A stretch of 37,587 nucleotides of DNA from contig JAQVOH010000015.1 of the NCBI GenBank assembly GCA_028702695.1, forward strand, positions 1-37,587, in the 5' to 3' direction. The position numbers were made by a program, and so were the translations under genes. Shown here piece by piece: positions 1 through 37,587 of the stretch (the stretch's first letter is position 1; each line of letters starts with the position of its first letter). Under the pieces are notes generated by a model, which saw only the letters and a list, made by a program, of their open reading frames with translations, was not told where the DNA came from and searched no databases. Source of the stretch: Desulfotomaculaceae bacterium. Its GTDB lineage: Bacteria; Bacillota; Desulfotomaculia; Desulfotomaculales; Pelotomaculaceae.

Positions 1-15
1 TATTAGAACCTTAAT

Positions 16-426
16 TTACTCTACCTTGATTCCCTTGTTTTTTAATTCTTCTAACTTTTGGAGCCGACAATGTTCACATCGCCATTCAGGATTGCTATCT
101 TTAGTCTTATCATAATTATCTGTTTTGACTAGTCGATAACCAGTACATACAGTACCACAATCAGCGCAGGTTATATTCTCTTTAATTTCCCACATGGGTC
201 TAAGAATATTCCTGCCTTTTCTCCATTCAATTAATCCCCAAATATTTAGAGCGGCGTAAACTACCATCATAATTATTTGTGGGGCCATTCCCGGTGTTTT
301 CAAATCCACATAAATCCAGACAACGTTGCCGAGAATCCAAATAATAAATCCTAAACTGTTTTGCCGGATAATAAACACGTTGCCCAAGCAACTCAAAAAC
401 GTTGCTAAATAAACCAAATACTGCAC
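16..426 (-). CDS. Short PnuC-like membrane protein with C-terminal zinc ribbon
   Basis: The 136-residue protein starts at GTG, the only start after an upstream in-frame stop, with an AGAGGG ribosome site 7-8 bases before it. Residues 1-70 hold three hydrophobic segments (about 3-20, 25-41, 49-66) ending in WGLIEWRK. This resembles half of a PnuC nicotinamide riboside transporter, whose usual members have seven or more segments. Residues 87-120 carry C87, C90, C94, C117 and C120, a zinc-ribbon-like set, followed by a charged tail. Short PnuC-like proteins are known in phages and Firmicutes; the cysteine tail is unusual. Function is inferred only from the membrane half: possible vitamin or nucleoside transport after oligomerisation, or a metal-sensing membrane protein. 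Confidence 0.6.
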   Translation of the reverse strand: MQYLVYLATFLSCLGNVFIIRQNSLGFIIWILGNVVWIYVDLKTPGMAPQIIMMVVYAALNIWGLIEWRKGRNILRPMWEIKENITCADCGTVCTGYRLVKTDNYDKTKDSNPEWRCEHCRLQKLEELKNKGIKVE

Positions 427-620
427 TATTCAATCCCTCTTTCTTCAGCCATTTCATGGATGTGTATGATATGTGGCATTTTCTCCTATCTCGTCACACA
501 TACACCAATACAATAATAGAGAAGGGAAGGTTACTAGACACGATTAAAGCCGATATTATCCTACTATTATAGCTGTTCTTAATTGAAAATATTACCTAAT
601 CATACTGTTATAAGAAACTG

Positions 621-649
621 TTGAATTTAATCAGAATATGGCAGATAAT
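621..649 (+). promoter_or_regulatory. Candidate SigA-type promoter for the ABC exporter operon
   Basis: TTGAAT, a 17-base spacer and GATAAT lie 59 bases before the first ABC gene. The -10 box matches consensus at 5 of 6 positions and the -35 at 4 of 6. It is the best match in the 280-base spacer between the divergent genes. Confidence 0.4.
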
Positions 650-707
650 TAGTCTATAAATAATATCATGACGCGACTGAATCTAACATTACTTACGGAA
701 GAAACAT

Positions 708-2435
708 ATGAAAATATACCGGCAATACTTTAACAAAAACAAATACATGTTTTTTACCGGAACTAGCTGCGTTTTTTTTGAAGCCCTCTGCGACCTCATG
801 CAGCCCACCATCATGGCGCGCATCATCGACCAAGGGGTGAAAAACAACAGCGTAGAGACTGTGCTCAGGTTCGGCTTGCTGATGCTGCTGATCACTTTGT
901 TGGGAGCTTGTTTTGCCACGGTCAGGAATATCATGGCCAGCAGGGTGTCTGAAAACTTCGGTGCGGACTTGAGGTACGATATCTTTACTAAGATCATGCG
1001 TTTTTCCGAAGTCAGCACGGACAAGATCTCCAGCGGCTCGCTGATCACCCGGATGACCAACGATTCCTCCCAGGTCATAATGTTTGTCAACGGGTTGATG
1101 AGGATATTCTTTAGAGCCCCCATCATCTGCCTGGGCAGTATTATCCTTGCTTTTATCCTTAGCCCTCAGCTGAGCTTCATCCTCCTGCTGGTGGTAGCGG
1201 GGATTTCCATAATCATTGTCATCACCATGAAGATGAGCTATATACGCTTTGCATGGGTGCAGAAAGCCATCGATAGGGTCAACACGGTGGTGCAGGAATA
1301 CCTGTTGGGAGTAAGGCTGGTTAAGGCCTTCGGGCGGTATGACGAAGAGGAAGAAAAGTTCGCCGGCGTCAACCGTGATCTGGCCCACAAAAGTGTGTCT
1401 TCCCAGGTGGTGATTGCCTACTCCTCGCCCCTCATGTCTCTGGTAGTAGGTGTGGGTATTGCCGGGATTCTTTATACCGGCAGCATTTTGTTTGGTAGCG
1501 GCAACATCGAAGTCGGCAAGGTGGCAGCTTACATCAATTATTTGGCACAGATTCTGGGCTCACTTTTGATGATCACCGCAGTTTTTAATATATTTGTCAG
1601 GACTAAAGCCTCCACTGAGAGGATCAACGAGGTTTTAAACAGTGGTGAGGATTTCCCTGGGATGTCGCAGGTGACGCATGATGATTTAACCGGCCTTTAC
1701 TTTAAGGAAGTGACCTTCGCTTATCCCAACGGCAGCGGCCTGCCGGCTATCAAAAATTTGAGCTTCCAGGTCAAGCGGGGTGAAACTCTGGCCATCATTG
1801 GTCCTACCGGCTCGGGGAAATCGACCATAGCCTGGCTTTGCCTGCGCCTTTATGATGTGGACCAGGGCGCTATTTACATAAATGACACCGACATCAGGAA
1901 GCTGGATAGCAATGTGCTGAGGAATAACATTGCCCTGGCGCCCCAAAGGAGCATGCTGTTTACCGGGACGGTACTTGAAAACATAGCATGGGGCAATCCC
2001 CAGGCCTCCAGGGAAGACATCATCAGGGCCGCCCAAATGGCCCAGGCCGACGAATTTATTCAGAAGATGCCGGAGAGCTATGACAGCCTGTTGGGCAGGG
2101 GCGGTGTGAATCTCTCCGGTGGCCAAAAACAGCGCATTTCAATTGCCAGAGCCCTTGTGAAGCAGGCACCCATCTTGATCCTGGACGACTGCACCAGCGC
2201 CCTGGACTCGGTGACGGAAGCTAAGGTAAGAAAGGGTTTGAAGACGGCGGGGGCGGATAAAACCTTGATTATCATAACCCAGAGGATAGGGACCGCCATG
2301 TCCGCTGATAAAATCCTGGTGCTGGAAAACGGATTCAACGTTGGTTATGGCAGCCATAGGGCGCTGATTCATGACTGCGGCACCTATAGGAAAATATTCG
2401 AGTCCCAAATAGGCGGGGACCTAAAGGTGATATAG
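708..2435 (+). CDS. ABC exporter half-transporter, degenerate ATPase subunit
   Basis: The 575-residue protein has an N-terminal six-helix exporter domain (about 1-310) and a C-terminal nucleotide-binding domain. Walker A GPTGSGKST starts near residue 365 and the signature LSGGQ near 469. The Walker B end reads LILDDCTSALD, so Asp494 stands where the catalytic Glu should be, and the switch-loop His is Gln525 (ITQR). These two changes are typical of the degenerate half of heterodimeric type IV exporters such as TM287/288, LmrCD and BmrCD. The ATG has GGAAGAAA before it. The partner gene begins on the base after the stop codon, so the two form one exporter. Substrate is not evident; the family exports drugs, lipids or peptides. 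Confidence 0.93.
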   Translation: MKIYRQYFNKNKYMFFTGTSCVFFEALCDLMQPTIMARIIDQGVKNNSVETVLRFGLLMLLITLLGACFATVRNIMASRVSENFGADLRYDIFTKIMRFSEVSTDKISSGSLITRMTNDSSQVIMFVNGLMRIFFRAPIICLGSIILAFILSPQLSFILLLVVAGISIIIVITMKMSYIRFAWVQKAIDRVNTVVQEYLLGVRLVKAFGRYDEEEEKFAGVNRDLAHKSVSSQVVIAYSSPLMSLVVGVGIAGILYTGSILFGSGNIEVGKVAAYINYLAQILGSLLMITAVFNIFVRTKASTERINEVLNSGEDFPGMSQVTHDDLTGLYFKEVTFAYPNGSGLPAIKNLSFQVKRGETLAIIGPTGSGKSTIAWLCLRLYDVDQGAIYINDTDIRKLDSNVLRNNIALAPQRSMLFTGTVLENIAWGNPQASREDIIRAAQMAQADEFIQKMPESYDSLLGRGGVNLSGGQKQRISIARALVKQAPILILDDCTSALDSVTEAKVRKGLKTAGADKTLIIITQRIGTAMSADKILVLENGFNVGYGSHRALIHDCGTYRKIFESQIGGDLKVI

Positions 2436-4304
2436 ATGGCAGCAAAAGTTCCTGATTTACGAAGGGGTGCTGGAGTCGGTCATCAGCGCTTTAAAATTAC
2501 AGAAAAGCCCAAAGATATCCGTGAGACCCTGTTGCGTCTGGTTAAGATCTTCCGGGTCAGGAGACGGTCGCTCTTTCTGGCGGCTTTGCTGACCGTTACA
2601 TCCACTACGGTTAATATCTTTGCGCCTTATTTAGCAGGACAGGCCATCAATACTTTCAATATCAGCACCAATACAGTCGATGTTTTGCTGCTGCAGACAA
2701 TACTGATGGCGCTGGTATTATGCTATCTGACCAGATGGTTTATTGATACCTTTAACGGGGTGCTGATGGCCAGGGTAACCCAGGATTTGGTAAGGTATAT
2801 CAGGACGGAATTTTTCTCCAAGCTCCAGAGAGTACCTCTTAAATTCTACGACAATAGGTCTCATGGGGATACCATGAGCCGCATTACAAACGATGTGGAC
2901 AACATCAGCAGCACCATTTCCCAGACTACCACCCAGCTCCTGGCCGGCATTACTTCCATAACTGGCTCCCTGGTAATGATGCTGATTTTAAGCCCGTTCC
3001 TGACCCTGGTGACGATGGTGACCATACCTTTGTTTTTGCTTCTGACCAGGAGCATTGCCACCAACAGCCGCCAGTATTTCGCGGGACAGCAGCAAAAACT
3101 GGGGGAGCTCAATGCCGTTATTGAAGAAAATATCGTTGGCCTGAAGATGGTAAAGGCTTTCAATCGGCAGCAAAATGTACTGGAAGCTTATAAAAGCATC
3201 AACCTGGACCTTCGCAATTATTCCATCATGGCTCAGATCTGGGCCGGCTTCATGATGCCCATCATGGTCCTGATCAATAACCTGGGCTTTGCGCTGATTG
3301 CCGTGGTCGGAGGTGTGATGTCGACCCGGGGTATGGTCACCATCGGCGTGATAGTGAGCTTTCTCACCTATTCCAAGCAGTTTAACATGCCATTGAATAA
3401 CATAGCCGGCATGTTCAACAATATCCAGTCGGCTATGGCCGGAGCCGAAAGAGTCTTTGAAATCATGGACGAAGCAGAAGAAGTCCCGGACAAGGCTGGT
3501 AGCATTGAATTGCTCTATCCCCGGGGTGAAGTGGAGTTCAGCCATGCTTCTTTTTCTTATGACACAGGCAAGCCTGTGCTGAAAGACATCAATTTCCGTT
3601 TGCAGCCGGGCGAAGTGGTGGCGCTGGTGGGGGGGACTGGTTCAGGTAAAACCACCATCGTCAACCTGTTAATCCGCTACTACGAATTGGACGAGGGCAA
3701 GATTTTAATTGATGGTACCGATATAACCAGCATCTCCAGGAAGAGCCTGAGGAACTGTTTCTCGGTGGTCTTGCAGGATACGTTTCTTTATTCCGGGACC
3801 ATATGCGACAATATCAGGTATTCTAGGCCTGAAGCTACAGACCAGGAGGTCATGGAGGCGGCTATCTTGGCCCATGCCGATGAATTTATCACCCGCCTGC
3901 CTAACGGCTATGATACGGTGGTGACAGGCAGCACAGATAACCTGAGCCAGGGACAAAGGCAGCTCCTGGCTATAGCCAGGGCGGTCCTTTCTAAAGCACC
4001 CATCTTAATTTTAGATGAAGCCACCAGCAGCGTGGATATCAAAACAGAAAAGGAAATCCAACAGGCCCTCCTTGCCCTGATGGAGCACCGCACCAGCTTT
4101 TTAATCGCCCATCGGCTTTCCACCATCCGGGACGCCGATAAAATCATGGTTATCGGCGATGGTGAAATCCTGGAGAGCGGCACCCATATGGAACTAATGG
4201 AGAGAAAAGGCGCCTATTACCAAATGGTCAGGAGCCAGATGGGGTTTGAAGGAGGGGAGTCCGTTTATGAGCTGAATCTGCCAGTTTGCGAGGGAGATAA
4301 ATAG
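2436..4304 (+). CDS. ABC exporter half-transporter, consensus ATPase subunit
   Basis: The 622-residue protein has six transmembrane helices (about 45-330) and an ATPase domain with Walker A GGTGSGKTT (near 399), Walker B LILDEATSSVD with catalytic Glu528, and the H-loop His559 (IAHRLST). Its signature is LSQGQ instead of LSGGQ. In heterodimeric exporters this altered signature faces the degenerate Walker B of the partner, so the pair forms one weak and one hydrolytic ATP site. The start ATG follows the previous gene's TAG directly, and AAAGGTGA lies inside the end of that gene, which indicates translational coupling. An N-terminal extension of about 40 charged residues precedes the first helix. 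Confidence 0.93.
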   Translation: MAAKVPDLRRGAGVGHQRFKITEKPKDIRETLLRLVKIFRVRRRSLFLAALLTVTSTTVNIFAPYLAGQAINTFNISTNTVDVLLLQTILMALVLCYLTRWFIDTFNGVLMARVTQDLVRYIRTEFFSKLQRVPLKFYDNRSHGDTMSRITNDVDNISSTISQTTTQLLAGITSITGSLVMMLILSPFLTLVTMVTIPLFLLLTRSIATNSRQYFAGQQQKLGELNAVIEENIVGLKMVKAFNRQQNVLEAYKSINLDLRNYSIMAQIWAGFMMPIMVLINNLGFALIAVVGGVMSTRGMVTIGVIVSFLTYSKQFNMPLNNIAGMFNNIQSAMAGAERVFEIMDEAEEVPDKAGSIELLYPRGEVEFSHASFSYDTGKPVLKDINFRLQPGEVVALVGGTGSGKTTIVNLLIRYYELDEGKILIDGTDITSISRKSLRNCFSVVLQDTFLYSGTICDNIRYSRPEATDQEVMEAAILAHADEFITRLPNGYDTVVTGSTDNLSQGQRQLLAIARAVLSKAPILILDEATSSVDIKTEKEIQQALLALMEHRTSFLIAHRLSTIRDADKIMVIGDGEILESGTHMELMERKGAYYQMVRSQMGFEGGESVYELNLPVCEGDK

Positions 4305-4328
4305 TGCAAGTATGGGGCAGTGTAAGCT

Positions 4329-4475
4329 GTGGAAAGAGAAATCATTGACCTTAATAAGATTCTGAAATCCATACTTCCTCTAATAGAGGCGGATGGCCTA
4401 ATGTCAGATAGAAATATTATTCTGGTAACACAAAGAATACCGGATATATTACTGGACGAAAAAGAAATGGTTTAA
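4329..4475 (+). pseudogene. Relic of a sensor histidine kinase (DHp-to-ATPase linker piece)
   Basis: Forty-eight codons bounded by stops read as a piece of a PAS-type histidine kinase: LNKILKSILPLIEADG, then PDILLDEKEM. The kinase at 34151-36664 has LNFILKAIFPLIQADA and SDLLLDEKEI at the same spacing, just before its N-box. The fragment has neither the phosphoacceptor His region upstream nor the N, G1 and G2 boxes downstream, so it cannot be functional. It lies directly after the ABC exporter operon and probably marks a deleted regulator. Confidence 0.7.
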
Positions 4476-4598
4476 TTTCTACCTGGAGAGATATTCATCA
4501 AGACCGAAATGGGCGTCCCACCCACCGGGTAATGTCTATTCAAACAGAGGGCGTTGGGGCTTGCCCGAACTCACAATTGTTGTTGGGAGGTTAGAATA

Positions 4599-5015
4599 AT
4601 GAAACATTATCGAAAAGAACTTTGGTTTGAAACGAAAAAACGTCGGGAATTCATCAATATCACGTCCCTCATACAAAAGTGCCTAGAGGAAAGTGGCATC
4701 CGGGAAGGACTGTTGCTTTGCAATGCCATGCATATTACAGCCAGTGTCTTTATTAATGATGATGAAAGTGGACTGCACCAAGACTACGAAACATGGTTGG
4801 AAGCCCTCGCTCCAGAAAAGCCTTACGACCGCTACCGGCACAACGGTTACGAGGACAACGCTGATGCCCATCTGAAACGTACGGTTATGGGCCGTGAAGT
4901 GGTGGTCGCGGTTACACAAGGAAAACTGGACTTTGGCCCCTGGGAGCAGATTTTTTACGGAGAATTTGACGGTGGCCGCCGCAAACGTGTACTGGTCAAG
5001 ATCATTGGCGAATAA
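4599..5015 (+). CDS. YjbQ/UPF0047 family protein
   Basis: The 138-residue protein matches the usual length of the COG0432/YjbQ family. Family features are the N-terminal strand ending in [21 protein letters not shown], the pair [10 protein letters not shown] and [20 protein letters not shown], and a C-terminal [11 protein letters not shown]. Conserved histidines (MHIT and DAHLK) could form the metal or active site. The family was linked to a secondary thiamine-phosphate synthase activity, but its physiological role is uncertain. The ATG at 4599 is preferred over an earlier in-frame start because GGGAGG lies 8 bases before it and homologues start there. Confidence 0.9.
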
Positions 5016-5258
5016 ACCTCATCCACAAATGTTCCACCCGGTTTCTCTAAGCGCCTTGCTGCCCTCGTCCCCGAACCGTGCTCGATATGGACGGAGGAAT
5101 GTTGGTGAATAGGGGGTGATGGGTTATATAGGCGGGAGGCCGTCAAGCTCTCCTTGTACCGTTGTCCTGCGCCTTGCCAACCCCAAAACCTCCTATGCGT
5201 GTGTTCCACGCTTTTCTCAAAGTACTGTATATACCAGACGTGTCAGCCGCACACGCTT
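5016..5258. other. GC-rich spacer without a recognised gene
   Basis: No reading frame here has a ribosome site and a recognisable product. The minus strand contains GAGCACGGTTCGGGG (about 5068-5082), which faintly recalls the 3' end of group II intron domain V, but no domain V hairpin or reverse transcriptase is present. It may be the scar of a lost element beside the tRNA. Confidence 0.3.
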
Positions 5259-5301
5259 AAAAAAAACAAAAGGCCGTAGGTGATTAACCTACAGCCTTTA
5301 A
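5259..5301 (-). terminator. Rho-independent terminator of tRNA-Leu
   Basis: On the minus strand AAAGGCTGTAGGT pairs with ACCTACGGCCTTT (one T-G pair) around TAATC, followed by TGTTTTTTTT. It lies about 14 bases after the tRNA CCA end. Confidence 0.9.
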
Positions 5302-5314
5302 AAATCAAGCTTTT

Positions 5315-5399
5315 TGGTGTCGAAGGCGGGACTTGAACCCGCACGGTGTTAACCACACGCCCCTCAAACGTGCGCGTCTGCCAGTTCCGCCACTCCGAC
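5315..5399 (-). tRNA. tRNA-Leu (anticodon GAG)
   Basis: The 85-base gene encodes its own CCA. The acceptor arms GTCGGAG and CTTCGAC pair over seven bases. The anticodon stem CACGT/GCGTG encloses the loop TTGAGGG, giving anticodon GAG. A long class II variable arm (GTGGTTAACACC) and the T arm GCGGG-TTCAAGT-CCCGC complete a normal tRNA-Leu. Confidence 0.96.
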
Positions 5400-5450
5400 A
5401 TGTTTACTGGAACCCTTTAAGAGAGGGAACTACCTGTTCTCGCAAAAGCT

Positions 5451-5479
5451 ATTATACCAGACCGATCATGTTTAATCAA
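5451..5479 (-). promoter_or_regulatory. SigA-type promoter of tRNA-Leu
   Basis: On the minus strand TTGATT, a 17-base spacer and a perfect TATAAT lie about 50 bases before the mature tRNA 5' end. Confidence 0.7.
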
Positions 5480-5649
5480 GTGAAAGTCTTGCCTGTCAAA
5501 CAAATAAGCGTTCTTTTAATAACTTGGAACAGGTATTGTAATCTAATTCAAATTAAGTTATTCTAATTTTATAGGCATAAATTGTCTTTCTGACCAGAAT
5601 AAATACGATTGCTAACGGCGGAGGCGCTGTTTTCACAGGAGGAAAATCA

Positions 5650-6390
5650 TTGTTCCCACAAACCCATATCTACTTTGCTGAATGGATTACCGGAACAAAG
5701 GGGGATCCCGTCACCCTGGGCAGCGTTTTTCCTGATATGCTGATGGGGGGTCTCTTTAATCACTATGAGTCGCATAGCAAGGGGGAGGAAATATACAACT
5801 TTCTAAAAAAGCACAATACGCTTTTATCCTTTGGAACTGCAGTTTTAACCCACGGGTTTGTGCCCAAAGGCCTTGACTACTACGGGGATGAAAAATATCT
5901 GGATTTTGAAAAAGGTTATTGTTTTGAAAAGGCCAAGCCGTTTATTCAAGCAACTATGGAGGCCTGTAACATTCCCGCCTCTATGGGTTGGTGGAAGGCA
6001 CACAATATCGTGGAAATGGGCATAGAGATGCTGATCAGTTCGCGGGATTATTATAACGATCGTCTTAAGAGCACCTTTGCCAACCGTGTTTTGATTTGCG
6101 AAGTAGACGAGATGTTAAACGACCTTTGGATCGATAACGGCTTGAATTTTACTTCCAGGGTTGCAAAGTTTGCTGATGTAATTGAACAAGATAAGGCTGA
6201 CGCAGAGTCTCTGGCCAAAAAATACAGGTTGCAGATGCTCTTAAAGCACAAGGTGGAAATAGACACCAGAAAAGTGGCCATCCTTATTGATAAGGCGGCG
6301 CTAAGTGTAGATAGTGAACTGGATGAATTTTTCACCACTACCAGCGACCTGGTCAAGAATAATATCTCAACCCTCACCCAGGTGAAATAA
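5650..6390 (+). CDS. Zinc-dependent phospholipase C-like protein
   Basis: The 246-residue protein starts at TTG with CAGGAGGAAAA before it. The pattern THIYFAEW, LGSVFPDML, FNHYESH, TAVLTHGFVPKGLDYYGDE and AHNIVEMGIEML recalls the all-helical zinc-dependent phospholipase C/S1-P1 nuclease superfamily, in which spaced His and Asp residues hold the metals. No signal peptide or membrane segment is visible, so it is probably cytoplasmic. The second half (from about residue 165) is charged and helical. The assignment rests on motif layout, so the substrate is unknown. The gene stands alone between a tRNA promoter region and a convergent terminator. Confidence 0.5.
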   Translation: MFPQTHIYFAEWITGTKGDPVTLGSVFPDMLMGGLFNHYESHSKGEEIYNFLKKHNTLLSFGTAVLTHGFVPKGLDYYGDEKYLDFEKGYCFEKAKPFIQATMEACNIPASMGWWKAHNIVEMGIEMLISSRDYYNDRLKSTFANRVLICEVDEMLNDLWIDNGLNFTSRVAKFADVIEQDKADAESLAKKYRLQMLLKHKVEIDTRKVAILIDKAALSVDSELDEFFTTTSDLVKNNISTLTQVK

Positions 6391-6416
6391 TGTAGGGAAA
6401 CTAAATCGAAATATTA

Positions 6417-6446
6417 AAGCGCCTGGGGAGACTGTCCAGGCGCTTC
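6417..6446. terminator. Convergent (bidirectional) terminator hairpin
   Basis: AAGCGCCTGG pairs perfectly with CCAGGCGCTT around a 9-base loop, between the stops of the phospholipase-like gene (+) and pssA (-). T-rich bases follow on the minus strand (TTAATATTTC). Confidence 0.75.
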
Positions 6447-6477
6447 TTCATGAAGTGTTAATCTGTGCTGAAGTGGT

Positions 6478-6981
6478 TTAGAATTTGGGAATGCGAATGT
6501 TGCTGACCATCAGGAGCGACAAAATGATGCTTAGAACCAACAAGACGGTGGTGTTGGGTACCAACAGCACCAGTACGGCCAGGATGGCGCCGGCAACAGT
6601 GATAGGGATACCCAGGAAAAAGTTTGTAGACGGTGTTACGTTAAATCTGGCCAGACGCAGGGTGCCGCACAGCGTGAAGAGCATAAAGCAAAGTAACCCA
6701 GGGATGCTCAGGTGGTCCGCCAGAGTACTGCAATAGAGCAGGGCGGCGGGGGCTACACCGAAGGAAACCAGATCGGATAGAGAATCAAACTCCTTGCCAA
6801 AAGTCGATACAGCGTTGTAGCGGCGGGCCAAAATCCCATCAGCCCGGTCCAAAATGGCGGCCAGAACAATAAGGACAACGCTTAACTGAAAGTTGTAGTT
6901 TATTACAGAGGTGATGGCAGCTACACCGAGCAGTAAATTAGCAGCTGTACATAAATTTGGCATTATTTCCATCCTGCTCAT
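6478..6981 (-). CDS. pssA: CDP-diacylglycerol--serine O-phosphatidyltransferase
   Basis: This integral membrane enzyme makes phosphatidylserine from CDP-diacylglycerol and L-serine. Of its 167 residues, DRADGILARRYNAVSTFGKE followed by FDSLSD gives the CDP-alcohol phosphotransferase signature D-x2-DG-x2-AR-x8-G-x3-D-x3-D. The rest is a run of hydrophobic helices. The N-terminal MPNLCTAANLLLG is typical of the Bacillus-type enzyme, and the length is close to the usual 170-180. It lies 13 bases after psd on the same strand, so the two enzymes convert CDP-diacylglycerol to phosphatidylethanolamine from one transcript. Confidence 0.93.
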   Translation of the reverse strand: MSRMEIMPNLCTAANLLLGVAAITSVINYNFQLSVVLIVLAAILDRADGILARRYNAVSTFGKEFDSLSDLVSFGVAPAALLYCSTLADHLSIPGLLCFMLFTLCGTLRLARFNVTPSTNFFLGIPITVAGAILAVLVLLVPNTTVLLVLSIILSLLMVSNIRIPKF

Positions 6982-6994
6982 AGGTCCACCCCCA

Positions 6995-7669
6995 TCATTT
7001 ATTATCGTCTAAGACGCCTGGAAGCATTCCCAGGGCAGTTTCTCCAGCCGTGACCTTGTCACCTTTTTTGACATATAAATTAGAACCGGTAGGAATGAAT
7101 ATTTCAGTACCCGAGCCAAACTTTATAATACCAATTAATTCTCCACCTGCCAACCTTTTCCCTTCATCCGCCCAGCACTTAATACGGCGGGCGATGAACC
7201 CGGTAATCTGGCAGACCATCACTTTAAAGTCGCCACTTTCTATGCCGATATAATTCTTTTCATTAATATCGGAGGCGTGGCTTTTAAAGGCCGGGATAAA
7301 CTTGCCCGGGCGGTAGTACCTGTACATGACCTCACCTTGCAGGGGGGAACGGTTTAGATGAACATTTAAAATAGATAGAAAGATACTGATGCGTATAGCC
7401 GGACCCTTGATAAACTTGTCTTCAAATACCTCGTCAATCTCCATAATAACGCCGTCGGCCGGGGAGAGAATACAGTTCTCGTCTGTGGGGACTTTCCTTT
7501 TGGGATTGCGAAAAAAGAATAGGACGAAGAAGAGCAAAACTACCGGTATAACTGCCAAGGCTGGAAAAACAAGATAAAAGATTATTGCCAGCACGCTTAA
7601 GGTCACAGTATAAGGCCAGCAAAGTTTTAGGGTTAAGGCGAAACGGGACAACCTGTTATCATTAACCAC
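6995..7669 (-). CDS. psd: Phosphatidylserine decarboxylase proenzyme (short form)
   Basis: The enzyme decarboxylates phosphatidylserine to phosphatidylethanolamine using a pyruvoyl group made by self-cleavage. The 224-residue protein has two N-terminal hydrophobic segments (about 15-52), ILSPADGVI, SIFLSILNVHLNRSP and FKSHASDINEKN. The cleavage site is in IIKFGSGTEIF, between Gly185 and Ser186, giving a 39-residue pyruvoyl subunit. This is the short Psd class, with FGS rather than LGST. Start is GTG with AAAGGGGAA before it; no better in-frame start exists. It is the first gene of the psd-pssA operon. Confidence 0.93.
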   Translation of the reverse strand: MVNDNRLSRFALTLKLCWPYTVTLSVLAIIFYLVFPALAVIPVVLLFFVLFFFRNPKRKVPTDENCILSPADGVIMEIDEVFEDKFIKGPAIRISIFLSILNVHLNRSPLQGEVMYRYYRPGKFIPAFKSHASDINEKNYIGIESGDFKVMVCQITGFIARRIKCWADEGKRLAGGELIGIIKFGSGTEIFIPTGSNLYVKKGDKVTAGETALGMLPGVLDDNK

Positions 7670-7859
7670 TCAGTCACTTTTCCCCTTTACCTAAATGAAA
7701 GATTTTGTCACTCGATAATAATACTAGTTTATAATAACCTGTGAGGCAAATCATTGCAAGATGGAAGCTGTTTTCCATGGACTGGAAAAGACTTATTTTT
7801 CACCAAAATATATCCATATGGTAATATTAACGTAAATTTCCATTAAGGGGGGGGAGCCG

Positions 7860-8801
7860 ATGGGGGCAAGCCGCTACAAGCTGTATTCAGAACACTTGCT
7901 TAAAAAATTTGGAGAAAAGGTATACAAACTCCCGGTCAACCTGCCTGGGACCTGCCCTAATCGTGACGGCAAGGTCGGGTGGGGTGGGTGCATCTTTTGC
8001 GATGAAGAGGGTTCAGGGTTTGAGTGCTTGTCCAATGTGTTGACGATACGACAGCAGGTGGCTAAGAACAAGGAATTTTTCCGCAAACGTTACAACGCCG
8101 GAAAATTTATTGCTTACTTTCAGGCCTTCACCAATACCTACCTGCCGTTTGAGCGCTTTAAGGCAAACATTCTGGACGCCTTGGACCAAGACGTGGTGGG
8201 TATAGCTGTCTCAACCAGGCCTGACTGTGTAAACGACCGTTACCTGGACTTTCTGTATGAGGTAAAGGAAAACCACGGGGTGGATATCAACATTGAGCTT
8301 GGCCTGCAGACGGTTAACTATCACACTCTGGCCAGGGTCAACCGCGGCCATTCCCTGGCGGAGTTTATAGATTCTATACTAAGGATCAAAAAACACGGGT
8401 TTGCTGCCTGTGCGCACCTGATCCTGAACCTGCCCTGGGATGACCTGACTGACACAGTGGAAAACGCGAAGATCCTTTCCGCCCTCAATGTGGAATATGT
8501 TAAACTGCATTCCCTGTATGTGGTGCGGGGGACGACGCTTGGTGATATGTTCGAACGGGGTGAGTTTGCGGTTATCTCGCTTGAGGATTATGTTGAAAGG
8601 GTGGGGGAATTTCTGGCCTACCTGGATCCGTCCGTTGTAATCCAGCGACTGGTAGGCCGTGGGCCCAAGGAAAGCCTTCTTTTCAGCAACTGGGGCGCCA
8701 GTTGGTGGCTGGTAAAACAGCGTATTGAGGAGTATTTGGAGCAGAAGGATATTTACCAGGGAAATAAATTCGATTACCTTAATGGAAAAGCACTTAAATA
8801 G
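7860..8801 (+). CDS. YhcC/TIGR01212 family radical SAM protein
   Basis: The 313-residue protein carries CPNRDGKVGWGGCIFCDEEG near residues 36-55. The spacing CX9-10CX2C is typical of this Elp3-like branch in place of the usual CX3CX2C, and the cysteines would bind the SAM-cleaving 4Fe-4S cluster. Other family stretches are YFQAFTNTY, VGIAVSTRPDC, IELGLQTVNYHTL, HLILNLPWD and VKLHSLYVVRGT. ATG follows AAGGGGGGGGAG closely. The substrate is not established; related proteins act on RNA or unknown substrates. It is transcribed divergently from psd. Confidence 0.9.
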   Translation: MGASRYKLYSEHLLKKFGEKVYKLPVNLPGTCPNRDGKVGWGGCIFCDEEGSGFECLSNVLTIRQQVAKNKEFFRKRYNAGKFIAYFQAFTNTYLPFERFKANILDALDQDVVGIAVSTRPDCVNDRYLDFLYEVKENHGVDINIELGLQTVNYHTLARVNRGHSLAEFIDSILRIKKHGFAACAHLILNLPWDDLTDTVENAKILSALNVEYVKLHSLYVVRGTTLGDMFERGEFAVISLEDYVERVGEFLAYLDPSVVIQRLVGRGPKESLLFSNWGASWWLVKQRIEEYLEQKDIYQGNKFDYLNGKALK

Positions 8802-8913
8802 TAAGAATGAACCAACTATGATTTTCAATTACACATTATATTGGTCTTCGAATGAATGCTACTTAAAAAAACAATTTATAAGCTGTAATATTAAGCTATC
8901 TCAAATATTACCT

Positions 8914-8942
8914 TTGACTGTCATTGTTCCTTCCGGTATACT
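8914..8942 (+). promoter_or_regulatory. Strong SigA-type promoter before the cortex hydrolase gene
   Basis: TTGACT, a 17-base spacer and TATACT lie 39 bases before the ATG at 8982. Each box matches consensus at five of six positions. A vegetative-type promoter is unexpected for a spore cortex hydrolase. Confidence 0.65.
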
Positions 8943-8981
8943 CATTAAGCCCCCGGGAAAATGAAAATGGGGTGATAGGAT

Positions 8982-9683
8982 ATGAAGATATCCAAGCTAA
9001 TGAGCCACATCAGGTTGGATTTCATGAGATTATTGAAGGTATGCAACCGTGTTAAACTTGAACAGCTTAAGATAGGAATAGTAAACTTTTGCAGGCAATA
9101 TCACAGGACTAAGTTGGGGATAGGCCTGTCAGTATGCATAATATTGACACTGGTCGCTTTCCTGCTGCAGCCTGGAGCCGAGCTCCAGAAAATCATGAAA
9201 CCTGATGGAAAAGAGCAGCAAATTGTTACTAATCCAACAGGGCCACAGGAAGAGCTGTCTAAAGATGTGCAGCAAAGGGCGGTAGCCGACAGAACCGGAG
9301 GTTCGGAAACTTCCAGGGGCGGCCAGGCAGACCGCGAGAGTGTCCATCTACTGGCTCAGGTTATCGAGGGTGAGGCTGCCGACGAATCGTATCAGGGCAA
9401 GGTAGCGGTAGGAGCCGTTATCTTGAACCGAACCGAAAGCGTTGATTTTCCACACACTATCCCGGGGGTTATCTATGAACGAGACGCTTTCGAGTCGGTC
9501 AGCAACGGCCAGTACCAGAGGCACTTGAGCCAGGACTCGATAAACGCTGCCGTTGATGCCTTAAACGGCAGTGATCCCACCGGCGGGGCCCTTTACTTCT
9601 GGAATCCTGCCAAGTCCAGTAGTACGTGGGTATGGTCCCGGCCAATCGTGACCCAAATCGGCAGGCACGTGTTTGCCCGCTAA
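8982..9683 (+). CDS. SleB/CwlJ family cell wall hydrolase
   Basis: The 233-residue protein has a signal anchor at about 46-63, a polar linker, and a C-terminal hydrolase 2 domain (about 120-233). The domain starts LLAQVIEGEAADE, with the catalytic Glu in EGE, and continues GKVAVGAVILNRTES, FPHTIPGVIYE, ALYFWNPAKSS and IGRHVFAR. In Bacillus such enzymes are lytic transglycosylases that degrade spore cortex at germination; here the anchor would hold it outside the membrane. The SleB peptidoglycan-binding domain is absent. GGGGTGATAGGAT precedes the ATG. Vegetative wall remodelling is possible, given the SigA-like promoter. Confidence 0.88.
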   Translation: MKISKLMSHIRLDFMRLLKVCNRVKLEQLKIGIVNFCRQYHRTKLGIGLSVCIILTLVAFLLQPGAELQKIMKPDGKEQQIVTNPTGPQEELSKDVQQRAVADRTGGSETSRGGQADRESVHLLAQVIEGEAADESYQGKVAVGAVILNRTESVDFPHTIPGVIYERDAFESVSNGQYQRHLSQDSINAAVDALNGSDPTGGALYFWNPAKSSSTWVWSRPIVTQIGRHVFAR

Positions 9684-9690
9684 AGCGAGT

Positions 9691-9720
9691 AGTAGGGAGG
9701 CTTATGAGCCTCCCTACTTG
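9691..9720. terminator. Convergent terminator overlapping the slt stop codon
   Basis: A perfect 12-base stem (AGTAGGGAGGCT/AGCCTCCCTACT) with loop TATG separates two converging genes. The TAG stop of the minus-strand transglycosylase gene (9714-9716) lies inside the stem. Confidence 0.8.
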
Positions 9721-10298
9721 TATATGTAGCCGTAGAGCCGGTTATAGAGCAAAACCTTTCTTACATAGTTCCTGGTTTCAGAAAAAGGGATTTGAGAAAT
9801 AGAGCCTTCGGGGTTAATTAGGGTCTTTCCGGCAAGCCATTCTTTGACATTCCCGCGCCCTGCGTTATAAGACGCGAGAATCAAAACGGTACTTCCTTCG
9901 AATTCTTCGCCCAGGTCGGAAAGATACCAGGTCCCGAGCTTAATGTTGGTTTCCGGGTCAAACAGGAGTTCAGGGTCAAAGTCAGTTTCACCCGTCTGGC
10001 TGGCTGCCCAGATGCCTGTCTCGGGCATGATTTGCATCAATCCCCTGGCCCCTCGTTCCGAAACCGCTTTGCTGTCGAAGTTGCTTTCAGCTTTAATCAC
10101 AGCTGTAATCAGCACAGGGTCCACATTGTAGACCTTGCCGTAAAAGGCTATAGTGTCCTGATAAGGGAGCGGGTAAATAAACCGGACGATGCTGTCAAAG
10201 TTGAGTATTGCCAGCAGTAAGAGAAAAATTAGGATTATTTTGCTTTTCAGCTTCTTTTTATTTAGTTTTTTGCGATACACTGCCGACAAACCTATCAC
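9714..10298 (-). CDS. Soluble lytic murein transglycosylase-like protein (SLT domain)
   Basis: The 194-residue protein has one N-terminal membrane segment (about 20-40) and a single SLT domain. ITAVIKAESNFDSKAVS contains the catalytic Glu, followed by RGARGLMQIMPETG, DPETNIKLGTWYL and LASYNAGRGNVKEWL. It cleaves peptidoglycan to 1,6-anhydromuropeptides outside the membrane. Start is GTG with a weak ribosome site. It is the last gene of the polA-mutM-ytaF-coaE-slt run, 27 bases after coaE. The order matches Clostridia as I recall it. Confidence 0.92.
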   Translation of the reverse strand: MIGLSAVYRKKLNKKKLKSKIILIFLLLLAILNFDSIVRFIYPLPYQDTIAFYGKVYNVDPVLITAVIKAESNFDSKAVSERGARGLMQIMPETGIWAASQTGETDFDPELLFDPETNIKLGTWYLSDLGEEFEGSTVLILASYNAGRGNVKEWLAGKTLINPEGSISQIPFSETRNYVRKVLLYNRLYGYIYK

Positions 10299-10325
10299 TC
10301 CGCTGCTATTATGCTTATACTTATG

Positions 10326-10961
10326 TTATATGCTGTACTTACCCTTGAGATGTTCTTTTTGCAATTCATCCCAGTTGTGTTCCACTTGTTTTTTTGTAGC
10401 TGAAAAATCACCGCTATTATCTATTACTCTCCTGGCGTACTTCAGCTTTAAGGCCTGTGGAAGTTGTGCGGCAATCCGGCTGCGGACTTCCTGCGTGCTC
10501 AGGGTGTCCCGGTCAACCAGCCGCTCAACCTGCTTGTCCTCGTCAACTTTTACCACCCATACCTCATCAACCTCCCGATTAAGTCCCACTTCAATGAGCA
10601 GAGGGGCTTCAATGACCAGCACCCCTGAAGGAGAAGAGGCATACGGGTCCTGCCTGAAACCGGTGATGACACGGTCGAGGGCCTCCTTAATGCGGGGGTG
10701 GGTAATCTGGTTTAGACGGGCCCTGGCCGCGGGATCGGCAAAAACGATGTCCCCCATTTTTTTACGGTCCAGTGAACCACCCGCATCCAGTATGCCAGGA
10801 CCAAATTCCCTGGTCAACTCTGCCAGGGCTGGCGTGCCGGGCAGCACAACTTCCCGGGCCACCTGGTCGGCATCGATAACCTGTGCACCCAGGCTACGGA
10901 GAAGGCGGGCTACACTGCTTTTCCCACTCCCAATATTTCCTGTAAGCCCGATAACCGGCAT
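10326..10961 (-). CDS. coaE: Dephospho-CoA kinase
   Basis: The enzyme performs the last step of coenzyme A synthesis, phosphorylating the 3' hydroxyl of dephospho-CoA. The 211-residue protein starts MPVIGLTGNIGSGKSSVARL, with the P-loop at residues 8-15. It has the family stretches VIDADQVAREV, RKKMGDIVFADP, NQITHPRIKEAL and VIEAPLLIEVG and a lid region with WVVKVDEDKQVERL. Length is typical (about 200). The tail (about 195-211) is polar. The long gap and hairpin before it suggest it may have its own transcription start. Confidence 0.95.
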   Translation of the reverse strand: MPVIGLTGNIGSGKSSVARLLRSLGAQVIDADQVAREVVLPGTPALAELTREFGPGILDAGGSLDRKKMGDIVFADPAARARLNQITHPRIKEALDRVITGFRQDPYASSPSGVLVIEAPLLIEVGLNREVDEVWVVKVDEDKQVERLVDRDTLSTQEVRSRIAAQLPQALKLKYARRVIDNSGDFSATKKQVEHNWDELQKEHLKGKYSI

Positions 10962-11045
10962 GACAGCCTCCTTGATAATCTTTTCTTTTTATTTCTTCTT
11001 CGACTATTATTGTTCCTCCCATAATATTTACTATTTAAAATTTAA

Positions 11046-11076
11046 GAGCACCGTAGGCCAGCAGCAGGCGGTGCTC
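11046..11076 (-). terminator. Candidate terminator after ytaF
   Basis: GAGCACCG pairs with CGGTGCTC around a 15-base loop, followed on the minus strand by TTAAATTTTAAAT. It lies about 7 bases after the ytaF stop and would separate polA-mutM-ytaF from coaE-slt. Confidence 0.55.
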
Positions 11077-11082
11077 CAGGGC

Positions 11083-11724
11083 TTAGCAGATTTTCAAAAG
11101 TCCCAGCAGGATCAGGATACAGCCCGGCAGGGCGGTAAGCTGTCGTCCCACCCGGCCGGCACTGACGCTGCGTCCGGTGGCTATGCCGAGGCAGGCCAAT
11201 AAGAAATATCCGACCCCCACGGCCGGCGCGGTAACCAGGATGGAAAAACCGAGCAGGGAAACGGCACACCCGGCTACAAAGGCGTCCACCGCCAGGGCGG
11301 CGCCCAGGACCAGTGCTTCGTGCGCAGAGATTACCCCGGAACTGTCAACGTCAGCCCGGGCCGGTTCCTTGAGGAGCTGAATGATCAAACCGAAGGGTCG
11401 GAGTCGTATTTCAACGGTTTTGTCTACAGAGTTTTTACTGGGACGGTAGCTTTTCGCCTGCTTGCGCAGAGTTTGGAAAAGTACCCAAAAGCCAAGCAGC
11501 AGAAGGAGGCCGCTCCCCAGACGGTAGACCAGGGGAGCCGGAATGTTTGCCGCCAGGAGCCGCCCGGCGGCCATTGATATGGCGATGGAGAGCATGGAGA
11601 CCAGGCTTATAATTAAAAGTGACAGAGGTGGAACTTTGATCGATTTTGCCCCGTAGGTGAGACCGGTGCAAAAGGAGTCAACATTCAGGGCCAGGGCAAA
11701 AAGGATATATGAAAGTATTTCCAA
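11083..11724 (-). CDS. ytaF: YtaF-type sporulation membrane protein (MntP fold)
   Basis: About 213 residues in six hydrophobic segments. MEILSYILFALALNVDSFCTGLTYG opens the first half and ALVLGAALAVDAFVAG the second. The two Asp-containing repeats (NVDSF and AVDAF) are those of the MntP/YtaF transporter family, a duplicated three-helix unit. YtaF is known as a sporulation membrane protein of unknown role. The frame extends upstream to 11745, but a perfect AGGAGG lies at 11734-11739, inside that extension and 9 bases before the TTG at 11724, so I chose that start. It lies between mutM and coaE. Confidence 0.88.
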   Translation of the reverse strand: MEILSYILFALALNVDSFCTGLTYGAKSIKVPPLSLLIISLVSMLSIAISMAAGRLLAANIPAPLVYRLGSGLLLLLGFWVLFQTLRKQAKSYRPSKNSVDKTVEIRLRPFGLIIQLLKEPARADVDSSGVISAHEALVLGAALAVDAFVAGCAVSLLGFSILVTAPAVGVGYFLLACLGIATGRSVSAGRVGRQLTALPGCILILLGLLKIC

Positions 11725-11796
11725 CTTTCGCTGCCTCCTGCGCAAAGGATTCGTTCCCCTTTTAATCTATGGAGGCTTGGAGTCGTTGGTTACTGA

Positions 11797-12624
11797 CTAA
11801 ATTTTTTGGCAGAAGGGACAGTAGTAGGAGCTGCGGCCGCCCACCTTTTTCCTGACGATGGCCCGGTTGCAGTGGGGGCAGGGTTCACCCTCCCGGCTAT
11901 AGACCCGCAGCAGTTCCTGGTAGCTGCCGGCCCGGCCGTTGCCGTCAATAAAGTCCCGCACGGTGGTACCCCGGTTTTCGATACCTTCCTGGAGTACCTC
12001 CCTGATAGCATGATAGAGGTGGGCAATTTCGCGGGGGGTAAGGTTTGTGGAGAGGCGCTCCGGATTGATTTTGGCGCGGTACAGCGCTTCATCTGTATAG
12101 ATGTTGCCCAAGCCGGCGATAAAGGTCTGGTCAAGTAGCAGTGGCTTAATCCGGGCATGCCGGCGGCGCAGCTCTTTTTTTAGGTAATCCCTGGTGAACT
12201 TGTCATCCAGGGGCTCAACACCCAGGTCCTTGAAGCCAGCCAGGTCTTCAAGAGATGCGTTGGGGATAAGCCACAGCCTTCCGAACTGGCGAGTATCACA
12301 AAAGCGGAGCTGACAGCCGTTGCTCAGTGTGAAGATAACATGGGTGTGCTTGGCCACCGGCGCGTCTTTTTCCGAGTAGGTAAGACTGCCGGTCATGCGC
12401 AGGTGTACCAGCAGGATGTATTTTTCGCTGAGGTTTAAAAGCAGATATTTGCCACGCCTGCTGATTTTTATGATCTTTTTGTCTAGGATTATTTCCTTGA
12501 ACTGATCTGGGTCCGGAGTCTTGATGATTTTGGGCATCAGTATCTGAATGGCAGTAAACTTGAGCCCCACCAGCTTGGGCTCAAGTGTGCGCCTGACGGT
12601 CTCAACTTCTGGAAGTTCCGGCAT
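11797..12624 (-). CDS. mutM: Formamidopyrimidine-DNA glycosylase
   Basis: The enzyme removes 8-oxoguanine and formamidopyrimidines from DNA and nicks the abasic site. The 275-residue protein starts MPELPEVETVRRTL, with the catalytic Pro2 and Glu3. It also has KYLLLNL, LLVHLRMTGSL, the helix-two-turn-helix region with LLDQTFIAGLGNIYTDEALY, and a C-terminal zinc finger CPHCNRAIVRKKVGGRSSYY then CPFC. Length is normal. It lies 12 bases after polA, so both repair genes are co-transcribed. Confidence 0.97.
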   Translation of the reverse strand: MPELPEVETVRRTLEPKLVGLKFTAIQILMPKIIKTPDPDQFKEIILDKKIIKISRRGKYLLLNLSEKYILLVHLRMTGSLTYSEKDAPVAKHTHVIFTLSNGCQLRFCDTRQFGRLWLIPNASLEDLAGFKDLGVEPLDDKFTRDYLKKELRRRHARIKPLLLDQTFIAGLGNIYTDEALYRAKINPERLSTNLTPREIAHLYHAIREVLQEGIENRGTTVRDFIDGNGRAGSYQELLRVYSREGEPCPHCNRAIVRKKVGGRSSYYCPFCQKI

Positions 12625-12636
12625 TATTACATCTCC

Positions 12637-15387
12637 TTAGACCCTTTTTACGTCGTACCAGTTTGGCCCTATTTTAATATCGACGGTGAGCGGCACGTCC
12701 AAGACCAGAGCATTTTCCATACAACGACTGACCAATTCCTTTAGCCGGTCTATTTCTTCTGCAGGAACGTCAAAAATAAGCTCATCGTGCACTTGGAGCA
12801 GCATTTTTGCTGTGAAGCCGTGTTCGCCCAACTCGCGTTGGATATTGACCATTGCCAGCTTGATGATATCCGCGGCACTGCCCTGGATCGGCGTGTTCAT
12901 GGCCGTCCTCTCTCCAAAATTGCGCAAAGTGCGATTGGGGCTGAAGAGGTCGGGCAGGTAGCGGCGCCTGTTTAAGAGGGTGGTAACATAACCCTTTTCC
13001 CGTGCTTCACGGATTACCCGCTCGATGTAGTTCTTGACCCCCGCATAGCGGGCAAAATAGCTGTCAATATAGCGCTTGGCCTCCTGGCGGGATACCTTGA
13101 TGTCCCTGCTCAGGCCGAAATCGCTCAGGCCGTAGACGATACCAAAATTAACTGCTTTGGCCCTGCCGCGCAGCTCCCGCGTCACTTCCTCCGGGGGGAC
13201 TTCAAAGACCTCCGCAGCAGTCCTAGTGTGGATATCTTCCCCGTTTTTGAAGGCACTAATCAGCACCGGGTCACCACTTATATGGGCCAGGATGCGCAGC
13301 TCAATCTGCGAGTAGTCTGCAGTCAGCAGCAGATTTTCCGGCCTGGAGGGAGTAAAAACCTTGCGGATCAGGCGGCCTACTTCCAGGCGGATCGGTATAT
13401 TCTGTAAATTTGGTTCCGCACTGGACAACCGTCCGGTCGCGGTAACCGTCTGGTGAAAAGTGGTGTGCAGGCGGCCGGTCTGTGGGTTGGTCAGAGCTGC
13501 CAGCCCGTCGGTGTAGGTTGATTTAAGTTTTACCAACTGGCGATACTCCAAAATTTTGGCTACCACCTCATGGGCTAGGGCCAGTTCCTCCAGTACACCG
13601 GCGTCGGTAGAATAACCGGTCTTGGTTTTTCTGCCAACCGGGAGCTTCAAATCCTCAAATAGGACCTTGCCAAGTTGCTTGGGCGAGTTGATATTAAATT
13701 CCTGACCGGCAAGTTGGTAGATATCAACCGCAAGGCCGTTAATTAAGAGGCCCAAATCCCTTGACATTGCTTCCAGCTGTTTTTTATCTACTGTGATTCC
13801 TTCGATTTCCATGCCGGCCAGGATTCCCACCAGAGGCATCTCCACATCGTAGAAAAGCCGGTCTTGTTCCTGCAGCTTGAGTTTATTGTCCAGCAACTCT
13901 GCCAACTGCAGGATGCAGTGAGCCCTGGCGGGGAGTTGGTCCTCACCCTTGGGCAGTACTTCGCTCAAATGTTCCAACGCTACATCCTCAAGTTCACGGT
14001 TGGCGATTGCCGGGTTGAGCAGGTAGGAAGCGATCATGGTATCGAAGGCCAAATGCTTTAAGCCGATGCCGCTGCGATGTAGCAGCCAGGTGGTTTCCTT
14101 GCCGTTGTGGCAGTACTTTTTTATTGTTGCGTCCTCGCAAAGAACTTTCAAAGCCTCCAAGGCTTTCGAAGTGAAACTATCCGGGGGTGTGGCCGTTGTT
14201 GCATTGGAAAATAAAGTCGTATTATCAGGGACAGCTGCCTCCTGACAGCCTGCTTCGGAAGGTTGCAAGCTGAGGCAGTAGGTTTTGCCGCCTTTGAGGG
14301 CAAACCCTACTGAGGCCAACCCCCTACTGGCGTCGCCGTCAGCGGCTATAGCCACTAGCCCTGACTTTTGTGCCGCTTTAACGAAACTCTTGAGGCCGGC
14401 TGGAGTGACTAGAGACTGAAAATCCACAAGGTAGGTTTCCAGGTCTGGTTCCGGGAAAACCTGCTGAGCGGCATTGCCGCCACGCTGTCCGCCCTCTTTT
14501 TTCTTCCTGCCAGTTTCCCTGTCATTCCTGTAGATGGACTTAATCAGGGAGTTAAACTCCAATTTTTTAAATATCTCCAGAAGCTCCTTGTAATCCGGAC
14601 CCTTCCACCGGCACTGCTCCAGGTCGATGTCCACCGGCACTTCCCGGTAGATCGTAACGAGTTTTTTGGACAAAACCGCCTGTTCCTTAAATGCTCTGAC
14701 CTGCTCGCCGGCTCGACCGGTAATTTCACCTGCCGCTTCCAGGAGTGACTCCAGGCTGCCGTATTCCTTGAGCAGCCGCGAGGCGGTTTTTTCTCCGATG
14801 CCTGGTACACCCGGGATGTTATCTGATGGATCGCCGGTCAGACCCTTGAAGTCGGTATACTGCAGCGCGGTGATGCCGAACCTGTCCCAGACCTTACCCG
14901 CGTCGTACTCCTCCAGTTCACTGATACCTTTCTTGGTGAGCTTTACGCTGGTCAGCGGGGATACCAACTGGAGGGCGTCCCGGTCACCGGTCAGGATAAT
15001 ACTTTTAATCCCGGCTTGCTCGGCGCGCAAGGAGAGTGTCCCAATCAAGTCGTCAGCCTCATAGTTGTCAATTTCGAAGATCGATATGCGCATTGCTTGC
15101 AGAACTTCTTTTAATAATGGAAACTGAGGCCGCAGATCATCAGGTGTAGGGCTGCGGGTGCCCTTGTATTCCTTGAAGTCATTGTGACGGAAGGTGACCC
15201 GCCCCTTGTCGAAGGCAACGACAATGAAGCCTGGATTTTCATCAGACAATATTTTGAGGAGCATGTTGATAAACCCGAAAACGGCATTAGTTGACAGCCC
15301 CTGACTGTTGGAGAGCGGGGGGATGGCGTGAAAAGCGCGGTGAACGAGGCTGTTGCCGTCTATAATAATCATAATTTCTGGAGGCAC
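12637..15387 (-). CDS. polA: DNA polymerase I
   Basis: About 916 residues in three domains: 5'-3' exonuclease (first 290 residues; MIIIDGNSLVHRAFHA, DNYEADDLIGTL, PSDNIPGVPGIGEKTA), a 3'-5' exonuclease-like domain (about 320-500), and the polymerase (motif A ADYSQIELRILAHISGD, motif B RAKAVNFGIVYGL, motif C QVHDELIFD). The proofreading residues are lost: the DxE motif is replaced by VAIAADGD and the next by CHNGKETTW, as in Bacillus and Thermus enzymes. Three starts are possible: GTG 15399, GTG 15387 and ATG 15372. I chose 15387 because AAAGGTG lies 9 bases before it; homology alone would fit 15372. It heads the polA-mutM-ytaF operon. Confidence 0.97.
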   Translation of the reverse strand: MPPEIMIIIDGNSLVHRAFHAIPPLSNSQGLSTNAVFGFINMLLKILSDENPGFIVVAFDKGRVTFRHNDFKEYKGTRSPTPDDLRPQFPLLKEVLQAMRISIFEIDNYEADDLIGTLSLRAEQAGIKSIILTGDRDALQLVSPLTSVKLTKKGISELEEYDAGKVWDRFGITALQYTDFKGLTGDPSDNIPGVPGIGEKTASRLLKEYGSLESLLEAAGEITGRAGEQVRAFKEQAVLSKKLVTIYREVPVDIDLEQCRWKGPDYKELLEIFKKLEFNSLIKSIYRNDRETGRKKKEGGQRGGNAAQQVFPEPDLETYLVDFQSLVTPAGLKSFVKAAQKSGLVAIAADGDASRGLASVGFALKGGKTYCLSLQPSEAGCQEAAVPDNTTLFSNATTATPPDSFTSKALEALKVLCEDATIKKYCHNGKETTWLLHRSGIGLKHLAFDTMIASYLLNPAIANRELEDVALEHLSEVLPKGEDQLPARAHCILQLAELLDNKLKLQEQDRLFYDVEMPLVGILAGMEIEGITVDKKQLEAMSRDLGLLINGLAVDIYQLAGQEFNINSPKQLGKVLFEDLKLPVGRKTKTGYSTDAGVLEELALAHEVVAKILEYRQLVKLKSTYTDGLAALTNPQTGRLHTTFHQTVTATGRLSSAEPNLQNIPIRLEVGRLIRKVFTPSRPENLLLTADYSQIELRILAHISGDPVLISAFKNGEDIHTRTAAEVFEVPPEEVTRELRGRAKAVNFGIVYGLSDFGLSRDIKVSRQEAKRYIDSYFARYAGVKNYIERVIREAREKGYVTTLLNRRRYLPDLFSPNRTLRNFGERTAMNTPIQGSAADIIKLAMVNIQRELGEHGFTAKMLLQVHDELIFDVPAEEIDRLKELVSRCMENALVLDVPLTVDIKIGPNWYDVKRV

Positions 15388-15538
15388 AGTTATTAACACC
15401 TTTCTTAGCGTTTTTATATTATTTCACCGGTTTGAGTCGAAATACCTTCCCCACCCAATATTGGAGCACAGGAAAAACTTGCAGGACTTTGCCCGGCCGG
15501 GGGCGAATAACCGCATAAAAATAGTGAGGTGATTTTAG

Positions 15539-17008
15539 TTGCACAAAAGAGTCCAGTGGGGTCTTTTTCTGGCATTGTTCCTGGCCGTATTTCTGGTGGG
15601 TACGCCCCTGGCCGGCGCCTCCGGAGCCGGCACTTTTGAGGAGATCCTGAACTATGTCCAGGAGATGCATATCAGCAACCCGCAGAAGGAGATCCTGTAC
15701 GACGGCGCCATCAACGGGCTTGTCGATACTTTGGACGACCCCTATACGGTGTATATGAATCCGGACGAATTTGAGGATTTCAGCAATTCTATGCAAGGTA
15801 CATTTGTTGGGGTGGGTATTGAGCTCGTGCCAGGTGAAAGCTATCCCAGCGTACTTCGGACTATCGAAGGCAGCCCGGCCGAAAAAGCTGGAATCAAAGC
15901 CGGTGACATCATTATTAAAGTTGACGGGACAGATATATTCAAAGAGTCACTGCCCATGATCGTCCGTGAAATACGCGGGCCGGATGGGACGATGGTACGA
16001 TTGACTGTCCGCAGGGAGGGCAGGGAGGACTTTGATCTTGAAGTGCTTCGCTCCAGCATCAATCTTCCTACCGTGCGGAGTGAACTGCTTGAGGATGGTA
16101 TCGGCTACATAGAAATAAACAATTTTGGCAGTAGTACCGCCGGTGATTTCAAAGATGCTCTCACCACGTTGAAAACAGATGGCACCGATAAGCTGATCCT
16201 GGATCTTAGAAACAACCCGGGCGGCTATCTCCATACAGCGGTTCAAATAGCCGGCAATTTCTTAGCTCGTGACGAGTTGGTTGTCAGCACTGTCGACCAT
16301 GATAACAAACGTGAAGCTTACCGTACGCAAAGCGAGCCCATATGCAAGGACATGCCGGTGGCTATACTGGTCAATACTGGCAGCGCAAGCGCATCGGAAA
16401 TTCTGGCCGGCGCCCTGCAGGACTACGGCGTGGCGGCCCTGATCGGCGACAGGACCTTCGGTAAAGGGACGGTTCAGACAGTCATTCCACTGAAAGCCGG
16501 AGGGGCTTTGAAACTGACCACGGCCAAGTATCATACCCCGAATGACAGAGTTATTGACCATATGGGTTTAGAGCCGGACATCCAGGTGCTGAGCCCGGGA
16601 CTTCAGTTGGAAGCGGCAAAAAGCTTGTTAAACCCTCCGGCGGAAACAAAGGTCACCATTGCGGCCGACGGGACAGAGGCTATTGTTAACGGGAGAGAAG
16701 TTAAGCTCTCGCAGGCGCCTCTGCAGCAAGGCGATACCATATACCTGCCGCTCAGGTTTGTTTTTGAAGCGCTGGGCTACCGGGTTGACTGGCAGTCTTC
16801 TGACGACAGCATCAAGGTGACAGATACACAATCGGAAGTGCTCTTCTATCCCGGAGAAGACGGGCAGACTTTATCAGGCGGGCAGGTAATGATGGGAACA
16901 GAACCTCTGCTTAATAAAATGGAAGTGACCTATGTACCCCTATCATCGCTAACATTTTTAAATTTGAAGGTACAAGTCGATAACGACCGGATCACCATTG
17001 AGAAATAA
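15539..17008 (+). CDS. CtpA-type S41 carboxy-terminal processing protease with copper amine oxidase N-like domain
   Basis: The 489-residue exported serine protease has a signal peptide (1 to about 28), a PDZ domain (about 85-170, GIELVPGESYPSV to REGREDFDLEV) and the S41 core. LILDLRNNPGGYL is followed by NTGSASASEILAGALQDYG and FGKGTVQ, giving the Ser284-Lys309 dyad and Gln313. The C-terminal 120 residues form a PF07833-type domain (VNGREVKLSQAP, YLPLRFVFEALGYRVDW), common as a surface module in Peptococcaceae. TTG start with GAGGTGA before it. Similar proteases process sporulation and envelope proteins. It is divergent from polA; the 150-base spacer shows no clear operator. Confidence 0.93.
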   Translation: MHKRVQWGLFLALFLAVFLVGTPLAGASGAGTFEEILNYVQEMHISNPQKEILYDGAINGLVDTLDDPYTVYMNPDEFEDFSNSMQGTFVGVGIELVPGESYPSVLRTIEGSPAEKAGIKAGDIIIKVDGTDIFKESLPMIVREIRGPDGTMVRLTVRREGREDFDLEVLRSSINLPTVRSELLEDGIGYIEINNFGSSTAGDFKDALTTLKTDGTDKLILDLRNNPGGYLHTAVQIAGNFLARDELVVSTVDHDNKREAYRTQSEPICKDMPVAILVNTGSASASEILAGALQDYGVAALIGDRTFGKGTVQTVIPLKAGGALKLTTAKYHTPNDRVIDHMGLEPDIQVLSPGLQLEAAKSLLNPPAETKVTIAADGTEAIVNGREVKLSQAPLQQGDTIYLPLRFVFEALGYRVDWQSSDDSIKVTDTQSEVLFYPGEDGQTLSGGQVMMGTEPLLNKMEVTYVPLSSLTFLNLKVQVDNDRITIEK

Positions 17009-17088
17009 TTTCATTTATGATATAAATAATAGTCGATTTGGTCAAGAATAATGGCTACTCAGGCATAACTTATATGGGAGGTGTTATC

Positions 17089-18561
17089 ATGCCCGGAACC
17101 GAAAAGTCATGTCCATGTGGTAGCGGAAAGCCCTACTTTCACTGCTGCAGCCGGAAAATCTTCTCTCTTGACCAGATCAGGTGGCGTCACGCCGGGCAGG
17201 ATTTGCGCCGCAGTCTCGGTGATTTTGCAGACCAGCCCTCCTTTGCCTGGGAAGCGGCCCGGGCCCAGGATCTGTACCTGGGCTGTATGGACCAGCATTT
17301 GGTTGACCGCTATGATGATTTCACCATGGAACGCTGTTTTGAATGGTTTATCTTTGATTATAAACTCTCCAGTGGCAAGACGGTCATTGAAACCTTCAGG
17401 CAGGAGAACCTCCACGACCTGGGGGGGAAAGGTTCTGAGTTGGCCAAGGACTGGGCCAACTCTCCCATATCTCTCTACGAAGTGACCATGACCCTAACCG
17501 GTGAAGGGTTGTTGATTAGGGATTTGCTCGGTCGTGGAGTGATCCGGGTACACGATGTGAACGCGGCATCTGAAATAGAATCAGGAAACATCCTCCTGAT
17601 GAGGGTTCTCAAGGTGGGAGATGAATACGAGTTTTCCACCAGCGGCCTGGCCTTGCCCGGTGACTGTAAGGAAGCGCTGCTAAATCATCTGCGCCAGGGC
17701 AGGCAGGAATATTTCGACAAGCTAAGGACTAGGGCCAGGGGCTGGAAAAGCTACTTGAAAGAGAGTGCCCATAAAATAAACGCCTTCGTCCTGGAGCTGG
17801 GCACCTCTGGGGCGCAACCGGTTCAGGATAGCCCGGGAAGAAACGGGCTGGAGCGCATGGCCATTTTTGCCGTGGAAAACTGGCAGGACGCCCTGGAAAA
17901 GATTAATCACTCGGGTGACTTCACGTTGCTCCGGGAGTTATATGACTCTTCAGGAGTATTCAGACAGGCGGCTGTTGCCCTGTTGGGCCGGTCTTATGGA
18001 AAAAAGCCGCTGCGGGTGGTAATAGGCCACCTGCTCCTGACACCTAAGTTTATGGTCATAACTGTCGCGACAACGGGGTTTATGCAGGAAGCCAGGAGAA
18101 TGTTAACTGCCCTTTTTCAGGAAAATATCATGGAGAGTCTGGGCCACCGCCGGGAACGGCCGGCCGAAGGAATTACCGCCCCGCTGTCGTTTGATTCCTG
18201 GCCGGAACCCGGGTATGCGGCGGTAGCCGACCGGGTCCAGGATGGACTGAAGGATCTTGGTTATGGACCCAAACAGCAGAAGGGAGCCCTTAAACTGTGG
18301 TATGACTTCTGTTCTAAAGAGCAGCCATCCATTCGTAAAGCAGCGGTCTGGGCTGCCACGGTGATATATGCCTTCGGCAGGCTGGAAAATGAAAAGGTGG
18401 TGAAGCAGCAGGATTTGGCTGGGCAGTATGGAGTTGCTTCTTCGACCATCTCGTCCAGGTTCAGGCTGCTCTGCCAATCACTCCAACTGGTTGCCTATGA
18501 TACGCGCTATACCAGCAAAAAACCACCCCTGCACGGCTGCAGGAAAACGATTCTCTTCTAG
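17089..18561 (+). CDS. SEC-C motif protein with C-terminal helix-turn-helix
   Basis: About 490 residues. The N-terminus (CPCGSGKPYFHCC, residues 7-19) is a SEC-C zinc motif as at the end of SecA. The middle is a long helical domain I do not recognise (AWEAARAQDLYLGCMDQHLV, FEWFIFDYKL). Near residues 405-480, AAVWAATVIYAFGRLENEKV and VKQQDLAGQYGVASSTISSR look like a cyclin/TFIIB-like bundle plus a helix-turn-helix. Comparable proteins are scattered in Firmicutes without known function; binding of nucleic acid or ribosomes is inference. The ATG at 17089 is chosen because GGGAGGTG stands just before it, although the frame opens at 17038. Confidence 0.75.
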   Translation: MPGTEKSCPCGSGKPYFHCCSRKIFSLDQIRWRHAGQDLRRSLGDFADQPSFAWEAARAQDLYLGCMDQHLVDRYDDFTMERCFEWFIFDYKLSSGKTVIETFRQENLHDLGGKGSELAKDWANSPISLYEVTMTLTGEGLLIRDLLGRGVIRVHDVNAASEIESGNILLMRVLKVGDEYEFSTSGLALPGDCKEALLNHLRQGRQEYFDKLRTRARGWKSYLKESAHKINAFVLELGTSGAQPVQDSPGRNGLERMAIFAVENWQDALEKINHSGDFTLLRELYDSSGVFRQAAVALLGRSYGKKPLRVVIGHLLLTPKFMVITVATTGFMQEARRMLTALFQENIMESLGHRRERPAEGITAPLSFDSWPEPGYAAVADRVQDGLKDLGYGPKQQKGALKLWYDFCSKEQPSIRKAAVWAATVIYAFGRLENEKVVKQQDLAGQYGVASSTISSRFRLLCQSLQLVAYDTRYTSKKPPLHGCRKTILF

Positions 18562-18605
18562 TCTACAGGGGCGCCATTACCGGCCGCAGACTTTAAAAGG
18601 AGTGC

Positions 18606-18638
18606 GCATCCCGCTTTTTGCAGACGGGATGCCTTTTT
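18606..18638 (+). terminator. Terminator-like hairpin just before the DedA ribosome site
   Basis: GCATCCCG pairs with CGGGATGC around 11 bases, followed by CTTTTT. It would end the SEC-C gene transcript. The DedA ribosome site starts only three bases after the T run, so a read-through transcript or a start inside the hairpin is needed for DedA. Confidence 0.7.
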
Positions 18639-18652
18639 ATAAGGAGGGTATT

Positions 18653-19264
18653 TTGACATTTATAAATGGATTAATTGAGGTTGTCTTAAGGACTATCACC
18701 GATGCAATTGCAGCTACCGGGTACTGGGGGATTGCGATTGGCATGGCTATAGAGAGCGCCAATATTCCCCTTCCCAGCGAGGTGATCCTGCCTTTTGGCG
18801 GCTATCTCGTTTCAACCGGCCAGTTGGAATTTTACCGGGCCGTGATGGCTGGGACAATAGGTGGGACAGTGGGTTCGATCCTCTCCTACTACCTGGGTTT
18901 GCGAGGGGGGAGGCCTTTCCTGCTTAAATATGGCCGCTACTTCGGCTTTTCCATAAAACACCTGGACCAGGCTACCGGCTGGTTTGAGCGCTACGGTGAG
19001 GCAACGGTATTTTTTACCCGGTTGATGCCGATTGTGCGCACCTTTATCTCGCTTCCCGCTGGTATAGGCCGGATGAATTTTAAAAAGTTTGTTTTTTACA
19101 CCTTCATGGGTTCACTACCCTGGAGCCTGCTGCTAACCTATGTCGGATATAAGCTGGGGCAGAACTGGCAAGCGATTGAACCACTTTACCACAAGCTGGA
19201 CATAGTTGTCGTGCTCGGCCTAGTTGCCTTGGGCATCTACCTGTGGTTGCGCCGCAAGCGCTAA
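18653..19264 (+). CDS. DedA family membrane protein
   Basis: The 203-residue polytopic membrane protein has the DedA (SNARE-associated) pattern: ANIPLPSEVILPFGGYL, GGTVGSILSYYLGLRGGRP, then GEATVFFTRLMPIVRTFISLPAGI with the conserved FxR and PxxRTFxxxPAG residues, and KFVFYTFMGSLPWSLLLTYVGY. DedA proteins flip undecaprenyl phosphate or phospholipids and support membrane integrity. The frame is open from 18428, but AAGGAGG before TTG 18653 and the family length fix the start. Together with the PAP2 phosphatase next to it, it suggests lipid-carrier recycling. Confidence 0.93.
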   Translation: MTFINGLIEVVLRTITDAIAATGYWGIAIGMAIESANIPLPSEVILPFGGYLVSTGQLEFYRAVMAGTIGGTVGSILSYYLGLRGGRPFLLKYGRYFGFSIKHLDQATGWFERYGEATVFFTRLMPIVRTFISLPAGIGRMNFKKFVFYTFMGSLPWSLLLTYVGYKLGQNWQAIEPLYHKLDIVVVLGLVALGIYLWLRRKR

Positions 19265-19328
19265 ACCCAAGGGCTATAACTCATTTAGGTTGTTTCCACC
19301 ACTAAACTAATAATAACAGGTGACTACT

Positions 19329-19916
19329 ATGCTGGAAAGTGTCTTTTTAACTATCAGAAACTTGGACATACATGGGTTTAATTTCGTTAATCAGTCTATT
19401 CATAATGCCTTCTTTAACGTGGTTATGCCCATAGTCAGCAATGCCGGCGAGGGTGGCCTGATTTGGTTGATTGTGGCGCTCCTTCTTTATCTATTTGGAC
19501 CCAAAACGAGAAGGGCCTCTTTTTTAATGCTGTTAGCCCTTTTCATCACCTTTGTGGTTGGAGATGAAGTCTTAAAGCATATATTTCAGCGGCCCAGGCC
19601 TTTCCTCAGTCTTGAGGGGGTAAATCTGCTGGTGGCGCCGCCCGGCTCTTTTTCCTTTCCGTCGGGACATGCAGCCAGCGCCTTTGCCGCGAGCCTTGTG
19701 GTTGCCCGAAAATTACCCCGACTGGCCTGGCCGATGCTGCTGCTGGCGGTTATTATGGCTTTTTCCAGGGTTTACGTGGGCGTACACTATCCCCTTGACA
19801 TCCTGGGCGGAGCCCTGCTGGGAGCGTTATGCGCCAGATTTGTTTTGGGTTTAGAGGCAAGTGTTTACAGGTCATCCAGAGGAACCAGGCGCCCTCCCTC
19901 CTATCCCATAAAATAA
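19329..19916 (+). CDS. PAP2 family phosphatase (undecaprenyl-diphosphatase type)
   Basis: The 195-residue membrane protein has the three PAP2 motifs: KHIFQRPRP, PSGHAASA and SRVYVGVHYPLDILGG, which hold the catalytic histidines. It dephosphorylates lipid phosphates; BcrC-type members recycle undecaprenyl pyrophosphate. AGGTGA six bases before ATG 19329 fixes that start; the GTG at 19320 is part of the ribosome site. The last 20 residues are polar and basic. It lies 64 bases after dedA, probably co-transcribed. Exact lipid substrate is inference. Confidence 0.92.
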   Translation: MLESVFLTIRNLDIHGFNFVNQSIHNAFFNVVMPIVSNAGEGGLIWLIVALLLYLFGPKTRRASFLMLLALFITFVVGDEVLKHIFQRPRPFLSLEGVNLLVAPPGSFSFPSGHAASAFAASLVVARKLPRLAWPMLLLAVIMAFSRVYVGVHYPLDILGGALLGALCARFVLGLEASVYRSSRGTRRPPSYPIK

Positions 19917-20000
19917 CGGGGCAGACAATCCCTTCGGCAACGACGACCAGCAAACCCCCATCGTAATCCTAAAAATGGCCAATTGAATAGTAACGACACC

Positions 20001-20028
20001 GCCCGCTGCTTCAAGCGGGCTTTGTTGC
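20001..20028 (+). terminator. Terminator after the PAP2 gene
   Basis: GCCCGCT pairs with AGCGGGC around GCTTCA, followed by TTTGTTGCTT. Confidence 0.7.
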
Positions 20029-20094
20029 TTGTATGGGGAATAAGTTTAACCACATTTGAGATAATAGCCATGAAAGGGAAAGGAGGGTCGAAAC

Positions 20095-20592
20095 ATGAAA
20101 AAGCCAGTAAGACTGGTGGCCTGGATCGTAGCAGTGGTCTTCGGGGCAGCGCTATTGTCCGGCTGCAATGCGGTGAAAAAACCTGAGGCGCAGAATCCAC
20201 CAACCGAGCAGCCCACTGTGCCCGCAGCGCCCAACCAGCAGCCCATGCCTACCGATACCGGTGAATTGAACAATATATCAAACAAAATCTCCAGCGCAGC
20301 CATGAAGGTGAGCGGAGTCAACACTGCCACAACAGTTGTAGCCGGCTCGATAGCCTATGTGGGTGTTGACCAGAAGGCTGGAACGGGCGAAACCGACAGG
20401 ATTAAGCGTGAGGTCAGCGACGAGGCCCAGAAAGCGGAACCGCGACTTACCAACATCTATGTAAGCAGCGACGCGGACACGGTAACACGCATCAGGAAGG
20501 TAGCCGATGGATTAGCAGCAGGGCAGCCTATTGCCGCTTTTGATAATGAATTAGCGGAAATAGTCAAGAGGATATCACCCACCTCCAAGTAA
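20095..20592 (+). CDS. YhcN/YlaJ family sporulation lipoprotein
   Basis: The 165-residue protein has a signal peptide and lipobox LLSGC (Cys24), a Pro/Gln-rich linker (28-55), and a YhcN/YlaJ domain: VSGVNTATTVVAGSIAYVGV, IKREVSDEAQKAEPRLTNIY, then VSSDADTVTRIRKVADGL. In Bacillus these lipoproteins sit in the spore inner membrane and affect germination or outgrowth. AAAGGAGGG precedes the ATG at good spacing. It is monocistronic between two terminators. Confidence 0.9.
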   Translation: MKKPVRLVAWIVAVVFGAALLSGCNAVKKPEAQNPPTEQPTVPAAPNQQPMPTDTGELNNISNKISSAAMKVSGVNTATTVVAGSIAYVGVDQKAGTGETDRIKREVSDEAQKAEPRLTNIYVSSDADTVTRIRKVADGLAAGQPIAAFDNELAEIVKRISPTSK

Positions 20593-20595
20593 GGG

Positions 20596-20627
20596 AAAAA
20601 CCGCATCTACAAAATGCGGTTTTTTTA
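20596..20627 (+). terminator. Terminator of the spore lipoprotein gene
   Basis: AAAAAACCGCAT pairs with ATGCGGTTTTTT around seven bases, ending in seven T. The A-rich 5' arm makes it able to act for the convergent deacetylase-like gene as well. Confidence 0.93.
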
Positions 20628-20631
20628 AGGA

Positions 20632-21384
20632 TTAATCAGTGATGCCCTGGCCAATCTTTAGCAGTGAGGATACCGTCACTAGTTCGTAGCCCTCTGCCCT
20701 CAGCCCGGCAATAACATCAGAGAGCGCACCGGGAGTCTGGGAGGCGGTATCAGAGGCGTTCATCAGGATAATTGAGCCCGGCTGAATCCCCTTGAGCACG
20801 TTGTTTACAATGTTGTCTTTGCCTGGAGTTTGGATATCCAGCGAGTTCAGGTTCCACTGGACCACAGTGTAGCCTGCCTCGGCGGCTGCAGACAGAAACA
20901 GTTCGTTCCAACCCCCGTGTGAGATTCTGAGCAGGGTAGGGGTTACACCACCGGAGGCTTCGGCGGTGGCCTTGCTCAGGCTCAAAAGTTCTTCTTTTAG
21001 TTCAGCCGCGGTACTATTATCAGGAGTTACCTGACGGTCAAGGCTGCTCCCGATCTCATGCCCTTCAGCGGCGATGCGGCGGGCCAACTCAGGGTACTTT
21101 TGAGCCCAGGCACTGGATATGAAAAAGGTAGCCGGCTGGTTTTGTGTTTTGAGGATATCCAGTACCGGCCCGGGCACCGTACCGCCCCAGTTTATGCTGA
21201 AGGTCAGCGCCGCCACTTTATGGCTGGTATTGGCCTTGCATATAGCCTGGGGCTTGGTATGGACAGGCAGGCTTTGATCCGGTTGGACCAGCACAAATGT
21301 AAAAATGAAGGCGGCCAGTCCTATGAGCAGGCCTGCCTGCAGAGGCCTTTTAATTTTAAAAAAGTCTAGAAAATATATTTTCAT
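20632..21384 (-). CDS. PdaB-like polysaccharide deacetylase fold, metal ligands lost
   Basis: The 250-residue protein has an N-terminal membrane anchor (about 15-32) and a NodB-type domain most like sporulation PdaB. PdaB-type enzymes read ALTFDISWG; here it is ALTFSINWG, so the metal-binding Asp is Ser. The HxxxH motif after GHEIGS is replaced by SLDRQ, the RPPYG motif by RISHGGWN, and the late LHD motif by LMNASD. The fold signatures QPATFFISSAWAQKYPELA, GYTVVQWNLNSLD and PGSIILM stay intact, as does the frame. It is probably a non-catalytic glycan-binding or scaffold paralogue. ATG with GGAGTG before it; it is divergent from the carboxypeptidase gene. Confidence 0.85.
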   Translation of the reverse strand: MKIYFLDFFKIKRPLQAGLLIGLAAFIFTFVLVQPDQSLPVHTKPQAICKANTSHKVAALTFSINWGGTVPGPVLDILKTQNQPATFFISSAWAQKYPELARRIAAEGHEIGSSLDRQVTPDNSTAAELKEELLSLSKATAEASGGVTPTLLRISHGGWNELFLSAAAEAGYTVVQWNLNSLDIQTPGKDNIVNNVLKGIQPGSIILMNASDTASQTPGALSDVIAGLRAEGYELVTVSSLLKIGQGITD

Positions 21385-21478
21385 TACCCGTCACTCCAAA
21401 CTTTAGAATGATTTACCATTATATATGAGTGGAGTTAATAGAATATGCCAGTTATTACCAATATTTCAGGAGGCAAAA

Positions 21479-22609
21479 ATGACTGGGTTGCCCAGGTTTA
21501 AACGAATGCTTCTATTGGCGCTGATAATGTGCCTGCTTTACCCGTCCGCAGCGCTGGCGAAAGTGCCACGCGTTAGCGCCGGCGCCGCTGTACTGATGGA
21601 CGTAACAACCGGCCAATTGTATTTCACCAAGAACGCTACCAGGCGGGCCGACCCGGCTAGCCTGACCAAGCTGATGACGGCGGTGGTGGCCTTGGAAAAC
21701 GGTAAACTAGACGATATAGTCACAATAACCAACCGATCGTCCTCAGTGGAAATGGGTTCTATTATCGATCTGCGCAAGGGAGATAAGCTAACCCTGGAAG
21801 AACTGCTCAAGGCAGCTTTGGTGACCTCCGCCAATGATTCCACCGTAGCCATAGCTGAACATATCGGGGGCAGCCATGAGCGCTTCGTCAGCATGATGAA
21901 CCTCAAGGCGGTCGCCCTAGGTTTGTTTGGCACCAGGTATATCAACACCAACGGCTATCATCACCCCAACCACTATACCACCGCCCGCGACCTGGCGGTG
22001 CTGACCAGGTATGCCCTCGGACTCCCCAGGATCAATGAGCTGGTGCAGACGCAAGAGGCCACGGTACACTGGGTCGAGCCGCAGGAGAGGGAGAAAAAGA
22101 TAATCAACAGCAACCGGCTTCTCTCCAGCGGCTACGATGGCATTGACGGAGTGAAAACAGGTACCACGCCGATAGCGGGTAACTGCCTTATTGCTTCAGC
22201 CACCCGGGATGGACGACGTTTAATCGCGGTGGGGCTGAACTGCTACGACCGCTACCGTGATTGTCGCACTTTGCTGGACTACGGGTTTGAGGTAGTCCAG
22301 CCGGTGACCGTTGCCGGGGCAGGTGAGAAAGTCTCACAGGCGGCCGTGACGGGCGGGGTGCAACCGATCGTGGATGCTGTGGCTAAAGATATGCTGGAGG
22401 TAAGGATAGACCCTGATTTTCTGCCGAAACTGGAACAGCGCCTGGAAGTTAAGGAAACCCTACAGGCGCCGGTGAAAAAGGGGCAGAGCCTTGGTGAGGC
22501 AGTTTGCTTTTTAGACGGCCAGGAAATAGGCCGGGTAAACCTTGTGGCCGGGCAAGACGTCCCGAGGCGGGGATGGCACAGGCAAATGTGGGATAAAGTG
22601 TTTGATTGA
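21479..22609 (+). CDS. D-alanyl-D-alanine carboxypeptidase, DacF/DacB-like
   Basis: The 376-residue penicillin-binding protein trims the terminal D-Ala of peptidoglycan pentapeptides. It has a signal peptide (about 1-28), then SLTK (in DPASLTKLMTAVVALE), SAND (SxN) and KTG (DGVKTGTTPIAGNC), the three active-site motifs, and a C-terminal PBP5-type beta domain (LEVRIDPDFLPKLEQRLEV). I see no clear amphipathic anchor beyond RRGWHRQMWDKVFD. ATG 21479 has CAGGAGGC before it; the frame opens earlier at 21425 without a ribosome site. In Bacillus, DacF acts in the forespore, and the spore genes around it fit that. Confidence 0.93.
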   Translation: MTGLPRFKRMLLLALIMCLLYPSAALAKVPRVSAGAAVLMDVTTGQLYFTKNATRRADPASLTKLMTAVVALENGKLDDIVTITNRSSSVEMGSIIDLRKGDKLTLEELLKAALVTSANDSTVAIAEHIGGSHERFVSMMNLKAVALGLFGTRYINTNGYHHPNHYTTARDLAVLTRYALGLPRINELVQTQEATVHWVEPQEREKKIINSNRLLSSGYDGIDGVKTGTTPIAGNCLIASATRDGRRLIAVGLNCYDRYRDCRTLLDYGFEVVQPVTVAGAGEKVSQAAVTGGVQPIVDAVAKDMLEVRIDPDFLPKLEQRLEVKETLQAPVKKGQSLGEAVCFLDGQEIGRVNLVAGQDVPRRGWHRQMWDKVFD

Positions 22610-22615
22610 CAACGC

Positions 22616-22644
22616 TTGACTTTTGGTAGTCTATCAGGCATAAT
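22616..22644 (+). promoter_or_regulatory. SigA-type promoter of tRNA-Val
   Basis: TTGACT, 17 bases and CATAAT lie 21 bases before the tRNA; each box matches consensus at five of six positions. Confidence 0.8.
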
Positions 22645-22665
22645 ATATTGTACTGACAGCTTAAT

Positions 22666-22740
22666 GGGCGGGTAGTTCAGTGGGAGAACGTCTGCTTGAC
22701 ACGCAGAAGGTCGTTGGTTCGATACCAATCTCGCCCACCA
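22666..22740 (+). tRNA. tRNA-Val (anticodon GAC)
   Basis: The 75-base gene includes CCA. The acceptor arms GGGCGGG/CTCGCCC pair over seven bases. The anticodon stem TCTGC/GCAGA holds the loop TTGACAC (anticodon GAC). The D arm (GTTCAGTGGGAGAAC) and the T arm (TTGGTTCGATACCAA) are normal. Confidence 0.96.
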
Positions 22741-22748
22741 GTAAAATC

Positions 22749-22792
22749 AAGCCCTCCGGGGGTCACATCAAGTGCCCGGAGGGCTTTTTGTT
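22749..22792 (+). terminator. Terminator of tRNA-Val
   Basis: AAGCCCTCCGGG and CCCGGAGGGCTT form a 12-base stem around a 14-base loop, then TTTTGTTTT. Confidence 0.93.
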
Positions 22793-22915
22793 TTACATAG
22801 GAATCTTAGATTTCCATTGTCGTGCGATATTCCTCATGTCCTAGCAGGTCTTGGGTTGTATATTATAAGTACCAGGCACTCAACCATTTCCGGAGGTAGC
22901 CCATATTGGGTAAAG

Positions 22916-22954
22916 AATAACCCATGACTTACCAAAAGCAGGTTATGGGTTATT
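22916..22954. repeat. AATAACCCAT hairpin repeat, copy 1
   Basis: AATAACCCATGAC pairs with GTTATGGGTTATT (one mismatch) around TTACCAAAAGCAG. Copy 2 at 26411-26448 differs by one base and a one-base deletion. The two copies bracket the DUF3231-marR-MATE segment. Confidence 0.85.
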
Positions 22955-23034
22955 TTACATGGTGATTATCCTTTATTCCCGGATGGTCAACAGCATGTTG
23001 TCCACCGTCAGTCGGATGGGCATCATGAAAAAAA

Positions 23035-23069
23035 CCTCATACTAAAAAGTATAGAGGCTGTTTTTTATT
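23035..23069 (+). terminator. Terminator-like hairpin
   Basis: CCTCATACT pairs with AGTATAGAGG with one bulged A around AAAA, followed by CTGTTTTTTATT. No intact plus-strand gene lies immediately before it, so it may be the remnant of a lost unit. Confidence 0.5.
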
Positions 23070-23131
23070 AGGACTGAAAGGCCGGCATCCCCCTTATTGA
23101 GTACTGTGACAGTACCCGTGGGAAATGTTGT

Positions 23132-24145
23132 TTATACTGCTGTTAATTCTTCATGCCTAACCACTTGAGGAGGTTGTTCCATCCATCTATTATTTATCAT
23201 AATCTGTTCACCTTCTGAAGCATATTTGAGAATTTCTGCTCCAAATTTTGTATGAAGAGTTAATAAATCAGACCGCATACTCGTAGCAATAGCAGCTCCA
23301 TCAACCCCAATTGCTAAAGCACAAAGTACAAGTGCTTGAAACATCATCAATTTATCTGAAAAAGGTGAAACAGTAGAATCGGTAACAAACGCATCTGATA
23401 TTGATGGAACAGGTATGTTTTCATCATTCAATTTTTTTGAGAATTCCTTAAAATGTGCGGAAGCAATATCCCTGCCTTTAAACATAAAATCTTTTACCTG
23501 CTTTGATGTAGTAACCTGACCGAACCCTGTTGTTGTTGCTTTCCAGACTATATCAAATAACTCACCAGCAAAGACATTTGTAACTTCTCTGGCAAGCAAA
23601 GGTCTTGGTTCTCCTAACAGGCCACCTAAGAAAGTTTCCTTTTCTATATAGGTTGTTCTTTTGGATACTTCCACTCTTGGTGCATTTAAGAAAAGACCCT
23701 TTTCTAATCGCAAAAGTGTAACTTTACGTAAGAGTTTAGATGATTCATTTATACATGTTAAAAAGAAATCCATAATATCAGGTCGTGCTGTATAGCGTAC
23801 AATCAGAGAGTATGCATCCATGCCAAAGCCCACCATAGTACCTAAATAAAAAAGATAGTAAGCATCTGTAAACAGACGAGGGGCGTTTATGTCGACATCG
23901 TCTTCTCCAAAGGCGTCAGGTATGGGAAGATTCTCATTATTAAAAATGCCTTCAATTTCTTTAATATGCTGTTCTGATAAGTTTAAGGCGTATTGCAAGA
24001 TGTCTTGTGTTTCCTTCATATCAACATGACTTGAGAAGTGTTTAATCAAACATCTTGATGCACAATCACTCATATATGTGCTCCATAGTCCTGTGATTGA
24101 TGAAATAACCAATTCTGTCTTATTTCCCATAAAAAACCCTCCCAT
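23132..24145 (-). CDS. DUF3231 family protein (duplicated domain)
   Basis: The 337-residue protein is two copies of one helical domain of about 165 residues. The copies correspond at NNENLPIPDAFGEDDVD (about 69-85) and NDENIPVPSISDAFVTDSTV (in the second half), each followed by a hydrophobic helical stretch. DUF3231 proteins occur in spore formers; the domain looks like a long four-helix bundle related to ferritin-like folds, with no established function. Two starts are equally well placed: ATG 24145 after AAGGAG, and ATG 24130 after GGGAGG. AT-richer than the core genes around it. It is divergent from marR. Confidence 0.85.
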   Translation of the reverse strand: MGGFFMGNKTELVISSITGLWSTYMSDCASRCLIKHFSSHVDMKETQDILQYALNLSEQHIKEIEGIFNNENLPIPDAFGEDDVDINAPRLFTDAYYLFYLGTMVGFGMDAYSLIVRYTARPDIMDFFLTCINESSKLLRKVTLLRLEKGLFLNAPRVEVSKRTTYIEKETFLGGLLGEPRPLLAREVTNVFAGELFDIVWKATTTGFGQVTTSKQVKDFMFKGRDIASAHFKEFSKKLNDENIPVPSISDAFVTDSTVSPFSDKLMMFQALVLCALAIGVDGAAIATSMRSDLLTLHTKFGAEILKYASEGEQIMINNRWMEQPPQVVRHEELTAV

Positions 24146-24415
24146 GAAAACACTCCTTTTTGATTAGTTTTCCATGATATTTTTATTTTAGTCAGGTATT
24201 AAAAACCAATTTACGTCAGGCTACCGCTGCGCCAGCCATAACCAAGAGTGCTGTGGGGCCGCAAACTTTCACCATTTGTTCGGCATGGCCGAACAGGGCT
24301 CATACCGGCTAATTTTCTGACGGCGAGGCGAGTTAATGGAAAATGCAATTTGTAAGTAATTACGAATTCAAAATGAAGGCGGCCAGACAAGTGAAAGGCA
24401 ATGCTTTGTGTCAGC

Positions 24416-24440
24416 TCCCGGTCAACCACCGGGATTTTTT
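24416..24440 (+). terminator. Terminator-like hairpin in the DUF3231-marR spacer
   Basis: TCCCGGT and ACCGGGA pair around CAACC, followed by six T. The 449-base spacer 24146-24594 otherwise contains a small hairpin (TGTTCGGC/GCCGAACA, 24277-24295) and no supported gene. Something transcribed toward marR may once have ended here. Confidence 0.6.
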
Positions 24441-24526
24441 GTATTTGAGGCCGACGGTCGGATTCCCTGCGAAAAGTATTATTTTATAATTGACTTTAAT
24501 GAAACAAAATAATAATATAGTGAACG

Positions 24527-24555
24527 TTGACCATTAAAATATTTACTGCTAAAAT
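24527..24555 (+). promoter_or_regulatory. Promoter of the marR-MATE operon
   Basis: TTGACC, a 17-base spacer and TAAAAT lie 39 bases before the ATG, with five of six matches in each box. An alternative, TTGACT-17-TAATAT, lies at 24490-24518. Confidence 0.65.
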
Positions 24556-24562
24556 ATTTACT
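24535..24562 (+). promoter_or_regulatory. Candidate MarR operator: tandem 13-base repeat over the -10 box
   Basis: TAAAATATTTACT occurs twice, two bases apart (24535-24547 and 24550-24562). Each copy contains the palindrome AAATATTT. The second copy starts exactly at the -10 box, so a bound repressor would block transcription. Autoregulation by the MarR protein next to it is inferred from position. Confidence 0.5.
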
Positions 24563-24594
24563 TCCTAAATTAATTATTTATTAAGGAGCCGGTC

Positions 24595-25041
24595 ATGCTA
24601 GAACGTCAGGAGTTACTCGAGCAATTTAACCATACCTTAAAAAAAATGAAAAAAGTGTGGAGTAAACAATTCAAAGAAGTAAACCCATCCCAGTTTCATA
24701 TTTTAAAAAGCCTTGTCGATGCTGGTCCGCAAAAAGCAACCGGTCTAGCCGTGTTGCTCCAAATGACACCGGGCGCCATTACGGGCGCCTCGGATAAACT
24801 CATTTCTAAAGGCTATGCTGAGCGCAAAGGAGCAGCACAAGACCGGCGAGTCGTTTACCTGGAAATCACGGACAAGGGGAAGCAGTTCGTAGAGTCCATG
24901 ATGGAGAAGCAAATAAGCGTGACGGCGAAGTTTTTTGAGGGGTTATCGGAAGAAGATGTCAATCATCTCATCCGCATTTACCGGCAAATCTCGAATAACC
25001 TTGATCGACAGACTAGTCTAGACCAATCTGATTTAGTTTAG
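24595..25041 (+). CDS. MarR family transcriptional regulator
   Basis: The 148-residue protein has the winged-helix pattern of MarR: QFHILKSLVDAGPQKATGLA (helices 2-3), LLQMTPGAITGASDKLISKG (recognition helix), then the wing ERKGAAQDRRVVYLEITDKG with the DRR signature. The N- and C-terminal helices form the dimer. AAGGAG precedes the ATG. The MATE transporter gene starts 14 bases after its stop, so it most likely represses that pump and itself, with ligand relief typical of the family. Confidence 0.93.
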   Translation: MLERQELLEQFNHTLKKMKKVWSKQFKEVNPSQFHILKSLVDAGPQKATGLAVLLQMTPGAITGASDKLISKGYAERKGAAQDRRVVYLEITDKGKQFVESMMEKQISVTAKFFEGLSEEDVNHLIRIYRQISNNLDRQTSLDQSDLV

Positions 25042-25055
25042 GAGAAAGAGTTGTT

Positions 25056-26405
25056 ATGCAAAAAAATTTAGATATCGGAAATGGCAGTATTGGCAGGCTG
25101 CTCTGGGAATTTTCCCTGCCGGCCATCATCGGCAATGTAGTGAATGCCCTTTATAATGTTGTAGCCCGTATTTTTGTGGGGCAAGGGGTGGGGACCGTCG
25201 GGATCGCCGCAACCACGGTGGCTTTACCAGTGATGACGATTTTAATGGCCATTACCATGCTTGTTGGTATTGGCGCGACCGCTTTGATTTCGCTGCGTTT
25301 CGGGGAACAAAAAAAAGAAGAAGCGGAGAAAATTGCGGGTAATGCTACCTTCTTGTTGATTCTCTTACCGCTAATCCTATCAATAATTTATTTTTTCTTT
25401 GCCGACTCGATCTTAACGCTGTTTGGCGCCAGTCAAGAGGTTCTGCCCTATGCCCGGGATTATATCCATATCATCATGCTGGGAGCAGTTCCGGTATCGC
25501 TTTCTTTTGGCCTGAGTAACTTTATCCGGGCTGAAGGAAACCCCCGGTACGCCATGTTCACCCAAATCATCGGCGCGGTGATCAACATTGTTTTAAACTA
25601 TATATTTATTTTCCATCTGGGGTTGGGTCTCAAAGGCTCAGCTCTGGCAACCGTCATTGCTCAAACGGTCTCAGCAATTTGGGTAATCAGGTATTTTCTG
25701 CAAGGCTTGAGCAAGATTAAAATTAAACCTAAAAACCTGAAGCCCCAAATTCCGTTTGTGCTCAAAATCCTTTCAATAGGTTTTGCTCCTTTTGCGATGC
25801 AGCTCGCCTTTAGTGTTCAGCAAACGATTTTAAATAAAGCCGTAATGTCCTTTGGCGGCGATGTAGCGCTTGCAGCGGTTGGGATTATCATGAGCGTGGG
25901 TATGATTTTTTTCATGCCGATTATCGGAGTCAGTCAGGGAGCCCAGCCTTTGATTGGTTTTAACTATGGAGCCAGGCGCTATGAGCGCGTGAAAGAAATT
26001 TTGAAAACAGGCATTATGGCCGGTACAGTTCTTGCTATTGCAAGTTACATCATCATCCGACTCTTTGCTACCCCGATCGTAATGCTTTTTAGTAAAGGAG
26101 AGCCAGTCCTAACCCAGTTGTCTGTTCACGCTTTGCTCACCTTCTTTGCTCTCTTCCCGATTGTCGGCTTTCAGATTCTGGGCTCAAATTACTTTCAAGC
26201 CGTCGGTAAACCTGTGCAATCTACGATCTTGAGTTTATCAAGACAGGTACTCTTCTTTATTCCATTCCTGCTCATTCTGCCTAATTTCTGGGGTCTTGAG
26301 GGAGTTTGGCGGGCGGCGCCGATGGCTGATGTTCTGGCAGTAACCTTTACGGCCACGTTTCTGTCGTTTGAGTTGAGGGAATTGAAAAAGAAGCCCGCTG
26401 TTTAA
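25056..26405 (+). CDS. MATE family multidrug efflux transporter
   Basis: The 449-residue protein has 12 hydrophobic segments in two homologous halves. Family stretches are LLWEFSLPAIIGNVVNALYN, VGIAATTVALPVMT, GIGATALISLRFGEQ, NFIRAEGNPRYAM, GVSQGAQPLIGFNYGARRYE and LGSNYFQAVGKP. MATE proteins expel cationic drugs or metabolites by Na+ or H+ antiport; the NorM/MepA-like branch fits a MarR-controlled pump. AGGAGA stands before the ATG. The hairpin repeat at 26411 follows its stop by five bases and probably terminates the operon. Confidence 0.95.
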   Translation: MQKNLDIGNGSIGRLLWEFSLPAIIGNVVNALYNVVARIFVGQGVGTVGIAATTVALPVMTILMAITMLVGIGATALISLRFGEQKKEEAEKIAGNATFLLILLPLILSIIYFFFADSILTLFGASQEVLPYARDYIHIIMLGAVPVSLSFGLSNFIRAEGNPRYAMFTQIIGAVINIVLNYIFIFHLGLGLKGSALATVIAQTVSAIWVIRYFLQGLSKIKIKPKNLKPQIPFVLKILSIGFAPFAMQLAFSVQQTILNKAVMSFGGDVALAAVGIIMSVGMIFFMPIIGVSQGAQPLIGFNYGARRYERVKEILKTGIMAGTVLAIASYIIIRLFATPIVMLFSKGEPVLTQLSVHALLTFFALFPIVGFQILGSNYFQAVGKPVQSTILSLSRQVLFFIPFLLILPNFWGLEGVWRAAPMADVLAVTFTATFLSFELRELKKKPAV

Positions 26406-26410
26406 AAAGA

Positions 26411-26448
26411 AATAACCCATAACTTACCAAAGCAGGTTATGGGTTATT
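26411..26448. repeat. AATAACCCAT hairpin repeat, copy 2 (acts as terminator)
   Basis: AATAACCCATAAC and GTTATGGGTTATT form a perfect 13-base stem around TTACCAAAGCAG. It follows the MATE stop directly. The tail TTGGC is not T-rich; the stem end itself supplies ATT. It pairs in sequence with copy 1 at 22916-22954. Confidence 0.85.
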
Positions 26449-26456
26449 TGGCAAGT

Positions 26457-26582
26457 AGTGGGTGCTATATTGCCACCGATAAATGTGTAAAATGTGATGT
26501 TTGCGTTAATATGTGTCCTGTAACCCCCAAAGCAGTTGACTGGCATGTTGGAAACAAGAAAAATGCCCCCAATTATATTAAA
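26457..26582 (+). pseudogene. Fragment of a 4Fe-4S cluster protein
   Basis: The frame reads GCYIATDKCVKCDVCVNMCP followed by VTPKAVDWHVGNKK: a ferredoxin-type CX2CX2CX3CP motif with its flanking residues. There is no start with a ribosome site after the hairpin. The sense fades after about 40 codons and the open frame runs into the end of the convergent gene. It is best explained as a leftover of a larger iron-sulfur enzyme truncated on both sides. Which enzyme it was cannot be told. Confidence 0.5.
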
Positions 26583-27017
26583 CTAAGGGTTGTAATTTAT
26601 TTCTCCCGTGATAGGATCGCAAGTTCCTACCCTTACTAAAAATAACCCCCAGTTTCTAAGAATTTGTTTTACCTCTGCAACTGGAACATAGTTCTTGTTA
26701 CCCCTGGAGCATTCAGGTGGGATGATGATATAAGTACCAGCCTTTTTATCAAAGGCCGTAAGTTGATCCTTGGTATGATCATCACTATAAGTTAGACATG
26801 TTTCGATTTCAAATATAAGAGAACTATCGGTATCTATAGCAGTTATATCTGGTATATAACCGTTGATTTCACGAAAGGGGCCTTTGTGCCAATTAATATG
26901 ATCAGCATGTACGCTATATCCTCTGGAAGCTAAATCATTAGCAATATATCTAACCATGTTGTCATGGTGTATTTGTGAATCAGCTGAGCGTTTTGGGTTA
27001 CTTCCTTTTACCAACAT
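26583..27017 (-). CDS. Unknown protein, possible PD-(D/E)XK-type nuclease fold
   Basis: The 144-residue protein starts at ATG 27017 with AAAGGAGGTG five bases before it; the frame is open to 27047. The core INGYIPDITAIDTDSSLIFE followed by IET and, after a helix, AGTYIIIPP looks like a restriction-endonuclease-like fold: PD, a hairpin, then ExE in place of ExK. The upstream helix DNMVRYIANDLASRGYSVHA also fits. EVET-type variants exist in some nuclease families, but activity is uncertain. The C-terminus DPITGEINYNP is polar. No methylase or other restriction partner is near. AT-rich like its surroundings, so it may be horizontally acquired. Confidence 0.5.
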   Translation of the reverse strand: MLVKGSNPKRSADSQIHHDNMVRYIANDLASRGYSVHADHINWHKGPFREINGYIPDITAIDTDSSLIFEIETCLTYSDDHTKDQLTAFDKKAGTYIIIPPECSRGNKNYVPVAEVKQILRNWGLFLVRVGTCDPITGEINYNP

Positions 27018-27047
27018 GCCACCTCCTTTCCTACTAAAGTCATCCAT

Positions 27048-27336
27048 AATGACATTTCCACAGAAAAAGAGGTTTTCCTTTATCTAATAATGTCGTTGTG
27101 TGTCGAGATATTAGTCAGTTCCATTGACAAGCTCAATTACTCGAAAAATGCAAGATAGTATTGGAAGTGTAATAAATATGGAAGGGCTTATATATTGCAA
27201 AATCAAAAAAAATCCGAGATCAATATAAATAAGAGAGAATTTACGGGTATTTAGGGTAATTATGCCAACCAATCCACAAACAAGCACTTTTTATGGATAT
27301 TAAAATTACCAGGTGGTAATATGCATGAAAATACTA
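27048..27336. other. AT-rich spacer without a recognised gene
   Basis: No supported reading frame is present. A TGTCGAG element at 27101-27107 resembles the Spo0A box TGTCGAA at six of seven bases, but a single copy so far from a start is weak evidence. Confidence 0.3.
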
Positions 27337-27365
27337 TTGCCTAGAGTATAGTATTGCGGTAATAT
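27337..27365 (+). promoter_or_regulatory. Candidate promoter of the Spo0E-like gene
   Basis: TTGCCT, a 17-base spacer and TAATAT lie 31 bases before the ATG at 27397. Confidence 0.5.
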
Positions 27366-27396
27366 ATTGTAAACGGGTTTGAAAAGGAGTGAGCAT

Positions 27397-27546
27397 ATGT
27401 CCAGCGATAAACTAATTATGGCAATGGAAAGCTTGCGGACTGAAATAAACCTTTTGGTGGCTGACGAGGTTGGCTATGCTAAGGTGCTGGAGCTTAACCA
27501 GAAGTTGAATGAGTTGTTAGCAGATTGTAACAGAGTCGCCGTATGA
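27397..27546 (+). CDS. Spo0E-like sporulation regulatory peptide
   Basis: Forty-nine codons start at ATG with AAAAGGAGTGAG before it and end just before a strong terminator. The peptide pairs two helices, MESLRTEINLLVADEVG and VLELNQKLNELLADCNR, the layout of Spo0E-type aspartyl phosphatases that dephosphorylate Spo0A~P. The family core SQELD appears here as NQKLN, so the Ser and the Asp are both Asn. This may weaken phosphatase activity or mark a subfamily. Homology rests on length, helix pattern and the core motif. Confidence 0.65.
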   Translation: MSSDKLIMAMESLRTEINLLVADEVGYAKVLELNQKLNELLADCNRVAV

Positions 27547-27570
27547 GGCGGTTTTTGCAGTTTGATGTAT

Positions 27571-27598
27571 GCCTTGCTCTCCGGAGCGGGGCTTTTTT
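27571..27598 (+). terminator. Terminator of the Spo0E-like gene
   Basis: GCCTTGCTC pairs with GAGCGGGGC (two G-T pairs) around TCCG, followed by six T. Confidence 0.92.
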
Positions 27599-27674
27599 AT
27601 ATTGTAACATAACATAAAATTTTATTATGCGGGAAAAAATAATATCAATATTTTTCATGGGATTGAGGTAGCTT

Positions 27675-28766
27675 TTGAGAAATCAGGAACAAATATCTTC
27701 AACCCAAGCAATGAAATATGTAATTAGTACTGTATTAGCTACCGCAATTCTTTTCGTTCCAGGAATTACCGCTCAAAAGGCAGCCCAAGATGCTTGGCTC
27801 TCTCTCATAATAGCCATGATATTTGGAGTATTCGTTGCTTATATGTCTTCTGGTCTTGGTTTGAAATTTCCTAATGAAACAATAATTCAATTTTCTGTAA
27901 CAATTTTAGGAAAGCCTCTAGGAAAGTTTATTGGATTTATTTATGTATTTTATTTTTTTTATGTTGCTTACTTTGTTCAAAGGCAGTTTGGAGAGTTAAT
28001 GAACTCAGTCTACATGGTTAGAACACCCATGTTAGTCTTTATCATCATCGTAACATTACTGTCTTGTTATGTCATTTATAAAGGGCTGGAAGTGTTAGTT
28101 AGGGTAAATGACATTATCATAATTTGGATGTTAATCGGACTGGCGGCTATTTTCATATTAACAGCCAAAGATATTCAGTTTGTTAGATTTCTTCCAGTAT
28201 TTGATTCTGGTCTTGGAGCGGTCATCCGGGGTTCTTTTTCCCCGGCAAGCTGGTTAGGGGAAAGTGCCATCATTATGATGCTCATACCGTTCATAAGTGA
28301 TAAAGGGAAAGTCAAGAAGGCAAATGTTTTGGCCGTGATTTTTCTTTTTTTGATTATGGAATTAATTATATTAGGAGCGATCGGGGTTTTGGGCGTGAAC
28401 TTTACGCAGCGAAATCTTTTTCCGATGTTTTCGCTAGCCAGAAACGTAGATATTTCCTATGCTCCCATTCTAGAACGACAAGAAGCTGTATTTATGGTGA
28501 TTTGGGTTGCCGGGATGCTAATGAAACTAAGTACATTTTTTTACGCTGGTGTCCTTGGGTTATCCCAGTGGCTTAACATTTGTGATTATCGTCCTGTTGT
28601 TTTGCCTATGGGGGTAATAATAACTTCATTATCAATACTATCCTGGGATAATCTTATTGATCTCCAAAGATTCTCTGATGAGATCTTTTCTCCTTCAATA
28701 ATCTTTGTTAACTTCTTTATAACCTCGTTACTTTACATTGCCTCTATAGTAAGGATGAGAGCATAA
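27675..28766 (+). CDS. GerAB-type spore germination permease (orphan)
   Basis: The 363-residue protein has about ten membrane helices and the GerAB/APC-superfamily pattern: SSTQAMKYVISTVLATAILF, VPGITAQKAAQDAWLSLIIA, FYFFYVAYFVQRQFGELMNS, FLPVFDSGLGAVIRGSF and ERQEAVFMVIWVAGMLMKLS. B subunits of Ger receptors bind germinants such as amino acids in the spore inner membrane. Start is TTG with GAGGT before it. No GerA-type or GerC-type gene is adjacent, so it must act with distant partners or is left from a broken operon. Confidence 0.93.
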   Translation: MRNQEQISSTQAMKYVISTVLATAILFVPGITAQKAAQDAWLSLIIAMIFGVFVAYMSSGLGLKFPNETIIQFSVTILGKPLGKFIGFIYVFYFFYVAYFVQRQFGELMNSVYMVRTPMLVFIIIVTLLSCYVIYKGLEVLVRVNDIIIIWMLIGLAAIFILTAKDIQFVRFLPVFDSGLGAVIRGSFSPASWLGESAIIMMLIPFISDKGKVKKANVLAVIFLFLIMELIILGAIGVLGVNFTQRNLFPMFSLARNVDISYAPILERQEAVFMVIWVAGMLMKLSTFFYAGVLGLSQWLNICDYRPVVLPMGVIITSLSILSWDNLIDLQRFSDEIFSPSIIFVNFFITSLLYIASIVRMRA

Positions 28767-28800
28767 AAACGGAATGAAATTATATAGAAATATAAAATAA

Positions 28801-28823
28801 GGTTCCGGGTCACCACCGGAACC
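28801..28823 (-). terminator. Terminator of the candidate selenoprotein gene
   Basis: GGTTCCGG and CCGGAACC enclose seven bases; on the minus strand the hairpin is followed by TTATTTTATATTTC. It may act in both directions between converging genes. Confidence 0.7.
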
Positions 28824-28865
28824 TCGCTTGCTTATATCCACTCGTTTCCTGTTGGACAGTGTTCA

Positions 28866-29171
28866 TCAACCTGCGATAGGTTGTTCATAGATCAGCCCTT
28901 CGACCTGCAGTCTATGAAATAGAGCCCAGGCGCCCACCCGGGATATCTTAATCCCCTCCGGGTCAACAACGGCCTCCTTGAAAATATAAACCTTAATCCC
29001 GTCGGCAATAACTTCGTCGAACTTTTCGGGCAAATGCGGTTTGCCTGCGGACACGGCAGGCTCATTAACTACTCCCCCTCACCCGCTCACCATGACCAGA
29101 TCCACAGTAACGGAATCAGACCTATCGAGAATATATTTCTTGGCGTCTTGGGAAATCTCGATCTTGAACAT
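28866..29171 (-). CDS. Candidate selenoprotein (in-frame TGA as Sec31)
   Basis: From ATG 29171 (GGGGGTTG upstream) the frame gives MFKIEISQDAKKYILDR, then VTVDLVMVSG, a TGA at 29079-29081 (codon 31), then GGVVNEPAVSAGKPHLPEKF and DGIKVYIFKEAVVDP to the stop at 28866-28868; 101 residues if TGA is selenocysteine. Both halves read as one protein of a kind I recall as the 'CC/Se motif' (seleno)proteins of Moorella and Desulfotomaculum-like bacteria, in which Cys or Sec occupies this spot. A SECIS-type hairpin follows. Function is unknown; a redox or metal role is inferred. The alternative is a nonsense-mutated pseudogene. Confidence 0.72.
29043..29061 (-). promoter_or_regulatory. Bacterial SECIS-type hairpin after the TGA
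   Basis: In the mRNA, GCCUGC and GCAGGC form a 6-base stem with the apical loop CGUGUCC. The loop starts 23 bases after the UGA, and G is its second base, followed by U. Bacterial SECIS elements have a short stem, a small loop with a G among its first two bases, and this distance, so that SelB can bind. Confidence 0.65.
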
Positions 29172-29215
29172 TTTATTCAACCCCCAGATGTTCAAATTTT
29201 CACTGTCCTGGTGAT

Positions 29216-29245
29216 ATATTATCATGTTTATAATTCCTTTTTCAA
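29216..29245 (-). promoter_or_regulatory. Candidate promoter of the selenoprotein gene
   Basis: On the minus strand TTGAAA, an 18-base spacer and TAATAT lie 44 bases before the ATG. Confidence 0.45.
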
Positions 29246-29359
29246 TAATAAAGCTTTATCTAGCTATTTTAGCATATAAATATTTGCTATTTGCTCCTCG
29301 CCCATTGATAATTTTGCTGATTTCTTCCGCGCATGAGTTAATATATTTAATAAAGCAGG

Positions 29360-29388
29360 TTGACAACCGGAACTATCTACGCTATACT
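29360..29388 (+). promoter_or_regulatory. Strong SigA promoter of the trp T-box leader
   Basis: Perfect TTGACA, 17 bases and TATACT lie just before the T-box leader; transcription should start near 29395. Confidence 0.88.
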
Positions 29389-29403
29389 ACTAAAAAATAC
29401 ATA

Positions 29404-29669
29404 AACCGTTGAGCAAGAGAAGTACGAAAAATTGGGTGTATCCAGAGAGCTGATACCTGGTGTGAATTCAGCAGCACAGATTTTTCCGAATGGACTTGCG
29501 AGGGCAGCTTGAAACCAGTCGCTGGGAGTAGACGCTGACGGGAACCCTGTCCGTTATCAGTGGGGTGCATATGATGGTATGCAAAATGAGTGGGCGATGT
29601 AAATCGTCAATTTGGGTGGTATCGCAGAAGCTTAGGCTTTTGTCCCTATAAGGGGGCAAAGGCTTTTTT
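29404..29669 (+). promoter_or_regulatory. T-box leader (tRNA-Trp specific)
   Basis: The 5' part has AGAAGTACGAAAAA and GAGAGCTGATACCTGGTGTG (stem I with its AG-rich and distal loops). The 3' strand of stem I reads CCGAATGGACTTGCG, giving the specifier UGG (29491-29493) followed by A, the usual GAA-UGG-A layout, which pairs with the tRNA-Trp anticodon CCA. The T-box core TTGGGTGGTATCGCAGAAGC (29612-29631) forms the antiterminator, in competition with the terminator at 29636-29669. Uncharged tRNA-Trp would let transcription enter the trp genes. All parts appear intact. Confidence 0.93.
29636..29669 (+). terminator. T-box regulated terminator
   Basis: GCTTTTGTCCC pairs with GGGGGCAAAGGC over 11 bases around TATAA, followed by six T. 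Confidence 0.92.
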
Positions 29670-29723
29670 ATTTGTATTGATTAAGAATCCTACTTCTAGT
29701 GTAAATGAAAGGGGGCTTGAAAA

Positions 29724-30667
29724 ATGTTAAAAGGTCGGTTTGGCAGGCATGGGGGTCAATATATTCCCGAGACGCTGATGAACGCAGTCCTTGAACTGGA
29801 AGCGTCCTACGACCGTTATAAGAACGATTCGGCATTTATACAGGAACTTGAGGAGTTGCTCAAAAATTATGCCGGACGGCCCTCGTTGCTCTACTATGCG
29901 GATAAGATGACCCGCGATCTGGGTGGCGCGAAGATATATCTCAAACGCGAGGACCTCAATCATACCGGTTCTCACAAGATCAACAATGTGCTGGGGCAGG
30001 TACTTCTGGCCAAACGTATGGGCAAAACCCGCGTCATCGCAGAGACCGGCGCCGGACAGCACGGTGTTGCCACGGCAACAGCCGCCGCCCTGATGGGAAT
30101 GGATTGTGAAATATACATGGGCAAGGAGGACACAGACCGTCAGAGGCACTCAATGTTTTCCGCATGGAGCTATTGGGCGCACAGGTGCATGTGGTGACCA
30201 GCGGCACGCAAACACTGAAAGATGCCGTGAATGAAACGATGCGTGAGTGGACCCAGCGTGTCCAAGATACGCACTATGTGCTTGGCTCTGTGATGGGCCC
30301 GCACCCGTTCCCGACCATTGTCCGCGATTTTCAAAACGTCATTGGCCGCGAGGTCAAACAGCAGCTGCTGGAAAAGGAAGGCAGGCTTCCCGAGGTGCTG
30401 CTGGCCTGTGTTGGCGGCGGCAGCAATGCGATGGGACTGTTTTATGATTTCATCGAAGATGCAAACGTCCGTCTCATTTGCTGCGAGGCAGCCGGACATG
30501 GTGTTGCTACTGATAAGTCTGCTGCAACCATAGCAACCGGCACGGTCGGTATTTTCCACGGCATGAAGTCCTACTTTTGTCAAGATCAGTACGGTCAGAT
30601 TGCCCCGGTATATTCCATTTCGGCGGGGCTTGACTATCCGGGTATGGGTCATGAAGCAGGCCATTGA
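29724..30667 (+). pseudogene. trpB: Tryptophan synthase beta chain, frameshifted and truncated
   Basis: The N-terminal part reads [20 protein letters not shown] and has the PLP lysine in [13 protein letters not shown], then [14 protein letters not shown]. After MGKEDTDRQ the frame breaks. Removing AG at 30144-30145 (a CAGAG dinucleotide repeat) restores GAC CGT CAG GCA CTC AAT GTT TTC and joins [27 protein letters not shown] and [13 protein letters not shown]. It then ends in an unrelated tail, GHEAGH, so about 85 C-terminal residues are missing compared with the usual 395-400. AAAGGGGGC precedes the ATG. It lies straight after the Trp T-box. Confidence 0.93.
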
Positions 30668-30703
30668 ATAGTCGAAATTATATATATAAAGGGAGAGATT
30701 TAA

Positions 30704-31216
30704 TTGATTAAAAATATTTAACAGAAATTGACCACAAAAAAAGACCTAACGGCAGAAGAAATATACAGCTTGATTGTGGCAATTAAAAATGACCAGTTAA
30801 GTGATGTGCAGATTGCAGGCTTTCAAGTGTCTCTTTTAATGAAAGGACCAACGTTGACGGAAATTACGGCCATTGCTCAAGCGATGCGTGACAATTGTAT
30901 TAAAATTTCCCCAGCGGTAGAAGATGAACTCATGGATACCTGTGGTACCGGTGGCGGACTGAGCACCTTTAATATCTCCACTTCGGTAGCCTTTGTAGCA
31001 GCTGCCGCCGGTATTCCGGTGGCGAAGCACGGCAGCCGGTCCATCTCCAGCCTTTCCGGCAGCGCTGATGTTTTGGAAGCGCTGGATGTAGAAATCAATC
31101 AAAGTCCTAAAAGTGTCGAGAAGCTGATTGAAGACATAGGGATTGCCTTTCTTTATGCGCCTTTGTTTCATTCGGTAATGGGTAAGGTGCTGCCACCGGA
31201 AAAGGATCTGCGCTGA
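30704..31216 (+). pseudogene. trpD: Anthranilate phosphoribosyltransferase, nonsense mutation and C-terminal truncation
   Basis: The original start is TTG 30704 after AAAGGGAGAG. Codon 6 is TAA (30719-30721), where homologues carry a leucine-like residue (MIKNI-stop-QKLTTKKDLTAEE). The rest is well kept: DELMDTCGTGGGLSTFNIST, PVAKHGSRSISSLSGSADVL, then APLFHSVMGKVLPPEKDLR, where the sequence stops at about half the normal 340 residues. A TTG at 30728 could restart translation, but the second half of the enzyme is absent, so it cannot be active. Confidence 0.93.
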
Positions 31217-31217
31217 T

Positions 31218-31802
31218 ATGCTAATACCGGTACCCTGGAACCTGACCACGGCCAAAGCCAGGGGGCTCATTGAAGGGGTTCCTCCCTTTGTCAGCACCTG
31301 TGTGGTCACCGGTGGGCCGGTGGAAAAGGTATGGAAGATCGTCAATGAAACTTGTCCTGACGTAGTCCAACTTCATTATCAAGAAACGCTGCAGGAGGTA
31401 AAAGAATTAGCCCAGCAGTTCAAATTACGAGGGATTAAAACCATCAAGGCTTTGCGTATGGATGGTAACGGGAATTGTGATTTTGAACTTGCTGAGCCTG
31501 TCAAGGCAGCCCGGGCGCTGGCCAAAACCGGAGTAGCGGCGCTGCTGGTGGATTCCTATACCGCAGCCAGGCCAGGTGGTTCAGGAGTTTTGGTTGACAT
31601 AGCAACCTTTCGGACCATACAACAAGAGAGCGCTCTGCCGGTGATCCTGGCGGGTGGCCTAAGTCCAACGAATATCCTTGCGTTAATCCATGAGACCCAC
31701 CCTTTTGCAGTGGATGTCTTGACTGGGGTTGAAGCGAGCCCAGGCCATAAGGATCCAGAGAAAATTCACAGCTTCATGCAGAGTATTCAGGGCCATATTT
31801 AG
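31218..31802 (+). pseudogene. trpF: Phosphoribosylanthranilate isomerase, N-terminus deleted
   Basis: From about NLTTAKARGLIEGVPPFVST onward the sequence is a normal TrpF: PDVVQLHYQE, IKTIKALRMDG, ALLVDSYTAARPGGSG with the catalytic Asp, VILAGGLSPTNI and FAVDVLTGVEASPGHKDPEK. The first 30-35 residues, with the VKICGI segment and its catalytic Cys, are absent. The join with the trpD fragment lies near 31213, so one deletion seems to have removed the trpD end, trpC if it was present, and the trpF start. The ATG at 31218 lacks a ribosome site. Confidence 0.88.
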
Positions 31803-31935
31803 CGATATTCCATTGCAGGGAAAATAATTATGCTGTAGAATATATTCATTGTTGATGTCATGTCACAATTTGCAAAAAAATACATAAGGAAGAGGGATCT
31901 TGTAGAATGGTAGCACGGTGGGGGGTTGTTTTTTT

Positions 31936-33549
31936 ATGCCTATAACAGAAATGCTTTGTCGTAACGCACAGCTGTACCCTGGAGAAACTGCTCTAATCGA
32001 GCGTGAGCCGGCTGTAGGTGGACGAAGAGAGATAACCTGGCTGGAATTTGAAGACTCGGCCAACAAAATGGCAAACCTTTTATTGTCACGCGGTGTTGGG
32101 CAGGGAGACAAAGTTGTTCTTCTAATGATGAACTGTTTGGAATGGCTTCCTGTTTATTTTGGCATTCTGAAAACCGGAGCACTGGCCGTGCCGCTGAACT
32201 TCCGGTTTACAGTGAAAGAAATCAAAAAATGTATCGAGACTGCCAATGCCAGGGTGCTTGTTTACGGACCCGAGTTTCGAGAAAAAATCAACGAAATCAG
32301 CGGTGGGCTCAGCTGTACCGAAAGCTTTATTTTTGTAGGTGAAGATTGCCCTGAAATAGCTGAAAATTATACAAAACTACTGGCTAAGTTTCCAGCTGAC
32401 GCACCCAAGGTTACCATTTTCGATTATAATGAAGCTGCGCTTTATTTTACCTCAGGTACTACCGGGACGCCTAAGCCTATTATGCTGACCCACGCCAACC
32501 TTGTATCGGCCTGCATCACGGAAAAAAGCCATCATCTCCAGACTCATGAGGACAATTTTCTTTGTATTCCCCCGCTGTACCACACAGGGGCTAAAATGCA
32601 CTGGTTCGGCAGCCTCTTTGTCGGCTCTAAAGCTGTTATCCTGCGCGGTTTGAACCCCCGCTGGATTATTGAGGCGGTATCGGAAGAGCGCGCAACCATC
32701 GTATGGCTGCTGGTCCCGTGGGCACAGGACATCCTTGACGCCATTGAAAGCGGGGAAATTGACCTTGAAAAGTATCGCCTGGTGCAGTGGCGGCTGATGC
32801 ATATTGGCGCCCAGCCGGTGCCTCCGAGCTTGATCCGCAGATGGCAGAAGTATTTTCCTGGTCAGCTCTACGATACCAATTACGGCTTGAGTGAGTCAAC
32901 CGGACCGGGTTGCGTCCATCTTGGCATTGAAAACATCCACAAGGTTGGAGCTATCGGCCGGCCCGGCTTTAACTGGCAAACAATGATTGTCGATGAGCAC
33001 GACAGTCCTGTTCCAATCGGCAAGGTTGGGGAATTGCTTGTAAGCGGACCTGGCGTGATGAATGGTTATTATCAAAACCCGGAGGCCACCGGGGCAGTTT
33101 TGAAAAACGGCTGGCTTCATACCGGGGATATGGCGCGACAGGATGAAGACGGGTTTATCTACCTTGTGGATCGCAAGAAAGATGTCGTTATATCCGGCGG
33201 GGAGAATATCTTCCCAGTAGAAATTGAAGATTTCCTGCAAGCCCATGACGATATCAAGGATGTCGCTGTAATCGGTCTGCCCGACATTCGCCTGGGGGAA
33301 ATTGCTGTGGCGATCGTGGAGACCAAACCCGGCAGGAAACTTACAGAGGCTTTGGTAATTGAATTCTGTAAAGATCTGCCCAGGTACAAAAGGCCGGTTA
33401 AGGTTTTCTTCGATAAGGTCCCCAGAAACCCAACCGGCAAGATTGAAAAAACGAGACTGCGTATGAAATATTCCGGCAAGAGAGAGGCGTTTAATAATGA
33501 AGACTACGCCCCCAGCCGGGAGAGTGAAAGAAAGCTGGCTATGGGTTAG
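31936..33549 (+). CDS. AMP-forming acyl-CoA synthetase
   Basis: The 537-residue enzyme of the ANL superfamily activates a carboxylic acid as acyl-AMP and then acyl-CoA. Motifs: YFTSGTTGTPKPIMLTH (P-loop), PPLYHTGAKMHW, YGLSESTGPG, GWLHTGDMARQDEDGFIYLV, DRKKDVVISGGENIFPVEIE, and NPTGKIEKTRLR with the catalytic Lys. Acyl specificity (medium- or long-chain, or aromatic) cannot be read. The ATG at 31936 follows a G-rich ribosome site (GGTGGGGGG); the GTG at 31918 lies inside it. A TTGCAG-17-TAGAAT box pair at 31813-31841 may be its promoter. It stands alone, ended by a strong terminator. Confidence 0.92.
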   Translation: MPITEMLCRNAQLYPGETALIEREPAVGGRREITWLEFEDSANKMANLLLSRGVGQGDKVVLLMMNCLEWLPVYFGILKTGALAVPLNFRFTVKEIKKCIETANARVLVYGPEFREKINEISGGLSCTESFIFVGEDCPEIAENYTKLLAKFPADAPKVTIFDYNEAALYFTSGTTGTPKPIMLTHANLVSACITEKSHHLQTHEDNFLCIPPLYHTGAKMHWFGSLFVGSKAVILRGLNPRWIIEAVSEERATIVWLLVPWAQDILDAIESGEIDLEKYRLVQWRLMHIGAQPVPPSLIRRWQKYFPGQLYDTNYGLSESTGPGCVHLGIENIHKVGAIGRPGFNWQTMIVDEHDSPVPIGKVGELLVSGPGVMNGYYQNPEATGAVLKNGWLHTGDMARQDEDGFIYLVDRKKDVVISGGENIFPVEIEDFLQAHDDIKDVAVIGLPDIRLGEIAVAIVETKPGRKLTEALVIEFCKDLPRYKRPVKVFFDKVPRNPTGKIEKTRLRMKYSGKREAFNNEDYAPSRESERKLAMG

Positions 33550-33578
33550 GTCTATATGGTATTGGTTAAATGAACTAG

Positions 33579-33613
33579 TAAAAAAAGCCTTTCGGTAATC
33601 GAAAGGCTTTTTT
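33579..33613 (+). terminator. Terminator of the acyl-CoA synthetase gene
   Basis: AAAAAAGCCTTTCG and CGAAAGGCTTTTTT form a 14-base stem around GTAAT, ending in T. Confidence 0.95.
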
Positions 33614-33684
33614 AATGGTAAAGGGCCTTGCCTTGAGGTCGGCATCTACACTGAGCAGGACTTTGTGCATGTTAGCCTAATAAT

Positions 33685-33885
33685 TCATTGTAGATCATTG
33701 TCAGCTTTTACTTTAGGCTGTGGAACGTCATAAATCTCAGTATATGATTCTGCTTCAGCCACTGATAGTGGCGGGGTTGGCATTAAGCCGGTGCAATCAG
33801 TGGCTGATGCAACTATGTCTAAATCAGAATCATATAGTATATCATCATCAGATTTTGGGCGCATTTTTTTATTTTTTTCTTCCAT
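33685..33885 (-). CDS. Small acidic protein, conserved SATDCTGL motif
   Basis: The 66-residue protein has AAAGGGGAATAG before its ATG. Its basic N-terminus (MEEKNKKMRPKSDDD) is followed by DLDIVASATDCTGLMPTPPL and an acidic Tyr-rich stretch (AEAESYTEIYDVPQP). I recall similar DCTGLxPT small proteins in Desulfotomaculum and related spore formers, without a known role; this recall is not verified. There is no signal peptide or membrane segment. A single Cys in the conserved motif could be functional. Confidence 0.6.
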   Translation of the reverse strand: MEEKNKKMRPKSDDDILYDSDLDIVASATDCTGLMPTPPLSVAEAESYTEIYDVPQPKVKADNDLQ

Positions 33886-33999
33886 TAATCTATTCCCCTT
33901 TCATGTAAATTTATTTTATCCAAATAAGCGATAAAGTATAAGTAACTTTCCTAATGTGCCATAATACTAGCGGGCATTTAGCAGAATGAAGAGGAGCAA

Positions 34000-34053
34000 A
34001 TGTATATCGTAAGCGCATGCCTTTTGGGTGATAATTGCAATTACAGGCAGTAA
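34000..34053 (+). pseudogene. 5' stub of a DUF523 gene
   Basis: After GAGGAGCAA the frame reads MYIVSACLLGDNCNYRQ and stops. DUF523 proteins begin with M-x-V-S-A-C-L-L-G-x-N-C-x-Y-D-G, so this is a clear N-terminus. The following 140 or so codons are missing and the next sequence is unrelated. The ribosome site is intact, so a 17-residue peptide could still be made upstream of the kinase. Confidence 0.72.
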
Positions 34054-34150
34054 TCGACAGGTTTCCCGAAGGTAATTTGTTCGTAAATGTCAAAAATAAG
34101 TAGTAGTGTTAACTGTTAAGGCTGTCACGGTGAGGGAAGGACTTGCATTT

Positions 34151-36664
34151 ATGAATGAGCTTGGATTATGTCAGATAAGCCAGCAAGCGTTATGTGTATA
34201 TTCAAATGAACCAATAAGCAGGATTACAGGTTATTCTTCAGAGGAAATACGGGGCTTAGGGTGGCTCCAGGCCATACACCCAAAAGATAGAGATAGAGTC
34301 GTTAAAGAATGGACACGTTGTAGGGAAAACCAGGAGCCCTACAGCAGTGAGTTGCGGCTTCTACGTAAAGACGGTGGAGTTGTCAATTCCATAGGGCAAA
34401 TTGCTCCTTTCCTGGGCGCTGACCATAAAGTCCTGGGATACATAGTTACAATTTCTGGTATTACTGACCGTATACATGCTGAAGAGTCAATGCAAAAGCC
34501 GGAGAGGTTGCCGGAACAGCAGTCATTACAAGAACAATATCATTTCATGCAACGATTAATAGATACCATACCCAATCCCATATTTTATAAGGATGTTAAA
34601 GGTCTGTTCCTGGGGTGTAATACGGCTTACGAGTCCTATATCGGTTTGGCTAAGGAGGCTATCATAAAAAAGTCCGTCTACGATGTATATCCCAGTGATC
34701 TGGCGGATATTTACTTTGAGAAGGACTCGGATTTGCTCCGCGAACCGGGCGTCCAGATCTATGAGGCTGCTTTCAGGGTTGCTGATGGAACCAGACGTGA
34801 TATCCAATTTAACAAGGCTACCTATACCAGTATGGATGGCACTTTAGCCGGCTTAGTAGGGGTGATTGTAGATATAACCGAACGCAAGCGGGCACAAGCG
34901 TATATAGAAGCAGAACGTCGCAGGCTCTTTTCCCTTCTGGATGGGCTCCCGGCACTTGTATATCTTCTAACGCCGGATCATTCCTTCCAATTTTCTAACC
35001 GCTATTTCTGGGAGCACATTGGTAAGCCGGGGGGAAGACCCTGTTACGAGGTTCTGCATGAGCGTAAAGAACCCTGTTTAGAATGTCATACATTTAGTGT
35101 CTTTAATGCGAATAGCCCTTCAATGTTTGAGATGGAGGAATCTGATGGCCGTATATATGAGATAAACGCCTATCCCTACTTCGATATCGACGGAGCACAG
35201 CTGGTGCTGGTGCTTGGATTTGATATCACCGAGCGTAAACAGGCGGAAGAAGCGTTACGGTTGTCTGAGGAAAGGTTCTCCAAAGCCTTTAATGCCAGCC
35301 CGAGCATGATTGCTATATACAGGCTTGCAGACAAAAGGTTTGTTGACGCAAACGACAGCTTTTTTCATGCGACGGGGTATAGCCGTGCGGAGGTAGAAGA
35401 CCGCACGGTGTCAGATTTGGCGTTTTGGGTGGAACCGCAGACCCATACCAAGATAGCTGAGCTGTTGCACGAACAGAAAAGGGTACATAATCTGGAAAGC
35501 CGTTTTCTGGCTAAGTCAGGCGAGGTGCGTTTAGGACTGGTATCAGCAGAGGTAGTGAAACTTAACGGTGAATGTTGCGTGTTCATTGCTATAAATGACA
35601 TTACGGAACGAAAAAGGGCGGAAGAAGCTACAGAAGCTGAACGACGCAGGCTTTTTACCGTCTTGCATTGTTTACCAGCCAATATTTTGCTCTTGGCGTC
35701 GGATTATTCTATCCGTTTCGCCAACAACGCTTATTGTGAGCGTTTTGGTGAAGGCGTTGGCAAACACTGTTATGAAGTTATTCATAAGAGAAAAGAACCA
35801 TGTGAATCATGCCATGTCATGCAAATCTTTGAGAAATGGACGCCTGATAAATGGGAGAGAAGGATTAGTGGTGGCACTTACCAGCTGTATGGTTATCCGT
35901 TCCATGATATTGATGGTTCCCCGCAGGTTTTAATTATGGGTATAGATATTACCGAACTCAAACAGTTGAAAGAAGAAATGTTGCGTCTGGATCGACTAAA
36001 CCTGGTGGGTGAAATGGCAGCCGCCATAGGGCATGAAATCAGGAACCCAATGACCACAGTGCGCGGCTTTCTGCAGATTCTTGGGGATAAGGAGGACTGC
36101 GCCGGGTATAGGGAATATTTTGACCTGATGATTGAAGAACTGGATAGGGCCAATGCCATCATATCAGAATACCTGTCCCTGGCAAAAAACAAGGCCATTG
36201 AGCTTAAGGAGCAAAATCTCAATTTTATCCTGAAAGCCATATTCCCATTAATACAAGCCGACGCAACGCGCTCCGATAAAGCTGCTACCTTGGTGCTTAT
36301 GGAAGTATCAGATTTACTCCTGGATGAAAAAGAAATCCGGCAATTAATCCTTAATCTTGCCCGCAATGGGCTGGAAGCAATGGCGCCTGGCGGCACTCTT
36401 ACGATCAGAACACATATGGAAGGCGAAAAGATAGTTTTATCAGTACAAGACCGGGGTGAGGGGATCAAGGATGATGTACTTCAAAAGCTGGGTACCCCTT
36501 TCTTTACCACCAAGGAAAATGGCACGGGCTTGGGTCTGGCAGTGTGTTACAGCATTGCCACCAGACACAACGCCAGAATTGATGTAAAAACCAACTCAGA
36601 AGGAACTATCTTTTCTGTAATTTTCATAGTGGATTTAAAACCGGAAGCGGCACAGCTATACTAG
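34151..36664 (+). CDS. Soluble multi-PAS sensor histidine kinase with CX10CX2CH PAS modules
   Basis: About 837 residues with no membrane helix: five PAS domains, then a DHp and HATPase pair. H-box GHEIRNPMTTVRGFLQI with His628, N-box LILNLARNGLEAM, G1 DRGEGIKDD and G2 NGTGLGLAV are all present. PAS3 and PAS5 are near copies: CYEVLHERKEPCLECH (C298, C309, C312, H313) and CYEVIHKRKEPCESCH (C540, C551, C554, H555). Such cysteine sets may bind a metal or cluster. The kinase core resembles sporulation kinases such as KinA and KinE. No response regulator is next to it, as expected for a phosphorelay. The ATG at 34151 is preferred; the frame opens at 34106. Confidence 0.92.
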   Translation: MNELGLCQISQQALCVYSNEPISRITGYSSEEIRGLGWLQAIHPKDRDRVVKEWTRCRENQEPYSSELRLLRKDGGVVNSIGQIAPFLGADHKVLGYIVTISGITDRIHAEESMQKPERLPEQQSLQEQYHFMQRLIDTIPNPIFYKDVKGLFLGCNTAYESYIGLAKEAIIKKSVYDVYPSDLADIYFEKDSDLLREPGVQIYEAAFRVADGTRRDIQFNKATYTSMDGTLAGLVGVIVDITERKRAQAYIEAERRRLFSLLDGLPALVYLLTPDHSFQFSNRYFWEHIGKPGGRPCYEVLHERKEPCLECHTFSVFNANSPSMFEMEESDGRIYEINAYPYFDIDGAQLVLVLGFDITERKQAEEALRLSEERFSKAFNASPSMIAIYRLADKRFVDANDSFFHATGYSRAEVEDRTVSDLAFWVEPQTHTKIAELLHEQKRVHNLESRFLAKSGEVRLGLVSAEVVKLNGECCVFIAINDITERKRAEEATEAERRRLFTVLHCLPANILLLASDYSIRFANNAYCERFGEGVGKHCYEVIHKRKEPCESCHVMQIFEKWTPDKWERRISGGTYQLYGYPFHDIDGSPQVLIMGIDITELKQLKEEMLRLDRLNLVGEMAAAIGHEIRNPMTTVRGFLQILGDKEDCAGYREYFDLMIEELDRANAIISEYLSLAKNKAIELKEQNLNFILKAIFPLIQADATRSDKAATLVLMEVSDLLLDEKEIRQLILNLARNGLEAMAPGGTLTIRTHMEGEKIVLSVQDRGEGIKDDVLQKLGTPFFTTKENGTGLGLAVCYSIATRHNARIDVKTNSEGTIFSVIFIVDLKPEAAQLY

Positions 36665-36748
36665 GTTCAAGAATTTTCTTGTTGAATTTGCTGAAGACTG
36701 GAAAAGCTATGTTCAAAAGAGGCATTGCAAAACAAAATATAACGTTTC

Positions 36749-36777
36749 TTGTCATGCAACTGTTCCAGAAGTATAAT
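36749..36777 (+). promoter_or_regulatory. SigA-type promoter of the ferritin-like gene
   Basis: TTGTCA, 17 bases and a perfect TATAAT lie about 109 bases before the GTG start. The long leader shows no obvious riboswitch. Confidence 0.7.
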
Positions 36778-36885
36778 TAATTTAAAAGATAACAAATACA
36801 TATTATCGTTTTGATGCCTTACTTATGTTCGCCTTTCAGAGCAATGATAAAGATACTGGAATACTTAACAAAGGAGGAATGATGA

Positions 36886-37194
36886 GTGCCTGATTTTGGA
36901 AACCCGTTTTCAGGTCTCGCAAAAGATCGCAAACTTACTGACGCCGAATTAGTTAGGGCAATCCGTTTCATGGTATCTGCTGAATACGAAGCCATTCAAC
37001 TTTATATGCAGCTTGCTGAATCAACAGACAATGAATTGGCAATTGAAGTATTGAAGGATATTGCCAACGAAGAACGCGTACATGCTGGTGAATTCCTGAG
37101 ATTACTAAAACAAATCGAACCAGACGAGGAAAAATTCTACGAAGAAGGGGCTCAGGAAGTCGAAGAAGAAATTAAGAAGCTAAGTAAAAAATAG
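36886..37194 (+). CDS. Ferritin-like protein (encapsulin-cargo type)
   Basis: The 102-residue protein is a half-ferritin of two helices: LTDAELVRAIRFMVSAEYEA continuing IQLYMQLAE, then IEVLKDIANEERVHAGEFLR. The Glu and ExxH residues are the di-iron ligands, completed in a dimer. From memory the sequence is close to the ferritin-like domain of Pyrococcus encapsulin and to encapsulated ferritins, which oxidise and store iron. The C-terminal acidic helix (EEGAQEVEEEIKKLSKK) could be the cargo tail. The GTG start follows AAGGAGG; two ATGs nearby are out of frame and end at once. No shell gene is in the window. Confidence 0.8.
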   Translation: MPDFGNPFSGLAKDRKLTDAELVRAIRFMVSAEYEAIQLYMQLAESTDNELAIEVLKDIANEERVHAGEFLRLLKQIEPDEEKFYEEGAQEVEEEIKKLSKK

Positions 37195-37212
37195 CAACAG
37201 TTCTACTATTAC

Positions 37213-37240
37213 GAAGGAGCAGCGAGGCTGCTCCTTCTTT
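37213..37240 (+). terminator. Terminator of the ferritin-like gene
   Basis: GAAGGAGCAGC pairs perfectly with GCTGCTCCTTC around GAG, then TTTA. Confidence 0.88.
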
Positions 37241-37332
37241 ACCTTTGGCATGGCATCCACCTCCGTTAGGAAGAGTATACCACAAAAATGATCTTTATTT
37301 TATAGTTTAAGAGTTGACATTGTACTAGATGC

Positions 37333-37587
37333 TCATTTTGAATGCTTAATTAGTTTGAATCCAGAAATTATGCAGAGAACAAGAAGCAAACCTAACCTTA
37401 GCCAATTCATAGATAACCAAAACTCTCCACCATTTACAAGAACAGCAGAAGAGCCGTATTCATCTACATATACACCCAAATTCCAAAATAGCTTTAAAGA
37501 AATGACTAAAGAAATTAAGCTCAAAACAAAAATTATTATGTTGAGTCCCCTTGTTTCAAGATTTACTTCTTTTACTGTTTTTTTAAA
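37333..37587 (-). CDS. Small membrane protein, cut by the window edge
   Basis: The minus-strand frame is open to the end of the window, so the start is probably outside it. A TTG at 37524 is possible but has no good ribosome site. The visible part has two hydrophobic helices (LNIIIFVLSLISLVISLKLF and LRLGLLLVLCIISGFKL) separated by a polar loop, VYVDEYGSSAVLVNGGEFW. I do not recognise a family. AT-rich. Confidence 0.5.
   Translation of the reverse strand, partial: FKKTVKEVNLETRGLNIIIFVLSLISLVISLKLFWNLGVYVDEYGSSAVLVNGGEFWLSMNWLRLGLLLVLCIISGFKLIKHSK

Follow-up and report, generated by a model that had tools for sequence, protein, structure and literature searches.

A cysteine-free selenoprotein with a predicted IscA-like fold in a Desulfotomaculaceae bacterium

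Results

Gene structure and genomic context

The window, that is, the whole stretch of DNA that was analysed, comprises 37,587 nucleotides of contig JAQVOH010000015.1 (assembly GCA_028702695.1). On its minus strand, a gene for a 101-residue protein is located at 29171-28866. It begins with an ATG codon (29171-29169), which is followed by 30 sense codons, an in-frame TGA at codon 31 (29081-29079), another 70 sense codons, and a TGA stop (28868-28866) with a second in-frame TGA directly after it. A G-rich ribosome site, GGGGGTTG, is present upstream of the ATG. Promoter-like hexamers (TTGAAA-16-GATAAT, 29245-29218, minus strand), which were assigned by consensus match only, and a terminator-like hairpin on the 3' side (28825-28799, minus strand; 10 pairs, six of them G-C, with a T-rich tail) complete the frame of a stand-alone unit. 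The original prediction had described the same succession of ribosome site, 30 codons, TGA, 70 codons, and terminator, and this frame is confirmed; the strand, which it left unstated, is minus. The peptides that it quoted and the SG-U-GG context of codon 31 are exact in the minus-strand translation. A plus-strand reading of 28866-29171 was rejected because none of these peptides matched. As had also been foreseen, the standard open reading frame list contains just the 62-residue downstream part (29054-28866); gene callers halve this protein or overlook it. The complete product has no cysteine residue over its whole length.

On one side the gene adjoins a spore-germination permease gene in convergent orientation, and on the other a trp fragment. 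No metal-resistance gene is adjacent, and the neighbours give no hint of function. On the plus strand (29400-31802), a T-box leader precedes a broken trp operon, in which trpB is split into two frames (29724-30197 and 30164-30667) and cut short, and trpD is truncated at 31216 and followed by a trpF fragment. The broken operon reflects either decay or an assembly error.

Family membership and the selenocysteine column

The read-through product matched NCBIfam NF041239, the 'CC/Se motif family (seleno)protein', with a whole-protein score of 92.5 bits (E = 1.3e-26), far over the curated cut-off of 40 bits. The match covers residues 3-93 (profile positions 2-91 of 91) on both sides of the TGA, and Sec occupies the Sec/Cys motif column. 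This is exactly the 'CC/Se motif' family to which the original prediction had likened the two halves. It already appears, with the motif CxxU and one Sec, in an inventory of prokaryotic selenoproteins from 2026, and that entry gives neither function nor fold (PMC13188914). The announcement of a new selenoprotein gene thus holds for the selenoprotein and fails for the family; the window gene is an additional member of one already listed.

Of 113 genomes from the class, 45 contain the family, and its copies often include exactly one TGA. A sample of 398 genomes from the phylum contained it in 90; some genomes of the same taxonomic family have no copy. Close loci belong to Pelotomaculum and other Desulfotomaculaceae. 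The genome of the window itself has three copies, of which two contain the TGA and the third has Cys. The two nearest relatives of the Sec gene (76% and 73% identity) both carry the TGA. Among 78 distinct homologues, the Sec column is occupied by TGA (42), Cys (31), Thr (2), Tyr (2), or Trp (1), so that 73 have Sec or Cys at the place where the original prediction proposed to look for them. A TGA elsewhere in the domain occurs in a single homologue out of the 78. The match of one curated family, together with TGA at the same column in 42 of 78 relatives, places the Sec frame far beyond chance.

The Trp, Tyr, and Thr residues in a few relatives suggest that Sec is not indispensable in every family member. 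In a same-genus homologue (L051, 3001-3273, minus strand), Trp (TGG) is found at the column in an otherwise intact frame, possibly through loss of Sec by a single base change. At another place, two adjoining copies on opposite strands (L058 and L056) have one Sec and one Tyr at the column.

Cysteine partners near Sec vary among the 42 Sec members: CxxU was found in 14, UxxC in 10, UxC in 8, and no nearby Cys in 7. The CxxU motif of the inventory, which is descriptive and outside the curated cut-off, is therefore not general in the family, and it is absent from the window protein, which has a lone U. The matched domain contains no further Cys in five Sec members, including the window copy. The window protein, having no Cys, cannot form an internal selenosulfide.

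Selenocysteine decoding

The genome of the window encodes the full decoding machinery that the original prediction asked for. The selA (617 bits) and selB (388 bits) genes lie side by side, tRNA-Sec (selC, anticodon TCA) is on the same contig, and selD (396 bits) itself contains one TGA. The reading thus withstood the computational tests that had been named for overturning it, namely absence of these four genes and homologues with neither Cys nor Sec at codon 31. The region after the TGA showed dN/dS values of 0.08/0.29 and 0.15/0.61 against the two nearest relatives (ratios of about 0.28 and 0.25), a calculation made on the downstream part because the upstream part has too few codons for a reliable estimate. 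This purifying selection indicates that the downstream part is translated and needed.

A SECIS-like hairpin with six pairs, GCCUGC[CGUGUCC]GCAGGC, is located at 29061-29043 on the minus strand and is conserved across homologues. Its loop (CGUGUCC) begins 23 nt after the UGA, with G and U as its second and third bases. The hairpin agrees in spacing and loop G with the bacterial SECIS model, in which the loop lies 16-37 nt after the UGA and G is among the first two loop bases (PMC13188914). Taken alone, the window hairpin is unremarkable: its folding z of -0.29 carries no folding-energy signal, and all six pairs arise in 12% of codon-usage draws given the protein. Therefore, the case for a SECIS element rests on comparison across homologues. 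Nearly all close Sec copies share GCCUG[C/U]-CGUGUNN-[G/A]CAGGC at an invariant distance of 20 nt from the U of the UGA. Across the 34 Sec copies that align without gaps, pairing holds in 97.5% of the cells, and 29 of these copies form all six pairs, compared with a mean of 4.3 copies (maximum 12) after random choice of synonymous codons. The corresponding values for 34 Cys and other copies are 70% of the cells and three copies with all six pairs. The loop-closing pair alternates between C-G and U-A in a compensatory manner, and residues 39 and 42 follow it as Ala-Ala (20) or Val-Thr (10); where the column has Cys, the two residues are free to vary (Val-Glu, Leu-Glu, Val-Ile, and others). This is a clean case in which an RNA hairpin sets amino-acid pairs of a protein.

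Nine distant relatives in eight genomes (L123, L124, L125, L127, L128, L129, L130, L131, and L132, at about 320-800 in each) have two adjacent TGA codons at the Sec column, as in RGUUTAFYAPSG. They possess their own downstream hairpin, with the loop GGUU, GGUC, or GGCU and a stem that varies by compensation (CCAUCA..UGAUGG, CCGUCA..UGACGG, and CCGUUA..UAACGG). This branch probably contains vicinal Sec-Sec, that is, two Sec residues in contrast to the one given for NF041239 in the inventory (PMC13188914).

Predicted fold and remote homology

An AlphaFold2 model of the window protein was built with 28 sequences (pLDDT 79.6, pTM 0.71). In a Foldseek comparison with the PDB, the top matches of this model were E. 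coli IscA, SufA, and other A-type carriers. The matches are modest (probability 1.00, best E of 0.0018, TM of about 0.5), and unrelated folds gave E > 1. The best matches in a viral fold library were again IscA-like proteins.

Sequence comparison approached the same superfamily by an indirect route. The window protein matched no Pfam family at E <= 1, so the gathering score of PF01521 was not reached, and no solved structure was matched significantly when the family profile served as the query. Six of 50 family members weakly matched the PF01521 or SufA models (best PF01521 value 0.021), and a TGA-bearing relative (L138) matched the SufA and IscA_HesB_Se models at about 1e-4. HesB-like selenoproteins were found in three related genomes. 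In a profile comparison, the NF041239 family matched them with E = 4e-6, with Sec aligned to Sec, and they in turn matched solved ErpA/IscA-type structures at 3e-25 to 7e-7. The link to IscA is thus drawn from the fold comparison and this HesB bridge, the direct profile search against structures being empty. On the basis of the model and the alignments, the window protein probably has an IscA/HesB-like fold, and NF041239 would form a diverged branch within the HesB/IscA superfamily, in which Sec takes the first cluster-ligand position.

A-type carriers have three ligand cysteines, one in an SGCSG turn and two in a C-terminal CxC. In the window protein, Sec replaces the first of these ligands, and the C-terminal CxC is absent. 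Because it also lacks a Pfam match over the cut-off, we do not file it as an A-type carrier, although it may work like one.

Association of other family copies with ArsP

Other copies of the family adjoin genes for ArsP permeases, ArsR regulators, an SBF-family transporter (ACR3-like by sequence), and heavy-metal P-type ATPases. ArsP, the gene for which an expectation was computed, occurs within 5 kb of 10 of the 82 family places, compared with 0.91 expected. The ArsP-adjoining copies are distributed over seven genomes, compared with 0.9 expected, which corresponds to P of about 2e-5 if the genomes are independent; they are related and independent only in part, and this count overstates their independence. 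One of these cases is the second TGA copy of the window's own genome (L082, G000 contig C117), which has ArsR, PadR, and two ArsP genes in its vicinity. A plasmid search gave no match. At some places, among them G091:C109:2993-3880 and G101:C13:19701-20588, the nearly full-length match to an ArsP_1 permease gene itself includes a single in-frame TGA; these genes are possible selenoprotein permeases.

Discussion

The gene at 29171-28866 is almost certainly a selenoprotein gene, and the comparative evidence for Sec insertion at codon 31 is strong. SelB and Sec-tRNA would decode the UGA as selenocysteine owing to the SECIS hairpin downstream. The rival reading takes the TGA as a genuine stop codon and the sequence beyond it as a remnant or an independent small gene, and could point to an assembly of 186 contigs and to the broken trp operon next door. 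It is very improbable, because a pseudogene or a sequencing error is hard to reconcile with the same TGA in both nearest relatives and in 42 homologues, with the hairpin, and with selection after the TGA.

We consider it probable, though well short of assured, that the best explanation as a whole is a SECIS-decoded, IscA-like selenoprotein that may act as a metal(loid) carrier or buffer. As a divergent member of the HesB/IscA superfamily, the protein would place Sec31 where IscA has its first cluster-binding Cys. Sec31 would then be the sole soft ligand. Each protomer would offer a single selenolate, which probably pairs with that of another protomer in an oligomer. Such a small carrier or buffer may bind a soft metal or metalloid through the selenolate or take it over from another thiol. 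The metal(loid) part of this proposal is suggested by the other family copies beside ArsP permeases; for the window protein itself, we put it forward tentatively. More speculative by a small step is the view of an A-type carrier relative rebuilt around selenium, in which a Cys-free scaffold handles a metal(loid) or cluster by a single selenolate per protomer and the wider family includes a two-Sec branch.

Two other functions were weighed against the carrier or buffer, and both seem unlikely, to a similar degree. Sec31 could belong to a selenol redox enzyme, in which it reduces peroxides, disulfides, or an external thiol or becomes oxidised by them. A redox activity is presumed for most selenoproteins that lack a characterised function (PMC13188914). 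In addition, CxxU (14), UxxC (10), or UxC (8) adjoins Sec in many family members, and in L133 a putative thioredoxin-like frame directly follows a family copy. However, the window copy has no Cys and 7 of the 42 Sec members have no nearby partner, so a resolving thiol would have to be external (thioredoxin or a low-molecular-weight thiol) or be replaced by an intermolecular diselenide. Moreover, the predicted fold resembles IscA and not thioredoxin. The SG-U-GG turn had originally been called redox-type; its sequence is exact, but the redox label lacks support, and the best structural relation is to IscA/HesB carriers. That relation would also suit a carrier of iron or Fe-S clusters such as IscA, in which a cluster is held between the selenolates of at least two protomers and external ligands. 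The IscA/SufA fold match and the profile link to HesB-like proteins favour it, and the role could be vacant because a standard PF01521 protein is absent from the genome of the window and from most relatives. However, the C-terminal CxC ligands of IscA are missing, and the role cannot be essential because the same taxonomic family contains genomes without any copy.

In the literature searched, we found no earlier report of the fold assignment, the Cys-free variant, or the ArsP association, and a search for selenoproteins together with ArsP returned nothing relevant; an earlier report on ArsP or IscA may exist. The family had been 'hypothetical' in the inventory consulted, and the IscA/HesB scaffold, together with the metal(loid)-efflux neighbours of some copies, now provides a concrete hypothesis.

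Compared with NF041239 as listed, where it is predicted in Moorella thermoacetica, the window protein has the full-length match, the Sec/Cys column, and the small single domain in common, but its lone Sec without Cys differs from the CxxU of the inventory. The HesB-like selenoproteins (TIGR01911 and NF038090) likewise have Sec in a G-U-x-G turn, which aligns to the same position, and a common fold is predicted. However, they retain C-terminal Cys residues that the window protein lacks, and it matched neither of these two models at E <= 1. The IscA, SufA, and ErpA carriers (PF01521 and TIGR00049) share the predicted fold and the first ligand position; they have Cys and a C-terminal CxC, whereas the window protein has Sec in place of that Cys, no CxC, and no sequence match above the cut-off.
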